Notes: a model not told the origin generated them from the sequence alone. Counted from the first letter of the stretch, positions 1-64,000 are shown. The stretch is 64,000 nt of DNA from Onishia taeanensis (GCF_013349955.1 NZ_JABVXC010000004.1:121036-185035), one strand, 5' to 3'. A program made the numbers and translations.

Positions 1-2
1 CT

Positions 3-449
3 ATCTTCTTGATCATGGCGGCATCGGCGACGATAAGCTGGCTGCTGTCTTATGCTCAGGTGCCGACTCAGTTTGTCGAGTTGCTCACGCCCTACATTTC
101 AGACCCGATCGTTATTCTGTTGATGCTCAGCGGCATCACCTTCGTGACCGGCATGTTCATGGAAGAGGTGTCGGCTTTGATGCTGTTGACGCCGATCTTC
201 TCCCCGGTCGCCATGATGGCGGGTATCGATCCGGTGCACCTGGGTATCATCATTACACTCAACATCACCATCGCCTTGATTACGCCGCCGATGGGGGCCT
301 GTGTGTACGTTGCTGCCGCCGTGAGCCGACTCGAAATCGTGTCGCTGTTTCGAACGATCTGGCCGTTTGTGCTCATGGCCATTCTGGTGCTTCTGGTTTT
401 AATTGTGTTCCCGTCGCTGACGCTCTGGTTACCGACGGTCTTGGGGTAA
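3..449 (+). CDS. TRAP transporter large permease (DctM family), C-terminal part
   Basis: This is the last ~149 codons of the large membrane subunit of a TRAP (tripartite ATP-independent periplasmic) transporter; the start lies left of the window. The subunit carries substrate across the inner membrane using an ion gradient, together with a periplasmic binding protein and a small DctQ subunit. Visible are several hydrophobic segments, the conserved stretch FMEEVSALMLLTPIFSPVA, and the family motif of the type GIDPVHLGIIITLNITIALITPPMG near the end. The substrate cannot be read from this fragment. The stop at 447-449 is followed after 6 nt by the dipeptidase gene, so the two are probably one operon. 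Confidence 0.9.
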   Translation: MFLIMAASATISWLLSYAQVPTQFVELLTPYISDPIVILLMLSGITFVTGMFMEEVSALMLLTPIFSPVAMMAGIDPVHLGIIITLNITIALITPPMGACVYVAAAVSRLEIVSLFRTIWPFVLMAILVLLVLIVFPSLTLWLPTVLG

Positions 450-455
450 AGAACG

Positions 456-1223
456 ATGCCAACATTGAAAGAAGGGGCAACTAGGTCCTTCGCTACACCT
501 ATTCCTCACATGAGTGAGCCTGACTGGTCCAAAGTGAGCCAGATTCCCATCAATGAGAGTGATGAGCCATTGGTGCCTCTCGGTCTGGCACCGCTGCCTA
601 TCAAGGTATTTCCGGTATATGCCAAGCAAGGGGTGCCCGGCTCTGTCGATGAGTGCTACGTCAGGGAGACGACCTACCGTCGTCTGCTTAAGGTGGCACG
701 CTCTCTTCCCGACGGTATGGGGCTGGTGGTGCTGGATGGCTGGCGCCCCTGGCGGGTGCAGCAATATCTGTTCGATACGCTCTTTGAGTCATTGCGAGCG
801 CATTGCAGCGACTTGAGTGAGGCTGAACTGACGGTACGTACTCGCGAGTTCGTGTCGGTGCCTAGTCGTAGCCAGCAAGCCCCCAGCCCTCACCTGACCG
901 GTGGGGCGGTGGATGTCACGCTATGCGACGCTGATGGACTCTTGCTCGATATGGGCACCTTGTTCGATGAGGCAGTGAGCGAATCACATACCGTGTCGTT
1001 GGAAGCGCTCGAGGCTCCGACCGAGCGACAGTGTGTTGCCAGAGACAATCGGCGTTTGCTGTATAACGCGATGGCCGCCCAAGGCTTCACCAATCTGCCA
1101 AGCGAGTGGTGGCATTACGATTGTGGTGACCAGCTCTGGGCCTATCACAGTGATCAACCCGCCGCTCGTTATGGTCCGGCTGAGCTGGAGACGGTCGAGG
1201 ACCGGTGGCGTAAACAGCTATAG
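456..1223 (+). CDS. D-alanyl-D-alanine dipeptidase-like M15 metallopeptidase (VanX/DdpX family)
   Basis: A 255-residue zinc dipeptidase of family M15D, which cleaves D-Ala-D-Ala or similar dipeptides. Zinc-ligand motifs are visible: SPHLTGGAVDVTL (the SxHxxGxAxD pattern, residues ~146-158) and EWWHYDCGDQLWA (the ExWH pattern, Glu general base and third His ligand) in the C-terminal third. It is longer than E. coli DdpX (~193 residues), mainly at the N-terminus. A second start at 510 (MSEPDW) is possible, but the ATG at 456 sits just behind the TRAP stop and fits coupled translation. Its TRAP neighbour suggests uptake and breakdown of a peptide-like compound, as in ddp operons; this is inference. 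There is no sign of a VanH/VanA resistance cluster. Confidence 0.85.
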   Translation: MPTLKEGATRSFATPIPHMSEPDWSKVSQIPINESDEPLVPLGLAPLPIKVFPVYAKQGVPGSVDECYVRETTYRRLLKVARSLPDGMGLVVLDGWRPWRVQQYLFDTLFESLRAHCSDLSEAELTVRTREFVSVPSRSQQAPSPHLTGGAVDVTLCDADGLLLDMGTLFDEAVSESHTVSLEALEAPTERQCVARDNRRLLYNAMAAQGFTNLPSEWWHYDCGDQLWAYHSDQPAARYGPAELETVEDRWRKQL

Positions 1224-1306
1224 GGTGAGCACTCCCCACTTTTTTCCATCAACAGGAGTGGGCGCGAGCGCCACATTCGTCGCGCCTGCGCCCTGCCACT
1301 AGGCGT

Positions 1307-2338
1307 TCATTCGACGGTCAGCAGCATCTTGATAGCCTGTTCTTTTGCCGCTTCGCCAAAGATATCGTAGGCCTTTTCGATCTCGTCGAGCTTGAAGCGA
1401 TGAGTCACCAGCCCTGCGGGCTCGACGCTGCCGCTCTCGACGACTCTCATCAGTACTGGAATGGTGTCGGTGTTGACCAGACCCGTTCGCAGGGTAATGT
1501 TCTTGATCCACAGATCTTGCAGCCTGAGGTCGACGCTCTTGCCATGCACGCCGATATTGGCGATATGCCCGCCTGCACGCACGATGCGCTGGCAGATATC
1601 AAACGTCTCGGGAATCCCCACCGCTTCCATGGCGACATCTACGCCTTCGCCCCCGGTGAGCTTTTCAATGGCTTCGATTGGGTCCTGGGCAATGATGTCG
1701 GTGGCGCCGAGTTGCTTTGCCATCGCCAGCCGGTTCTCATCGGGATCGATCATGATGATTCGCGCTGGAGAGTAGAACCGTGAAGTCATCAGTGCTGCCA
1801 GGCCGATAGGGCCAGCGCCGACGATGGCGACGGTGTCGCCGAGCGTGACCTCGCCGTTCAGTGCGCCGATTTCGTGCCCGGTGGGCAGGATGTCGCTGAG
1901 CATCACCGCCGCCGCGCGATCCATCTCCTTGGGTAGCGGATAGAGGCTGTTATCTGCGTGTGGAATACGCACGTACTCAGCCTGGGTGCCATCAATCAAG
2001 TGGCCGAGTATCCAGCCGCCGTCGCGGCAGTGGGAATAGACACCGCGCTTGCAATAGTCGCAGCGCCCGCAGGAGGTGATGCAGGAGATCAGCACTTCGT
2101 CGCCAACCTGGATATTGCTCACCCCTTCACCGACCTCTTCGACCACCCCTACGCCTTCATGCCCCAAGATGCGACCTTCCGTGACCGCAGGGACATCGCC
2201 CTTCAAGATATGCAAATCGGTGCCGCAGATAGTGGTATGGGTGATGCGTACCACAGCGTCCGTCGGATTGATTAGCGTCGGGCGCGGCTTGTCTTCCCAG
2301 CGACGCTTGCCGGGACCATGGAATACCAGAGCCTTCAT
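1307..2338 (-). CDS. zinc-dependent alcohol dehydrogenase (MDR superfamily)
   Basis: A 343-residue cytosolic medium-chain dehydrogenase/reductase. The N-terminal GroES-like domain carries the catalytic-zinc motif ICGTDLH...GRILGHEGVG and the structural-zinc cysteines CGRCDYCKRGVYSHC (residues ~90-105). The Rossmann half has VAIVGAGPIGLAA for NAD(P). The sequence resembles the bacterial secondary-alcohol / isopropanol dehydrogenase-like group that acts on short alcohols; the real substrate is unknown. It stands alone, convergent with the dipeptidase gene and divergent from zinT. A good ribosome-binding site (AAGGAGG on the minus strand, about 2346-2352) precedes the ATG. Confidence 0.88.
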   Translation of the reverse strand: MKALVFHGPGKRRWEDKPRPTLINPTDAVVRITHTTICGTDLHILKGDVPAVTEGRILGHEGVGVVEEVGEGVSNIQVGDEVLISCITSCGRCDYCKRGVYSHCRDGGWILGHLIDGTQAEYVRIPHADNSLYPLPKEMDRAAAVMLSDILPTGHEIGALNGEVTLGDTVAIVGAGPIGLAALMTSRFYSPARIIMIDPDENRLAMAKQLGATDIIAQDPIEAIEKLTGGEGVDVAMEAVGIPETFDICQRIVRAGGHIANIGVHGKSVDLRLQDLWIKNITLRTGLVNTDTIPVLMRVVESGSVEPAGLVTHRFKLDEIEKAYDIFGEAAKEQAIKMLLTVE

Positions 2339-2513
2339 GACGCATCCTCCTTAAATGAAAAGAAACAGCCGATGAGCGGCCGCCAACGACCACTTACTTA
2401 GGATGGTATGAGGCGTTCATGGCCGCCTTGACGCACATCAAGGCAAGTCCCTGAGGACGGTACCAGGCTGCCACGGCAGGTATGGCCCGGAGCGGATGGA
2501 TAGTAATTGATTT

Positions 2514-2530
2514 ATGTTACGTTATAACAT
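2514..2530 (+). promoter_or_regulatory. probable Zur box upstream of zinT
   Basis: The 17-bp imperfect palindrome ATGTTACGTTATAACAT matches the gammaproteobacterial Zur-box core (TGTTATANTATAACA type) in 6 of 8 paired positions. It lies 48 nt before the zinT start, in an AT-rich patch typical of a promoter. A zur gene is present at 51627-52097, and zinT is a classical Zur target in enterobacteria, so zinc-starvation induction is the likely regulation. Confidence 0.75.
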
Positions 2531-2578
2531 AATGTTGGCGATTCGTTTTCCTACTCAACAGACACAGCGAGTTCCACG

Positions 2579-3379
2579 ATGCGTTTCCCAGCTGCAATCA
2601 CAAGCCGTGCCTTCACTTTCGGTGTGCTGACGCTGGCAGTGCTTCAGAGTGCACAAGCATCTCAGCACGACCACGACGGGCATGAACACCATCACGACGA
2701 TCATCATGATCACAGCCATCAGCCTCACCACGACCACGACCACGACCACGACTACGACTACGACTACGACTACGACCACGATCATGAGCAGGAAAATAGC
2801 CATGCACATGGCCACCGCCATGACCAGGACGCAGATATCTATGCCGGGTATTTTCAGGACAGCCAGATAAAAGATCGATCGCTTGCGGATTGGCAAGGGG
2901 ACTGGCAATCCGTCTACCCCTTCCTGCAAAGCGGGGCACTTGACCGGGTCTTTGCTTACAAGGCAGAGCGAGCAGAAGAGAAAACAGCGCAGGCGTATAA
3001 AAAATACTACGAGATGGGCTATCAAACAGAGGTCGACCGTATCGTCATTCAAGGAGATGCGGTGAGCTTCTATCACGGCGACGACGTGGTAACCGGCACC
3101 TATGGCTATGATGGCTTTGAAATCTTGACCTATAAGGCAGGCAATCGGGGGGTGAGATATATCTTCGCGCTTGAAGATGACGCGGCAAATGCCAATCCCG
3201 GGCTTCCCGACTTTATCCAGTTCAGTGATCACAGCATCTTTCCCACCCAAGCCGGACACTTCCACCTGTACTGGGGAGATGACCGCCAGGCCTTGCTCGA
3301 CGAGGTCATGAACTGGCCGACCTACTACCCGACAGACATGAGTGGGCAGCAGGTTGCTGAGGAAATGATGTCGCACTGA
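2579..3379 (+). CDS. zinT: ZinT-family periplasmic zinc-binding protein with His/Asp-rich tail
   Basis: A 266-residue exported protein. A signal peptide (residues 1-28, cleavage near AQAS) is followed by a ~60-residue stretch of His and Asp, then a ZinT/YodA lipocalin-like domain starting at DADIYAGYFQDSQIKDRSLADW and ending with HFHLYWGDD. ZinT takes up zinc in the periplasm and hands it to the ZnuABC importer when zinc is scarce. The His/Asp tail, partly HDHDHD and partly YDYDYD, is longer and more regular than in the E. coli protein. A Zur box precedes the gene. The opposite strand reads as a poly-valine open frame here, which is only the complement of the His/Asp codons. No znu genes lie in the window. 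Confidence 0.9.
   Translation: MRFPAAITSRAFTFGVLTLAVLQSAQASQHDHDGHEHHHDDHHDHSHQPHHDHDHDHDYDYDYDYDHDHEQENSHAHGHRHDQDADIYAGYFQDSQIKDRSLADWQGDWQSVYPFLQSGALDRVFAYKAERAEEKTAQAYKKYYEMGYQTEVDRIVIQGDAVSFYHGDDVVTGTYGYDGFEILTYKAGNRGVRYIFALEDDAANANPGLPDFIQFSDHSIFPTQAGHFHLYWGDDRQALLDEVMNWPTYYPTDMSGQQVAEEMMSH
2729..2782 (+). repeat. in-frame hexanucleotide repeat in zinT
   Basis: Nine head-to-tail hexamers: four CACGAC, four TACGAC, then CACGAT. They encode HD and YD dipeptides at residues 51-68 of ZinT. Because the unit is 6 bp, slippage would change the metal-binding tail length without breaking the reading frame. Confidence 0.9.
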
Positions 3380-3534
3380 AACGGCCCCTGTCTTTTGCGC
3401 CAGGTTCTTGTGACAGCTGCAGCGCCTATCGAGCCCGGTCGACCACCTGTCCGGTGCGCACTTTTGTCCCAGCGCGGGAAGGCACAATAGGTTGTATCAT
3501 CACCAGATGATATTGCCGGCTCGATGGGGGCCCT

Positions 3535-4920
3535 GTGCTCAAGCGACTCATTCCCTTGCTGATCCTGGCCTTGGGTGGGCTGGTATTCATCTATCTCAAG
3601 ATGACGGCGCCGGCTCCAACTGAGGTGACCGCCGCGGAGCGGAGCTGGCGCGTGACGTCGATGCCTGTCGAATTGGCGTCACATCGGCCGGTGGTACCGT
3701 TGTATGGCAGCGTGGTGGCGCCTGATTTGATTACCGTGACCGCACCTCTGGCAGCACGCGTGTCGATGCGGCCGGTACATGATGGCCAGCGCGTAGCCGA
3801 GGGCGAGCTCTTGGTCGCGCTTGACGAGGCGGATGTGCAGCCACCGCTCACCCAGGCGCGGGCCGAGGTCGCTGATCTCGAAGCGCAGATAGAGAGCGAA
3901 CAGATCGGCTATGCCAACGACCAGCAGGCCCTGCGTCGTGAGCAGGCGATACTCGATAACGCGCTGCGTCGTCTCGAGCGGGCCCAGTCACTGGCTTCGC
4001 GCAACCTCCTTGCCCAGTCTGAGCTCGATGATGCCCATGACGGTGAGGACCAGGCGCGGCTGACCGTGGCCAATCGTCAGCGCCTGCTCGACGAGCATCC
4101 TACCCGACTCAAACGACTTCAGGCCCAGCTCGAGCGTGCTCGTGCAGGCCTCGAAGTCGCCGAGCGAGATGCTGCGCGCAGCCGTGTTATGGCCCCCTTC
4201 GATGGCGTGATTACCCGCATTGAAGCCGCTCCCGGCGATCGTGTCGCCAGCGGTGCGGCCTTGCTGAGCCTTTATCCGCTGAGCGGACTCGAGTTGCGGG
4301 CTCGAGTCCCCAACCGCTATCAGGACGACATTCTTACCGCGCTGCGCGAGGGGCAGCCGCTTTGGGCCAGGGTGCCCGAGCGTGATATCGAGCTACGTTT
4401 GCAGCGGCTGGCCGGGGAGGGCGATCCGGCCGGCACCGAGGCGATACTGTCCATCGCACCTGTTTTCGCACCTACTCTCTCACCTACTCTGGTAACCACA
4501 ACCCGCACAACCACACCCCTCGCCACCACAGCCGAAGGCGGTCTGGTGCGACCTGGCAACATGCTTTCCGTGCTCCTCGAATTGCCTCCGGTGCCCAACA
4601 GCCTGGCCGTGCCATACAGCACCCTCTACGGCAACGATACGCTCTACCTGGTGAATGATGACGACCGACTCGAGCGGCTGAACGTGACCGTGCTGGGTGA
4701 AACGATCCCAGATGCAGTCGAACAGAATGACGCTGCAAAGAATGAAACGGTAAAAGATGACTCGGCGATGCGCTCGAGAGAGCGCTGGCTGCTAGTGAAA
4801 AGTGATGCGCTGGCCTCTGGACAGCGTGTGGTGACGACGCATCTGCCCAACGCCGTGGACGGTTTGCTGGTTGACGACGGCAAGTCGGCGGCGGTCAGCG
4901 ACGAGGAGTCGACGCCTTGA
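3535..4920 (+). CDS. RND efflux periplasmic adaptor (HlyD/MFP family)
   Basis: A 461-residue membrane-fusion protein. A single N-terminal hydrophobic segment (residues 4-22) is followed by a biotinyl-lipoyl-like domain (LAARVSMRPVHDGQRVAEGELLVALDEADV, ~75-104), a long coiled coil (~105-210) and a second lipoyl half (APFDGVITRIEAAPGDRV). It bridges the inner-membrane RND pump and an outer-membrane channel. The GTG start is chosen because a GGGGG ribosome-binding tract (3526-3530) sits just ahead and the signal anchor begins there. Its stop overlaps the permease start by 4 nt (TTGA). No outer-membrane factor gene is nearby, so it probably uses a shared TolC-like channel. Confidence 0.9.
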   Translation: MLKRLIPLLILALGGLVFIYLKMTAPAPTEVTAAERSWRVTSMPVELASHRPVVPLYGSVVAPDLITVTAPLAARVSMRPVHDGQRVAEGELLVALDEADVQPPLTQARAEVADLEAQIESEQIGYANDQQALRREQAILDNALRRLERAQSLASRNLLAQSELDDAHDGEDQARLTVANRQRLLDEHPTRLKRLQAQLERARAGLEVAERDAARSRVMAPFDGVITRIEAAPGDRVASGAALLSLYPLSGLELRARVPNRYQDDILTALREGQPLWARVPERDIELRLQRLAGEGDPAGTEAILSIAPVFAPTLSPTLVTTTRTTTPLATTAEGGLVRPGNMLSVLLELPPVPNSLAVPYSTLYGNDTLYLVNDDDRLERLNVTVLGETIPDAVEQNDAAKNETVKDDSAMRSRERWLLVKSDALASGQRVVTTHLPNAVDGLLVDDGKSAAVSDEESTP

Positions 4921-7900
4921 GTCGTCGCCGCGGCATCATCGGTTTCTTCGTTCACCACAAGGTGGCGGCCAATCTGATCATGCTGATGATGCTGCTGGGC
5001 GGGTCTCTGGCAGTACTGCGCATGAACATCCAGTTTTTCCCGACCTTTGCGCTGGATGTGGTCAGCGTGCAGGTAGTCTGGAGCGGTGCCTCGGCGGAAG
5101 ACGTCGAAGAAGGCATTACCGTGCCACTCGAGCAGCGCCTGAAAAGCGTGGAGGGACTCAAGCGCATGACCTCCACCTCCGCTCAGGGTGTGTCGAGCCT
5201 GACGCTGGAGTTCAACGAAGGCACCGATTCCATCATCGCACTGGATGACGTGCGCCAGCAGGTCGATGAGTTCACTAATCTGCCCGCCGATGCCGAGCGA
5301 CCTCAGGTGATTCGCGTCGCCCGCTACGACCCGGTTGCCAGGCTATTGATACATGGGGACCTGGCCCCCGCAGAACTGCGCCGGCTAGCGCATCGCTTCG
5401 AAAATGAGCTGTTGCAGGCCGGTATAGACCGAGTGGAAATCAGCGGCCTGCCCGAACAGCAGATCAGCATCGAGGTGCCGGCCGAGCGGCTGATGACGCT
5501 TCAGCTCAGCCTCGATCAGATCGCTGACCGGGTGCAGGGCCTATCGCGGGATCTGCCGGCGGGGCTGATGGGGCAACAGGACAGCACCCGCGAGCTACGC
5601 TCGATAGAACAGCGCCGCGATCCCCAGGCCTTTGCCGAGCTGCCCGTGGTGGCCGATCAGCGGGCGCAGCTTCGCCTGGGCGACATTGCCACCCTGCGAC
5701 AGGAGCCTCAGGACGGCCAGACCACGCTGTCGCGCTCCGGGGCCCCGGCGGTTGAGCTGTTGTTACAGCGGGCCGAAGACGGTAACTCCCTCGATGCCGC
5801 CCAGGTGCTCGAGGAGTGGTTGGCCGATACTCGCCCGACGCTGCCGCCGTCGGTGACCATCGAAGCCTATGACGAGAGTTGGCAGCTGATTGATGATCGT
5901 ATCTCGCTGCTGGTCGGCAATGGCCTGGGCGGGCTGTTGCTGGTCATGGTGCTGCTATATCTGTTCTTGCCGGGAAGGGTCGCCTTCTGGGTGGCGGTAG
6001 GGATTCCCACCGCCTTTTTGGCGGCGCTGGCGGTGCTGTGGGGCATCGGTGGGTCGATCAACATGATCTCGCTGTTTGCACTGATCATGGCGCTGGGGGT
6101 GATCGTCGATGATGCCATCGTGGTCGGTGAGGATGCCGATGCCCACTACCGCCTCGGCGAAGCCTCGCATCTTGCTTCGGAAGGCGCGGCCAAACGCATG
6201 GTGTGGCCGGTGCTGGCCTCGTCGTTGACCACCGTGGCGGCCTTTATGCCGCTGCTGGTGGTCGGCGGGGTGATCGGTAATATCCTCGTCGATATCCCCT
6301 TGGTGATGATCTGCGTGTTGGTGGCGTCCTTGCTCGAGTGCTTCATCGTGTTGCCGGCGCATCTGCGTCATGCCTTCCAGCCGGCGCCGGTTGGCCGTCG
6401 TCCGCATCCGGTCACGCGGCTGCGCGAGCGCTTCGATAAGGGATTCGAGCGCTTCCGCGAGGGGCCTTTCCGAGCCTTTTCTATCTTCACGCTGCGCCAT
6501 CGCGCCGCCACTATTGCCTCTGGCGTTGCCGTGATGCTTGTCACCATTGGTCTGTTGGTGGGTGGGCGGATCAGCTTCGAGTTTTTCCCGACGCCTGAAT
6601 CCAGCATCCTCTACGCCAATGCCAGCTTCGTCTCTGGCACCGACCGTGAACGGGTGGATCGTTTCCTTGGCCACCTGGAAGACACCCTGGACGAGACCGA
6701 GCAGGCCTTCGGTGTGCCGCTGGTGGTACATGCCGTGACACTGCATGGCAGTAGTCTCGATGACGACGGCGGCAGTCGCAGCGGCGATCAGGTCGGTGCG
6801 ATGCGCTTGGAACTGGTATCCCCGGATGCCCGTGAGGTTCGCAATGCCGAGTTCATTACCGCCTGGCGCAAGCGTATTCACCTACCGCCGGGACTCGACA
6901 ACCTGAGTATCAGCGAGCGGCGCGCGGGGCCACCGGGAGAGGACGTCAATATCCGACTGAGCGGTGATGACCCGATGGTGCTCAAGCAGGCGGCGACGAC
7001 GCTTGCCGCCGCACTTTCCAACCTTCCGGGAGTGCTGAATACCAATGACGACATGCCCTGGGGGCGAGAGCAGCTGGTTTACTCCTTGAGCCCCCAAGGC
7101 GAGGCGCTGGGGCTGACCACGGAATCGCTGGGCAGGCAATTGCGTGCGGCCTTCGACGGCCGCCTGGTTCAGAAGTATCAGCATGGGGCCGATGAAATTG
7201 AGGTGATAGTCCTGCTGCCCAGAGAACAGCGCGAGCGGCTAAGCACCTTGTCGCGTCTGCCGATTCGTCTCGAGGATGGACGCTTCGTGCCGCTTGATCA
7301 GGTGATGGAGCTCTCTTATCGACAGGGATTCGAGGCACTGCGGCATGCGGATGGTCAGTTGGCGGTCGAGGTGACCGCTGTCCTCAATCAGGCCGTCACT
7401 TCCAGTGACCAGGTGCTAACTAGTCTAGAGGCCCGGGTTCTGCCGCAGCTGGCTCAGGAGCACCGCCTGCGTTACAGCTTCGAGGGTCGCTCGGCGGATC
7501 AGCGCGACACCCTTGGCGATATGCGCACCGGCTTGATCATGGGGCTGGCGCTGATGTTCGTGGTGCTGGCCTGGGTCTTTGCCTCCTGGAGCCTGCCGCT
7601 GATCGTGATGGCGATCATCCCGTTTGCGCTGGTGGGGGCGCTGCTGGGCCACTGGGCGCTGGGCATCAAGCTGACGATCCTCTCGCTGTTCGGGCTCTTT
7701 GGGCTATCCGGCATCGTGGTCAATAACGCCATCATCCTGGTGAGTTTCTACCGCCAGCAGCGGGAGAAGGGCCTGGATATCGATACGGCGCTGGTTGAAG
7801 CCGCAGTGCAGCGGGTCAGGGCGGTGCTGTTGACGTCGCTGACCACCATTGGCGGCTTGATGCCACTGCTCTTCGAGACCTCGCTCCAGGCGCAGTTCTT

Positions 7901-8063
7901 GATTCCCATGGCGGTCTCCATCGCCTTCGGCCTGGGCTTTTCGACGCTGCTGGTGCTGGCCGTGATTCCGGCGCTGCTCTCCTATTTGGAGCAGTGGCGC
8001 GCCTCGCGAGCTACTGCAACGCCGCCATCTTCCGGCCTGCCTTCGTCAACATCCAACGAGTGA
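4917..8063 (+). CDS. RND family efflux permease (AcrB/HAE-like)
   Basis: A 1048-residue inner-membrane resistance-nodulation-division pump that exports drugs or toxic organics using the proton gradient. It has the duplicated RND layout: TM1 near residues 10-30, a large periplasmic loop, TM2-6 (~330-480), a second loop and TM8-12 (~870-1030). The proton-relay aspartates are visible in LGVIVDDAIVVGEDADAHYR (~TM4). Translation probably starts at the TTG overlapping the adaptor stop. The substrate is unknown. It lies directly upstream of acuR, with 64 nt and an operator between, so it could be partly read together with the acrylate genes, but it has no such operator of its own. Confidence 0.9.
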   Translation: MSRRRGIIGFFVHHKVAANLIMLMMLLGGSLAVLRMNIQFFPTFALDVVSVQVVWSGASAEDVEEGITVPLEQRLKSVEGLKRMTSTSAQGVSSLTLEFNEGTDSIIALDDVRQQVDEFTNLPADAERPQVIRVARYDPVARLLIHGDLAPAELRRLAHRFENELLQAGIDRVEISGLPEQQISIEVPAERLMTLQLSLDQIADRVQGLSRDLPAGLMGQQDSTRELRSIEQRRDPQAFAELPVVADQRAQLRLGDIATLRQEPQDGQTTLSRSGAPAVELLLQRAEDGNSLDAAQVLEEWLADTRPTLPPSVTIEAYDESWQLIDDRISLLVGNGLGGLLLVMVLLYLFLPGRVAFWVAVGIPTAFLAALAVLWGIGGSINMISLFALIMALGVIVDDAIVVGEDADAHYRLGEASHLASEGAAKRMVWPVLASSLTTVAAFMPLLVVGGVIGNILVDIPLVMICVLVASLLECFIVLPAHLRHAFQPAPVGRRPHPVTRLRERFDKGFERFREGPFRAFSIFTLRHRAATIASGVAVMLVTIGLLVGGRISFEFFPTPESSILYANASFVSGTDRERVDRFLGHLEDTLDETEQAFGVPLVVHAVTLHGSSLDDDGGSRSGDQVGAMRLELVSPDAREVRNAEFITAWRKRIHLPPGLDNLSISERRAGPPGEDVNIRLSGDDPMVLKQAATTLAAALSNLPGVLNTNDDMPWGREQLVYSLSPQGEALGLTTESLGRQLRAAFDGRLVQKYQHGADEIEVIVLLPREQRERLSTLSRLPIRLEDGRFVPLDQVMELSYRQGFEALRHADGQLAVEVTAVLNQAVTSSDQVLTSLEARVLPQLAQEHRLRYSFEGRSADQRDTLGDMRTGLIMGLALMFVVLAWVFASWSLPLIVMAIIPFALVGALLGHWALGIKLTILSLFGLFGLSGIVVNNAIILVSFYRQQREKGLDIDTALVEAAVQRVRAVLLTSLTTIGGLMPLLFETSLQAQFLIPMAVSIAFGLGFSTLLVLAVIPALLSYLEQWRASRATATPPSSGLPSSTSNE

Positions 8064-8101
8064 GACACCTGTTGCGGGCTTGGTGAAGGGCTTGATGCAA
8101 C

Positions 8102-8116
8102 TAGACGGCTGGTCTA
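8102..8116 (+). promoter_or_regulatory. AcuR-type operator upstream of acuR
   Basis: TAGACGGCTGGTCTA, a 15-bp palindrome with TAGAC/GTCTA arms, ends 11 nt before the acuR ATG. The same arms recur before acuI (8818-8832). A duplicated palindrome in front of a TetR-family regulator gene and its neighbour is the usual sign of autorepression plus target repression. The arms also resemble the NemR-type TetR operator (TAGACC...GGTCTA). Confidence 0.75.
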
Positions 8117-8127
8117 AATTAACCGCT

Positions 8128-8769
8128 ATGACTGACACTACCGCCATTCGCCGCCGTGGCAGGCCGCCCAGGGTGCGGCGAGACAACCCGGACACCCGGG
8201 AGGCGTTGATTCGCAGCGGCCTGGAAGTGCTCACCGAGCAGGGCTTCAGGGCTGCCGGCATCGACGGCATCCTCAAGCGAGTCGGCGTGCCCAAGGGCTC
8301 CTTCTATCATTACTTCTCCAGCAAGGAGGTCTTCGGGCGAGCCGTGCTTGAGCAGTATGCGGCCTTTTTTGCGCGCAAGCTCGATCGCCACTTGTGTGAC
8401 GCCTCCTTGCCGCCGCTGTCACGTATCGAGGCGTTTGCCGAGGATGCCAAGCAGGGCATGGCCCGACATGGCTTCCGGCGCGGCTGCCTGGTAGGCAACC
8501 TAGGCCAGGAGATCGGCCTATTGCCAGACAGCTATCGAGCGGCCCTCGAGCAGGTGCTCGGCGACTGGCAGGAACGACTGGCAGAGTGTCTCGATGAGGC
8601 GCGCGCAAGCGGTGAGCTGGCCCCCGGCGCCGATTGCGGTGCCCTGGCGGACTATTTCTGGATCGGCTGGGAAGGGGCCGTGATGCGCGCCAAATTGAAG
8701 GAATCGGCGGCGCCGCTGGATACGTTTCTGGCCGCCTTCATGGCGGGATTACCTCGCCGACGCGACTGA
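8128..8769 (+). CDS. acuR: TetR-family acrylate-responsive regulator AcuR
   Basis: A 213-residue TetR repressor. The N-terminal helix-turn-helix is at about residues 25-70 (GIDGILKRVGVPKGSFYHYFSSKE), and the ligand domain carries MARHGFRRGCLVGNLGQE, a stretch I recognise from AcuR of Rhodobacter. AcuR represses acuI and is released by acrylate-type ligands. An in-frame TTG at 8080 would add 16 residues, but the ATG at 8128 starts at the normal family N-terminus and lies after the operator. The gene is followed by a rho-independent terminator and then by acuI with a copy of the same operator. Confidence 0.85.
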   Translation: MTDTTAIRRRGRPPRVRRDNPDTREALIRSGLEVLTEQGFRAAGIDGILKRVGVPKGSFYHYFSSKEVFGRAVLEQYAAFFARKLDRHLCDASLPPLSRIEAFAEDAKQGMARHGFRRGCLVGNLGQEIGLLPDSYRAALEQVLGDWQERLAECLDEARASGELAPGADCGALADYFWIGWEGAVMRAKLKESAAPLDTFLAAFMAGLPRRRD

Positions 8770-8784
8770 CGCCGGACGCTGGAC

Positions 8785-8808
8785 CTCGATCCATGGGTCG
8801 AGTTTTTT
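8785..8808 (+). terminator. rho-independent terminator after acuR
   Basis: A 7-bp stem (arms start CTCGA and end TCGAG, one G-U pair) with a CATG loop, followed by six T (8803-8808). It separates acuR from acuI, so acuI must have its own promoter; the operator at 8818 fits that. Confidence 0.75.
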
Positions 8809-8816
8809 ATCCATGA

Positions 8817-8833
8817 TTAGACGACCAGTCTAA
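8817..8833 (+). promoter_or_regulatory. AcuR-type operator upstream of acuI
   Basis: The 17-bp palindrome has arms TTAGAC and GTCTAA around GACCA, ending just before the AGGAGG ribosome-binding site (8835-8840) of acuI. It is the second copy of the TAGAC/GTCTA element seen before acuR. Repressor bound here would block the acuI promoter directly. Confidence 0.75.
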
Positions 8834-8844
8834 AAGGAGGAACG

Positions 8845-9828
8845 ATGTTCAAGGCCATCCTGATCGAGAAGGACGATGCCGGCTACCGCGCCGAGCTAAC
8901 GGAGCTGGATGACGCCCAGTTACCCGAAGGTGAAGTGACCGTGCGGGTGGAATACAGCACCCTGAACTACAAGGATGCCCTGGCCATTACCGGCAAGGGG
9001 CCAGTGGTGCGCCGCTTTCCCATGGTGCCTGGAATCGACCTGGCGGGGACCGTCGAAGCAAGCGATTCAGCAAGCTTCGCGCCGGGTGATCGTGTGCTGC
9101 TCAACGGCTGGGGCGTTGGCGAGGGCCACTGGGGCGGGCTCGCCCAGAAGACGCGCCTCAAGGATGATTGGCTGATCCCATTGCCCGAAGCCTTTTCGAC
9201 CCAGCAGGCCATGGCGATTGGCACGGCAGGCTATACGGCCATGCTCTCGGTGATGGCGCTCGAGCGCCACGGGCTGACGCCTGCATCTGGGCCGGTACTG
9301 GTCACTGGCGCCAATGGTGGTGTGGGCAGCTTTTCGATCGCCCTGTTGGCAGCGCTGGGTTATGAGGTCATGGCCTCCACCGGCCGGCCGGAAGAAGCGG
9401 ACTACCTCAAGCGCTTGGGTGCCTCGCAGATCATCGATCGGGCCGAACTGACCGAGAAGGGCAAGCCCCTGGCCAAGGAGCGCTGGGCCGGCGCGATCGA
9501 TTCGGCGGGCAGTCATACCCTTGCCAATGTATGTGCCGGTACTCGCTATGGCGGCGTGGTAGCGGCCTGTGGCCTGGCGCAGGGCATGGACTTTCCGTCG
9601 ACCGTCGCGCCTTTCATCCTTCGCGGCGTGACCCTTGCCGGTATCGACAGCGTTATGCGTCCCCGCGAGGATCGTCTGGCCGCCTGGACCCGGTTGGCCG
9701 AGACCCTGGACACGGCGATTCTTGATGAAATAGCCCACCAGATCGGTCTCGGCGAGGCCATCGAAACGGCGGGGCAGTTGATCGAAGGTAAGGTGCGCGG
9801 TCGTGTCGTGGTGAATGTGAACCGCTAA
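8845..9828 (+). CDS. acuI: acrylyl-CoA reductase (NADPH) AcuI, MDR family
   Basis: A 327-residue medium-chain reductase of the AcuI/YhdH group, which reduces toxic acryloyl-CoA to propionyl-CoA with NADPH. Seen in the sequence are the quinone-reductase N-terminus ([27 protein letters not shown]), absence of zinc-binding cysteines, and the nucleotide-binding stretch [25 protein letters not shown] (~150-175). A strong ribosome-binding site (AGGAGG) and an AcuR-type operator precede it. No DMSP lyase or dddD gene is in the window, so the role is probably detoxification of acrylate from DMSP or other sources. A role in propionate metabolism is an alternative. Confidence 0.9.
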
Positions 9829-9942
9829 GGCGGGTTCGAGAAACTGGGCTGAAAACCCTGAGACGAGTCCTGCCAGCAAACTCGTCAGCTACAGTGCGCG
9901 GCAGGTGCCGCGCCGTTCAGCCCGGCATCGGTCATCCTCGCT

Positions 9943-10476
9943 TTATCGTTCGAGTGTGACCGATGCCGTCTGGCCGTTTCGTGCGCTGACTTGGTGGATG
10001 ATGGGGCGTCCGTCCAGGGCGCTGACCCGACCGGCGACGTAATATTCCCCTGCCGGCAGACCATTGGCCACGAAATTGCCGTCACCATCGGTGCGCGCAT
10101 AGTGCGTGTATTCCCGTGCGCGCGGATCGGCCGGCGCGATGGCGCGTCCAGAGAGCACGACCTCGGCGGCTTCTGCCGAATAGGTGGTAACCGGCGCGAT
10201 GGAAACCGTTTCGCCGGCCCCAGGGACCAGGTTTCCGCGCGCATCGCGTTGATAGAGCCGACCGCGAATGCTGGCAGTGCCGGTTTTTTCTAGGGCGGCA
10301 TATTCCCCTTCGGGGAAACGTACCTGTCGGGGAACGCGGCCATCCCTTCGAGATTCGTCAGGTGCGGGCAGTTCCTCGATACTGGGTTCTCCACTGGGCG
10401 TTGTAGGCCATTGTGGGACGATCTGGCAGCCCGCAAGCATCAGGGCAAGCATTATCACCAAGCTCCAGCGCATCAT
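9943..10476 (-). CDS. lipoprotein with carboxypeptidase-regulatory-like (transthyretin-like) domain
   Basis: A 177-residue predicted lipoprotein. The signal peptide ends in the lipobox LAGC (Cys16). A Pro/Glu-rich linker follows, then a beta-rich domain with TASIRGRLYQRDARGNLVPGAGETV and ARTDGDGNFVANGLPAGEYYVAGRV, the pattern of carboxypeptidase regulatory-like domains. Such domains are structural or carbohydrate/protein-binding; no catalytic residues are visible. It is convergent with acuI and divergent from the yccA-like gene. The specific function is unknown. Confidence 0.75.
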   Translation of the reverse strand: MMRWSLVIMLALMLAGCQIVPQWPTTPSGEPSIEELPAPDESRRDGRVPRQVRFPEGEYAALEKTGTASIRGRLYQRDARGNLVPGAGETVSIAPVTTYSAEAAEVVLSGRAIAPADPRAREYTHYARTDGDGNFVANGLPAGEYYVAGRVSALDGRPIIHQVSARNGQTASVTLER

Positions 10477-10751
10477 GTTCTTTTCTCCCGAGTTTCTGTG
10501 GCGCCAGTATATCCACCGATATCGGGTGTCACGAGGTGTCGTCGAATGGCGTCAGTGGCCGGCTGCCAGGGCGCTTGACGTCTGCGGGCCTGTTGTTCGT
10601 GCACCGAAGGGGCTTGAAAAATAACCGCTTGGCGATTTGCCAGGGGGCGTTGAATGCCGGGCCGCCAATCAACCTTAAGTTCTTGCGTCGCGAACTCTGA
10701 CGCGGCATCCTTGGTCGAAGGTATGATTATCAACAAAGGGAGCATCGACAG

Positions 10752-11420
10752 ATGGCCTATCAAGACACTCATGTAACACAACGCCAGGAGAGTGCCGTCA
10801 GCGCCAACAAGGTGCTGCGTAACACTTATGCGCTGTTGGCCATGACGCTGCTGTTCTCTGCCCTGACCGCTGGCGCTGCCGTGGCCATGGGCGTTCAGCA
10901 GATGAACATCTTGGTCTTTTTCATCGGCGCTTACGGGCTGATGTTCCTGGTGCACAAGACCGCTAATTCGGCCATGGGCCTGCTGGCGACCTTCGCCTTC
11001 ACCGGCTTCATGGGCTTCACTCTGGGGCCGATTCTCAGTGCCTACCTGACGTTGCCCAATGGTGCGGCCCTGATCATGAACGCGCTTGCCATGACGGGCG
11101 CGACCTTCGTGGGCCTGTCGGCAGTGGCGCTAATCACCAAGAAGGACTTCGGCTTCCTTGCCAACTTCCTGACGGCCGGTGCAATCGTGCTGATTCTGGC
11201 CATGGTGGCCGGTATCTTCTTCCAGATTCCCGCGCTGTCGCTGGCGGTGTCTGCCGGTTTCGTGCTGTTCTCCTCGGCGGCCATCCTGTTCCAGACCAGT
11301 GAGATTGTGCATCGCGGTGGCGAGACCAACTACATTCTCGCGACCATTACCCTGTACGTCTCTATCTACAACCTGTTCATCAGTCTGCTGTCGATTCTCG
11401 GCATCATGAGCAACGACTGA
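10752..11420 (+). CDS. Bax inhibitor-1 family membrane protein (YccA-like)
   Basis: A 222-residue inner-membrane protein with seven hydrophobic segments from about residue 25 to the C-terminus, the BI-1 / UPF0005 fold. The closest known relative is E. coli YccA, a substrate and modulator of the FtsH membrane protease. A short polar N-terminus (QDTHVTQRQESAVSANKVLRNTYALLAMTLLFSA) matches YccA, whose tail is the FtsH entry site. The gene is monocistronic, ended by a strong terminator. A role in FtsH-dependent membrane quality control is inferred from the family. Confidence 0.88.
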   Translation: MAYQDTHVTQRQESAVSANKVLRNTYALLAMTLLFSALTAGAAVAMGVQQMNILVFFIGAYGLMFLVHKTANSAMGLLATFAFTGFMGFTLGPILSAYLTLPNGAALIMNALAMTGATFVGLSAVALITKKDFGFLANFLTAGAIVLILAMVAGIFFQIPALSLAVSAGFVLFSSAAILFQTSEIVHRGGETNYILATITLYVSIYNLFISLLSILGIMSND

Positions 11421-11440
11421 GTTCGGCAGGTAATGTTATC

Positions 11441-11476
11441 TTGGCCCCGCCGGATCGGCGGGGCCAAGTCGTTTTT
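11441..11476 (+). terminator. rho-independent terminator after the yccA-like gene
   Basis: A perfect 11-bp stem (TTGGCCCCGCC and its complement) with a 5-nt loop, followed by TCG and five T. Confidence 0.85.
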
Positions 11477-11644
11477 GGATGAGACGTTTCTGGAGGCGCC
11501 TTTTTAGCGAAGTTTCCCGACATGGTGTGTCTCAAGTCGTGTCGTTTTGCGTAAGGCATTCCTGATAATCTGGTCAGCAAGATCGACCGTTTAGAACATT
11601 TTTATATATTCACCCTTTAAAGTGCCCCGTGCTGCGAGGAAACC

Positions 11645-12037
11645 ATGCGCTACGCATTGCTGGTTCAGGGGGGACCCTACAGTTCACAGGCATCTCATTC
11701 GGCGCTGCGCTTTGCCCGGGCAGTGGTCGAGAGAGGCCATCGCCTGGATACGGTGTTCTTCTATCACGACGGCGTCTACAATGCCGCACGCTTGGCGGCG
11801 CCGCCGCAAGATGAACCTCATCTGGGTGATGCCTGGCGTATGCTGCATGACGAGCACGGCACCGAGCTGTTGGTCTGCATTGCGGCCGGCCTGCGCCGTG
11901 GCCTGCTCGACGAACGAGAAGCGGCACGACATGGCAAGGCTGGGCATAGCCTGGAACCTCCCTTCGAGTTGACGGGGCTCGGCCAACTAGTGGAAGCGGG
12001 CCTTAGCCATGATCGCTTGATTACCTTCTCACCATGA
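11645..12037 (+). CDS. tusD: sulfurtransferase TusD (DsrE family)
   Basis: A 130-residue DsrE-like protein, the active-site subunit of the cytosolic TusBCD complex that passes sulfur from TusA to TusE for 2-thiouridine synthesis in tRNA. It starts MRYALLVQGGPYSSQASHSALRFA, typical of TusD, and the conserved persulfide cysteine lies in LLVCIAAGLRRG (~residue 79). It is the first gene of tusD-tusC-tusB-tusE, the E. coli order. The C-terminus ends FSP rather than the common short FG-type ending, a minor difference. Confidence 0.92.
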   Translation: MRYALLVQGGPYSSQASHSALRFARAVVERGHRLDTVFFYHDGVYNAARLAAPPQDEPHLGDAWRMLHDEHGTELLVCIAAGLRRGLLDEREAARHGKAGHSLEPPFELTGLGQLVEAGLSHDRLITFSP

Positions 12038-12105
12038 ATCAGGCCAAGCGATGAGCCAGCCTGAGATAATGGCTGACGAAACAGCAAGCGGTGAATGGGG
12101 ATGAC

Positions 12106-12501
12106 ATGAACGAGACAGAGATTGCGACAGGTGAGCGCGTTACCGAGGGTGACCTGCTGGTCATCCTGCGCCATTCGCCCCACGGCTCCAGCTGGCTCCG
12201 GGAAGGCCTAGATACAGCCCTGGTGGCCGCCGCCTTCGGACAGCGGGTGTCGCTACTGTTTTCAGGTGACGGCGTGCTGGCGCTGTTGGACGGCCAGCAG
12301 GCAGGGGCGCTTGGGCAGAAGGGCACCCATGGCGTGATCGACATGCTGGCCATGTACGATATTGAGACCCTGCTGGTCGATGCGCATGCCCTGATCAGCC
12401 GGGGCTTGAGTACCGAGGACCTGCTGCTGCCGGTATCGGTAGTGGAGGGCGCAGCCTTGCCCAAGCTGCTCGATCAACACCGCTTGGTTCTGAATTTCTG
12501 A
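12106..12501 (+). CDS. tusC: sulfurtransferase TusC (DsrF family)
   Basis: A 131-residue DsrE/F-type subunit of TusBCD. The motif RHSPHGSSWLREGLDTALVAAAFGQRVSLLFSGDGVLAL is typical of TusC. The ATG at 12106 is chosen over an upstream GTG at 12091 because a GGGG tract stands 6 nt before it and the protein then begins like its relatives. A 110-nt gap follows before tusB, wider than usual for this operon, with no obvious terminator. Confidence 0.88.
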   Translation: MNETEIATGERVTEGDLLVILRHSPHGSSWLREGLDTALVAAAFGQRVSLLFSGDGVLALLDGQQAGALGQKGTHGVIDMLAMYDIETLLVDAHALISRGLSTEDLLLPVSVVEGAALPKLLDQHRLVLNF

Positions 12502-12611
12502 CTACAACGCCATGCCTGTATGGTGGTATATCCGTGGGATTTGGATCCAGCCACTGCCCCTCCAGTACGAAACAGCCACCACTGGGCAACGCTACAAGGA
12601 GCGCCTTTCGC

Positions 12612-12902
12612 ATGATCTTGCACCTTCTCAATCGCTCGCCTGCGACTGCCGGAACCGTCGATGACGCCCTGGCGGCGATGGGCCCCGATGATCGGCTGTT
12701 GCTCATCGAAGATGGCGTATTGGGTGCTCTGCCTGCCCAGGCATCGCTTTTCACCGGCTTGGCAGGGCGGCTCTTTGCCTTGCGAGAAGATCTTGCCGCC
12801 CGTGGTCTGCTCGAACGTTGCGCGGAGCAGGCGAACATCGTCGATGTTGAAGGCTTCGTGACTCTGACAGAAGAAGCCGACAAGACAGTGAGCTGGTTCT
12901 GA
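12612..12902 (+). CDS. tusB: sulfurtransferase complex subunit TusB (DsrH family)
   Basis: A 96-residue DsrH-like subunit of the TusBCD sulfur-relay hexamer. It begins MILHLLNRSP and contains DDRLLLIEDGVLGAL, both typical of TusB. The frame stays open upstream to 12534, but the ATG at 12612 gives the family length and has AAGGAG about 15 nt ahead. The TGA overlaps the tusE ATG by one base (TGATG), so tusB and tusE are translationally coupled. Confidence 0.9.
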   Translation: MILHLLNRSPATAGTVDDALAAMGPDDRLLLIEDGVLGALPAQASLFTGLAGRLFALREDLAARGLLERCAEQANIVDVEGFVTLTEEADKTVSWF

Positions 12903-13255
12903 TGGCCTCTAGTGAAATATACCGTTATCTTCCAGTGCTCGACCAAGAGGTTGCCTTGGATCCTGAAGGGTTCCTTGTCGATATGGCGGACTGGTCGCCA
13001 GCGGTGGCCGAGGCGCTGGCGGCAGAGGAGGGGCGCATCCTCACCGCTGAGCACTGGGAGGTGATCCAGGTGCTGCGTGACTTCTATGAGCGCTACGAGG
13101 TGGCGCCGGCCATGCGCCCGCTGGTCAAGGCCGTCGGGCTGGCACTAGGCGCTGAAAAGGGCAAGTCACTGCATCTGATGCGATTGTTTCCGGATAGCCC
13201 CGCCAAGGTCGGGGCGAGGCTTGCCGGGCTGCCCAAGCCAGCCAACTGCCTGTGA
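12902..13255 (+). CDS. tusE: sulfur relay protein TusE (DsrC family)
   Basis: A 117-residue DsrC/TusE protein. It receives persulfide from TusD and delivers sulfur to MnmA for s2U34 in tRNA. The conserved penultimate cysteine is present (tail KPANCL), and the fold signature LDPEGFLVDMADWSPAVAEALA...EHWEVIQVLRDFY is clear. Only the penultimate cysteine of the two DsrC cysteines is found, which fits TusE rather than a dissimilatory-sulfite-reductase DsrC. No dsrAB genes are near. It is the last gene of tusDCBE. Confidence 0.93.
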   Translation: MASSEIYRYLPVLDQEVALDPEGFLVDMADWSPAVAEALAAEEGRILTAEHWEVIQVLRDFYERYEVAPAMRPLVKAVGLALGAEKGKSLHLMRLFPDSPAKVGARLAGLPKPANCL

Positions 13256-13334
13256 AGGTTTCGGTAATACATCGCTTTCGGGCTGGTGCCAAAGGGGTAG
13301 CCCAGGCACGCGTGGGCGTTAAGAGGTCGCCGCC

Positions 13335-13913
13335 ATGAACTTTCTCGCCCATGCTTGGCTTTCCCACCACGGTAGCGATGACTTCTTGTATGGCAATCTG
13401 ATCGCCGATGGCGTCAAGGGAAGTGACCTTAGCGCCTGGCCGGCGCCGGTGGCCGACGGCATTCGCCATCATCGCCGCACCGATCGTCTGGTTGATGGCC
13501 ACCCCCGCACGCGAGCCGCGCGGGGCAGGGCACCCGAAGGGCGTAGCCGATACGCGGGTATCGCGCTTGACTTGGTCTGGGACCATTTCCTGGCACGCCT
13601 GCTGGCCGGCGACCCTGCCCAGCAGGCGCTGATTCAGCGCTGCTACCGGCTGCTCAAGGTCCAGTCGGCCCCGGAGCGCCTGGCGTCGATGGTACCGCCG
13701 CTGGTCGAGCAGGACTGGCTGACTCGCTATGCGGATTTCGACTTCACCTGTCGCGCCATCGCCGGGATCGGCCAGCGCCTGAGCGGTCCCAATCGCCTGG
13801 CCGAATTGCGCCCCTGGCTGGAAGCCGATTATGTGCAGTTGGAGGCCGACTTCCGTTCACTCTGGCCGGACATGGCAAGCGCGCTTCAGGCGCCTGGCGT
13901 CAGGCTTCCGTGA
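13335..13913 (+). CDS. acpH: acyl carrier protein phosphodiesterase (AcpH, DUF479)
   Basis: A 192-residue protein beginning MNFLAHAWLSHHGSDDFLYGNLIADGVKG, the AcpH signature, with IRHHRRTDRLVDGHP and LDLVWDHFLARLL further on. These His/Asp residues form the metal site of this HD-like phosphodiesterase family. AcpH removes the 4'-phosphopantetheine arm from holo-acyl carrier protein in the cytosol. Its 3' end overlaps the convergent moeA gene by 14 nt (13900-13913), so the two genes share their ends with no terminator between. Confidence 0.85.
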   Translation: MNFLAHAWLSHHGSDDFLYGNLIADGVKGSDLSAWPAPVADGIRHHRRTDRLVDGHPRTRAARGRAPEGRSRYAGIALDLVWDHFLARLLAGDPAQQALIQRCYRLLKVQSAPERLASMVPPLVEQDWLTRYADFDFTCRAIAGIGQRLSGPNRLAELRPWLEADYVQLEADFRSLWPDMASALQAPGVRLP

Positions 13914-15117
13914 GCCACAAACAATCAATGACATCACCCGGCACCACGCTCGAATGGTCGGGTATCACGGCCAGCGCCTTGGCCGTCACGCAGGAAGACA
14001 GCACTGCCGAATTCTGATCGGCAAAGGCGCTGGCAACGATTCCTTCGGGCAGGAAGCGCAGGTCGACGCGCATGTAATGTCGGCGTGCTTTGGTGTGGGT
14101 AGTGAAGTCGGCTTTCACCCTGAGCCTGGGCAGCTCCGATAAGGCCGGACAGCCCAGCAGGGCGCCAAGCAGCGGACGCAGGTAGATCCAGGCGCCCACG
14201 AAGCTCGATACCGGGTTGCCGGGCAGGCCCACCAGCCGGGCCTCGCCGTTGACACTCGGCAGGCGTCCTAGCGCCAGCGGTTTCCCAGGGCGCATGGCTA
14301 GCCGCCAAAGATCGAGCTGTCCCAACCTTTCTAAGGCCGCTTTGACGTGGTCTTCTTCCCCAACGCTGACACCGCCGGTGGTGATTACCACATCGGCTTG
14401 TTCGGCGGCTTTGCCTAGCAGTTGGCAGGTGGTGGCGAAATCATCGGCGACGCGCATGGCCATGACCACCTCGCCGCCGAAGCGCTCAATCAGCCGCTTC
14501 AGCATGGGGCGGTTGGAGTTGTAGATCTGGCCGGGGGCCAGAGGCTCACCCGGATCAATGATCTCGTCACCGGTCGACAGCAGGGCGATTCTCGGCCGGC
14601 GACGCACGCTGACTTCGGTAATACCTTGACCTGCCAGCTGGCCAAGAGCCGCGGCCTCGAGCCGCGTACCGGCGGCAAGCAGCATTGCGCCAGTACTGAC
14701 GTCGCGTCCGCGACGGCGAACGTTATCGCCAGCCGGAATGTCGCCTGGCATCTTGGCCTGGTCGCCGTCGCGTTCAACACGCTCCTGCATCACCACACAG
14801 TCTGCTCCCGGTGGCAGTTCGCCGCCGGTGAAAATGCGCGCGCAGGTACCCGCTTCCAGCGGTGCGGCCTGGGAGCCGGCGGCAATCCGTTGGCTGACTT
14901 TCAGCCAACGGCCTGCGTCGATGGCGCGCAGGGCGTAGCCATCCATGGCGCTGTTATCGAAGGCCGGTACGTCCAAGCGCGCCGCAACGTCATCCGCCAG
15001 CACGCGTCCGGCGGCTGTCGTGCAGGCCAGTGGCTCACTGGCCACTGGCACGACGCCCTCGAGCAGTGCGGCCAGCGCGTCTTCGACGCTCTGTAACTCA
15101 CTTGTCGGGTCAGCCAT
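13900..15117 (-). CDS. moeA: molybdopterin molybdotransferase MoeA
   Basis: A 405-residue enzyme that inserts molybdate into adenylylated molybdopterin, the last step to Mo-molybdopterin. Motifs in order: LDVPAFDNSAMDGYALRA (~50-67), STGDE (~185), the MPT-binding TTGGVSVGEEDHV (~250-262), MRPGKPLA and GLPGNPVSS. The start ATG at 15115-15117 is embedded in an 8-nt overlap (ATGGCTGA) with the last of three repeat-encoded mini-reading frames that link it to moaB. The product supplies cofactor for the formate dehydrogenase encoded just upstream. Confidence 0.95.
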   Translation of the reverse strand: MADPTSELQSVEDALAALLEGVVPVASEPLACTTAAGRVLADDVAARLDVPAFDNSAMDGYALRAIDAGRWLKVSQRIAAGSQAAPLEAGTCARIFTGGELPPGADCVVMQERVERDGDQAKMPGDIPAGDNVRRRGRDVSTGAMLLAAGTRLEAAALGQLAGQGITEVSVRRRPRIALLSTGDEIIDPGEPLAPGQIYNSNRPMLKRLIERFGGEVVMAMRVADDFATTCQLLGKAAEQADVVITTGGVSVGEEDHVKAALERLGQLDLWRLAMRPGKPLALGRLPSVNGEARLVGLPGNPVSSFVGAWIYLRPLLGALLGCPALSELPRLRVKADFTTHTKARRHYMRVDLRFLPEGIVASAFADQNSAVLSSCVTAKALAVIPDHSSVVPGDVIDCLWLTEA

Positions 15118-15199
15118 GGGTGCCCCGCTCCGGAATCATTAGGTTGGCCTGGGGTGATAAATAGCTGCATGGCTTATGTCGGATATGTGTTTTAGCCAT
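15110..15199 (-). CDS. repeat-encoded 29-residue mini-ORF 3, adjacent to moeA
   Basis: An ATG...TGA frame of 29 codons. Its sequence contains HKPCSY and [12 protein letters not shown], matching the MoaB C-terminus ([18 protein letters not shown]) apart from a 4-residue insertion. Its stop overlaps the moeA start by 8 nt (ATGGCTGA), and its start overlaps the stop of mini-ORF 2 by 8 nt (ATGGCTAA). Relative to mini-ORF 2 it has three synonymous changes (CTA/TTA, CTC/CTA, GAA/GAG) and two amino-acid changes (V to M, Y to H). Whether it is translated is unknown; it may act only to keep ribosomes moving from moaB to moeA. Confidence 0.4.
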   Translation of the reverse strand: MAKTHIRHKPCSYLSPQANLMIPERGTHG

Positions 15200-15281
15200 A
15201 GGTGCCCCGTTCCGGAATCACGAGGTTGGCCTGGGGTGATAGATAGCTGCATGGCTTATGTCGGATATGTGTTTTAGCCAT
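15192..15281 (-). CDS. repeat-encoded 29-residue mini-ORF 2
   Basis: The middle copy of the 82-bp repeat. It is ATG...TAA, 29 codons, again ending in the MoaB-like tail [12 protein letters not shown]. It overlaps mini-ORF 1 and mini-ORF 3 by the same 8 nt (ATGGCTAA). Since the repeat period (82) is not a multiple of three, successive copies use different reading frames, so each needs its own initiation. A GGGG tract lies 5 nt before the following start. Confidence 0.4.
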   Translation of the reverse strand: MAKTHIRHKPCSYLSPQANLVIPERGTYG

Positions 15282-15363
15282 AGGTGCCCCGTTCTGGAAT
15301 CACGAGGTTGGCCTGGGGTGATAGATAGCTGCATGGCTTATGTCGGATATGTGTTTTAACCAT
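15274..15363 (-). CDS. repeat-encoded 29-residue mini-ORF 1, adjacent to moaB
   Basis: The first copy downstream of moaB. Its ATG (15361-15363) overlaps the moaB stop TAA (15356-15358) by 8 nt (ATGGTTAA). The peptide starts [13 protein letters not shown] and ends [12 protein letters not shown]. It differs from mini-ORF 2 by GTT/GCT (V/A) and a synonymous CCA/CCG. Translation is not proven. Confidence 0.4.
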   Translation of the reverse strand: MVKTHIRHKPCSYLSPQANLVIPERGTYG

Positions 15364-15886
15364 GGGTGCCCCGTTCTGGAATCACGAGGTTGGCGTAATT
15401 ACATGGCTTATGACTGCCATCCAGCTGCTCCTTGAGAATGCCATCCCAGGCGGTGCGACAGGCGCCAGTGGAGCCGGGCAGGCAGAACACTACAGTGGCA
15501 TTGGCGAGCCCGCCGAGACAGCGACTCTGGATGGTCGAGCTGCCGATTTCCTGCCAGGACAGGTGGCGGAATAGCTCACCGAACCCTTCGATGCGCTTAT
15601 CCAACAGCACGCCGACCGCCTCCGGCGTCGAATCGCGGCCGGTAAAGCCTGTGCCACCAGTGGTCAGCACCACCTGAACGTCGGGGGCGGCAATCCAAGC
15701 GGCGACCTGGGCGCGAATCACGTAGACGTCGTCCGGCAGGATGCGCTTTTCGACCAGCTCATGGCCAGCCGCCCTCAGACGCTCGACCAATGCTTGGCCG
15801 CTGCGGTCGTTGTCTTCGCTGCGGGTATCGGAAACGGTCAGTACGGCGATACGCAGTGGTTCGAAACCGGGGCGACGCTCGCTCAT
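15356..15886 (-). CDS. moaB: molybdenum cofactor biosynthesis protein MoaB (MogA-like adenylyltransferase family)
   Basis: A 176-residue MoaB/Mog-fold protein that adenylylates or binds molybdopterin. Motifs: [12 protein letters not shown] near the start, [19 protein letters not shown] (~75-93) and [18 protein letters not shown] near the end. The ATG at 15886 is preferred because it forms an ATGA overlap with the upstream DUF1244 stop and matches the family N-terminus. The C-terminal tail [18 protein letters not shown] is duplicated three times downstream in the 82-bp repeat. It belongs to the DUF1244-moaB-moeA operon. Confidence 0.92.
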
Positions 15887-16200
15887 GCCTTGTCCTTCTT
15901 TTCCTGGTTGCGGGCTTCCAGAGCGGCCAGTTGCTCGGGGCTGGCCGGTGCCTGATAGTGCGCTTTCCATTCGCTGTAAGGCATGCCGTAGACATACTCG
16001 CGGGCCGCTTCGTAATCGAGTTCGGTACCCTGTTCGCTGGCGGCGGTCACCAGCCATTTGGACAGGCAGTTGCGGCAGAAATCGGCAAGAATCATCAGGT
16101 CGATGTTCTGCACGTCCTTGTTGTCATCCAGATGCTTGAGCAGGCGGCGAAAGGCGGCCGCTTCGAGTTCGGTGCGGGTCGCGTCGTCGAGGTGTTGCAT
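15883..16200 (-). CDS. DUF1244 family protein
   Basis: A ~105-residue small cytosolic protein of the DUF1244 family (LMILADFCRNCLSKWLVTAASEQG, conserved Cys pair FCRNC). Its function is not established. The second ATG (16200) is chosen because AGGAG stands 8 nt before it; an ATG two codons earlier (16206) lies too close to that site. The stop overlaps moaB by ATGA. The C-terminal ~20 residues are charged ([11 protein letters not shown]). Confidence 0.8.
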   Translation of the reverse strand: MQHLDDATRTELEAAAFRRLLKHLDDNKDVQNIDLMILADFCRNCLSKWLVTAASEQGTELDYEAAREYVYGMPYSEWKAHYQAPASPEQLAALEARNQEKKDKA

Positions 16201-16256
16201 GGTCATGACTCCTGCTGGGGCGCCGCGGGGCGCTAGATCGGTGATATCTCAAGCAT

Positions 16257-16285
16257 AACAAAAGACACCGCCGGTGGGCGGTGTC
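16257..16285 (-). terminator. rho-independent terminator after the formate dehydrogenase operon
   Basis: On the minus strand, a perfect 9-bp stem (GACACCGCC/GGCGGTGTC, 4-nt loop) is followed by TTTTGTT. It ends transcription of fdhABI before the DUF1244-moaB-moeA operon begins. Confidence 0.85.
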
Positions 16286-16317
16286 CGTTGGTGGCGGGAC
16301 TGGCACTGTCGGCCTGT

Positions 16318-17370
16318 CTAGCCGGGGGTGCCGGGCGGCTGAGTGGCTTGGCCGTTCTGGTTGGCTTCTGGCGAAGAGTCGGGGGTGACCGCTTGATCCT
16401 TGACCTCTTCGTACCACAGGTTGTGGTGCTCCTTGGCCCAGGTTTCGTCGACGTAGCCGGTGGTCATGCCTTCCAGGGCGCCTTCGGTGCCGATGGTGCC
16501 GATGTAGATATGCCCAAGGGAAACGGCCGTCAGCGCCAGGGCGCCCAGGGAATGGATGACGTTGGCCCACTGCATGGTATCCCGGCTTTGCCCATAGTTC
16601 GGGAAGTCCATGACCAGGCCACTGGCGATCACCAGAACGCCGGCAGTGGCCAGCAGCCAGAACCAGGCTTTCTCACCGCCGTTGGCGAAGTGGGCGTCGA
16701 CGTGCTCCTTGCCGATCATGCCACCGCCCTTCTTGAACCACTCCCAGTCAGTCTTGTTGGGAATGTTCATTTTCAGGAACTTGGCCAGGATGACGATCAA
16801 AAGGATGCCGAATATCGGTCCCAGGTAGTTATGCAGCAATTTGGTACCAGACATCATGGCGGCCCAGACGGCGTCACCAAACAGGGGGTTGAACACGAAT
16901 TTGCCATACAGCAGGTTGAGTCCGGTCAGCGCCAGAACGACGAACAGTGTCGCGACTGTCCAGTGCAAGGCGCGCTCCAGGGTCGACCAACGTAGCAACT
17001 TGCGACCGCTGCGCGGTTCCTGAAGATCCTTGCGACCGACGATCAAGTAGAACACCAGGATCAGCGCGGCCATGCCGCCCACGGCGATCAGGCCGAAGGG
17101 CGATACCCAACGGTTGCGAATCTGCCGCCAGGTCTCGCCGCTCGGGTTGACCAGGTTGTAGGTGGAGTCGTGGCGCGTGTCGATGAAGTTTTCGCCGCTC
17201 TTCACCTGTCGCCAAATCTCGGCATCGACCGGTGGCACGGCGGTGGCCAGTTCGCCCTCGGTATCGGCGCCCTGAGCCAACGCCTGGCCGGCAAGCAACA
17301 GGCTTGTTACCAGCAGCAGGAGCAGGGTCAGCCGCCGGCCAAGGGCCAGGCATGCGTTGTGGGTGTGCAT
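16318..17370 (-). CDS. fdhI: formate dehydrogenase cytochrome b subunit (gamma)
   Basis: A 350-residue membrane subunit that takes electrons from the iron-sulfur subunit to the quinone pool. It has a cleavable signal (residues 1-32), a periplasmic ~60-residue region with NFIDTRHDSTYNLVNPSGETWRQIRN, then a diheme b-type module. Histidines are seen in TLERALHWTVATLFVVLALTG, TKLLHNYLGPIFG and VIHSLGALALTAVSLGHIYIG, the expected heme-ligand positions. The long N-terminal region marks the FDH3-type gamma subunit rather than the shorter E. coli FdnI. The C-terminus is Pro/Gln/Asn-rich. Confidence 0.92.
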   Translation of the reverse strand: MHTHNACLALGRRLTLLLLLVTSLLLAGQALAQGADTEGELATAVPPVDAEIWRQVKSGENFIDTRHDSTYNLVNPSGETWRQIRNRWVSPFGLIAVGGMAALILVFYLIVGRKDLQEPRSGRKLLRWSTLERALHWTVATLFVVLALTGLNLLYGKFVFNPLFGDAVWAAMMSGTKLLHNYLGPIFGILLIVILAKFLKMNIPNKTDWEWFKKGGGMIGKEHVDAHFANGGEKAWFWLLATAGVLVIASGLVMDFPNYGQSRDTMQWANVIHSLGALALTAVSLGHIYIGTIGTEGALEGMTTGYVDETWAKEHHNLWYEEVKDQAVTPDSSPEANQNGQATQPPGTPG

Positions 17371-17379
17371 AGGGCCTCC

Positions 17380-18006
17380 TTACTCCTGACGGGTCGCATC
17401 AAAGGCGAGGTGATCCATCGAAGTTTGCGGGCCGACTCGCTGGGTTGATGACCAAGCACCATCTTCGTGTCCACGCTGAACCACCCGCTGACGGAAGATG
17501 TCTGCGACTGTCTGGGCATCACCGGCGATCAGCGCCTTGGTGGAGCACATCTCGGCGCATAGCGGCAGTTTGCCTTCATCAATGCGGTTGGCACCGTACT
17601 TCTCGTACTCCTCCTCCTTGGAATCGGCTGGGCCGCCGGCGCAGAAGGTGCACTTGTCCATCTTGCCGCGCTCACCGAAGGCCTCGGTGCCTGGGAACTG
17701 CGGAGCGCCGAAGGGACAGGCGTATAGGCAGTAGCCGCAGCCGATGCACAGATCCTTGTCATGCAGCACGATACCATCGTCGCGTTTGAATAGGGTTTCG
17801 GTCGGGCAGACCGCAATGCAGGGCGCATCGTCGCAGTGCATGCAGGCTACCGAGATCGAGACTTCGGTGGGCTCGCCATCGTTCAGCGTCACCACACGCC
17901 GACGCTGGATACCCCATTCCACTTCGTTGGCGTTCTTGCAGGCGGTCACGCAGCCGTTGCATTCGATGCAGCGTTCTGCGTCACACATGAATTTCATCGT
18001 CGCCAT
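17380..18006 (-). CDS. fdhB: formate dehydrogenase iron-sulfur subunit (beta, FDH3 type)
   Basis: A 208-residue protein with four 4Fe-4S cluster motifs: CDAERCIECNGCVTACK at the N-terminus, CMHCDDAPCIAVCP, CIGCGYCLYACPFG and CTFC...CAEMC. It passes electrons from the molybdenum subunit to cytochrome b. It lacks the C-terminal membrane anchor of E. coli FdnH, as usual for FDH3 forms. The GAGGAG ribosome-binding site is directly preceded by a strong intercistronic hairpin (18020-18041). Confidence 0.94.
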   Translation of the reverse strand: MATMKFMCDAERCIECNGCVTACKNANEVEWGIQRRRVVTLNDGEPTEVSISVACMHCDDAPCIAVCPTETLFKRDDGIVLHDKDLCIGCGYCLYACPFGAPQFPGTEAFGERGKMDKCTFCAGGPADSKEEEYEKYGANRIDEGKLPLCAEMCSTKALIAGDAQTVADIFRQRVVQRGHEDGAWSSTQRVGPQTSMDHLAFDATRQE

Positions 18007-18019
18007 GGTTATCTCCTCA

Positions 18020-18041
18020 CCCCCGGGTCCGGTCCCGGGGG
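18020..18041 (-). other. intercistronic hairpin between fdhA and fdhB
   Basis: A perfect 8-bp GC stem (CCCCCGGG/CCCGGGGG) with a 6-nt loop lies between the fdhA stop and the fdhB ribosome-binding site. No T-run follows, so it is more likely to stabilise or tune the mRNA than to terminate it. Confidence 0.65.
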
Positions 18042-18064
18042 GATCTCTTATAGGTATTCTGGAC

Positions 18065-20923
18065 TCAACTGGCCCGCTCGATGCGGCACAGGGTGCACTT
18101 GGTTTCCTGCATCTGCGTCACGCTGTCGTAGCCATAGGTCGTCGCGGTATTGGCGGCCTCACCCAGTACATAGGGTGCCGAGCCTTCCGGGTAGCGGTCA
18201 TGCAGGTTCTCGCCCTGGAACATGCCGCCGAAGTGGAAGGGCATAAACACCACTTCTCGAGCGACGCGCGGGGTGACCATGGCCTTGACCTTGACGCGTC
18301 CGCCCTCGGCCCCTTCGACCCAGACCATCTCGCCGTCCTTGACCGCGAGATCATTGGCCAATGCCGGATTGATCTCGACGAACATCTCCTGCTGCAGCTC
18401 GGCCAGCCAGGACATCGAGCGAGTCTCTTCGCCACCGCCCTCGTACTCCACCAAGCGGCCCGAGGTCAGAATGATCGGGTAGCGGCCGGTGACATCTTTC
18501 TGCTGAATGCTCTTGTAGAGCGTCGGCAGTCGGTAGTGAGAGGCGACGTCGTCCCAGGTCGGGTAGTCGGTGACCAGGTCGCGCCGGCTGGTATAGAGCG
18601 GTTCGCGATGTTTGGGAATGGGGTCAGGGAAGGTCCAGACGTTACAGCGTGCCTTGGCATTGCCGAAGGGCGCACATTCATGGGCAATGGCCACACGCTG
18701 GATGCCACCGGACAGGTCGGTTTTCCAGTTCTGGCCCTCGGCGGCTTGCTTCTCTGCAGGTGTCAGATCATCCCACCAGCCCAGGTCCTTGAGCATGTCG
18801 GCGGTGAACTCCGGGTAGCCATCATCGAGATCGGAATCCTGGCTGAAGGAGTTGTCGGCCAGCAGCGAGACCCCTTCGCGCTCGATGCCGAAACGCGCAC
18901 GGAACGTCAAACCGCCCTGCGAGACCGGCTTTGAGGTGTCGTAGAGAATCGGCGTACCGGGATGGCGCATCTCGGCAGTGCCCCAGCAGGGCCAGGGCAT
19001 GCCGTAGTAGTCGCCGTCGGCGGGGCCACCCTCGGCCTTCAGGTCATTGAAGCTGAAGGTATGCCAGTTCTGTTGATGCTGCTTGAGGCGCTCCGGGCTC
19101 TGGCCGGTATAACCCACCGTCCACATGCCGCGGTTGAACTCGCGGGTAATGTCTTCGATCAGCGGTTCGGTGCCGTTGACTTCGATGTTCTTGAACAGCT
19201 CGTCGGCAAAGCCCAGCTTGCGAGCCAAGAGGTACATGATCTCGTGGTCTGGCTTGGATTCGAAGCTCGGCTCGATGACTCGATCGCGCCACTGAATGGA
19301 GCGATTGGTGGCGGTCACGCTTCCGTAGGTCTCGAACTGTGTGCTGGCCGGCAGCAAGTAGACACCGTCGGTGCGTCCGTTCATAACGGCCGCCACGGTC
19401 GGGTAGGGATCGACGATGACCATCATCTCGAGCTGTTGCATGGCCTTCTGCATTTCCGGCCCGCGGGTCTGTGAGTTGACCGCATGGCCCCAGTAGAACA
19501 TCGCCTTGAGCTTGGCGCGCTGGGAGATCTGGTCTTCTTGTTCGAGCACGCCGTCGATCCAGCGAGAGACGGTGATGCCGCTGGAGTACATCGGCTTGCC
19601 GTCGGCGTAGTCGGACTGATCGAAGCGACTCTTGAGCCACTCGTAGTCCAGGCCCCAGACATCGGCCCAATGCTTCCAGGCGCCCTCAGCGAGGCCGTAG
19701 TAGCCCGGCAGCGAGTGTGACATCAGGCCCAGGTCGGTGGCGCCCTGAACGTTGTCGTGGCCACGGAAGATGTTGGCCCCACCACCGGATTTGCCGATGT
19801 TGCCGAGTGCCAGTTCGAGGATGCAGTAGGCACGCGTATTGTTATTGCCGGTGGTGTGCTGGGTGCCACCCATGCACCAGACCACGCAGCCGGGGCGGTT
19901 ATCGGCGATGGTTTTGGCGGTGTCATACATGGCCGCCTCGGGCACACCGGTGATGTTCTCGACCACGTCAGGTGAATAGGCCGCGACTTCGGCGCGGACT
20001 TCTTCCATGGCATAGACGCGCTGGTTGATGTATTCGCTATCTTCCCAGCCGTTCTCGAAGATGTGCCACAAAAGGCCCCAGATGAAGGCGACATCGGAAC
20101 CGGGACGCAGGCGCACATATTTGTTCGCCTTGGCGGCGGTGCGTGTGAAGCGCGGGTCGACGACGATGATCTGTGCTTTGCTACGCTCCTTGGCCAGCAG
20201 GATATGCTGCATGGCGACCGGGTGGGCTTCGCTTGGGTTCGAGCCGATGAACAGGATCGACTTGCTGTTCTGGAGGTCGTTCAGCGAGTTGGTCATCGCT
20301 CCGTAGCCCCAGGTGTTGGCAACCCCGGCAACGGTGGTCGAGTGACAGATGCGCGCTTGGTGGTCGGTATTGTTGGTGCCGGCCAGGGCGGCGAACTTGC
20401 GCATCAAGTAGGCTTGTTCGTTGTTGAATTTGGCCGAGCCCAGCCAATAGATGCTATCTGGGCTGTAGGCTTCGCTGAGCTCGAGGACCTTGTTGCCGAT
20501 TTCTTCGATGGCGTCGTCCCAGGAGAGTCGCTGCCATTCGCCACCGACCAGCTTCATTGGATACTTGAGGCGACGGGTGGAATGGCCGTGCTCACGCAGC
20601 GAGGCGCCCTTGGCGCAGTGGGCGCCGCGGTTGATGGGGTGATCGAAGGCCGGCTCCTGGTGCGTCCAGATGCCTTCCTGAACCTCGGCATAGACGCCAC
20701 AGCCGACCGAGCAGTGTGAGCAGATGGTGCGTTTGGTTTCCACCGGTGAATCAAGGACCGGTGTCTTGTCGGCGGCATCCGCCGAGCGGACCATCGAATG
20801 GCCCATGAAGCCCGCGCTGGCGATGCCACCCGTGGCGAGGGCGCTGCGCTGCATAAACTGCCGGCGGGAAATGCCCAGGCCATTGCCGGCCTTGGCGGTG
20901 TTGGAAGTACGCGTCAATCGCAT
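18065..20923 (-). CDS. fdhA: formate dehydrogenase catalytic subunit (alpha), periplasmic, cysteine-containing
   Basis: A 952-residue molybdopterin oxidoreductase that oxidises formate to CO2. The twin-arginine signal SRRQFMQ (Arg20-Arg21) directs folded export. The 4Fe-4S motif C68xxC71xxxC75...C103 follows. The active-site residue is cysteine (ARICHSTT, Cys193), not selenocysteine, so no UGA recoding is needed. Molybdopterin-binding stretches include WGYGAMTNSLNDLQNSKSI and MGGTQHTTGNNNTRAYC. It is the FDH3 type and heads the fdhA-fdhB-fdhI transcript, with the TAT peptide gene 35 nt upstream. Confidence 0.95.
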   Translation of the reverse strand: MRLTRTSNTAKAGNGLGISRRQFMQRSALATGGIASAGFMGHSMVRSADAADKTPVLDSPVETKRTICSHCSVGCGVYAEVQEGIWTHQEPAFDHPINRGAHCAKGASLREHGHSTRRLKYPMKLVGGEWQRLSWDDAIEEIGNKVLELSEAYSPDSIYWLGSAKFNNEQAYLMRKFAALAGTNNTDHQARICHSTTVAGVANTWGYGAMTNSLNDLQNSKSILFIGSNPSEAHPVAMQHILLAKERSKAQIIVVDPRFTRTAAKANKYVRLRPGSDVAFIWGLLWHIFENGWEDSEYINQRVYAMEEVRAEVAAYSPDVVENITGVPEAAMYDTAKTIADNRPGCVVWCMGGTQHTTGNNNTRAYCILELALGNIGKSGGGANIFRGHDNVQGATDLGLMSHSLPGYYGLAEGAWKHWADVWGLDYEWLKSRFDQSDYADGKPMYSSGITVSRWIDGVLEQEDQISQRAKLKAMFYWGHAVNSQTRGPEMQKAMQQLEMMVIVDPYPTVAAVMNGRTDGVYLLPASTQFETYGSVTATNRSIQWRDRVIEPSFESKPDHEIMYLLARKLGFADELFKNIEVNGTEPLIEDITREFNRGMWTVGYTGQSPERLKQHQQNWHTFSFNDLKAEGGPADGDYYGMPWPCWGTAEMRHPGTPILYDTSKPVSQGGLTFRARFGIEREGVSLLADNSFSQDSDLDDGYPEFTADMLKDLGWWDDLTPAEKQAAEGQNWKTDLSGGIQRVAIAHECAPFGNAKARCNVWTFPDPIPKHREPLYTSRRDLVTDYPTWDDVASHYRLPTLYKSIQQKDVTGRYPIILTSGRLVEYEGGGEETRSMSWLAELQQEMFVEINPALANDLAVKDGEMVWVEGAEGGRVKVKAMVTPRVAREVVFMPFHFGGMFQGENLHDRYPEGSAPYVLGEAANTATTYGYDSVTQMQETKCTLCRIERAS

Positions 20924-20958
20924 GGTGTCGATCCTCTTGGCCGAAAGTGCAGTCCGGG

Positions 20959-21159
20959 TTAGTCGCGCAAGGTGGCGTAATAACGGCGGATGTGGTCGGT
21001 CTCTCGATAGCCGCGAGGCGCGTCAGGGGCAGTCGACGGTGTGGCCTTTGCCTGAACCAGGGGGGGTTGTCCGATCGCGAAAATGGCGCCGGCCGCTGCG
21101 GTGCCCGTGCCGACCGTTTTCAGGAAGAGGCGACGCTGTGGGTTGTGATGTTGTGCCAT
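20959..21159 (-). CDS. small twin-arginine-signal protein of the formate dehydrogenase locus
   Basis: A 66-residue protein that is mostly a TAT signal (PQRRLFLKTVGTGTAAAGAIFAIGQ) followed by ~30 polar residues (YRETDHIRRYYATLRD). Proteins like this regularly stand before fdhA in FDH3-type clusters and are thought to be a small export-linked accessory or subunit; the function is not proven. An AGAGGAG ribosome-binding site precedes the ATG. Being only 35 nt from fdhA, it is surely cotranscribed. Confidence 0.85.
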   Translation of the reverse strand: MAQHHNPQRRLFLKTVGTGTAAAGAIFAIGQPPLVQAKATPSTAPDAPRGYRETDHIRRYYATLRD

Positions 21160-21221
21160 GGTTCACTCCTCTGCGATCCGGATCTTTTTGCCCGGCATCG
21201 TTATTAAGCAGTTCTGCTTGT

Positions 21222-21938
21222 TTAGTTATCGGTCATGTCAGGTGTGGGATTAGCGGAACATGTATCCGGGGTAATGACTCTCACTGGCTGTCGAGCGACC
21301 TCGTCTGTCTGATGACGATGCTCCTCACTCATGAAGGCGCTGCCTAACGCTCCCAGATGCGCGTAGAAAGGGGTGTCTACCGCCGCTAGGTCATCGAAGC
21401 AGCGCGACGCCCAAGGAGCGAGGTGAGCCATGAAGAAGGGGGCGGCTTCGTCTTGTTGGCCGTCATCCAGGAGCATGGCCATGGTCTCGCATACGGCGGC
21501 GAGGTGGTCCTCGGGATCGTGGCACTCTTCCGCTCGGCTGATGCCGAGGCGGCGCAGATCTCGGCGCAGTGCCAGCAACGCCTCATCCATCAGGTTGCCT
21601 TGCCGATACCAGGAGGCATAAGGGGTGATCTCTCCCTGGACGACGCCCACTAGGTGGCGAAAATGCGCCGCCGAGAGCTTCTTGACGAGCGCTTCCTGAG
21701 GCATTCCTGGTGTTCCCGCAGACTGGATCAATGCTGTCCAGCGCTTAGCCAGGGTGCTGCCATCGGCATCGGCGTCGAGCGCTGAAAGCCACGTCAGAAG
21801 CTCCGCCGAAGGCGGTTCACGCAGCAGTCTCGCCAATAGCCGATAGATGTCGGCACGCAGGGCGTCTGTGTCTTCTTTAGTGCCTTCATGCGCGCCTTCC
21901 TGCGTATCAGGCCGGGTCGTCGCTGAGGTATCGTTCAT
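21222..21938 (-). CDS. TorD/DmsD-family molybdoenzyme chaperone
   Basis: A 238-residue all-helical cytosolic chaperone. It matches the TorD family through DALRADIYRLLARLLREPPSAELL, the conserved YASWYRQGNLMDEALLALRRDLRRLG (the Y-x-S-Y/F region) and ECHDPEDHLAAVCETMAMLL (the E-x-x-D-H motif). Such chaperones bind the TAT signal of the catalytic subunit and hold it until cofactor is inserted, here presumably fdhA. The N-terminal ~25 and C-terminal ~30 residues are low in structure. Confidence 0.88.
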   Translation of the reverse strand: MNDTSATTRPDTQEGAHEGTKEDTDALRADIYRLLARLLREPPSAELLTWLSALDADADGSTLAKRWTALIQSAGTPGMPQEALVKKLSAAHFRHLVGVVQGEITPYASWYRQGNLMDEALLALRRDLRRLGISRAEECHDPEDHLAAVCETMAMLLDDGQQDEAAPFFMAHLAPWASRCFDDLAAVDTPFYAHLGALGSAFMSEEHRHQTDEVARQPVRVITPDTCSANPTPDMTDN

Positions 21939-22034
21939 GGCGTTACCTTGTTTTCAAAACCGTCGCATCAAAACCGTCTTCTGGAGCGTTACTGAGATTG
22001 TCATCTTCAAGAGTGGCGCCACATCGTGCTTCAA

Positions 22035-23840
22035 CTAGATCTTCAGCTGTGATTCGGGGTCATTGGCCAGGCCCTGCCAGACGTCCTTGACCCGACAGTC
22101 TTCACACATTTCCAGGCGAGCCATGGCGTCACCTGCAAAGTAGGGATGATCGGCAAGCTTGGACTTGATGGCGGCGATAGCGCTGGCACTGGCGAAGGGC
22201 TTACCGCAACGAATGCAGGGGAATGCGTCTTCCTGCTTGCGAATCTGGCGTGCTTCACGCTCTGGGGCTGCCAGGAAACCCGGCATCAGGCGAATGGCAT
22301 CTTCCGGGCAGGTCTCTTCGCAGAGGCCGCACTGCACGCAGTCTGCCTCACGGAAACTCAGCTCGGGGGAGGTGCGCCCGCCGGCGAGAGCCGGTGTTGG
22401 GCATACCGCGACACAACCCAGGCAGAGTGTGCAGGCATCGTTGTCTACGACCACATCACCGAAGGGCGCGCCCTGCGGCATGGCATGGCGCTCCCCGCTG
22501 GGCTGTCCTGCTGCGGCGAGGTGGGCCAGAGTGGCATTGAGACGCGCGCGCTTGCCGTGCTCACTGGCCTCGGCCTTTGGCGCATCCTGTCCGGGCGTAT
22601 CGTGGTCGGGCGTCACAGTGCGATCGGGTAGGGAGAGCGCTGCCAATGAGGGCAGGGCATCTCGGCTTTCGCTGTCGCCAGGTTCTATCAAGCACAAGCG
22701 GCGAGTGTCATGGCCGAGCGCTTCGAGCAGGGTGGTGGCCTGACGATACTGATCGTCGATCAGGGTTCTCAGGCTTGGCGGCAGGCTGTCGGTCAGTTGA
22801 ATGCGGACCTCGGCGGCTCCGGCGGCGAGGGCTGCCAGCCAATGATCCTGTCCCGCTGCGCCAAGCTCCTCGAGAGGCACATCCAGCACATGGCCCGCCG
22901 GGGCCGGCGATTCAGTCGAAAGGAAGCTGGCCTCGGCGAAGCGCACCACCGGTGCCTGTCCCCCCGCAAGGCGATACGCGTCGAGCAGACGCTCGACATA
23001 GGCTTGCTGGTCAACAGGAGGCGGCAGCCGATACTGGATGGCCCCGGTCGGGCAGGCGCTGGTGCAACTGCCGGCGCCATGGCAGCGCATCGGATCGATT
23101 TCGATCCAGGACTCGATACGTCCCGACTGGCGTGACAGGGCGTCTGCGGGGCAGACCTCAAGGCAGCGGGTACAGCCGGTCTTGCCACTACTATCATGGG
23201 CACAGATGTCATGATCGATGTGGAAATAACGCGGCTTGGCGAATTCGCCGACCTGTTCAGGAAGGTCATTGATGACCTGCCGGCACTCCTCTGTGCCCCA
23301 GAGAGTGGCGCTGTAACCGGGGGGGGGGAGTTCCAGCGCGAGCGTGGGAGGCGTGCCCAGATCAAGCACCAGATCGAAATGCGCGCGACCAAGGCTCGCC
23401 TTGGCAAGGTCGATCTCTCCGTCATCGTGGGGCAGAGTGAGGGTGAACTTGCCGAGATAGCCGGTGAGGTGCCAGCGGTGGGCCTGATGCACCGACAGAA
23501 ATGCGGTGTCTTCTAGAAGCCTCTCAAGCTGGGCGTTATCTTCACCATCCTCTCCGAGGTTCTCAGCCGGTGCATGTGTCTCTTCGAGGTCTGCGGTGCT
23601 GGCGTCGGTCGCATGTGCGGTTACCAGCAGCGTGATCGAGGCAAGGCCACGACCCTTCAACTCACGGGCCGCTCGGCGACCTGTCAGTTCGTCGGCAATG
23701 ATTATCAAGTGACCATCGCTTGAATAGGTGACGCTCTCAGGCGTGAGGTTGGCAGGCCAGGAGATACGGGAGTGCGCAGTATCCCGTGCTGCCAGGTTCT
23801 GATCGGCATCCAGCGGGGTCAGGTCGATGCACTGATTCAT
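22035..23840 (-). CDS. multi-cluster 4Fe-4S polyferredoxin of the formate dehydrogenase locus
   Basis: A 601-residue cytosolic iron-sulfur protein. The N-terminal ~170 residues carry no cysteine clusters. Then come CTRCLEVCPADAL and CHGAGSCTSACPTGAIQ (~residues 220-270), a ~170-residue middle part, CTLCLGCVAVCPTPAL and CVQCGLCEETCPEDAIR (~470-520), and a C-terminal zinc-ribbon-like pair CIRCGKPF...CEDCR. This layout is a regular companion of FDH3-type formate dehydrogenase genes; it may supply electrons or help assemble the enzyme, but its role is not settled. An AT-rich region with two inverted repeats lies upstream. Confidence 0.85.
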   Translation of the reverse strand: MNQCIDLTPLDADQNLAARDTAHSRISWPANLTPESVTYSSDGHLIIIADELTGRRAARELKGRGLASITLLVTAHATDASTADLEETHAPAENLGEDGEDNAQLERLLEDTAFLSVHQAHRWHLTGYLGKFTLTLPHDDGEIDLAKASLGRAHFDLVLDLGTPPTLALELPPPGYSATLWGTEECRQVINDLPEQVGEFAKPRYFHIDHDICAHDSSGKTGCTRCLEVCPADALSRQSGRIESWIEIDPMRCHGAGSCTSACPTGAIQYRLPPPVDQQAYVERLLDAYRLAGGQAPVVRFAEASFLSTESPAPAGHVLDVPLEELGAAGQDHWLAALAAGAAEVRIQLTDSLPPSLRTLIDDQYRQATTLLEALGHDTRRLCLIEPGDSESRDALPSLAALSLPDRTVTPDHDTPGQDAPKAEASEHGKRARLNATLAHLAAAGQPSGERHAMPQGAPFGDVVVDNDACTLCLGCVAVCPTPALAGGRTSPELSFREADCVQCGLCEETCPEDAIRLMPGFLAAPEREARQIRKQEDAFPCIRCGKPFASASAIAAIKSKLADHPYFAGDAMARLEMCEDCRVKDVWQGLANDPESQLKI

Positions 23841-23900
23841 GTAGCCTCAACGGTCAGGAGCAAATTTTTACTTAATTTTCGTCGGTTAACCCAGTCAGCG

Positions 23901-23952
23901 CCAATCCTCATTGGTCTAAACTTAGCGCTAATATAGCTATCGATCCGATAGC
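23901..23952. promoter_or_regulatory. two inverted repeats upstream of the polyferredoxin gene
   Basis: In the 137-nt AT-rich gap between the polyferredoxin start and the DUF3306 stop lie CCAAT-CCTC-ATTGG (23901-23914) and GCTATCG-ATC-CGATAGC (23936-23952). Both are plausible protein-binding sites for the promoter that drives the polyferredoxin and chaperone genes. I recognise neither as a standard FNR or NarL site. Confidence 0.4.
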
Positions 23953-23977
23953 ATTCAGCTATTCTTTTGACGCTCTG

Positions 23978-24655
23978 TCAGGTTCGGCCTTTCTCTGGCA
24001 ACGGTGGCTTGGCCTCATTCGTCCCGTGGCCTTTGGCGTGGGCCTCTTCTTGCGACCCTTGTTCGGCGTGGCGGGGAGTGGACTCGCTTGTCACTTCATC
24101 GGCCGCTTGAGCCTGGTCGTCGGACAGTGAGCCGTCACCGGCCTCGGGCGTGTCTTCGCGCTTGGCCTCTGTCGTTTCAGCCGGCTCACTGATGTCGTGC
24201 TCTGCTTGCTCCGGCTCACGCTGGGTATCTTCCACCTTGTCAGAGGGTTGACGCGTCCACTCCCGCAGCCGGTCGGCGACTTCCTGCGAGAGGCTCTTGA
24301 GCTGGCGATAATCGTCATCGTAGTCGTTGAGTCCGTCGCGATGGTGATAGTGGTCTGCGGCAAACATGCGTTTCAGCGCACGACGGCGGACCTCGCGGCT
24401 GACGCCATGGGCCAGGTAGGCGGTGAGATCGCTGCCTGGGGGTAGGGTGGCCGGATCGGGTAGCTCTTCGATGGCCTCCTGGGACGGCGTTGCCTGGCTG
24501 TCCTCAGCCGACTCATGGTCGCTGACGCTATCCTTGTGGATTGCGCCATCGTGAACCGCCCCTTCCTTGTCTGGTGTGAAGGCTCGTTCTGACGTCTGCC
24601 CGTCAGTTGGTTCAAGACCACGCTTGCGCTGTGACCAGCGAGAAAAACGCGTCAT
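23978..24655 (-). CDS. DUF3306 domain protein of the formate dehydrogenase locus
   Basis: A 225-residue protein starting MTRFSRWSQRKRGLE, the DUF3306 signature, followed by an acidic variable part and the conserved core DLTAYLAHGVSREVRRRALKRMFAADHYHHRDGLNDYDDDY (~95-135). The remaining ~90 residues are very acidic and probably disordered, in keeping with a halophile. The ATG at 24655 overlaps the DUF3305 stop by ATGA. The function is unknown; the family is found almost only in formate dehydrogenase clusters. Confidence 0.85.
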   Translation of the reverse strand: MTRFSRWSQRKRGLEPTDGQTSERAFTPDKEGAVHDGAIHKDSVSDHESAEDSQATPSQEAIEELPDPATLPPGSDLTAYLAHGVSREVRRRALKRMFAADHYHHRDGLNDYDDDYRQLKSLSQEVADRLREWTRQPSDKVEDTQREPEQAEHDISEPAETTEAKREDTPEAGDGSLSDDQAQAADEVTSESTPRHAEQGSQEEAHAKGHGTNEAKPPLPEKGRT

Positions 24656-25098
24656 GCCTGGTTCTCCTGAGCGCGCCCGGCGCCCTTGCGCTTTTTCTTG
24701 CGGCCTTCGACAGGCGCTTCGCCATGATGGGCGAGATAGGCCTCCAGCCACAGCTGGATGGCGACCGGCATGGCTACCTCGAGTACCTGCTGCTCGCCAT
24801 CCATCCAGCCTGCCGCCACTTCCTGACTGGCCGTCAAGGCGGTGGGATCGGGAGTTTGTCCCGAGAACCCGGCACGCACGAATAGTCGCGGGCTAGGCGA
24901 GCCGAGGTTGAACCGGTAGGCCGCACGTTCGGTCATGTAGAGTTGCAACGCCAGCACCTGGGGGCCGGTATTGCCCGGTGCGAGGTCATGAATACGCCAC
25001 TGGGTCGCGGTGAACCCTTTGATGCGCTTTTGTTCGGGAACGAGGCTAAAGCTTAGGTGCTTGCGACTGATGGGGGCGGTCGTGTCAGGGGAGCTCAT
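24652..25098 (-). CDS. DUF3305 domain protein of the formate dehydrogenase locus
   Basis: A ~148-residue protein with the DUF3305 core LSFSLVPEQKRIKGFTATQWRIHDLAPG and YMTERAAYRFNLGSPSPRLFVRAG. The C-terminus is a basic KKKRKG tail. The ATG at 25098 is taken as the start; a GTG five codons earlier (25113) is an alternative and neither has a strong ribosome-binding site. It heads the DUF3305-DUF3306 pair and is divergent from fdhD. The function is unknown, probably in assembly or regulation of formate dehydrogenase. Confidence 0.82.
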   Translation of the reverse strand: MSSPDTTAPISRKHLSFSLVPEQKRIKGFTATQWRIHDLAPGNTGPQVLALQLYMTERAAYRFNLGSPSPRLFVRAGFSGQTPDPTALTASQEVAAGWMDGEQQVLEVAMPVAIQLWLEAYLAHHGEAPVEGRKKKRKGAGRAQENQA

Positions 25099-25329
25099 GG
25101 CGAGGCGACTCACTTCAGGACTTCTTGAAAACGTATGTTGGAAATTATGAAGACGCTGTGCCTATGCAGGGGCGCCTTATCTCAGGTCGCCAAAGGCGGC
25201 GGTCAGATACAGACAGTAGGCGCCTCGAATGCAATGATGGTCAATATGGTGCAGTTAACGCTGAACTGATTCGTTATTTGCGCGGTGCTGCCCTAGCGGC
25301 TTGCCGCGCTTGTCGCCAAGGAGCGATGC

Positions 25330-26184
25330 ATGTGTGCGATACGTCTTAGTCACGCCCGCCTTCCGGCGACGCTAGAAATAGATATCCATGACGAGTTTGG
25401 TGACGTGCGTCGGCAGGCCATCTCTGCCGAGCGCGCACTGACCGTCTATCTGAACAAACGAGAAATCGTCACCCTGATGACGCTGGGCGCCGACCCGGAG
25501 GCATTGGTGGTGGGATATCTTCGCAATCAGGGGTTGGTGCCGGCGCGCAGCGACCTGGAAGCGGTTCATGTTGACTGGGACGTCGAGGCAGCGGCCGTGG
25601 TCAGTCGTCGGGCGCCTGACGATCTGGAAGAACGCCTGGGCCAGCGCACCGTAACGACCGGCTGCGGCCAAGGCACTGTCTTCGGCCGTCTGCTCGATGC
25701 TGCCGGCGTGGCGCCTGTGCCGAGCACAACGCTTGCTCAATCCACACTCTATGCATTGCTCGAGAATCTCGGCGCTTACAACGAAACCTACAAGAGTGCC
25801 GGCGCGGTGCATGGCTGTGCGCTTTGCCGTCAGGACGAAGTGCTGGATTTCGTTGAAGACGTGGGGCGTCACAATGCCGTTGATACCTTGGCCGGCCGGC
25901 AATGGCTCGACGAGGACAGCGCCGCCATGTCCGCCGACATTTTCTATACCACGGGGCGACTCACCTCAGAGATGGTTCTCAAGGTTGCTCAGATGCGGAT
26001 CGGCATTCTGGTGTCGCGCTCCGGGGTGACCCAAAAGGGTGTTGAACTCGCCGAGCGTTTCGGGGTGATGTTGATCGCGCGTGCTAAGGGGCGGCATTTT
26101 CAGGCTGTTCACTCGGAGCAGCGTCTGGTCTACGACGCGATTCCGCTGCGTCGAGCGGGGGACCGCAAGACATCAAAAAGGTAA
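25330..26184 (+). CDS. fdhD: formate dehydrogenase accessory sulfurtransferase FdhD
   Basis: A 284-residue protein that carries sulfur from the cysteine desulfurase IscS to the molybdenum cofactor (sulfido ligand) of formate dehydrogenase. Motifs: VYLNKREIVTLMTLGADPEALVVGYL, TTGCGQGTVFG and the paired-cysteine loop HGCALCRQDEVLDFVEDVGRHNAVDTLAG (CxxC, ~residues 160-163). It is transcribed away from the fdh cluster across a 231-nt gap in which I see no gene. A terminator follows at 26246. Confidence 0.93.
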   Translation: MCAIRLSHARLPATLEIDIHDEFGDVRRQAISAERALTVYLNKREIVTLMTLGADPEALVVGYLRNQGLVPARSDLEAVHVDWDVEAAAVVSRRAPDDLEERLGQRTVTTGCGQGTVFGRLLDAAGVAPVPSTTLAQSTLYALLENLGAYNETYKSAGAVHGCALCRQDEVLDFVEDVGRHNAVDTLAGRQWLDEDSAAMSADIFYTTGRLTSEMVLKVAQMRIGILVSRSGVTQKGVELAERFGVMLIARAKGRHFQAVHSEQRLVYDAIPLRRAGDRKTSKR

Positions 26185-26245
26185 GCCATTATCGATATGA
26201 AGTGATTGCCTCGTGCCTGGCACCCTGAACTCGGGTACTCAGTAC

Positions 26246-26277
26246 AACGCCTCGGCGCATCAGGCGCCGGGGCGTTT
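26246..26277 (+). terminator. terminator between fdhD and the XRE-cupin gene
   Basis: A 13-bp stem with one G-U pair (arms start AACGCC and end GGCGTT), 5-nt loop, then TGCTTGT. It lies between two convergent genes and can serve both strands. Confidence 0.7.
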
Positions 26278-26363
26278 GCTTGTGCGAGTGTCGTGTCTTC
26301 TGGCGTATGGCACTCGATGTGAACTGCAAAGGTGCCGGGGGCATGTCGCGGAATGCAGATGGC

Positions 26364-26996
26364 TCAGCTGGTCTGGCCGCGGGTGCATACAGAGAGAACA
26401 ACCGCGTCATCGTCGCTGATGGACACCAGGGCATGCCCCATGTCGCTGTCGAAATAGATGCTGTCACCGCGCTCCAGGCGTAGTGGCTCGTAGAACTCGG
26501 TGTAGAGCAGGATGGTTCCTTCCAGCACGATCAGAAATTCTTCGCCGTCATGGCGTACCCATTCGCTGAACTCACTGAATGTCCGGGCCCGCACGATGGT
26601 CTTGAAGGGAATCATGTGCTTCTGCGCCAGTTGCCAGGACAGTAGCTCATGTTCGTAGGTGGGGGTCGGGTGTTGTTGGCCTTCGCCGGCGCGGGTCAGG
26701 TCGCGCCGCCCCAGGGTGCGGCTCTGAGGCTTGGGCTGCTTTAGTAACTGGGGCAGGTCGATATCGAGGCCGTTGATCAGTTTCTGCACGGCGGTGAAGG
26801 TCGGAGAGATATGATCGTTTTCAATCTTGGACAGCGTCGAACGTGCCAAGCCAGTGCGCTTGCTGACGTCTTCCAGAGTCCAGTGGTTGGATAGCCGGAT
26901 TTCCTTGAGGCGTTCCCCGAGCTGTAGTGGCTCGACGAAGGCCTTGCGGCCTGAGGCAATCTGCAAGGCGGCGGTCTGGTCGTTATTGGCGCTCAT
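26364..26996 (-). CDS. XRE-family transcriptional regulator with C-terminal cupin
   Basis: A 210-residue regulator. The N-terminal helix-turn-helix spans residues ~25-80 (LGERLKEIRLSNHWTLEDVSKRTGLARSTLSKIENDHISPTFTAVQKLINGL) and the C-terminal cupin_2 barrel ~125-205 (GEEFLIVLEGTILLYTEFYEPLRLERGDSIYFDSDMGHALV). This two-domain type (PuuR-like) senses small molecules such as polyamines or amino acids. A 15-bp palindrome 15 nt upstream is a likely autoregulatory site. Upstream on the same strand is the histone-deacetylase-like gene; other targets are unknown. Confidence 0.88.
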   Translation of the reverse strand: MSANNDQTAALQIASGRKAFVEPLQLGERLKEIRLSNHWTLEDVSKRTGLARSTLSKIENDHISPTFTAVQKLINGLDIDLPQLLKQPKPQSRTLGRRDLTRAGEGQQHPTPTYEHELLSWQLAQKHMIPFKTIVRARTFSEFSEWVRHDGEEFLIVLEGTILLYTEFYEPLRLERGDSIYFDSDMGHALVSISDDDAVVLSVCTRGQTS

Positions 26997-27011
26997 GGAT
27001 TTTTCACTATC

Positions 27012-27026
27012 GGAAACTTAGTTTCC
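27012..27026 (-). promoter_or_regulatory. probable autoregulatory operator of the XRE-cupin gene
   Basis: GGAAAC-TTA-GTTTCC is a perfect 6+6 palindrome centred 22 nt before the start codon, the form typical of XRE-cupin operators. Confidence 0.65.
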
Positions 27027-27189
27027 ATCAGGCTAACACAACACGCTTGGGTCAGATGGCTGTTTTTACGCCGAATCATTGCCTGTAGGCGACCATTCGG
27101 CGGTGTCGGGCGATACACCCGGCCGGCTGCATGCACGGGGCGATATTTCCCCAAGGGCGGAAACACAAAGTGGCATGGATGCCTATCGC

Positions 27190-28125
27190 TCACTCCTTGA
27201 AGGGTAGGCCCAGCAGGGCGCTAACGTGAGCTTCGGCGCAGCGACCAAGGGCCTCCATGTCATAGCCGCCTTCAAGCACAGAAACCAGGCGGTTGTCGGC
27301 ATAGAGGGCGGCGATCTCCATGGCCAAGTGCGTCACCCAATGGAAATCGGCGGCCTCGAGGCATAGGTCGGCCATGGGATCGCTTCGGTGGGCATCAAAG
27401 CCAGCGGACACCAGCACCATGTCCGGCTTGAAGGCATGCAGGGCAGGCAGCCAGTCGTCTTCCACGGCACGCCTGAAGGCCGGGCCGTCTGTCCCTGGCG
27501 GCAGCGGCGTGTCGATGATGTTGTGCCACTGACTACGTAGATAGCGCCACGGATAGAAAGGGTACTGAAAGCTTGAACAGACCAGCACGTTAGGGTGGTC
27601 CTTGAAGATGTCCACGGTGCCGTTGCACTGGTGTACGTCGAAGTCGAGGATAGCGACCCGCTCGGCCCCATACCTGGCGATGGCATGGGCGGCGCCCACT
27701 GCGATGTTGTTGATAAAGCAGAACCCCATCGCATCGGTGGCTTCAGCATGGTGGCCGGGTGGGCGCACGGCGCAGAAGACATTGTCGGCCTGGCTGCGGT
27801 AGACCTGATCCACGCCTCGTACCACGGCCCCGGCCGCCACTCGAGCGGCGTCCATGGTCGCGGGATTCATCAAGGTATCGCCATCGAGCAGGGTGATGCC
27901 GTCTTCGGGTACACAACGCTCGAGCGAGGACAGGTGACGGTGAGGATGGACGCGCCCGAGCTGTTCTGGGGTAGCGGGTTTCGCTTCCGATTGCATGGTC
28001 TGTTGTAGCACGCCGCTCAAGGCAAGCCGGGCGCGAATGGCATCGAGGCGCAGCGGGCTCTCGGGATGATCGGGCCCCATAAAGTGATCATGGCATCGGG
28101 GATGGGTGATATATGAGGTGATCAT
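27190..28125 (-). CDS. histone deacetylase / acetylpolyamine amidohydrolase family protein
   Basis: A 311-residue zinc hydrolase of the HDAC superfamily, which removes acetyl groups from lysines or polyamines. Motifs: HPESPLRLDAIRARL, RPPGHHAEATDAMGFCFINNIAVGA (general-base His pair), ILDFDVHQCNGTVDIF (zinc Asp/His), VSAGFDAHRSDPMADL (zinc Asp) and LEGGYDMEAL. The usual VHHGNGT is VHQCNGT here. The ATG at 28125 is chosen because GGAG lies at a proper distance and the catalytic domain starts there; an ATG further upstream is possible. It is divergent from a Pat-type lysine acetyltransferase gene, so a protein-deacetylation role is attractive but unproven. Confidence 0.88.
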   Translation of the reverse strand: MITSYITHPRCHDHFMGPDHPESPLRLDAIRARLALSGVLQQTMQSEAKPATPEQLGRVHPHRHLSSLERCVPEDGITLLDGDTLMNPATMDAARVAAGAVVRGVDQVYRSQADNVFCAVRPPGHHAEATDAMGFCFINNIAVGAAHAIARYGAERVAILDFDVHQCNGTVDIFKDHPNVLVCSSFQYPFYPWRYLRSQWHNIIDTPLPPGTDGPAFRRAVEDDWLPALHAFKPDMVLVSAGFDAHRSDPMADLCLEAADFHWVTHLAMEIAALYADNRLVSVLEGGYDMEALGRCAEAHVSALLGLPFKE

Positions 28126-28175
28126 CGACGGCTCCGCGGTTATTGATGCGACCTTAATCGCCTTGCTTCCTTGCA

Positions 28176-28186
28176 TGACAGTGTCA
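28176..28186. promoter_or_regulatory. short palindrome in the deacetylase/acetyltransferase divergent promoter
   Basis: TGACA-G-TGTCA lies in the 106-nt region between the two divergent genes, enclosed by TTATTGA (28140-28146) and TCAATAA (28184-28190), also inverted repeats. A shared regulator is possible; none is recognised. Confidence 0.3.
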
Positions 28187-28231
28187 ATAAGTCGTACACA
28201 AGGAGGCTACACCCACTCGGGAGGACAGGTC

Positions 28232-30997
28232 TTGGGTACGCGATTTCTTCGTCACTTCTTCGAGCCGCAGAGTCTTGTGATCATTGGCGCCTCGGAAAAG
28301 CCCTATTCAATGGGCGGTCTGGTGATTCAGAACCTCCTGGAGGGCGACTTTCCCGGCAAGCTGTGGGCGGTCAATACCAAGGGATACGAGAATGTTCATG
28401 GTGTCCCCTGTTTCAGTCACGTTGCCGATCTGCCCGAGGTGCCCGAACTGGCGGTGATCTGCGCGCCCGTGGACACGGTGCCTGATCTGATCGCCGAGCT
28501 TGGCACAACCGGTGTCCGCGCCGCGATGGTGCTGTCCGGCGGCTCCTATTTGGATGATCGCAGTCATGATGGCGGTTCCATCCGTGAACAAATGCTGAGT
28601 GCCGCCAGGCCTTCGGGCATCCGCGTGCTGGGCCCGGAGTGTATGGGCATCCTGGTGCCCGGGCGGCGGCTCAATGCCTCCTATTCCGGCCAGCCGGTCA
28701 AGGCCGGGCGCGTCGCCTATCTTGGCCAGTCGGGCATGCTCGGCAATGCCATCATCGACTGGGCGGCAGGGCGGGGTATCGGTCTCTCGCACCTGGTGAC
28801 CCTGGGTGACAGTGTCGACGTGCTGTTGCCGGACCTGCTCGACTATATCAATCAACATACGGCAGCCCAGTCTATTCTGCTGCATCTGGAGCGCACCCAG
28901 GATGCGCAGCACCTGATGACGGCCCTGCGTGAGGCATCTCGGCACAGGCTGGTACTGGCGATCAAGAGCGGTCGCACGCCGCAGTCACTGCTGTCGAATC
29001 TGCCGCCGACGCCGGGGGTCGCCAATCGTGACGTGATTTTCGATGCGGCCCTGGCGCGGGCAGGGGTGGTGCGCGTCGACAACTCCGATGAGCTCTTCGA
29101 TGCCTTGGAAACGCTGTCGCGCATGCGGCCATTACGAGGTGACCGACTGGCGATCGTCTCTAACGGATTGGGGCCGGCGATGCTGGCCATCGATCGCCTG
29201 ATCAGCCAGGGCGGGCGTCTGGCCGATTTCAGCGATACCACCCGCGCGGCGCTGGCAAGAGACGATGTGGACATGACGCTGCCGGGACGCAACCCGGTGG
29301 ATTTGGGTGGGGGTGCCTCGCCGGATCAGATCGTCGAGGTGCTGGAGGTCGTGGCCGCTGACCCCGGCGTGGATGCGGTCCTGTTGGTGCATGCACCAAC
29401 CCGTCTAGCACCCTCGAAGGTCACGGCCGAGGCGGTGGTCGCCAATCGGCGCCGTTTCAAGCGTAACCTGCTGACCAGTTGGATGGGGCTAGAGCAGGCG
29501 TTGTCGGCACGACATGAGAGCAACCTGGCCGGTATCCCGACCTACATGTCGCCAGAGAAGGCCGTCGGTGCCTTCATGCATATGGTTAACTATCGTCGCG
29601 TGCAGGCTCTGCTCCAGGAGACGCCGCCCTCGCTTCCCTTTGCGACCAGTGCGGCCATTCGCCAGCACTGTCACGAACTGATCGATCAGGCTCTCGAGCA
29701 ACAGCGTCACTGCCTGACCCATGCAGAAACGGCTCAGGTGCTGGCGGCCTACGGCATTGAGACTCCCAGGAGTCGTTATATCGTCACGCCGGAGGAAGGC
29801 GCCGCTGTCGCGCGTGATCTGCTTGAGGCCGAGCACGACTCAGGAGACACCCTGGCCCTGAAAATCGTGCACGATAACAACATCGTGCCGTATCGCTATC
29901 GCAGCCACCCGCACAAGCTCTCGGCGGGCCTGCTTCAGGACCTCGCCACACCCGAGCAGGTAAGTAACGGCATGATGCGGCTCGAGCAGAAGGTCCGCGA
30001 GAAGTTTCCCGACTCGCTGGTCCACGAGTACTGCCTGCAGCCAATGCAACGCGGTAAGCATTCCCTGCAGCTGTGTGCGGGCATTACCCGAGACCCTGAG
30101 TTCGGGCCCTTGGTGGTCTTTGGTGTCGGCGGCTACAAGGTCAATGTGCTGGCTGATCGTCATGTGGCTTTTCCGCCTCTTAACATGACGCTCGCCGCCG
30201 ACCTGGTGAGCCGCACCCACGCCGCCAAGTTGATTGATGAGCACTCCCGGCAGCCTGAGCAGGATGTCGAGACGATTTGCGAGTTGCTGGTGAAGTTGTC
30301 CCAGATGGCGTCTGATCTGCCGCGGCTGAGGGGAATGGAAATCAATCCGCTGCTGCTCAACCATGATGGCCTGCTTGCCGTGGATTTTGCGTTGGATCTA
30401 GGAACACCCGCTCGGCATGCCATCATGCCGTATCCTGAAGAACTTCGTGAACGGGTCGAGCTGGATGGAATGGACGTGGAGGTGCGCCCGATCCGGGCCG
30501 AAGATGCTCCTTTGATCACCGGCTTCCACAAGCACCTGTCCGAGGAGAGCATCCGGTTTCGCTACTTTCATCATAAAGCGGACCTGACCAAGCGCGACCT
30601 GGCGACGCTTGCCGATATCAATTATGACCGCCAGATGGCGTTTATTGCGGTGCGGCTGGATGCAGAAGGGCAGTCAGAAATGCTGGGGGTGGTGCGGGTA
30701 TGGAATGACCCAGACAACATCCGTACCGAGTTCTCGGTGATCATTCGCGATGACCTGCATGGCCATGGGCTCGGGCGCTTGCTGATGACCAAGATGATCC
30801 GCTATTGCCAGGGGCTGGGAACCCTCGAGATGTTCGGCAAGATCATGATCGACAACCAGCCCATGCGCTCGCTGATGAAGCAACTGGGCTTCCGTCTGCG
30901 CTTCAACATGGAAGAGCAAGTGGTCGATGCGCTCCTCAGGCTGAACGAGCCCGAATCCGACTGGCAGCGCCACCGACTGGCATCGCCACCGGATTGA
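28232..30997 (+). CDS. Pat-type protein lysine acetyltransferase (NDP-forming acyl-CoA synthetase-like plus GNAT)
   Basis: A 921-residue fusion. Residues ~1-450 resemble the CoA-binding and ligase domains of NDP-forming acetyl-CoA synthetase (VIIGASEKPYSMGGLVIQNLL, LGPECMGILVPG, AYLGQSGMLGNAIIDWA). An ATP-grasp-like part is near 500-720, and a C-terminal GNAT domain is at ~755-905 (VEVRPIRAEDAPLI...DDLHGHGLGRLLMTKMI, the acetyl-CoA loop). It corresponds to PatZ/Pka, which acetylates Acs and other proteins using acetyl-CoA. The TTG at 28232 is chosen because GGGAGG stands 7 nt ahead and the first domain begins there. It is divergent from the deacetylase-family gene. Confidence 0.9.
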   Translation: MGTRFLRHFFEPQSLVIIGASEKPYSMGGLVIQNLLEGDFPGKLWAVNTKGYENVHGVPCFSHVADLPEVPELAVICAPVDTVPDLIAELGTTGVRAAMVLSGGSYLDDRSHDGGSIREQMLSAARPSGIRVLGPECMGILVPGRRLNASYSGQPVKAGRVAYLGQSGMLGNAIIDWAAGRGIGLSHLVTLGDSVDVLLPDLLDYINQHTAAQSILLHLERTQDAQHLMTALREASRHRLVLAIKSGRTPQSLLSNLPPTPGVANRDVIFDAALARAGVVRVDNSDELFDALETLSRMRPLRGDRLAIVSNGLGPAMLAIDRLISQGGRLADFSDTTRAALARDDVDMTLPGRNPVDLGGGASPDQIVEVLEVVAADPGVDAVLLVHAPTRLAPSKVTAEAVVANRRRFKRNLLTSWMGLEQALSARHESNLAGIPTYMSPEKAVGAFMHMVNYRRVQALLQETPPSLPFATSAAIRQHCHELIDQALEQQRHCLTHAETAQVLAAYGIETPRSRYIVTPEEGAAVARDLLEAEHDSGDTLALKIVHDNNIVPYRYRSHPHKLSAGLLQDLATPEQVSNGMMRLEQKVREKFPDSLVHEYCLQPMQRGKHSLQLCAGITRDPEFGPLVVFGVGGYKVNVLADRHVAFPPLNMTLAADLVSRTHAAKLIDEHSRQPEQDVETICELLVKLSQMASDLPRLRGMEINPLLLNHDGLLAVDFALDLGTPARHAIMPYPEELRERVELDGMDVEVRPIRAEDAPLITGFHKHLSEESIRFRYFHHKADLTKRDLATLADINYDRQMAFIAVRLDAEGQSEMLGVVRVWNDPDNIRTEFSVIIRDDLHGHGLGRLLMTKMIRYCQGLGTLEMFGKIMIDNQPMRSLMKQLGFRLRFNMEEQVVDALLRLNEPESDWQRHRLASPPD

Positions 30998-31022
30998 GCC
31001 GTGCCTGAGAAAGGCGCCAAGC

Positions 31023-31042
31023 AGGCTGCTAGTCAGCCTTCT
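31023..31042 (+). terminator. possible weak terminator after the acetyltransferase gene
   Basis: AGGCTG-CTAGT-CAGCCT followed by TCTT, 26 nt after the stop. The stem is short (6 bp) and the T-tract poor. The rest of the 241-nt gap before proV shows no gene; proV presumably has its own osmotic promoter there, but I cannot pick out clear -35/-10 boxes. Confidence 0.4.
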
Positions 31043-31238
31043 TCGAGAGCGTTCTGAAACGAAGTTGTGCCATGTCATCGTTGATTAATCATCAGCTGTT
31101 CTGATTTGAGGGGATATTTATAAGTATGTATGATCCTGCGAGTTCAATCACGACAGTCATGGACCGTGCATAGTCACAAGGGCCCCTAGAGGTGGCCTGC
31201 CAGGGCGTGCCGGCATGACATAACAACAGGCAGAGCCG

Positions 31239-32441
31239 ATGAGCGAAACACGACCCGTAAAGATACAGGTGCGCGGCCTCAGTAAGGTCTTTGGCAACCA
31301 GCCTAAGAAGGCCCTCGAGCTGCGTGACCAAGGGCAAAAGCGCCCGGAAATCCTGGAGCAGACTGGCCAGACGCTGGGCTTGTCCAACATCGATTTCGAT
31401 GTCTACGAAGGTGAGCTCCTGGTGATCATGGGGCTTTCTGGCTCGGGTAAATCGACCCTGATCCGCTGCCTCAATCGCCTGATAGATACCACCGAAGGCG
31501 AGATCATCATCGATGGTGAGAACATTCCGACGCTCAGCACCAAAGAGCTGCTGGAATGCCGTCGTCGTCACTTTTCCATGGTTTTCCAGAATTTCGCGCT
31601 GTTTCCCCACCGCACGGTGCAGCAGAACGCTGAATATGGCCTGGAAATTCGCGGCGTCGACAAGGCCGAGCGCACTGAAACCGCCCGTAATGCATTGAAG
31701 CAGGTTGGGCTAGACGGTTGGGAAGATGCGCTGCCTAGCCAATTGTCCGGCGGCATGCAGCAGCGTGTTGGTCTGGCGCGTGCACTGGCTAACGATTCAA
31801 GCGTATTGCTCATGGATGAGGCGTTTTCCGCTCTCGATCCGCTGATCCGCAAGGACATGCAGCAGGAGCTGCTTGAGCTTCAGCACCGCATGAAGAAGAC
31901 CACGGTCTTCATTACCCACGACCTCGATGAAGCCCTTAACATCGGTGATCGCATCATCCTGCTCAAGGACGGTGAGATCGTGCAGATTGGCACGCCGGAA
32001 CAGATTCTGACTGCGCCAGCCGATGAATACGTCGAGCGCTTCATCGAGGGCGTGGATATGTCACGCATCCTCACCGCTCGCCATGCCATGCGCCCGGTAC
32101 GCGCTACCGCCCGTGAAGATGACGGTCCGCGTACCGCCCTGCGCAAGATGAGTGAGAACGGTCTGGACTCCATCTACGTCACCAGTCGTGATCGCAAGCT
32201 TGTGGGTCTCATCGATGCCGACAGTGCCGACAAGGCCGTCAAGGAAGGCCAGCAGAGCATCCAAAGCCTGATCCATCAGAACTTCCGTAGCGTTGCCCCA
32301 GACGAGCCACTGCATAACCTCTTTGCCATGTTCAGTGACAAGAGCTTCCCCATCGCGGTGGTTGATGAGGAACGTCGCCTACTCGGCGTAGTGGTCAAGG
32401 GTGCGGTGCTGGCCGAACTGGCAGAAGCAGGAGACAACTGA
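31239..32441 (+). CDS. proV: glycine betaine/proline ABC transporter ATP-binding protein ProV
   Basis: A 400-residue ATPase of a betaine-type osmoprotectant importer. Walker A GLSGSGKST (~65-73), signature LSGGMQQRVGLARALA (~165), Walker B VLLMDEAFSALDPL, H-loop FITHDLDEAL. The C-terminal ~110 residues (ATAREDDGPRTALRKMSENGLDSIYVTSRDRKLVGLID...) form tandem CBS domains, which sense ionic strength in OpuA-type systems. It is the first gene of proVWX, with proW starting 1 nt after its stop. It supports uptake of compatible solutes, complementing ectoine synthesis encoded at 62-64 kb. Confidence 0.95.
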   Translation: MSETRPVKIQVRGLSKVFGNQPKKALELRDQGQKRPEILEQTGQTLGLSNIDFDVYEGELLVIMGLSGSGKSTLIRCLNRLIDTTEGEIIIDGENIPTLSTKELLECRRRHFSMVFQNFALFPHRTVQQNAEYGLEIRGVDKAERTETARNALKQVGLDGWEDALPSQLSGGMQQRVGLARALANDSSVLLMDEAFSALDPLIRKDMQQELLELQHRMKKTTVFITHDLDEALNIGDRIILLKDGEIVQIGTPEQILTAPADEYVERFIEGVDMSRILTARHAMRPVRATAREDDGPRTALRKMSENGLDSIYVTSRDRKLVGLIDADSADKAVKEGQQSIQSLIHQNFRSVAPDEPLHNLFAMFSDKSFPIAVVDEERRLLGVVVKGAVLAELAEAGDN

Positions 32442-32442
32442 G

Positions 32443-33282
<840 letters not shown>

Positions 33283-33449
33283 CGTATTGCGTGATCCATC
33301 ACACCTGTCGGTATTGAGGTGTGATGGGCTGCATGATGCGAAGTCATATGCATCATGAGGACGTTCAGGCTCAGCTCAGGTCTTTGTTGACTATCGGGGT
33401 GTGATCCTGGTGTCCTGCTCAACACCAATAAGCAATAGAGAGGTGAAGG

Positions 33450-34328
33450 ATGTTCGATATCAAGACTCTGTCACGCGGTGTGCGCCTTGGCGCCATGATG
33501 ATGGCGGCTGGCACGGCCGTCGCAGCTGGTCAGGTGCAGGCCCAAGAGAAGGGTACCGTAACCCTCGCCTACGTCGAGTGGGCCTCCGAAGTCGCTTCCA
33601 CCAACGTGGTGCGTGCCGTGTTGGAAGACCAAGGCTATGACGTTGAAATGTCATCGCTCTCAGCGGCTGCCATGTGGCAGGCCCTGTCCTATGGTGACGC
33701 GGATGCGATCGTTGCGGCTTGGCTGCCCACGACTCATGCAGACTATTTCGATCGCGTCAAAGACAACGTCGAAGACCTGGGTACCAACCTGGATGGCACC
33801 AAGCTTGGGCTAGTGGTACCGGCCTATAGCGACATGGACACCATCACTGATATTGATAAGAACTCAGACGCCATTGATGGCCAGATCGTCGGTATCGATC
33901 CGGGTGCTGGCCTGATGAGTCTGACCGAAGACGTGATCGACGAGTACGATCTCGATGCCGATCTGCGCAGCGGTAGTGGCGCGACCATGACGGCGGCATT
34001 GGCTAGCGCCATCCAGAACAAGGAAGAGATCGTCGTCACCAGCTGGACGCCGCACTGGATGTTCGCTCGCTGGGATCTCAAGTATCTCGAGGATCCGAAG
34101 GGTGTTTACGGCGGTGCCGAGCAGATTCACACCATCGCTCGTAAGGGCCTGAAAGACGATATGCCGGAGGCCTATGCTGTCCTCGATAATTTCCAGTGGA
34201 CCCCTGAGCAGATGGGCGAAGTCATGCTCATGAACCAGGAAGAAGGTAGCGATCCCTACGAGAATGCCAAGCAGTGGGTCGACGACAACCAGGATGTGGT
34301 TCAGCAGTGGCTGCCTGACGCCGAGTAA
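33450..34328 (+). CDS. proX: glycine betaine substrate-binding protein ProX (OpuAC family)
   Basis: A 292-residue periplasmic binding protein. The signal peptide (1-31, ending VQAQ) is followed by an OpuAC domain with the aromatic ligand cage residues in YVEWASEVASTN, MWQALSYGDADAIVAAWLP and SWTPHWMFARWDLKYLEDP. It is acidic, as expected in a halophile. It lies 167 nt after proW, with a partly palindromic AT/GC-mixed spacer, and is followed by a strong terminator. Confidence 0.95.
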   Translation: MFDIKTLSRGVRLGAMMMAAGTAVAAGQVQAQEKGTVTLAYVEWASEVASTNVVRAVLEDQGYDVEMSSLSAAAMWQALSYGDADAIVAAWLPTTHADYFDRVKDNVEDLGTNLDGTKLGLVVPAYSDMDTITDIDKNSDAIDGQIVGIDPGAGLMSLTEDVIDEYDLDADLRSGSGATMTAALASAIQNKEEIVVTSWTPHWMFARWDLKYLEDPKGVYGGAEQIHTIARKGLKDDMPEAYAVLDNFQWTPEQMGEVMLMNQEEGSDPYENAKQWVDDNQDVVQQWLPDAE

Positions 34329-34355
34329 CCTTGGCGAGCTTGCAGCACTGATAGC

Positions 34356-34391
34356 ACAGCGCCCGGCCAGTTTGGCCGGGCGCTGTCATTT
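34356..34391 (+). terminator. terminator after proVWX
   Basis: A perfect 14-bp stem (ACAGCGCCCGGCCA and its complement) with a 3-nt loop, followed by CATTTC. It lies between the convergent proX and pdxH genes. Confidence 0.82.
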
Positions 34392-34451
34392 CTGACCGAT
34401 ATTTGCTCTGCGGGTGGTTGAAGGGCGAACGGAAGTCTAAGGCCGGCGGTC

Positions 34452-35093
34452 TCAGGGCGCCAGGCGCACCTTGAACCATTCTCCTTCGCGCGCTTGGTAG
34501 CGGATGCGATCATGCAACCGGCTGGGCTGGCCCTGCCAGAATTCGATCATCTCTGGCACAAGGCGATACCCCCCCCAGTGTGCGGGGCGATGGATATCCT
34601 GGCCGTCGTAAGCCTGTTCGAACCGCGCCTGGCGATCCTCGATCCACTGGCGATCGGGAATTTCCACGCTTTGAGTCGCCACCCAAGCCCCGAGTTGGCT
34701 CTCACGCGGTCGGCTGGCGAAGTACTGATCGGATTCAGACTCCGAGACCTGCTCTACCCGGCCTTCGACGCGAATCTGCCGGCTGAGCGACGGCCACCAA
34801 AAAACCAGTGCCGCATGGGGGACGGTAGCAAGCTCGCTGCCCTTGTGGCTCTGGTAATTGGTATAGAAAACCATGCCACGCGCGTCATAACCCTTGAGCA
34901 GGACGATACGCGCATGGGGGCGTCCCAGGCTATCGACGGTGGCAAGCGACATGGCGTTGCCGTCGTCTCCCTCGCTATCGAGTGCCAGGGTCAGCCATTC
35001 ATCGAAGAGTGGCTCAGGTGTCTCGGGCGTATTCTCTTCATTGAGACTGCCGCCCTCGTAGTCGCGCCGGATATCGGCAATGTTCCTTGTCAT
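34452..35093 (-). CDS. pdxH: pyridoxamine 5'-phosphate oxidase PdxH
   Basis: A 213-residue FMN enzyme that makes pyridoxal 5'-phosphate from pyridoxine or pyridoxamine phosphate. Motifs: NAMSLATVDSLGRPHARIVLLKGYDARGMVFYTNYQSHKGSEL (FMN and substrate site), FWWPSLSRQIRVEGRVEQV, SRPRESQLGAWVATQS and the C-terminal WFKVRLAP. The ATG at 35093 (MTRNIADIRRDYEGG) matches the family start; the frame runs open upstream but is not conserved-looking there. The gene is not linked to other vitamin B6 genes here. Confidence 0.95.
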   Translation of the reverse strand: MTRNIADIRRDYEGGSLNEENTPETPEPLFDEWLTLALDSEGDDGNAMSLATVDSLGRPHARIVLLKGYDARGMVFYTNYQSHKGSELATVPHAALVFWWPSLSRQIRVEGRVEQVSESESDQYFASRPRESQLGAWVATQSVEIPDRQWIEDRQARFEQAYDGQDIHRPAHWGGYRLVPEMIEFWQGQPSRLHDRIRYQAREGEWFKVRLAP

Positions 35094-35184
35094 GGCAATC
35101 TTTCCCTCTGCATTTTCTTTATCTTCGCTGTTGCAAGGCGAAGGCTCAACCGTTGTTTGTGCACGCCTCACCAACGCATGATCG

Positions 35185-35532
35185 TCAGCCCACCCACTGA
35201 ACCAGACTCATGTAGGTTCCTGTGCCGGCTAGAATCGATAGCAGGGCATTTCGACGCCAAAGCTGCATGCCAGCCACGATCAGCCCGGCCAGTATCATCG
35301 GCCAGCCATTAGCGGATAGGTTGGCGGTTCCCGCCGACAGGGGACGCCAGTCACGCATTGCGTAAATGACCAGAATCAGCATCACCGCTGGCGGCAGGTA
35401 GCGCCCCAGGTGGATGACCAGCGGATGCTCTGCCTGACGAGAGAAGGCGATGAAGGGCAGGGCCCGGGTCAAGAAAGTCGCTAGGGCGCATACGGCGATA
35501 AAGCCGAGCAAAGGCAAGGAATTCTGGGTCAC
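35185..35532 (-). CDS. azlD: AzlD-family branched-chain amino acid exporter small subunit
   Basis: A 115-residue membrane protein with four hydrophobic segments and the AzlD signature ATFLTRALPFIAFSRQAEHPLVIHLGRYLPPAVMLILVIYAMRD. With AzlC it forms a branched-chain amino acid exporter (YgaZH type). The GTG at 35532 is the best start because it overlaps the azlC stop by GTGA and gives the family length; the long in-frame upstream extension lies inside azlC and is not real. Confidence 0.88.
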   Translation of the reverse strand: MTQNSLPLLGFIAVCALATFLTRALPFIAFSRQAEHPLVIHLGRYLPPAVMLILVIYAMRDWRPLSAGTANLSANGWPMILAGLIVAGMQLWRRNALLSILAGTGTYMSLVQWVG

Positions 35533-36305
35533 GATGTCTCTCGCTGCTGTTGTTTTGCGATGCATCGTTTTGCCATGCATCGTTTTGCCGTGCGTTGCTT
35601 TGCTGATCCGAGCCGGTACTGAAGTAATAGGATCAGGCTGGCGGCACCGATGGCGCCCAGCAGCATATGACGCTCGGGCAGCAATGCCAGGGCGCCCAGC
35701 GCGGTAAAGGTGGCGACGATGAAAGGTAGCCACCGGCGCAGTCTTCGCGCCTGTTCGATGGTCAGTACGATGAACAAGGCGGTCAGTACGAACTCGATTC
35801 CGGTGGTGTCGAAAGCCAGTTGGCTGCCAATCAGCACCCCCGCGAGGCTACCTAGCACCCACCATAGCTGATTCAGCGCACTGAGCCGGAAGGCCTGGGC
35901 GTGGTCCTGCCCGGCATGGCCTTCCTGCGAGGTCAGCAGCGAATAGGTTTCGTCGGTGAGCGAGAAGACCAGGTAGGGTTTGCGCCATCCGGCGCCGGCG
36001 AAGGCGCGCAACAGCGACAGCCCATAGAAGAGGTGGCGAGAGTTGAGCATCAGGGTGGCGACTGCCACTTCCATCAGGCCAGCCTGATTGGCGAGCAGCG
36101 CCACCGCAAGGAATTGGCCGGCGCCGGCATAGATGAGGATCGACATGGCCATCGCTGCCCACCAGGGGATGCCGACGTCGACTGCCAGGATGCCGAAGGC
36201 CGCTCCCAGCGGTAGATAACCGAACATGACCGGTAGCGTGGCCACTGCCGCCGCGCGCCAGTTGGCGAGGTGGCTGGTGGTGTCAGCCTTGGATAATGGC
36301 GTCAT
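35529..36305 (-). CDS. azlC: AzlC-family branched-chain amino acid exporter large subunit
   Basis: A 258-residue inner-membrane protein with the AzlC signature LPVMFGYLPLGAAFGILAVDVGIPWWAAMAMSILIYAGAGQF and DETYSLL. It is the large subunit of the AzlCD (YgaZH) exporter. The last ~25 residues are a basic, repetitive tail (AKQRT AKRCM AKRCI AKQQQ) made by a 15-bp repeat and not expected in the family. The ATG overlaps the DUF2069 stop by ATGA. Confidence 0.9.
   Translation of the reverse strand: MTPLSKADTTSHLANWRAAAVATLPVMFGYLPLGAAFGILAVDVGIPWWAAMAMSILIYAGAGQFLAVALLANQAGLMEVAVATLMLNSRHLFYGLSLLRAFAGAGWRKPYLVFSLTDETYSLLTSQEGHAGQDHAQAFRLSALNQLWWVLGSLAGVLIGSQLAFDTTGIEFVLTALFIVLTIEQARRLRRWLPFIVATFTALGALALLPERHMLLGAIGAASLILLLQYRLGSAKQRTAKRCMAKRCIAKQQQRETS
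35544..35603 (-). repeat. 15-bp repeat in the azlC C-terminus
   Basis: Four degenerate 15-bp units ending in TTTTGC/TTTGC on the plus strand (three complete copies at 35559, 35574 and 35589). They encode a five-residue repeat of the type AKRCx. Confidence 0.8.
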
Positions 36306-36720
36306 TTCTGCTGTGGGTGGCCAGATGATTGATGGCGCAGTTGGCGGCTACGAAAGCGTGCATAGCCCAGGCTGGCAACGAATAGTGCCAGCGACGCCAT
36401 CGCAACCAGCAGGCCAAACGCCGTCTGGCCGGGCAGGGTGGCGAACATTACGCCCTGCATGAAATACAGCAGGCTGACGAAGCACAGCCAGGCGTGGCCA
36501 CGGGCGCGCTTGACCAGGATCGACGGCAGGAACAGCAACAGCGGTATCACTCTCACCAGCCAGGGGCCCCAGCCATCGGTTTGTACATCATGCATGATCA
36601 GCCCACCGTAGCTGAGCAAGACGAGCAGAGCCAGATAGCTGGTGATGACCAGTCGGCGACTCTTGTCGACCATGGTGTCGAGCCCTTGTTGATCTTCCAT
36701 GCGTTCCAACCGTTGTCTCA

Positions 36721-36721
<1 letters not shown>
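36302..36721 (-). CDS. DUF2069 family membrane protein
   Basis: A 139-residue protein with four predicted membrane segments (SYLALLVLLSYGGLI, LVRVIPLLLFLPSILV, AWLCFVSLLYFMQGVMF, AFGLLVAMASLALFVASLGYARF), the DUF2069 family common in Gammaproteobacteria, often next to wrbA as here. The function is unknown. Its ATG overlaps the wrbA stop by one base (TGATG) and its stop overlaps the azlC start by ATGA, so it is part of the arsC-wrbA-DUF2069-azlCD operon. Confidence 0.87.
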
Positions 36722-37341
<620 letters not shown>

Positions 37342-37375
37342 CTAGGCTCCAGGTATCAATGATTGGAAGAGCGAA

Positions 37376-37723
37376 TCATGCGGCGTCGATCAGCGACAGT
37401 ACCGCTTCCGGCGGCCGACCGATGATGGCGTGGTCGCCCCGGTCGGCAATCGGGCGCTGCATCAGCTTCGGTGAGGCTACGATGGCGGCAATGACGGCCT
37501 GGCGGTCGTCGATATCGATATCCTGAGCCTTCCACTCAGCTTCGTTGGTCCTGACGAGATCCTTGAGGTTACCCTCGAGGCGGTCGAGCAGCGCAGCGAG
37601 CTGCTCGGCATCCAGTGGCACATCCAGATAGCGATGCACATGCAGCTCGATACCGGTTTCCTCGAGCAGCGCCAGCGCCTGACGGGATTTGGAGCAACGG
37701 GGATTATGGTAGAGGGTGATCAC
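37376..37723 (-). CDS. ArsC-family glutaredoxin-dependent reductase (YfgD-like)
   Basis: A 115-residue ArsC-family protein with the active-site loop YHNPRCSKSRQALALLEE (Cys ~10) and PIADRGDHAIIGRPPEAVLSLI. The short form matches E. coli YfgD, an arsenate-reductase homologue whose physiological role is uncertain, more than plasmid ArsC. The GTG at 37723 is chosen because AAGGA stands ~9 nt before it and the fold begins there. It is first in the arsC-wrbA-DUF2069-azlCD operon. The AT-rich stretch 37800-37865 upstream (with TATAAAAT on the minus strand) is the likely promoter. Confidence 0.88.
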   Translation of the reverse strand: MITLYHNPRCSKSRQALALLEETGIELHVHRYLDVPLDAEQLAALLDRLEGNLKDLVRTNEAEWKAQDIDIDDRQAVIAAIVASPKLMQRPIADRGDHAIIGRPPEAVLSLIDAA

Positions 37724-37888
37724 GTCGTCAGGGTCCTTGTACGGGGGTGCGCAAGTGATGGCAGATATTGTAGGCGGCCCCCAAGGCACCCACAACCGTG
37801 CAGCTTGTGTGGTCTTCCACTCTTTATTTTATACCGTTATCTTTACTCGATTAGAATAAAATTGCAGTGTCGGGCTCAGTGGGAAAAA

Positions 37889-38302
37889 CTAGAGGCGTCG
37901 ATACACCCAGGCGCTGACCCCGTTATCAAGTTGAACGCGCACCCGCTTATAGCGATAGCCCAGGCGTTCATAACGATCCAGGTCGGCCAACTCATCAGCA
38001 TCTACATGCAGTACCATGCCATCGACCCGCTGGTCTGGGGCTTCTACCAGATCCAGTTCTCGCTGGTGAAAGCCGGACAGACTGGCCGCCTCGGGGCTGC
38101 CCGTGCGCCCGTAAACTAGCCAGCGAACGGGAGCGTAGGTCAAGGTGCCGTAGACGAACACCTGATATTCGCCGCTGGGTATCGCGGGAAGGTCGGCGGG
38201 ACGATCATAGCCGAATGGGCTCAACAGCACCCACCATAGATAGGCGGCGACGACCAGCATGGTGCCAAGCGAGGCGCCGATGGCGTATCTAAGGATGCGC
38301 AT
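37889..38302 (-). CDS. membrane-anchored gamma-glutamylcyclotransferase-like (AIG2/GGCT) protein
   Basis: A 137-residue protein with one N-terminal membrane segment (~6-28, YAIGASLGTMLVVAAYLWWVLL) and a GGCT-like domain beginning YQVFVYGTLTYAPVRWLVYG, the YGTL motif that binds the gamma-glutamyl group. The usual catalytic glutamate would fall near ELDLVEAPDQRVDGMVLHV. Such proteins cut gamma-glutamyl amines or peptides; this one probably faces the periplasm. The ATG at 38302 has AAGG upstream; an ATG at 38335 adds 11 residues but lacks a ribosome-binding site. Confidence 0.78.
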   Translation of the reverse strand: MRILRYAIGASLGTMLVVAAYLWWVLLSPFGYDRPADLPAIPSGEYQVFVYGTLTYAPVRWLVYGRTGSPEAASLSGFHQRELDLVEAPDQRVDGMVLHVDADELADLDRYERLGYRYKRVRVQLDNGVSAWVYRRL

Positions 38303-38415
38303 GAAAGTGGCCTTGGTAGTGGATTTTGAGGTCATTGGGGGTTCGCGCGCTCATCCTGGCATGGCATGCTTCTGGAACGCCAGTCAGCACACCGTCGCGC
38401 CGGGAGGCTATCACC

Positions 38416-39000
38416 ATGAATATGATGGATCGCGAATTTCGCCGTCAGATGGGAGATGTGCTCCCGCTTGCCAAGGGCAAGGATCGAGCCGATGTGAGTC
38501 GGAGGCCCAAGGGACCTAACGAGGCACAGCAGGCGCGACGTCTGGCGGCACAGCAGGCAGAGGACCAGGGCAACTTCCTATCGGATGATTTTGTGGAAGT
38601 GGTCGGCTCCCATGATCCCCTCGAATATCGTCGTGACGGCATCCAGCTCGGGGTGGTCGAGCGCCTGCGTCATGGAGGCTATCCGCCCGAGGCCCACCTG
38701 CATCTGCAACGCCGGCCGCTTACCGAGTGTCGCCGCGAACTGTTCGGCTTTATCCGAGACGCCCATGCCCATGGGCTGCGATCGCTGATGATAGTGCATG
38801 GTCGGGGGCGAGAGGATGACAGCCCCGCCAACGTGTTGCGCTCGTATCTGGCCAAGTGGTTGGCTCAGTTCGAGGAAGTGCAGGCCTATGCCTCGGCCCC
38901 GGCATCGCAGGGTGGGCTAGGCGCAACCTTGATCATGCTGAAAAAGTCCGAACGAGCACGGGCTAACAATCGCGAACGTCAGCAAAAGCGTCGCGGCTGA
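38416..39000 (+). CDS. smrA: Smr-domain DNA endonuclease SmrA-like
   Basis: A 194-residue protein. A charged N-terminal ~75 residues is followed by an Smr domain (~90-180): LHLQRRPLTECRRELFGFIRDAHAHGLRSLMIVHGRG, with the LDLHG-like and HGRG motifs, then KWLAQFEEVQAYASAPASQGGLGATLIML. Smr domains are nucleases related to the MutS2 C-terminus; E. coli SmrA/SmrB act on DNA or on mRNA in collided ribosomes. The ATG at 38416 has GGGAGG 8 nt ahead. Confidence 0.88.
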   Translation: MNMMDREFRRQMGDVLPLAKGKDRADVSRRPKGPNEAQQARRLAAQQAEDQGNFLSDDFVEVVGSHDPLEYRRDGIQLGVVERLRHGGYPPEAHLHLQRRPLTECRRELFGFIRDAHAHGLRSLMIVHGRGREDDSPANVLRSYLAKWLAQFEEVQAYASAPASQGGLGATLIMLKKSERARANNRERQQKRRG

Positions 39001-39055
39001 GGATGCGCGCGCCCGTAGTATTGTGTGGCTGAAACGCAGTGAGAAACGACAAACG

Positions 39056-39084
39056 CCAAGGGCCCGGCTATGCCGGGCCCTTGG
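39056..39084. terminator. bidirectional hairpin terminator between smrA and the DUF934 gene
   Basis: A perfect 13-bp stem (CCAAGGGCCCGGC and its complement) with a TAT loop between convergent genes. Only poor T-tracts flank it. Confidence 0.72.
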
Positions 39085-39112
39085 TGGTTCATAGCCGTCG
39101 ATCAGAGGCGGC

Positions 39113-39631
39113 TCAGGAGTGATTGCCTTCCCGCAGACGACGCTCGAAGAGGGCCTCCTGGGTATCGACGCCAGGCTGATAGCTGACGCTGAAGGCACCC
39201 AGCGCACGCTGAGCATCTTCAAGAAGCTGGTCATCGCGCAGCGCCAGGGCATCGAAACCACAGCGGCTCATGTAATAGAGCTGATCGACCAGTACATCGC
39301 CAATGGCGCGAATCTCACCTTGGTAGTCGAAGCGTTCGCGCAACATCCGCGCGAGAGTGTAACCACGGCCGTCGGTGAAGGCCGGGAAGTCGATGGCAAT
39401 GCGCGGTGCAGCGGCAAGCTCCTTGGCGAGTTCGTTATCGAGCGCAGTATCGCTAGGCAGCCAAGGCGCCAGGCCATTGTCTTCTTTGGCATCGAGCCAT
39501 AGTGCCAGTGGCACGATGGCCGGCCTTTGCTCGGGCAGGGCTTCGGTATCGCGAGAAAGCGCCCAGGTGTCGGTTTCCGGTTGACCCTTTTTGAGCAGCG
39601 TACGGGCCACTGTCGGCTGTTGATCAGGCAT
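39113..39631 (-). CDS. DUF934 sulfite-reduction accessory protein
   Basis: A 172-residue DUF934 protein (AAAPRIAIDFPAFTDGRGYTLARMLRERFDYQGEIRAIGDVLVDQLYYMSRCGFDAL is the family core). Members regularly follow cysI-type sulfite reductase genes and may help electron delivery; the exact role is not established. The ATG at 39631 overlaps the cysI stop by 8 nt (ATGCCTGA), so the two are translationally coupled. Confidence 0.88.
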   Translation of the reverse strand: MPDQQPTVARTLLKKGQPETDTWALSRDTEALPEQRPAIVPLALWLDAKEDNGLAPWLPSDTALDNELAKELAAAPRIAIDFPAFTDGRGYTLARMLRERFDYQGEIRAIGDVLVDQLYYMSRCGFDALALRDDQLLEDAQRALGAFSVSYQPGVDTQEALFERRLREGNHS

Positions 39632-41276
39632 AGACCCGCTCCTTGAAAGGTTTGATCCCGATGCGGCGATAGGTGTCGAGGAAGCGTTCGTCATCGTGGC
39701 GCGACTCGACGTAGACCTTGAGCACCTTGTCGATCACATCGGGGACGTCTTCGCGATAGAACGACGGACCGAGGATCTTGCCCAGGGAGGCGTCATCGGT
39801 CGAGTTGCCGCCCAGTGAGACCTGGTAGTATTCCTCGCCTTTCTTGTCGACGCCCAGAATGCCGATGTGGCCCACATGGTGGTGGCCGCAGGCGTTCATG
39901 CACCCGGAGATGTTGAGATCCAGCGGCCCCAGGTCATAGAGGAAATCCAGGTCCTCGAAACGCTCTTGCAGGGCCTGAGCGATGGGGATCGATACGGCAT
40001 TGGCCAGGCCGCAGAAGTCGCCACCTGGGCAGCAGATGATATCGTTGAGGGTGCCCACGGTGGGGTTGGCCATGCCCAAGTCGTCGAGAGCTTGCCAGAG
40101 GGCTTCCAACTGATCCACGGGGACGTCGGAAAGCACCAGGTTCTGCTCATGGGTCACGCGAACCTCGCCGAAGCTGAAGCGCTCGGCAAGGTCGGCCACA
40201 GCCTCCATCTGATCCGAGGTGACGTCGCCTGGGGCCAGCTCGCGACGCTTGAGTGACAGGGTGACGGCCTTGTAGCCGGCCACCTTGTGATCGGTGACGT
40301 TATTGGTCACGAAGCGGGCAAGCGCGCGGTCGTCCTGACGCTTTTGCTCATAGGCGGCGATGGCTGCTTCGCTGACCGGACGGCGCTCGGGTTCCGGGAA
40401 GTGGGTTTTGGCGGCTTCCACGGCAGCGGGTGTCAGAGTCTGGGGGCCATCCTTGAGATGTTCCCACTCGGCGTCGACCCGCCGGCGGAATTCCTCGATG
40501 CCCAGCGCCTTGACCAGAATCTTGATGCGGGCCTTGAACTTGTTGTCGCGGCGCCCGAACTGGTTATACACGCGCACGCAGGCTTCGAGGTAGGTAAGCA
40601 GGTGCTTCCAGGGCAAGTCGTCGCGTACCACGTCGCCGATCATCGGCGTTCGGCCCAGGCCGCCACCGGCCAGCACCCGGACGCGCACTTCGCCCTCGGC
40701 GTCGCGCCACAGGCGCAGCCCGATGTCGTGGACCTGGATGGCTGCACGATCGGCGGCGGCGCCGGTCACCGCGATCTTGAACTTGCGCGGCAGGAAGGCG
40801 AATTCGGGGTGTAGTGTTGACCACTGGCGAATCAGCTCACACCAGGGGCGCGGGTCCTCGACTTCATCGGCGGCGATGCCGGCGAACTGATCGCTGGTGG
40901 TGTTACGAATGCAGTTGCCGCTGGTCTGGATGGCATGCATCTGCACCTCGGCCAATTCGCCAAGGATATCCGGCACCGTCTCGATGGCCGGCCAGTTGAG
41001 CTGCAGGTTCTGACGGGTACTGAAGTGACCGTATCCCCGATCGTAACGCCGGGCAATCGAGGCCAGACGGCGTAGTTGATCGCTCGACAGCATGCCGTAG
41101 GGGATCGCAATACGCAGCATCGGCGCGTATTTCTGGATATAGAGACCGTTCTGCAGGCGCAGTGGGCGGAATTCTTCTTCGCCCAGGCGGCCATCAAGGT
41201 AGCGGTTCATCTGGTCACGGAACTGGGTGACCCGCTCATCGACGAGGGTCTGGTCGTAGTTGTCGTACCGATACAT
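39624..41276 (-). CDS. cysI: sulfite reductase hemoprotein (CysI-type siroheme/4Fe-4S)
   Basis: A 550-residue assimilatory nitrite/sulfite reductase-family enzyme reducing sulfite to sulfide. Siroheme and 4Fe-4S ligands are visible: CCPGGDFCGLANA (CxxxxxC) and NISGCMNACGHHHVGHIGILG (CxxxC) near residues 430-490, with the N-terminal parts GYGHFSTRQNLQLNWP and TSGNCIRNTTSDQFAG. The form without a CysJ partner nearby, with DUF934, is common in Pseudomonas/Halomonas and probably uses ferredoxin or another reductase. An AT-rich region with an inverted repeat upstream (41354-41377) may bind CysB. Confidence 0.93.
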   Translation of the reverse strand: MYRYDNYDQTLVDERVTQFRDQMNRYLDGRLGEEEFRPLRLQNGLYIQKYAPMLRIAIPYGMLSSDQLRRLASIARRYDRGYGHFSTRQNLQLNWPAIETVPDILGELAEVQMHAIQTSGNCIRNTTSDQFAGIAADEVEDPRPWCELIRQWSTLHPEFAFLPRKFKIAVTGAAADRAAIQVHDIGLRLWRDAEGEVRVRVLAGGGLGRTPMIGDVVRDDLPWKHLLTYLEACVRVYNQFGRRDNKFKARIKILVKALGIEEFRRRVDAEWEHLKDGPQTLTPAAVEAAKTHFPEPERRPVSEAAIAAYEQKRQDDRALARFVTNNVTDHKVAGYKAVTLSLKRRELAPGDVTSDQMEAVADLAERFSFGEVRVTHEQNLVLSDVPVDQLEALWQALDDLGMANPTVGTLNDIICCPGGDFCGLANAVSIPIAQALQERFEDLDFLYDLGPLDLNISGCMNACGHHHVGHIGILGVDKKGEEYYQVSLGGNSTDDASLGKILGPSFYREDVPDVIDKVLKVYVESRHDDERFLDTYRRIGIKPFKERVYA

Positions 41277-41353
41277 TCAGTCGTGTCCTGCTGGTCAGGG
41301 CGTGATGAAGGAGTGATGCCGTTTATGAGCGACGATACTCCTAACCTTATATT

Positions 41354-41377
41354 CTATGAAAGAATAAATGTTCATAG
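41354..41377 (-). promoter_or_regulatory. candidate regulator site (CysB-like) upstream of cysI
   Basis: CTATGAA-N10-TTCATAG, a 7+7 inverted repeat in an AT-rich island 78 nt upstream of the cysI start, partly overlapping a second repeat TATTCT-ATGAA-AGAATA (41350-41366). Spacing and AT-richness fit a LysR-type (CysB) site; identification is by context only. Confidence 0.5.
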
Positions 41378-41446
41378 ATTTTAATCAAAGAGTTATTAGG
41401 GCCGATCCATCTCGACGTCAGGAGGTCGAGTGTGATCGGAGAAAGC

Positions 41447-42766
41447 CTAGATGGCCAGTCGTTGCCAGTGGCCTCGCTGCCAAATGACGGCAAAGCCCAG
41501 CGAATTCAAGCAACGGTAGCCGAGCTGCACCCACCAGATGCCCAGCAGGCCATGCCCCAGCGCTACCCCGACCCACCAGGCCAGAGGCAGGAAGATCAGC
41601 CATTGGGTCGCCAGGGTCATGGCCATCACGGTGCGATTGGCGCCCGCACCGAGCAAGGCTTGGCCCAGCACCAGCGCGCAGACATCCAGGACCATCATCA
41701 GCGCGGTCAGCTGTAAAGGCAGGTGCCCGAGGGCTACCAGAGCAGGGTCATGCAGGAAGATACCAAGCACGATATCGGGGAATATCAGCATCGGCAAAGC
41801 CAGTAGAGTCAGGCCAACCCAGGCGATGCGAACCACGTCCCAGCCCCAGCGGTGCGCCTCCTGGTTCGATTGCTGGCCCATTGCCTGTCCGACCAGGCTC
41901 ATCGCCGCCACCCCGAGGCCGACACCTGGCAGAATCAGCAGCAGTGACAGATTCACCAGCACATGCCCCACCGCTACGCTTGCGGTGTTCAACTGGCCAA
42001 GGATCCAGAACAACACGGCGTAGCCGGCGGCGAACCACAGTTGTTGAAAGGAGTGCGGTGCAGCCAGTCGCAGCGTCGTCAGCAGGGTAGTGATATTGAA
42101 CCTGCCGCCGATGGGGCCGGCGTGACGACAGGTATATGCCGCCCACAGGATCAGCCCGAACAGCAAGGATAGGCTGGTACCCGCACCGGCACCGGCGGCA
42201 CCTAGTGTTGGCAGGCCTGCATAGCCAAAAATCAGCCCAATGCTCGTCAGCACATTCACAACATGCATGATCAGGATGATGCGCAGATAGATGCCGGTCT
42301 GCTGAACGCCATTCCAGTAGCCCCTGAAGCAGAAGATCATAGCGATCGGAACCAGTGAGACCACTCGCCAGCGGAAGTACTCGACGGCCTGGGCGTGAAC
42401 GCCGGTGTCAGGATTGATCAGGCCGATCAATGTCGGCGCCTGCCACAGACATAGCGCCGTCAGCGGCAAGGCCAGCGACAGGGCAATGGCCAGGCCGGCA
42501 TGCAGGGCATCGGTGCGTTTATGCCAGTCCTGCTCACCGTGGCGCCTGGCGGTCTGTGCCTGAACGCCCGAGGACAACCCGAATACCAGGGCGGTGATCA
42601 TGAACATCGCATAGCCGCCGATGCCGACGCCTGCCAGCGCCGTTTCGCCCAGCGAACCGACCAGGGCGGCATCGATCAGGTTGAGCAGACTTTGCGATAG
42701 CATGCCGGCAATGATCGGCAGGGCAAGCTTGAGAATGGTATTTCGTCGTGAGGATTCGGGCAGCAT
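41447..42766 (-). CDS. MATE family efflux transporter (DinF-like)
   Basis: A 439-residue inner-membrane multidrug and toxic-compound exporter with ~12 hydrophobic segments arranged as two repeats. Typical stretches are LALPIIAGMLSQSLLNLIDAALVGSLGETALAGVGIGGYAMF at the start and GVGLGVAAMSLVGQAMGQQSNQEAHRWGW at the second half. It belongs to the DinF-like branch by its N-terminus; the substrate is unknown. It is transcribed in the same direction as, and between, metH and cysI, but with gaps of over 100 nt on both sides, so probably alone. Confidence 0.9.
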   Translation of the reverse strand: MLPESSRRNTILKLALPIIAGMLSQSLLNLIDAALVGSLGETALAGVGIGGYAMFMITALVFGLSSGVQAQTARRHGEQDWHKRTDALHAGLAIALSLALPLTALCLWQAPTLIGLINPDTGVHAQAVEYFRWRVVSLVPIAMIFCFRGYWNGVQQTGIYLRIILIMHVVNVLTSIGLIFGYAGLPTLGAAGAGAGTSLSLLFGLILWAAYTCRHAGPIGGRFNITTLLTTLRLAAPHSFQQLWFAAGYAVLFWILGQLNTASVAVGHVLVNLSLLLILPGVGLGVAAMSLVGQAMGQQSNQEAHRWGWDVVRIAWVGLTLLALPMLIFPDIVLGIFLHDPALVALGHLPLQLTALMMVLDVCALVLGQALLGAGANRTVMAMTLATQWLIFLPLAWWVGVALGHGLLGIWWVQLGYRCLNSLGFAVIWQRGHWQRLAI

Positions 42767-42895
42767 GCCGCCTTCCAGTCAAGTGATGGAGCCCGCCCTG
42801 AGGGCAGACTCCGACGTGCAGCGTAGAAGCGTCGATAGCATCTGAATCCTAGCTAGCTAAGGGCTCGGTGGCTCAGGGCAGCTTCAACACCGATA

Positions 42896-46615
<3,720 letters not shown>

Positions 46616-46781
46616 GATTCGGGGCGGTCTCCAGCGTGAGTCGCTTCTTCTACTGTGTCGAGCGGGTCGAGTCTCGGTTTTGCGCGATAGCTTATCAGAA
46701 AGGCGGTGGCGACGGGCAGCGCCAAGCCGGGTGGGTATCATAAGCCTGAGTAATTCACTCGGGATTGTTTCGCCGCGCACT

Positions 46782-46803
46782 TTTGCTTAACATGATAAGC
46801 AAA
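46782..46803. promoter_or_regulatory. inverted repeat in the metH-nfuA divergent region
   Basis: TTTGCTTA-ACATGA-TAAGCAAA, perfect 8+8 arms, 31 nt before nfuA. It does not fit the IscR consensus known from E. coli; it could be an operator for nfuA, metH or both. Confidence 0.4.
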
Positions 46804-46833
46804 TTCGACCTCTCGAATCAGGACCATCTCCCC

Positions 46834-47424
46834 ATGAGCCAGAGCATCCAGATTACCGACAGTGCCCAGGATTATCTCGCCGAGCTGCTCGAGAAGCAGA
46901 ACGTCGAAGGTATCGCAGTGCGTATCTTCATCACCCAGCCGGGTACGCCCTACGCTGAGACGTGCCTGGCCTACTGCCGCCCGGGCGAGGAAGAGCCGAC
47001 AGACGAGAAACTTGCGCTCGATAAGATCACCGTCTTCTTGGACAAGAACAGCCTGCCGTTCCTTGACGAGGCAGTAGTCGACTTCAACGCCGATCGCATG
47101 GGCGGGCAGCTGACCATCAAAGCGCCCAACGCCAAGATGCCCAAGGTCAACGCCGATAGCCCCCTCGAGGATCGCGTCAACTACGTGCTCTACAGCGAGA
47201 TCAATCCGGGGCTGGCCGCCCATGGCGGTGAAATCAAGCTGATGCAGATGACCGAGGACAGCGTGGCCGTGTTGGCCTTCGGTGGCGGCTGTCAGGGTTG
47301 CTCGGCCGTCGACCTGACACTCAAGGATGGCGTCGAGAAGACCCTGCTCGAGCGCATCCCGGAGCTTACCGGTATCCGCGATATCACCGACCACACCGAT
47401 ACCAGCCAGGCCTACTACCGCTAA
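46834..47424 (+). CDS. nfuA: Fe-S biogenesis protein NfuA
   Basis: A 196-residue iron-sulfur carrier. The N-terminal A-type-like degenerate domain ([33 protein letters not shown]) and C-terminal Nfu domain with the cluster-binding CxxC in [21 protein letters not shown] (~residues 150-155) are both visible. It delivers 4Fe-4S clusters to client enzymes, especially under stress. The ATG at 46834 gives the normal family start. It is divergent from metH and ended by a terminator. Confidence 0.95.
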
Positions 47425-47486
47425 TTGGCCAAAGCGGGTGGCAAGGCGGTGCTTGAGCGTCGCCGAGTGATTAAGCTTCAGCAAAG

Positions 47487-47512
47487 AACGGGCGCCCCAG
47501 AGCGCCCGTTTT
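47487..47512 (+). terminator. rho-independent terminator after nfuA
   Basis: A 9-bp stem (AACGGGCGC/GCGCCCGTT) with a 6-nt loop, ending in TTTT then GCGTT. Confidence 0.75.
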
Positions 47513-47613
47513 GCGTTAGGGCGCGACTTGTCTATCCGGCTGCTTTCCTACCTGGTTACCTTTCAGCCCTTCTGTCTCTCTCAACCTACCTGTGGCAACT
47601 TGCCCTTAACGCT

Positions 47614-48579
47614 TTAGTAGACGAAGGGCGGCAGTGGCGTCTTGGCCAGCCGCGCTTCGGTCTCCAACAGGCGCTTCTTTAGCGCTGCAATTTCCGCATC
47701 CTTTTCTTCCAGGCGATGCTCGAGACGTTCCTGTTGCCGCTTCCTGTCTCGGTCCTGTTCCTTGCGCTGTTCAAGCTCCCAGTGCGCCTCGCGATGCTGC
47801 TGCTGGGAATCGGCTAGCTGTGTGCGCTGCTCCTGCAGCTGCTTGTCGAGATTTTCGTTGCGTGCCTCCAGTTGTGCCTGGCGAACGCCATGCTGCTTAT
47901 CGGCGGCATGGCGCTCCTGGCGGGCGTCATCCAGCAGGCTCATCAGTCGTGCTTCGGCGGCTTCGTTGCGTTGCTCTTCCTGATGCAGCCGAGCCTGGTG
48001 CTCGGCATCGCGCGCCGCCAACTCTTCATGGTGCTGAGCGGCCAGCGCCTCATTGCGCTCCTGGAGTCGCGTGAGCTCCTGCTCGAGTTGCTGAACCCGC
48101 TGCAGGGCTTTCGCTTCACGCTCGGCAAGGCTGTCGCGCTGGGCCTGGCAGCTCGCCAGGGTGGCGCTCTGTTCCTCAAGCCGGGTCTGGGCGTTGGCCA
48201 AGTGATCGGCAACCGCTGCCTCACGCTGGCCGGCATCTTCTGCCCGCCGCTCACTCTCACGAGCGGCCTCAAGGGCATCAGTAACGCGCTGATCGGACTC
48301 CTGACGATAGAGTGCCAGGCTCTCGCTGGCGGTGTCCTGCGCCTGGCGCCACAGCTCTTGCGTCAAAGTCTGCAAGGCCTCGGGTAATTCCTGGGCGGGC
48401 GGTTGGTCGCGGTTCTCTTCGCGCTCGACCCGCCATTGCCGCAGGTGCTCGCTGAGAGTGGTGAAACTGCCCGTTCCCAGCACCTCGCGGATGCGCTGCA
48501 CGCTAGGCGCGTCTCCGCGGCTCAGCAGGGTATGAATCGCCCGCTGCACATCCTCGTACTGCACGCCGCTTCGCGCCAT
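47614..48579 (-). CDS. KfrA_N-domain DNA-binding coiled-coil protein
   Basis: A 321-residue protein. The N-terminus (residues ~5-50, GVQYEDVQRAIHTLLSRGDAPSVQRIREVLGTGSFTTLSEHLRQWR) matches the KfrA N-terminal helix-turn-helix of plasmid RK2. The rest (~95-310) is an almost continuous Glu/Gln/Arg/Ala coiled coil, ending AKTPLPPFVY. KfrA of RK2 binds palindromes in its own promoter and forms filament-like assemblies linked to plasmid stability; a chromosomal copy may act as a regulator or nucleoid-type factor. The ATG at 48579 has GGAG 9 nt before it. It is divergent from a tyrosine recombinase, with a 28-bp perfect palindrome between. Confidence 0.82.
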   Translation of the reverse strand: MARSGVQYEDVQRAIHTLLSRGDAPSVQRIREVLGTGSFTTLSEHLRQWRVEREENRDQPPAQELPEALQTLTQELWRQAQDTASESLALYRQESDQRVTDALEAARESERRAEDAGQREAAVADHLANAQTRLEEQSATLASCQAQRDSLAEREAKALQRVQQLEQELTRLQERNEALAAQHHEELAARDAEHQARLHQEEQRNEAAEARLMSLLDDARQERHAADKQHGVRQAQLEARNENLDKQLQEQRTQLADSQQQHREAHWELEQRKEQDRDRKRQQERLEHRLEEKDAEIAALKKRLLETEARLAKTPLPPFVY

Positions 48580-48933
48580 GACGCTTTTCTCCTGTTCAAC
48601 ACATCGATTTATCGCCGGTATGCCTGGCGCCGGGTGTCCATTGCTCTGTGAGAGGTGGCGGGCCAAGGCCTTTTCTATCTTAGCCATATTATCGGCAACC
48701 AGGCATTGGATAAAGCATTTTACGTAATACGTATTACGTAAAATTATTTATCATTAGAGATATAAATTCATGATTACGCGCCTTATCTTGATTATATGCC
48801 CGCGTAACGGCGACAATAGCAATCTAGGTGCTGGAGACGGACATGAAGGCCATGATTCGGCGGCATCTTTACAACATGACCGACTGATCGGGCGACACAG
48901 CGGCAGTGCAGGAACCATTACAGGGAGCGCGAG
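48580..48933. other. 354-nt divergent intergenic region between the KfrA_N gene and the recombinase
   Basis: It holds the 28-bp palindrome (48717-48744), an AT-rich promoter-like stretch (48741-48770) and a 55-codon open frame (see 48770). No RNA gene is recognised. Confidence 0.6.
48717..48744. promoter_or_regulatory. perfect 28-bp palindrome
   Basis: ATTTTACGTAATAC followed exactly by its reverse complement, with no spacer. Inside it the hexamer TACGTA occurs at both ends (TACGTA...TACGTA) with ATACGTAT at the centre. A perfect palindrome of this length next to a KfrA_N gene suggests the binding site of that protein. A recombination core for the neighbouring integrase is the alternative. 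Confidence 0.75.
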
Positions 48934-48937
48934 GTGA
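48770..48937 (+). CDS. possible 55-residue leader ORF before the recombinase
   Basis: ATG...TGA, 55 codons, beginning MITRLILIICPRNGDNS. Its stop overlaps the recombinase GTG start by GTGA, which could couple translation. The ribosome-binding site is weak and the peptide resembles nothing I know, so it may be chance. Confidence 0.2.
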   Translation: MITRLILIICPRNGDNSNLGAGDGHEGHDSAASLQHDRLIGRHSGSAGTITGSAR

Positions 48938-50160
48938 CAGAGAGTCGATGGCCGCAGCAGGTGGGAGAGGTGGCGCTGCAGCGCGAGGTGCCGGTTTCCC
49001 TGGAGGGCAGGGCAGCGGTGCTTGCCGATGGCGTACGGATCAGCGCTCATAGCGATGTCGAAGCCGTGGCCGCCTGGCTGGAGGAGTATCGGGATAGCGT
49101 CCAAACCTTTCGTGCCTATCGCAAGGAAGCGGAACGACTGCTGTTATGGCTGGACAGTCAGGGCCTGACGCTTGGATCGCTTCGACGGGACGGTCTCGAC
49201 GACTTCGAGGCTTTCCTTGCTGACCCAAGGCCCGCCGCGCACTGGATAGGGCCGCCCAGGCCCCGCCATGCCGACGACTGGCGCCCCTTCCGTCGCCCGC
49301 TGTCGGCGGCCAGTCGTCGCCAGAGCCTGGTGATTCTGCAGGGGCTCTATAGCTGGCTGGTTGAAGCGGGGTGGGTGGACCATAACCCCTTTCGCCTGAT
49401 GCGGGGCAAGCGCCGGCGTCTCGATAATCGCCAGGAGGGCATCGAGCGCTATCTGGAGCGCCCCTTATGGGATTGGTTCTGGGGTTGGCTCAATCAGCCG
49501 CTGGCTCAGACAGCCAGCCCGCGTGAGCGTTTTGAATGGCAGCGACGGCGGATGATCTTCGGCTTTGCCTATCTCTTGGCTCCGCGCATCGGCGAGATGG
49601 CCGCCGCCAGGATGGGAGATTTCCAGCGTCGGGAAGGGCGCTGGTGGTGGCGAGTGGTTGGCAAGGGTAGCAAGCTGGCGACGATTCCAGTGCCGCCGGA
49701 CATGATGGCCCTGCTCGGTGACTGGCGTGAGCAGCTGGGTCTGGACAGGTTTCCTGAGTCCGATGACGACTCGCCGGTACTCCGTGGGCTGGATGGAAAG
49801 CGTGGCCTGGGGGATAACCAGCTCTATCGACTGATCAAGAAGGCGTTCGATACCGCGGCGGTCAGGCTTGAGGACGGAGATAGTCGCGATGCGGGCGATC
49901 AGAGTGCGTCGGCCGAGCAGCACGCCGTGCCGTCGGGCGATCAGCCAGATGTTGGCAATGCGGTTCTGGCGCGTACCCTGCGCGCGGCAACGCCCCACTG
50001 GCTTCGCCATACCGCTATTACGCATCAGGCCCAGGGCGGAGTAGAGCTTCGTTACCTAGCCCGCAGCGCCCGTCACTCCCGGCTGGATACCACCGCCCGC
50101 TACCTGCACGCCGAAGCCGAGGAATGGCAGCAGCAGATGAGCGGCCATGGGCTCGATTGA
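48934..50160 (+). CDS. tyrosine recombinase / site-specific integrase
   Basis: A 408-residue phage-integrase-family protein. The N-terminal SAM-like DNA-binding domain is ~40-155 (AVAAWLEEYRDSVQTFRAYRKEAERLLLWLDSQGL). The catalytic domain has Arg in YLLAPRIGEMAAARM (~214), Lys in VVGKGSKLATIPVP, HxxRH in PHWLRHTAITHQ and the nucleophile Tyr in ARHSRLDTTARYLHA. An unusual acidic insertion of ~35 residues (EDGDSRDAGDQSASAEQHAVPSGD region) lies between the Lys and His motifs. The GTG start is used. No attachment-site repeats or phage genes are near, so it is probably a resident recombinase acting with the divergent KfrA_N protein. Confidence 0.88.
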   Translation: MTESRWPQQVGEVALQREVPVSLEGRAAVLADGVRISAHSDVEAVAAWLEEYRDSVQTFRAYRKEAERLLLWLDSQGLTLGSLRRDGLDDFEAFLADPRPAAHWIGPPRPRHADDWRPFRRPLSAASRRQSLVILQGLYSWLVEAGWVDHNPFRLMRGKRRRLDNRQEGIERYLERPLWDWFWGWLNQPLAQTASPRERFEWQRRRMIFGFAYLLAPRIGEMAAARMGDFQRREGRWWWRVVGKGSKLATIPVPPDMMALLGDWREQLGLDRFPESDDDSPVLRGLDGKRGLGDNQLYRLIKKAFDTAAVRLEDGDSRDAGDQSASAEQHAVPSGDQPDVGNAVLARTLRAATPHWLRHTAITHQAQGGVELRYLARSARHSRLDTTARYLHAEAEEWQQQMSGHGLD

Positions 50161-50282
50161 CCTCGACGAGTAGGAGCAAGGGGGCAGTGAGCCGGTGAGG
50201 GCATGACAGCCGGGGGCCGAAAGGGTGGCTGGGGGCAGAAGAGGCGGCGGGCAGGGGACGACGCCCCGGGCGACGAGCCGTT

Positions 50283-50299
50283 ATACTGGCACCCAGTAT
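50283..50299 (+). promoter_or_regulatory. palindrome upstream of sufE
   Basis: ATACTGG-CAC-CCAGTAT, a perfect 7+3+7 inverted repeat 53 nt before the sufE start. It may be an operator. The spacing does not fit a LexA box (CTG-N10-CAG). Confidence 0.4.
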
Positions 50300-50352
50300 T
50301 CACGGGGTGAGGCGTCAGCCGTTCCCGCAGCCACGCATCTTATGGAGAGACC

Positions 50353-50775
50353 ATGTCCGACACCGCTCAGGAAAGCCAGGCCGAACTGATCGAAGAGTTC
50401 GAGATGTTCGATAACTGGATGGATCGCTATCAATACATCATCGACATGGGCAAGCAACTGCCGGCCTTTCCCGACGAGTGGAAGACCGATGAGCTCAAGA
50501 TTCAGGGCTGTCAGTCCAATGTCTGGATGCGTTCACAGCGAGATGGCGACCGGCTGCACTTCGATGCCACCTCCGATGCGGCCATCGTCTCTGGCCTGAT
50601 CGCCGTGCTCATGCGGATCTTCAACGATCGTCCGCCTGCCGAGATTGTTGCCACGCCGCCAAGCTTTCTCGAAGACCTTGGCCTGGACAAGCATCTGTCA
50701 CCGACCCGTAGCAATGGGCTGCATGCGATGCTCGAGCGCATCTACCAGGTGGCCAAGGCGGAAGCCGGCGCCTGA
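50353..50775 (+). CDS. sufE: SufE-family cysteine desulfurase activator
   Basis: A 140-residue cytosolic sulfur acceptor. The conserved cysteine is in LKIQGCQSNVWM (~residue 53), which takes persulfide from a SufS-type desulfurase. Other family features are FDNWMDRYQYIIDMGKQLPAFPDEWKTDE and DLGLDKHLSPTRSNGLHAMLERI. No sufS or csdA is adjacent, so it may be a CsdE-like stand-alone form. It is convergent with yidD, 15 nt between the stops. Confidence 0.92.
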   Translation: MSDTAQESQAELIEEFEMFDNWMDRYQYIIDMGKQLPAFPDEWKTDELKIQGCQSNVWMRSQRDGDRLHFDATSDAAIVSGLIAVLMRIFNDRPPAEIVATPPSFLEDLGLDKHLSPTRSNGLHAMLERIYQVAKAEAGA

Positions 50776-50790
50776 CAGGTCAGTCTCGTG

Positions 50791-51168
50791 CTAGTCGCGG
50801 GGGGAGGTCCTTTCGTCGCGGTGACCATCAGCCCCTGGCTTATCCGAACAGCCCGCATGCTTGCATGGGGGCTGTTCGGGTTTGGCCTCAGGCACCAAGT
50901 CGATACCGCCGGGATGCCAGGGGTGGCACTTGCTCAATCGCTTCAAGGCAAGCCAGCCCCCTTTAGCAGGGCCATGCTCACGAATTGCCTCCAGCGCATA
51001 GTGTGAGCAGCTTGGCCAGAAGCGACAGCGAGGGCCTATCAAGGGGCTGATGCCGTATTGATAGACCTTGATCAGACCGATCAAGGGGAAGCTGGTCAGT
51101 CGCGTCAGCTTGCTGGAAGTGCAGCTGGAAGAATTGCGCGGGTTCGAGCCGTTTGAGCGACTGGCCAT
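50791..51168 (-). CDS. yidD: membrane protein insertion efficiency factor YidD
   Basis: A small protein with the complete YidD signature [67 protein letters not shown] (residues ~28-94; three conserved Cys). YidD assists YidC-dependent membrane insertion and normally lies between rnpA and yidC. Here it sits directly behind hisI (5 nt gap). About 27 N-terminal and 30 C-terminal residues ([18 protein letters not shown]...) extend beyond the normal ~85-residue form; the true start may be internal. Confidence 0.87.
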
Positions 51169-51173
51169 GATTA

Positions 51174-51614
51174 TCAGGAACGAGCGTAGAGTTGGTCGGG
51201 GTCGATCAGGGTGTCGCCCTCGATCTGTGCGCCATCATCATCGAGGGCAACATAGAAGCAGCTGCGCCGGCCGGTGTGGCAGGCGGGCCCTGTCTGATCG
51301 ACGGAGAGCAACAGGGTGTCACCATCGCAGTCCAGGTGCGCGGCCTTGAGTATCTGCATCTGGCCCGACGACTCGCCCTTGCGCCACAGCTTGCCGCGGG
51401 AGCGCGACCAATAGCAGACCCAGCCGGTGGTGAGGGTCTCTTGCAGTGATTGGCGGTTCATCCAGGCCATCATCAGCACGTCGCCGCTGTCATGCTGCTG
51501 AGCGATAGCCGGGATCAGGCCTGCGTCGTTCCAGCCGATGTTGTCCAGGATGGTGGCCAGCGATTCGCGAGTGCCGGTGGGAACGCGCTCCAGGCGCTTG
51601 AAAACGTCGCTCAT
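51174..51614 (-). CDS. hisI: phosphoribosyl-AMP cyclohydrolase HisI
   Basis: A 146-residue enzyme of histidine biosynthesis (step 3, opening the purine ring of PR-AMP). Motifs: [69 protein letters not shown] with the DxDxD magnesium site and the zinc cysteines. It is the single-domain form without the HisE part and is separated from other his genes, lying 12 nt after zur and 5 nt before yidD. Confidence 0.94.
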
Positions 51615-51626
51615 GAGGGGCTCGAC

Positions 51627-52097
51627 TCAGGATTGGGCGTGAAGGGTAGGCTCGTGGTGGGCCGCCAGGCAAGCGTGGCAGCTGCCAAGCAGCTCGATGG
51701 TCTGACGCTCGACGCGAAACCCCTGATCGCGAGCGCGCCTTGCCAGCTGGTCGTTGACGTCATCAAGGTGCAGCTCTTCCACGCGACCGCAGTGCCGGCA
51801 GATCAGCAGCTGAAAGCCGTGGGCGTGCTCAGGGCAGGGGCAGGCGACATAGGCATTCAAGGATTCGATGCGGTGAATCAGTCCCTGTTCAATCAGGAAT
51901 TCCAAGGCGCGATATACCGTGGGCGGCCGCGCGGCGGCGTGCTCCTGGGTCAGTCGGTCGAGCAGCTCGTAAGCCTTGAGGCCGCCGCTGGTGGTGGCGA
52001 TCATCTCCAGCACGCGACGACGAATCGGCGTGAAGCGTGCACCCTGCGACTCGCAGTGGCGCTCGGCTTGTTGAATCAGTGATTGCGTTTGGGGCAT
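51627..52097 (-). CDS. zur: zinc uptake regulator Zur (Fur family)
   Basis: A 156-residue Fur-family repressor. The winged-helix part is ~20-85 (FTPIRRRVLEMIATTSGGLKAYELLDRLTQEHAAARPPTVYRALEFLIEQGLIHRIES). The metal-binding part has HAHGFQLLICRHCGRVEELH (CxxC) and a second CHACLA (CxxC) near residue 142, the pair that binds structural zinc. The long linker and cysteine pattern point to Zur rather than Fur. It probably represses zinT at 2579, which carries a matching box. It begins the zur-hisI-yidD transcript. Confidence 0.9.
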   Translation of the reverse strand: MPQTQSLIQQAERHCESQGARFTPIRRRVLEMIATTSGGLKAYELLDRLTQEHAAARPPTVYRALEFLIEQGLIHRIESLNAYVACPCPEHAHGFQLLICRHCGRVEELHLDDVNDQLARRARDQGFRVERQTIELLGSCHACLAAHHEPTLHAQS

Positions 52098-52193
52098 GGC
52101 GCGCCTAGCGGTGTAACGAAAGCGACCATTCTACGCGCCACATGAGCCCTCAGCCAGTCAGAGCGCCACCCCCTCTGGAAGGCGCCGGTGCGA

Positions 52194-52213
52194 CCGGCTG
52201 ATAACACAGCCGG
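52194..52213 (-). terminator. hairpin after the ATP-grasp gene
   Basis: CCGGCTG-6 nt-CAGCCGG, a 7-bp stem 10 nt after the ATP-grasp stop on the minus strand, lacking a T-tract. Confidence 0.5.
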
Positions 52214-52223
52214 ACACTTAGCC

Positions 52224-53201
52224 TCAGGCCGGCGCCGGATCCGCAGATGAGATGAGCTCGGCACGGCGGGCGAAGTGCTGCCGGGCGAACGCGACCCTGG
52301 AGGCCGCATCGACGCCCTCGGGCTGTTGCTCGATAAGATCCAGGCGAGGGCGAAGCCCTTCACCGTTGGCCATCTGAATGGCGAGCCCGGGACGAGCATT
52401 CAGTTCGAGCAGCATCGGGCCATGATCCCGGTCCAGCACCATGTCGGTCCCCAGATAACCCAGTCCCGTCATCTCGTAGCAGCTCGCCGCCAGCTCTAGC
52501 AGGGTCCCCCAACCGGGAATGCGCAGACTGGCGAGCTCATGGCCAGTGTCCGGATGGTCATGCCGGGGACGGTCGAACTGTACGCCGCGCAATGCCGTAC
52601 CGGTAGCGATATCCAGCCCGACCCCGACAGCGCCTTGATGGAGATTGGCCTTGCCATCGGAGGCAGCGGTGGACAGGCGCATCATCGCCATCACCGGATA
52701 GCCCTGAAACACGATGACGCGGATGTCTGGCACACCCTCGTAGGTGTACTGGGTCAGGGTGTCATCGAAATTGATCAATGACTCGATGACGGCCACGTCC
52801 GGCGACCCGCCCAGGGAATAGAGCCCGGATAGGATGTTGGAAACGTGGCGTTCGATATCCTCACGGCCCAAGTGGGCGCCGCTGGGCTTGATATAGGCAC
52901 TGCCATCGACGTGCTCGATGACCAGAATGCCCTTGCCGCCGGATCCCTTGGCCGGTTTGATTACAAAACCGGGATGCCCCTGCAGGATTTTGGTGACGTG
53001 CTTGACCTCGAACTGGGTAATTACGGTGCCGATCAGTGCCGGAGTAGTGATGCCATGCTCATGGCACAATAGCTTGGTCTTGAGCTTGTCATCGACCAGC
53101 GGATAGAGCTTACGGCTATTGTAGCGGCCGATGTAGCGGATGTTGCGCCGGTTCATGCCGATGATGCCCTTGCTTCTCAACTTGCCGGGAGTCGTCCACA
53201 T
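52224..53201 (-). CDS. alpha-L-glutamate-ligase-like ATP-grasp protein (RimK-related)
   Basis: A 325-residue ATP-grasp ligase. Typical parts: GFVIKPAKGSGGKGILVI (ATP phosphate-binding loop, ~85-100), DIRVIVFQGYPVMAMMRLST and the metal-binding MLLELNARPGLAIQMAN near residue 280. RimK-type enzymes add glutamate or other amino acids to a carboxylate of a protein or peptide. The substrate here is unknown. The gene begins 4 nt after the stop of the membrane inactive-transglutaminase gene, so the two are one operon, with the retropepsin lipoprotein further upstream. Confidence 0.85.
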   Translation of the reverse strand: MWTTPGKLRSKGIIGMNRRNIRYIGRYNSRKLYPLVDDKLKTKLLCHEHGITTPALIGTVITQFEVKHVTKILQGHPGFVIKPAKGSGGKGILVIEHVDGSAYIKPSGAHLGREDIERHVSNILSGLYSLGGSPDVAVIESLINFDDTLTQYTYEGVPDIRVIVFQGYPVMAMMRLSTAASDGKANLHQGAVGVGLDIATGTALRGVQFDRPRHDHPDTGHELASLRIPGWGTLLELAASCYEMTGLGYLGTDMVLDRDHGPMLLELNARPGLAIQMANGEGLRPRLDLIEQQPEGVDAASRVAFARQHFARRAELISSADPAPA

Positions 53202-53205
53202 GGGC

Positions 53206-54714
53206 TCAATCCTCCGTCACCGGCTTGAAGCGTTTGAGCTCCAGAAGCCGATAACCGGTGTAATTGCCGAGCAGCAGGATCAGAGCCATCAGAATCAACT
53301 GCACGCCCAGGAAGTTAAAGGTGATATGGCGCACCCAGGGGTTGTTCATGGCCAGATAGGCCAGTACCGCCGTCAGCAGGCTGCCACCCCCCTGGATCAG
53401 CACCTCCTTGGGGCCTTCCTCCTCCCAGAGAATCGACATGCGTTCAATGGTCCAGGCGAGGATGATCATCGGGAAGAAGGTGATGGTCAGGCCGGCATTG
53501 AGGCCGAACCGATAGGACATCACCGAGAAAACCGAAATGATGGCGATGACCGTGATGATCACCGCCGACACTCGCGCCACCAGTAGTAGGTTAAGGTGAG
53601 AAAGATAACTTCGGATGATCAGGCCCACAGTGACCACCAGCAGGAAACCGATCAAGCCGGTGAGTAGGGTGGTCTGAATGAGCGCCAGGGCGATCAGCAC
53701 CGGCATGAAGGTGCCTGAGGTCTTGAGCCCCACCAGCACCCGCAAGAACACCACCACCAGCGCACCGATCGGGATCAGCAGAATGGTCTGGAAGAGCGCC
53801 TGCTCTTCGAGTGGCAGGCTATGAATCGAGAAATTGATCAGGGTGTCTTCGGCCAGTTGATTGCGCACCGCGGTGGAGGCCGGCTGATTATGTTGAATCA
53901 TCGAGAAACTGACGCGGGAGTTGGTTCCACCTTGTACCTCGAGCACGGCCCCGCCTCGATCTTCCCACAGCAACAGGTTGTCGGGCTTGCCCTGTTCGCC
54001 GGTTACCGGGTTGAAGAGCACCGCACTGCCGTCGTCGCTGAACACCTGCAACCAGCTTTGCAGTGACTGGCGGCGACGGCCGTCATCGAGTGCCAGGCCG
54101 CTGACTTCGCGGGCCCGCACGTCGGCCTCATTGAGCAAGCGCACCAGCAGTGGCGTGCGCTCGAACTGGGTCAGCAGCAGTCGAGCGTTTTCGCCCTGAC
54201 GATCGCCGGTGAAGTCACGGATCAGCTCGCGAGCAAAGGTGACGGCATCCGCAGAACGCTGCTGAGCACGCTCGATGACCTGGCTGGCGGCCGTATCGAA
54301 AGGACGCTCCCAGGCGATCTCGCGAGGCAGGGGAGGTGGCTCGGCTTCACGATCAACTGCCTGAGGGGCTACCAGCAGTTGCACCGAGTAGTAGAGCTGC
54401 TGTGGGCCAGCGGCGTCGCGAATCGACCATTGGGCCTGGCGGCTGCCCTGGTCTTCGAGGAAGGCAAGGCCATAGCCGGAAGAGGCTGTGTTTTCGGTCA
54501 GCACCCGGTAGCCCTGCTGGGTGGATGGCAGCGCCAGATTGACCATGACCGGATCGCCCAGGGCAGTGAAGTTGACCTGAGCTTCGACCTCCCAGACCTG
54601 GCGCTGCTCGCCTGGCGTCCAGGGCACCTCGAAGGCAACATGACGATGCACGCTGAGCGCAATGCCGGCGATCAGCAGAAAGCCGACGAGGAAATAGAAG
54701 GGCAGACGTGACAT
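53206..54714 (-). CDS. inactive-transglutaminase / 7TM membrane protein (UUP1 family)
   Basis: A 502-residue protein. An N-terminal signal anchor (5-22) is followed by a ~270-residue periplasmic region with an inactive transglutaminase-like fold, seen as AVLFNPVTGEQGKPDNLLLWEDRGGAVLEVQGGTNSRVSFSMIQ. About seven membrane segments run from ~310 to 485 (TILLIPIGALVVVFLRVLVGLKTSGTFMPVLIALAL...). Members of this family occur with ATP-grasp ligases and retropepsin-like proteases. A role as membrane partner or receptor is inferred; no catalytic triad is seen. Confidence 0.83.
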   Translation of the reverse strand: MSRLPFYFLVGFLLIAGIALSVHRHVAFEVPWTPGEQRQVWEVEAQVNFTALGDPVMVNLALPSTQQGYRVLTENTASSGYGLAFLEDQGSRQAQWSIRDAAGPQQLYYSVQLLVAPQAVDREAEPPPLPREIAWERPFDTAASQVIERAQQRSADAVTFARELIRDFTGDRQGENARLLLTQFERTPLLVRLLNEADVRAREVSGLALDDGRRRQSLQSWLQVFSDDGSAVLFNPVTGEQGKPDNLLLWEDRGGAVLEVQGGTNSRVSFSMIQHNQPASTAVRNQLAEDTLINFSIHSLPLEEQALFQTILLIPIGALVVVFLRVLVGLKTSGTFMPVLIALALIQTTLLTGLIGFLLVVTVGLIIRSYLSHLNLLLVARVSAVIITVIAIISVFSVMSYRFGLNAGLTITFFPMIILAWTIERMSILWEEEGPKEVLIQGGGSLLTAVLAYLAMNNPWVRHITFNFLGVQLILMALILLLGNYTGYRLLELKRFKPVTED

Positions 54715-54735
54715 ACGCAGTCCTCAAATAAACAT

Positions 54736-54759
54736 CACCCACCGGCGGAGCGGTGGGTG
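54736..54759 (-). terminator. hairpin between the retropepsin and membrane-protein genes
   Basis: CACCCACCG-6 nt-CGGTGGGTG, a perfect 9-bp stem. On the minus strand it is followed by ATGTTTATTT. It could partly terminate or attenuate reading from the retropepsin gene into the membrane-protein gene. Confidence 0.6.
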
Positions 54760-54787
54760 GGGGTAATGATGGCAGACAGAGAGGGAT

Positions 54788-55636
54788 TTAGCTCTGGTCA
54801 GGCGTCTTGGCGTTATCGATGTCGCGCGCCTCGTCGGCGGAGGCGTCGCTAGCGGGCGCACCTTCCGGGAATTCCGGGCGTGGGTGCAGGTAACGTTCGG
54901 CCACATCAATAACGGCGATATCCATCATGAAGCGCCGTCCCAGCAGCACCGGATAGCTGAGTTGGCGGCGGTCATTCAGAGTGAATTCGACCTGTTCGCG
55001 AATCGGACCCAGCGTCATCAGTAAGCTGATCACCGGGCGTGAGGCCTCGCCATTGGACTGCAGCACTCGCACACGGCGCTCGATCGGCGCCTCGATCCAT
55101 TTGTCGCGAACGGCATCGACCACGGCGTCATCCGGCTCCAGGGCAAGCTTGAACTTCACCCAGTTATCGCCATCGCGCTCGAAGGGCGTGATGTCGCGGG
55201 CCGAGAGTGATGAGGTGTCGGCACCTGAGTCGATCCTCGCCTGGAGATAGGTGCCAATGCTTGGCAGACCTACCCATTCGGAGCGCCCCAGAAGCTCCTT
55301 GTTGCCGATATCCGAATCGACGGCACAGTCCTTAACCACCGTCTGCGGTTCGCGATCGGCCTGCGCCAGATCAGCCCGCAGTCGACGCAGCAGGCTGCCA
55401 ACTTCGCGGATGTCGGCATCCACGCCGTCGAGTCGCTGCTGCTGCTGGGCGTAGCGCTCCTGTTGGCCACCGCACTGACCGTCAACCGCTGCTTCCAATT
55501 GCGCAAAATGCGCATTCAACTGGGCCGTGGTGGCCAGCTTGGCATGTGCCTCTTGCTGAGCCTGGGGCGACCAGGCGCACCCTGCAAGAAGCGAGAGTCC
55601 CAATAATGCCGCCAGGCATGAATAGCGATTGCCCAT
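54788..55636 (-). CDS. retropepsin-like aspartic protease lipoprotein ('ATP-dependent zinc protease' family)
   Basis: A 282-residue predicted lipoprotein. The lipobox LAGC (Cys20) is followed by a coiled-coil stretch (~30-95) and a C-terminal domain with RIDSGADTSSLSA (~137-149), the Asp-Ser-Gly motif of a retropepsin half, and PVLLGRRFMMDIAVIDV. The family is often misnamed ATP-dependent zinc protease; no zinc motif is visible here. Acting as a dimer in the periplasm, it may cut a peptide related to the neighbouring ATP-grasp ligase. The acidic C-terminal tail is typical of halophile exported proteins. Confidence 0.85.
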   Translation of the reverse strand: MGNRYSCLAALLGLSLLAGCAWSPQAQQEAHAKLATTAQLNAHFAQLEAAVDGQCGGQQERYAQQQQRLDGVDADIREVGSLLRRLRADLAQADREPQTVVKDCAVDSDIGNKELLGRSEWVGLPSIGTYLQARIDSGADTSSLSARDITPFERDGDNWVKFKLALEPDDAVVDAVRDKWIEAPIERRVRVLQSNGEASRPVISLLMTLGPIREQVEFTLNDRRQLSYPVLLGRRFMMDIAVIDVAERYLHPRPEFPEGAPASDASADEARDIDNAKTPDQS

Positions 55637-55774
55637 CTTTATCCTGCACCTTTCCCGGTCGTTGGTATCCGACCCTAGCCACCGCCGGAATATTAAGCCT
55701 TCTCACAGCGATCTTCGAGAAGAGTTCCGCGATGATAAGGAGTGATGACGAGCCTGTCCATGTAGGCACGCGCT

Positions 55775-55807
55775 GTGCAGGCACCGGGGAGCCCCCGGTG
55801 CCTGCAC
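55775..55807 (-). terminator. strong hairpin terminator after the second RND permease gene
   Basis: A perfect 15-bp stem (GTGCAGGCACCGGGG and its complement) with a 3-nt loop, directly following the permease stop at 55810. Confidence 0.75.
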
Positions 55808-55809
55808 GT

Positions 55810-58800
55810 TCACGAGGCTGTCCTTGCCTCGGCGTCGGCATCCTTGGCCGCATTGTGATCGCGGGCCAGCAGCAGATAAAACGCCGGCAGCACGAACAAG
55901 GTAAACAGGGTGCCGATGCCAAGCCCGGAAGCGATGGTCAGGCCAATATCGAATCGGCTGACCGCTCCGGCACCGGTGGCTATCAGCAGCGGCACCATGG
56001 CGACGATCAGGGCTACCGATGTCATCAGGATCGGGCGCAGGCGAATCGCCGAGGCGGTGATGACGGCGTCACGCTTGTTGAGCCCTTCCTCATGCTGCAA
56101 CTGGTTGGCAAATTCGACGATCAGGATGCCATTCTTGGCCACCACCCCGATCAGGGTGATCAGGCCTACCTGGGTGTATATATTCAGGCTCGAGACCCCA
56201 AGGGTGATGAACGTCATGGCGCCGGCCACCGACATGGGGACCGAAACCAGGATGATCAGTGGATCACGCCAGCTCTCGAACTGTGCCGCCAGCACCAGGT
56301 AGATGACGATCAGCGACAGGAAGAAGGTCAGTACCAGAGCGCTACCCTGATTCATCAGCTGCCGTGACTCCCCCTTGTAGTCGACCGAGTAAGCTGGAGG
56401 CAGGCTCTCGGCGGCTGTCTGGTTGAGCCAGGCAAGGGCATCGCCCAAGGTGACGCCGGGGCGCGGTACGCCCTCGAGGACGACCGAGTTAAGTTGCTGG
56501 AACTGGCTGCGTTTAGAGGGTTCCACGCTGTCCTCGAAGCGCACCAGATTGCTCAGTGGCACCTGCTCACCGGAATCGGCTTCGACATAGTAGTTATCGA
56601 TCATCGAGGCATCGAGGCGGTATTGCTGCTCGACCTGAGGAATGACCTTGTAGCTACGCCCGTCCATGCTGAATCGATTGGTGAAGCCTTCACCGAGTAG
56701 CGTCGACAGTGCCTGGCCAATATCAGCCATGGTCAGGCCGATATCCGCCACCCGGTCTCGATCCACGAGAATGCGGGTGTTGGGCCGATTGAAATCGATC
56801 GATTTGCGCAGGAAGGCGAAGTTTCCGCTACCCATGGCCTGTCCGAGCAGATCGTCGGCGATGGCATTGAGCTCCTCGTAACTGTTGCCCGTCGTCAGTA
56901 CGAATTGAACGGGCAAGCCGCCACTGGAGCCGGGCAGGGAAGGGCGTGCGAAGGCGGCAGTCTGCAAGCCGGTCACCTGAGATAGCGCCCCCTGCAGACT
57001 AGGCATGACTTCCATCTGCGAGACATCTCGTTCGCTCCAGGGCGCCATCTTGAAACCACCAAACACCGTGTCGGCGCTGGTGCCGCCGAGAATCATGAAC
57101 GACTCCTTGTAGCCGTCGATGCCTTCCACTCGGGCCTGGATGTCATTGGCATAGCGTTCCAGGTACTCGAGGGTGCCGGTCTGCGGTGCGGTGCCCTGGA
57201 AGAAGATAATGCCCTGATCTTCCGTGGGGGCCAGCTCGTTCTGGCTGGTGATGAACATGAAATAGATAGAGGCCAGCACCACCGTGGCGAACACTACCGG
57301 TACCGAGACGGTCTCGAGAGTGCGCGTCAGCAGCCCTCGATAGCCGTTCGATAAGCCGTTGAAGGTAGACTCGACACCTTTTTCGAAGCGCGACGATTGT
57401 CCGTGAGGCTTCAGCACCTTGCCAGATAGCATCGGTGAAAGCGTCAGGGCCACGATGCCCGAAACGACCACGGCACCTGCCAGGGTGAACGCAAACTCCG
57501 TGAACAGTGAGCCGACTAGGCCGCCCATGAAGCCGATAGGCGCGTAGACCGCCACCAGGGTGGTGGTCATGGCGATGATCGGCACCGCCATTTCCCTCGC
57601 GCCGTTGATGGCCGCATCGAAACGGGATTCACCGGCCTCGATATGTCGGTGTACGTTTTCGACCACGATGATGGCGTCATCCACCACCAAGCCGATGGCC
57701 AGTACCATCGAAAGAAGCGTAAGCAGGTTGAGCGAAAAGCCCAGCATCAGCATCACGAATGCCGCACCGATCAAGGACAGCGGGACCGCTACCGCAGGCA
57801 CCAGGGCCGCGCGAAAGGAGCCGAGCGACAGGAAGATCACCACCAAGACGATGACGAGGGCTTCGAGCAGAGTCTTGACCACCTCCTTGATGGAGTCATC
57901 GATGAACTCAGAGGCATCGTAGGGCAGTACGACCTTGAGGCCAGTCGGCAGTTGTCGGCGGATTTCCGGGAGGGTGTCGCGAACGGCCGTGGCCACATCC
58001 AGCGGATTGGCGCCGGGCGCCTGCTCAATGGCCATGAAGGTGGAGGGCGTTCCGCTGTACCAGGCGGTACTGTCATAGCTTTCGGACCCCAGTTCGGTAC
58101 GCGCGACATCTCTCAGGCGCACCAGATCGCCTCCGTCATTACGCACCACCAGGTCTTCGAACTGACTGGGGTCCGTGATGTCGGTATTGGTCGTCAGATT
58201 GATGAGCACGAACTCGCTGCGCGTCTTACCGACACCGGCTTGGTAGTTATTGTTTTGCAGGACATTGATGACCTGACTGGGACTAACGTTCAGGGCCGCC
58301 ATGCGCTGCGGGTCTAGCCAGATACGCATGGCCATGCTCTGACCGAAGCTTCTCGCCTTGGCGACCCCCGGCAGGGCCTGAAGCTTGGGCTGTACCACGC
58401 GCGTCAGGTAATCGGTAATGCGTGGTACTTCCATTTGCTCTGAATAGAACGCCAGGTACATCAGTGCCGTGCTGTCACCGGTCGATGACTCGATGACTGG
58501 GCTTTCGGCAGAACTTGGCAGTACGCTGCGCTGGCTGGCCACCTTGGCCTGAACCTCAGCCAGGGCGGCGTTGGCGTCGTAGTTTAGCTCCATGTTGACT
58601 TCGATGGTCGAGGAGCCCTGGATGCTGGTCGATTCGATGAAGTCGATGCCATTGGCTTCGGCAATAGCCTGTTGCAAGGGGGTGGTCACGAAGCCCTGCA
58701 CCAGTTCAGAGCTGGCTCCCGGATAGGATGTCGTCACCGTGATCACGGTGCTTTCAAGCTCCGGATACTGGCGAACCTCCATATCCATGGCGGCCCTCAG

Positions 58801-58875
58801 ACCAATCAGCAGGATCAGCAGGCTGATCACGGTGGCGAGCACCGGGCGCCGGATGAAGATATCGGTGAATTTCAT
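55810..58875 (-). CDS. RND multidrug efflux permease (HAE1 family)
   Basis: A 1021-residue inner-membrane pump, beginning MKFTDIFIRRPVLATVISLLILLIG and carrying the proton-relay aspartates in MVLAIGLVVDDAIIVVENVHRHIEAGE (TM4), with the later motif QVGLITLIGVVAKNGILIVEFANQLQHEEG. It resembles MexF/MuxB/VexH-type drug pumps. Its ATG overlaps the adaptor stop by one base. No outer-membrane factor or local repressor gene is present, so a shared TolC is likely. Confidence 0.92.
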   Translation of the reverse strand: MKFTDIFIRRPVLATVISLLILLIGLRAAMDMEVRQYPELESTVITVTTSYPGASSELVQGFVTTPLQQAIAEANGIDFIESTSIQGSSTIEVNMELNYDANAALAEVQAKVASQRSVLPSSAESPVIESSTGDSTALMYLAFYSEQMEVPRITDYLTRVVQPKLQALPGVAKARSFGQSMAMRIWLDPQRMAALNVSPSQVINVLQNNNYQAGVGKTRSEFVLINLTTNTDITDPSQFEDLVVRNDGGDLVRLRDVARTELGSESYDSTAWYSGTPSTFMAIEQAPGANPLDVATAVRDTLPEIRRQLPTGLKVVLPYDASEFIDDSIKEVVKTLLEALVIVLVVIFLSLGSFRAALVPAVAVPLSLIGAAFVMLMLGFSLNLLTLLSMVLAIGLVVDDAIIVVENVHRHIEAGESRFDAAINGAREMAVPIIAMTTTLVAVYAPIGFMGGLVGSLFTEFAFTLAGAVVVSGIVALTLSPMLSGKVLKPHGQSSRFEKGVESTFNGLSNGYRGLLTRTLETVSVPVVFATVVLASIYFMFITSQNELAPTEDQGIIFFQGTAPQTGTLEYLERYANDIQARVEGIDGYKESFMILGGTSADTVFGGFKMAPWSERDVSQMEVMPSLQGALSQVTGLQTAAFARPSLPGSSGGLPVQFVLTTGNSYEELNAIADDLLGQAMGSGNFAFLRKSIDFNRPNTRILVDRDRVADIGLTMADIGQALSTLLGEGFTNRFSMDGRSYKVIPQVEQQYRLDASMIDNYYVEADSGEQVPLSNLVRFEDSVEPSKRSQFQQLNSVVLEGVPRPGVTLGDALAWLNQTAAESLPPAYSVDYKGESRQLMNQGSALVLTFFLSLIVIYLVLAAQFESWRDPLIILVSVPMSVAGAMTFITLGVSSLNIYTQVGLITLIGVVAKNGILIVEFANQLQHEEGLNKRDAVITASAIRLRPILMTSVALIVAMVPLLIATGAGAVSRFDIGLTIASGLGIGTLFTLFVLPAFYLLLARDHNAAKDADAEARTAS

Positions 58876-59999
58876 CAGCCCTGCGCCTCCTCGTCAGCAT
58901 TCGTCGCTTGAGACTCTGACGCATTCATGTCGACCGCCTTGACTGGCTGACCATCGCGCAGGCGAAGAAGGCCAGTGGCCACGACCTGGTCGCCTTCTGA
59001 GAGGCCATCGACAATCTCGATGACATCGCCTCGGGTGCTGCCCGTCGTCACTTGCTGGCGGGATGCGATGGTCTGGCCCTGGTCATTTTCGACAATACGA
59101 AATACGAAGTCGCCATAGGTATTGAAGGACAGCGCCGTGCGGGGGAGGGTAAGAACCTCCCGCGTATCGGCGGAAAGCGTATTGACCTCGGCGAACATGC
59201 CTGGGTGCAGTGCGCCGTCGGCGTTATCGAGCTTGGCACGCACATTGAGCGTGCGGCTCGATTGATTCACCGAGGGTGCGATGGCCAGAATCTCACCCTC
59301 GAAGACGCGGTCAGGATAGGCGGCGACGGTAATCTCGATGCTGCGCCCGGCGGCCACTTGCTCAAGCGCGCGCTCCGGCACGCTGTAGTCCACGTGGATC
59401 GGGTCCAGCATGTTCAGGTCGACAATCGGCGTGCCGACGGCGATATATTCGCCCAGGTCGACCTGGCGCAGGCCAACGACGCCGTCGAAGGGAGCGCGGA
59501 TGGTTTTCTTGTTGAGCTGGGCACGCTGTTGTTCGGCATCGGCGCGGGCAGCCTGATAGTTGGCCCGAGCTTCGTCGAACTGAGACTGGGAGACCGCATT
59601 GCGTGGCAACAGATTCGAATAACGCTGGTAGGTCTCGTTGGCCAGTTGTGCCTGGGCTTCCAGAGCCGCAAGCGCGGCTTGATCGACGCTGTCTTCGAGG
59701 CGAATCAGCACATCACCTTTGCTGACGCGCTGACCCGACTCGAAGGCCACTTCACTGACAACGCCAGCCACTTCATTGGCCACTGCGACACCGTTGATGG
59801 CGCGCAGAGAGCCGACCGAGCTCAAGCCCGGGCGCCAGGATTGAGGCTCGATGGTAACTGATTCGACGGACGTCGGTGGTTGGGCTTGTGCGTTCTTTTC
59901 TCCCATTTCCTGCATTTTCAGGTACTTCCATCCGAAAATGCTGCCCAAAGCCACCGTCAGCACGATGATGACAATGACGAGACGTATTGTGGTTTTCAT
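58875..59999 (-). CDS. RND efflux periplasmic adaptor subunit
   Basis: A 374-residue membrane-fusion protein with an N-terminal anchor (6-24) and two lipoyl halves (GVVSEVAFESGQRVSKGDVLIRLED and APFDGVVGLRQVDLGEYIAVGTPIV) around a short helical hairpin (~100-150), then the barrel and membrane-proximal domains. The ATG at 59999 has GGGAA ~8 nt ahead; the open frame upstream is not conserved-looking. It forms an operon with the permease. Confidence 0.9.
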   Translation of the reverse strand: MKTTIRLVIVIIVLTVALGSIFGWKYLKMQEMGEKNAQAQPPTSVESVTIEPQSWRPGLSSVGSLRAINGVAVANEVAGVVSEVAFESGQRVSKGDVLIRLEDSVDQAALAALEAQAQLANETYQRYSNLLPRNAVSQSQFDEARANYQAARADAEQQRAQLNKKTIRAPFDGVVGLRQVDLGEYIAVGTPIVDLNMLDPIHVDYSVPERALEQVAAGRSIEITVAAYPDRVFEGEILAIAPSVNQSSRTLNVRAKLDNADGALHPGMFAEVNTLSADTREVLTLPRTALSFNTYGDFVFRIVENDQGQTIASRQQVTTGSTRGDVIEIVDGLSEGDQVVATGLLRLRDGQPVKAVDMNASESQATNADEEAQG

Positions 60000-60179
60000 A
60001 GCGTGTTCCCGAGAAGCGTCGACAATAACCATGACCGCTACGCCATAAGGCATCGAGGCGGCATAGGGAAGATGTTATAAGAGTCCAATGATGTAAGTAT
60101 GACGGCCAAATGGCCAGTAACCTAAGGCAAAAAGGCAGCAATAGTGGCAAGTTTCTTTTGCCTCGCGCATCTAATTTAA

Positions 60180-60195
60180 CATAATATATATTATG
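60180..60195. promoter_or_regulatory. 16-bp perfect AT-rich palindrome
   Basis: CATAATAT followed by its reverse complement, 181 nt upstream of the adaptor start. It could be an operator or simply a promoter -10 region. Confidence 0.35.
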
Positions 60196-60263
60196 CGAAG
60201 CTATGGATGGGGCTCTAAACAGAGCCACTGAGATATCCGTGATCGGCTCACCGTCGCCCAAGC

Positions 60264-60291
60264 CAGCGACCAGCGACCAGCGACCAGCGAC
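60264..60291. repeat. four tandem copies of the heptamer CAGCGAC
   Basis: CAGCGAC occurs four times without interruption in non-coding DNA. The number of copies could vary by slippage. Confidence 0.85.
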
Positions 60292-60407
60292 TACTACAGT
60301 AGTAGCCTTGGTAGTGACTGGATACGGGCTTTACTCGCCTGCTGGTCAAATCGACACTTGTGGCAGCAAGTGCTACCGTTCGCGGCTTTCATAACAGGAG
60401 ACTACCG

Positions 60408-60608
60408 ATGAGCGCAGAATATTCCCTGCATGACCTGGCCCAAGCCAAAGAAGCGCTGGAACTGGCCGAAAAAGCATGGGAAGAAGATGACGGCAATAAC
60501 CGTCAGGCCCATATTAAAAAGATTTCCGCCGCCCGAGCCAACTTATCCATGATCGAAGGTCAGCTGAAGCATGACGGCATCATCGCCGAGGAAGATGCCG
60601 CGTTTTAA
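60408..60608 (+). CDS. small 66-residue conserved-type hypothetical protein
   Basis: A 66-residue helical, acidic protein beginning MSAEYSLHDLAQAKEALELAEKAWEEDDG, with no membrane segment or cysteine. The start is supported by AGGAG 7 nt ahead; an upstream in-frame extension to 60360 lacks such a site. I do not recognise a family. The regular spacing of hydrophobic residues suggests a two-helix bundle. It is followed 126 nt later by the monooxygenase-like gene on the same strand. Confidence 0.7.
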   Translation: MSAEYSLHDLAQAKEALELAEKAWEEDDGNNRQAHIKKISAARANLSMIEGQLKHDGIIAEEDAAF

Positions 60609-60734
60609 GCAGTTGTCAGGCTCGATAGGCTTTGCTCGCGGCGATGTCCCAGCCGTTGCCCAGCCAAGCTACTCCGGCCGTTACATTGTTTCTGGTATAA
60701 CACCGATGTCCGGTTCATCCTCCAGGAGTTACGC

Positions 60735-61082
60735 ATGTCGCAGAAGATCTACTGCATCGCCAGTTTCAAGCCCAAGCCTGGCCGCGAAGATGCCGCCTTC
60801 AAGGCGCTACAGAGCCTTGAGCCCAATGCGCACCGTGAAGATGGCTGTCTGCGCTACACGGTGACTCGCCAGATCGAGAGCCCCTTTGCTCAGGGTGAAA
60901 GCTATCCGATCGTGTTCCATGAAGTCTGGGCCAATCGTGAAGCCTTCGAAGCCCACTGCCAACGCCGTGAAATTCAGGCGTTTTTCCAGTCGCAGGTGGA
61001 ATCCACGGATGGCGACATCGAAGACGCTAATGTATGCGTCTATACCGATGAACCGGTTGGTTTCGATGCACCGCAATTCTAG
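60735..61082 (+). CDS. antibiotic biosynthesis monooxygenase (ABM) domain protein, putative quinol monooxygenase
   Basis: A 115-residue dimeric alpha/beta-barrel protein of the ABM family (IYCIASFKPKPGREDAAFKALQSLEPNAHREDGCLRYTVTRQ...IVFHEVWANREAFEAHCQRREIQAFF), like YgiN quinol monooxygenase. It may oxidise quinols or related small aromatics; the true substrate is unknown. A GGAG site lies before the ATG. Confidence 0.83.
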   Translation: MSQKIYCIASFKPKPGREDAAFKALQSLEPNAHREDGCLRYTVTRQIESPFAQGESYPIVFHEVWANREAFEAHCQRREIQAFFQSQVESTDGDIEDANVCVYTDEPVGFDAPQF

Positions 61083-61265
61083 TCAGGCCATCGGACCCAG
61101 GCATTGCGCAAAGCGCGAGGCGCACGCTGTCCTGCTGGCCGAAATATGCGGCGCTGCGCCCATCGTTCGACATCAGTGCAACCGCCCTTCTTTCGCGTTT
61201 TGCCACTGAACGCGTTGCCAAGGCACGACTCTCAACGCCATGACCTTTCAGATCAGGAGCAATGC

Positions 61266-61811
61266 ATGCGCCATCTTGCCAAGCAATACCCCCTTTGGGC
61301 ATTTGCGTTTCTCGGCCTTGCCCTGACGGGCTGCGCCGGCGTGGACGTCGAGGATTATGCAGGCAGTGAGCCGAGGCTGGATATTGCCGAGTATTTTGAA
61401 GGCGATACCCGGGCCTGGGGCATGGTCCAAGACTACTCAGGCGAAGTGCAGCGGCGCTTTACCGTCGATATCACCGGCACCGTCGAAGGCGATACACTGA
61501 CGCTTGATGAGCGCTTCCAGTATGCCAATGGCGAAACCGACCGCCGTGTCTGGACCTTCGAGCGCATCGACGAGCATCGCTGGGTCGGCCAGGCCAGCGA
61601 CGTCGAGGGCGAGGTGGAAGCAAGGCAGTACGGCCATGTCTTCCACATGAATTATCCGCTCGACGTTGCCGTGGGCGACCGGAACCTGACCTTCACCATG
61701 GACGACTGGATGTATCTGCAGCCGGATGGCCGCCTGATCAACCGGACCAACATGTCGAAGTTCGGCGTGACCCTTGGCGAAGTGACCCTGTCTTTCGATA
61801 AGGCGCCCTGA
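61266..61811 (+). CDS. DUF3833 family lipoprotein
   Basis: A 181-residue lipoprotein: signal peptide with lipobox LTGC (Cys20), then the DUF3833 domain (EYFEGDTRAWGMVQDYSGEVQRRFTVDITGTVEGDTLTLDERFQYANGE...DDWMYLQPDGRLINRTNMSKFGVTLGEVTLSF). The fold is probably a small beta-barrel resembling lipocalins; the function is unknown. The ATG at 61266 has AGGAG 6 nt upstream, and the longer open frame starting 61104 is rejected. Confidence 0.85.
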   Translation: MRHLAKQYPLWAFAFLGLALTGCAGVDVEDYAGSEPRLDIAEYFEGDTRAWGMVQDYSGEVQRRFTVDITGTVEGDTLTLDERFQYANGETDRRVWTFERIDEHRWVGQASDVEGEVEARQYGHVFHMNYPLDVAVGDRNLTFTMDDWMYLQPDGRLINRTNMSKFGVTLGEVTLSFDKAP

Positions 61812-61899
61812 CCCTGGCAAGCAAGGACACATCAGCCAGGATTGACCTGACCCGCTTTGTGATCGACTTCGTAGTCTGAAACGAAATGGCGAGAAACCA

Positions 61900-61932
61900 A
61901 AAAGCCCCGATGATCCACTCATCGGGGCTTTT
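61900..61932. terminator. bidirectional rho-independent terminator between the DUF3833 gene and ectC
   Basis: A 14-bp stem with A-run and T-run ends (arms start AAAAGCCCCGATGA), 5-nt loop; it works for both strands. Confidence 0.88.
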
Positions 61933-61942
61933 GCATGCAGGC

Positions 61943-61972
61943 CCTGTGTGCACGTCGCCTGTGTGCACGTCG
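61943..61972. repeat. 15-bp direct duplication downstream of ectC
   Basis: CCTGTGTGCACGTCG occurs twice in tandem between the terminator and the ectC stop. Each copy contains the palindrome GTGCAC. Confidence 0.85.
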
Positions 61973-61994
61973 CCTGCATCGGCAAACATGGAGC

Positions 61995-62393
61995 TTAGCT
62001 GTTGTCGTCCGGCGCAGCGTAGGAGCCGTCTTCACGGTGCACTTCGTTTCCGGTCAGGCCTGGTGTGAAGACACAAGCGAGGTGCATGGTCTTGCTGGCA
62101 CGCAGCAGATGATCGTCGTGCTGGTCGAGGATGTAGATGTCGCCTGGCTTGATCGGCCAGATCTTGCCATCGGCCAGAGTCTCGACTTCACCTTCCCCTT
62201 CGATGCAGTAAACGGCTTCGAAGTGGTTCTTGTAGTGGATATGGGTCTCGGTGCCTTCGAAAATACGGGTAATGTGGAAGGAGCATTTGCCGCCGTCGTC
62301 GGCCAGCGAGAGACGTGTGCTGTCCCAGTTACCGTTTTCGGCCTTCACCAGACGATCTGTCTTACGGGCTTCTTCGAGATTACGAACGATCAT
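61995..62393 (-). CDS. ectC: L-ectoine synthase EctC
   Basis: A 132-residue cupin that closes N-gamma-acetyl-2,4-diaminobutyrate to ectoine, the last step of ectoine synthesis. Features: [71 protein letters not shown] with cupin metal residues and [21 protein letters not shown]. Length and sequence match Halomonas EctC. It lies 93 nt after ectB, with a hairpin in that gap. Confidence 0.97.
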
Positions 62394-62423
62394 TGCGAAC
62401 TTCCTCTGTTGGAATACTGATCA

Positions 62424-62446
62424 GGAACCCGGTTTTGCCGGGTTCC
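62424..62446 (-). other. intercistronic hairpin between ectB and ectC
   Basis: GGAACCCGG-5 nt-CCGGGTTCC, a perfect 9-bp stem ahead of ectC, without a T-run. It may stabilise or partially terminate the ectAB message. Confidence 0.7.
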
Positions 62447-62486
62447 CATGGCGCTGCCATCACGTTATCGGGTGGCCGGCGTCGAC

Positions 62487-64000
<1,514 letters not shown>

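Follow-up and report, generated by a model that had tools for sequence, protein, structure and literature searches.

The three genes at positions 52224-55636 of the window (the whole stretch of 64,000 nucleotides of Onishia taeanensis DNA analysed here) are the rlo operon, named in 2025 in Pseudomonas aeruginosa, and the window copy is a variant of this known Rlo system. The original prediction had treated the system as uncharacterised, which has to be corrected: the operon RloA-RloB-RloC has been described and named, and RloA cleaves polyglutamate in vitro (mBio 2025; PMC12239564). The unity of the system, its envelope or osmotic role and the cleavage of polyglutamate in vitro are thus already published for P. 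aeruginosa. What the comparison with a sister family adds is a candidate ancestral export machine, and it makes the question of the substrate more directly testable.

The exported RloA proteases of P. aeruginosa are redundant and are required in low salt, where a triple rloA deletion is sick and is suppressed by deletion of rloB or rloC (PMC12239564). RloA function requires the catalytic Asp and polyE-binding Arg. The enzyme cuts polyglutamate in vitro, in runs of E8 or longer, as well as RpsF-8E; no genome-encoded substrate was found, and the published proteome search gave no periplasmic substrate protein (PMC12239564). Rlo controls low-salt survival in this species, together with its sensitivity to beta-lactams, its cell shape and its biofilm (PMC12239564). 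The predicted role in osmotic or envelope stress stands for P. aeruginosa, where the phenotypes come from. The rloB and rloC single mutants of P. aeruginosa are defective in their own right, and the pathway is therefore not simply harmful. In a transposon study of Shewanella vesiculosa, more vesicles were produced when the RloB homologue was lost (PMC12096838).

The rlo locus of the window and its proteins

All three genes lie on the minus strand in the transcription order rloA, rloB, rloC, and this same-strand adjacent order is common to most genomes of the class that have the system. The gene kinds are those of the original prediction and are borne out by profile matches. The rloA gene (54788-55636) codes for an exported retropepsin-like aspartic protease lipoprotein of 282 aa (PF05618, 1.4e-38), and rloB (53206-54714) for a protein of 502 aa with an N-terminal transmembrane helix, a periplasmic domain of transglutaminase (TG) fold and a C-terminal seven-helix membrane domain (7TM). 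The product of rloC (52224-53201) is a cytosolic ATP-grasp amide ligase of 325 aa, similar to alpha-L-glutamate ligases. Only 4 nt separate the rloB stop from the rloC start. The rloA-rloB gap is 73 nt long and contains a GC-rich hairpin of 9 bp followed by ATGTTTATTT (54736-54759, minus strand), which has a terminator-like pattern and is present in the RNA fold of a region whose energy z is only -1.4; it is a possible attenuator or partial terminator. Upstream of rloA the promoter scan found one weak sigma70-like candidate (TGGACA-17-TATCAT, 55732-55760, minus strand) against 1.0 expected in shuffles, which is the chance level. An RND pump is encoded upstream of the locus, and a regulator of the Fur family downstream of it.

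Both an export signal and the catalytic Asp are present in RloA. Its N-terminus, MGNRYSCLAALLGLSLLAGC, is a lipoprotein signal with the lipobox LLAGC20, and the catalytic D136 lies within RIDSGAD. The stretch of about 90 residues after the signal looks like a helical spacer, with the protease domain behind it, and a lipoprotein RloA on such a spacer may be read as a positioned protease as opposed to a free periplasmic protein. A lipobox-like motif was detected in 11 of 53 PF05618 proteins screened from rlo loci, though the motifs in L109 and L130 may be due to chance and L081 was likely missed. Most of the positive proteins are long (225-332 aa) and sit in the same region of the tree as the window protein; the window belongs to this clade of lipoprotein RloAs with a spacer of about 90 residues, a form that goes beyond the P. 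aeruginosa paper. The same genome has a second exported RloA with signal peptide (G000:C5) and a RimB-type gene adjoining a RimK-size gene (G000:C92).

RloA aligns to PDB entries 9g58 (1.1e-17) and 9g59 (2e-23), which, judging by length, we take as the published crystals of P. fluorescens RloA and P. aeruginosa RloA2. By our own count on this alignment, R200 and R223 are the equivalents of R114 and R137, the two most important polyE-binding arginines (PMC12239564), while R134 stands in place of K46 and the equivalent of R92 is not conserved. Matches of RloA to the NCBIfam models RloA3, RloA2 and RimB (6.6e-32 to 3e-25) are every one under the curated cut-off, the best RloA model giving 110.4 against 210 bits. 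RloB likewise matches the RloB model NF052267 (4.2e-100) with 335.9 bits, under its exception cut-off of 900 bits. The purpose of such models (type 'exception' or 'equivalog') is the naming of close orthologues, so the low scores bear on the protein names and not on the system.

The Pfam matches of RloB are PF14400 (4.9e-56) and PF14402 (4.9e-110). Its AlphaFold2 model (65 sequences, pLDDT 83.1, pTM 0.74) has one N-terminal helix, a TG/cysteine-protease fold and a helical membrane domain. Residues 37-278 are modelled as a transglutaminase-like cysteine-protease fold (3isr, Z 15.6, 218 aligned residues), and the Cys/His/Asp columns of the TG domain are occupied by a gap, Q and N. The catalytic triad is thus lost and the domain is inactive, as was predicted. 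The 7TM profile gave no match to PDB sequences, and the best VIA-align neighbours of this fold, NqrD/RnfE, have a Z of 7.7, too low for use. Relatedness of the 7TM domain to PgsC/CapC (PF14102), an idea which arose from G-x-P-x-x-A-L motifs seen by eye and one weak hmmscan match, was dropped as unsupported homology: hhalign with a small CapC profile gave a probability of about 1%, an unrelated symporter taken as control did better, and a match (E 2.2) was obtained for one of 34 members. A weak PF14402 match in another genome (G077) proved to lie inside a sodium symporter gene. For RloC the TIGR02291 score is 460.7 bits (cut-off 314.2) and the PF14397 match has 9.6e-96; its PDB matches, all weak, are alpha-L-glutamate ligase and RimK-type entries.

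Joint gain and loss of rloA, rloB and rloC

That the three genes form one system, as the original prediction had it, is well supported: within the window's family their gains and losses coincide. Among 274 genomes of Gammaproteobacteria, all 52 with a clear RloC have RloB, and 52 of the 56 with RloB have RloC. The pair is adjacent on one strand in 50 of 52 cases. Co-occurrence of RloB and RloC in this class sample has a Fisher p of 9e-52, and the arrangement is thus far beyond chance. Within the window's family (101 genomes) RloB and RloC are confined to the identical 69 genomes. At least two PF05618 copies are found in 67 of these 69 and in one of the 32 genomes without RloBC (p = 1.7e-22), the copy number dropping to one or zero where RloBC is absent. 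We read 15 RloB-negative genomes: in all 15 the remaining PF05618 copy is RimB-type and has a RimK-size ATP-grasp gene after it, and in 14 it has no signal peptide. The remaining copy of L237 has a hydrophobic N-terminal stretch, which may be a start-site artefact. Since lone species have lost the system in several genera otherwise keeping rlo, it is likely, from gene content, that the rlo genes were jointly lost several times independently.

RloB and RloC also occur as single-polypeptide fusions (L046, 838 aa; L221, 807 aa), in which the ligase is placed after the last membrane helix, as expected for a cytosolic C-terminus. The gap with the hairpin between rloA and rloB could speak for three unrelated neighbours, but this reading is hardly credible: it is refuted by the co-inheritance in family and class, by these fusions and by the published epistasis, in which rloB or rloC deletion suppresses the triple rloA deletion of P. 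aeruginosa (PMC12239564). Independent phylogenetic distribution of the three genes, named beforehand as a refutation of the single system, was examined and did not hold in the family sample.

Sister operons with an intact catalytic triad

Some PF14402 proteins keep the motifs SCNGK...SHQW...PFD, that is, an intact Cys-His-Asp triad. Our locus samples from genome searches, which were drawn irrespective of triad state, contain ten such loci: RloC adjoins RloB in 10 of 10 and RloA is present in 0 of 10. PF05618 is absent from six of the ten genomes, and three have one copy resembling cytosolic RimB; one genome is a contaminated bin with both systems. The triad Cys is absent from all of the approximately 85 other loci of these samples having the TG domain. 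When named genomes were scanned with the alignment of intact-triad proteins, 223 relatives came up, 80 of which were kept; the scan used the Cys motif as one of two patterns and hence cannot gauge triad frequency. None of the 80 named loci has RloA; RloC was detected in 56 of them, 66 have a TPR protein with a membrane anchor, and 42 have a member of the barrel family. Many of the loci behind these counts were interrupted by contig ends or by non-overlap ORF picking. Their hosts belong to Gammaproteobacteria, Nitrosomonadales, Zetaproteobacteria, Nitrospirota, Desulfobacterota, Campylobacterota, Bacteroidota, Calditrichota, Myxococcota, Spirochaetota, Fibrobacterota, Krumholzibacteriota and Bdellovibrionota.

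In these sequence searches the sister family spans about 12 phyla, with RloB, RloC, a periplasmic TPR protein and an outer-membrane barrel as the usual operon. This extends beyond the P. aeruginosa paper, and a search of the open-access literature for the RloB-RloC-TPR-barrel operon returned nothing relevant. Several sister loci have a TPR lipoprotein upstream. The modelled barrel protein (pLDDT 91.5) has 16 long strands and resembles porins (Z about 20), with AlgE among the Foldseek hits. A minimal 7TM form without the TG domain adjoins RloC in L071 and L072, one of which follows a secreted barrel-like gene.

In a quick tree built from the 7TM domain, a single branch divides the RloBs with an intact triad from those with a degenerate one, and many independent triad losses are accordingly unsupported by this tree. 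As the two types form separate clades, the perfect mutual exclusion of triad and RloA counts as one event, or as two should the group lacking RloC (L047-L049, L057) stand apart. In four degenerate-triad loci RloB has no RloA next to it (L106, L117, L084, L049), and three of these genomes hold only a RimB-type PF05618 gene. An RloA accompanying a dead TG domain is therefore a strong tendency and not a rule.

Possible function and comparison with known systems

How may the three proteins work together? Cytosolic RloC would join amino acids, most likely glutamate, by ATP-dependent amide bonds, giving a polymer or a poly-aminoacylated molecule. Bound to the cytosolic side of RloB, it would pass this product to RloB for carriage across the inner membrane, and the TG-fold domain would hold the product in the periplasm, where lipid-anchored RloA would reach in on its spacer and cut it. 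When RloA is missing, uncut product would build up in the envelope and be harmful in low salt. The sister family may have kept the ancestral form, in which the Cys-His-Asp domain of RloB itself would do the periplasmic processing and the periplasmic TPR protein and outer-membrane barrel would take the product onward. RloA would later have replaced this protease activity, and the enzyme domain of RloB would have died. Such a scheme of making, exporting and trimming fits the suppression genetics, in which harm arises only if RloA is missing while RloBC are active, and it fits the export-type partners as well. The whole of it, from synthesis by RloC, export by RloB and trimming by RloA to ancestral self-processing by RloB, is the reading we favour, with confidence that falls a little short of even. 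The original prediction that the ligase makes a product which the membrane protein exports and the protease processes agrees with the P. aeruginosa genetics and the sister TPR/barrel operons; we infer the identity of the product, transport by RloB, the takeover by RloA and the transfer of the scheme to O. taeanensis.

A different modification cycle would have RloC polyglutamylate a protein, lipid or cell-wall precursor, RloB flip or display it and RloA take the glutamates off again on the periplasmic side, just as RimB acts on RpsF in the cytosol. We regard this as rather unlikely. It has a precedent in RimK/RimB, RloA cuts RpsF-8E in vitro, and the wall is suggested by the phenotypes in beta-lactam sensitivity and cell shape (PMC12239564); RimBK moreover persists where RloABC is lost, so that the two cycles would be separate. 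However, the published search found no periplasmic protein as substrate, and the TPR and barrel genes of the sister operons suit a polymer better than protein modification. Less probable again is a purely sensory role, already allowed by the original prediction, in which RloB would be a receptor that binds some periplasmic ligand through its dead TG domain and controls RloC, with RloA shaping the ligand and nothing being exported. A dead enzyme domain is compatible with binding, and the structural matches of the membrane domain (best Z 7.7) are too weak to show a transporter. Such a role is at odds, though, with the sister RloBs that have an intact triad and a conserved outer-membrane barrel partner, and the TG-less 7TM forms beside RloC indicate that the pair of membrane domain and ligase is the core, and not ligand sensing by the TG domain.

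Returning to synthesis, export and trimming, we tentatively put forward a wider suggestion, doubtful as it still is: RloB-RloC might be the inner-membrane core of an unrecognised envelope-spanning secretion machine for an amino-acid polymer built by an ATP-grasp enzyme, found in about 12 phyla. Its ancestral version would be the sister one, with RloB's own cysteine-protease domain, TPR protein and 16-strand barrel, and the Rlo system of Gammaproteobacteria would be derived, confined to the periplasm and taken over by the retropepsin. For the natural Rlo substrate the sister operons are an independent handle, as they link RloB and RloC to parts of trans-envelope export, and in homologues with an intact protease domain the product can be sought at the point where it possibly exits the cell. 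Should the replacement model prove true, this would be a clear case of a retropepsin taking over a periplasmic cysteine-protease activity.

Synthase-dependent export of exopolymers has a layout of TPR protein and outer-membrane barrel, as in AlgK-AlgE, PgaA, BcsC and PelBC. The sister RloBC operons carry the same two parts but differ in that no glycosyltransferase was seen in them, the ATP-grasp ligase being the candidate synthase; the window operon itself, unlike the sister operons, is without TPR and barrel genes. PgsBCA/CapBCA would share with Rlo, as proposed, the pairing of a cytosolic ligase with an integral membrane subunit for making polyglutamate and exporting it. The ligase fold is different, RloC being ATP-grasp and not Mur-ligase-type as PgsB is, and the 7TM domain of RloB has no supported homology to CapC. 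The RimA/RimB/RimK system of ribosomal S6 glutamylation likewise combines a retropepsin with an ATP-grasp glutamate ligase, and the proteins are homologous; however, RimBK is cytosolic, has no membrane protein and outlasts the loss of RloABC, whereas the window RloA has a signal peptide and lipobox. The closest likeness is to the P. aeruginosa rlo operon: the three families, strand and adjacency, the exported retropepsin, the dead TG-7TM protein and the cytosolic ATP-grasp enzyme are the same, and both genomes carry extra PF05618 copies and RimBK at other sites. RloA distinguishes the two. The P. aeruginosa protein is short and secreted, with a disulfide within the domain and the motif DTG, whereas the window protein is a lipoprotein of 282 aa with a spacer of about 90 residues, has the motif DSG and carries all cysteines of its exported part (C20, C55 and C104) N-terminal to the protease domain.

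Neighbours of the rlo operon

On the minus strand of the window, RND efflux pump and adaptor genes (55810-60053) lie directly upstream of rloA, and a gene for a Zur-like Fur-family regulator (51627-52097) is set just downstream of rloC on the same strand. Against the Zur equivalog model, whose cut-off is 167 bits, the product of the latter falls short at 135.5. The same genome carries another exported RloA (retropepsin-like protease) away from the operon, at G000:C5:64073-64477 (loci L002 and L238), with 183 aa, a signal peptide and DSGA. In two genomes, a complete bacterial transglutaminase-type gene lies close to an RloABC operon (L073:2969-3769 and L074:3149-3949); domains PF08379 and PF01841 were identified in the L073 gene.

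Variant forms of RloB

The RloB proteins of loci L047, L048, L049 and L057 form a divergent group that lacks the catalytic cysteine of the transglutaminase-fold domain, and there is no RloC near them. Two of these loci, L047 and L057, carry RloA next to this form; a pair of genes for CorA-type transporters is also found nearby in L047. 7TM_transglut proteins without any transglutaminase domain lie next to the ATP-grasp ligase RloC in L071 (5080-6237) and L072 (4900-6021); in L072 a secreted, barrel-like protein of 315 aa comes before it. RloB and RloC form a single polypeptide in two genomes of Gammaproteobacteria (L046:2976-5492, plus strand; an 807-aa ORF in L221).

Tandem CapC-like proteins

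Proteins of about 1080 aa with two CapC-like domains in tandem are encoded at L094:4094-7333, L095:4770-8003 and L096:4788-8009, followed by proteins of about 800 and about 300 aa, for which Pfam gave no convincing match in L094. These gene sets possibly represent an unrecognised type of poly-amino-acid synthase.
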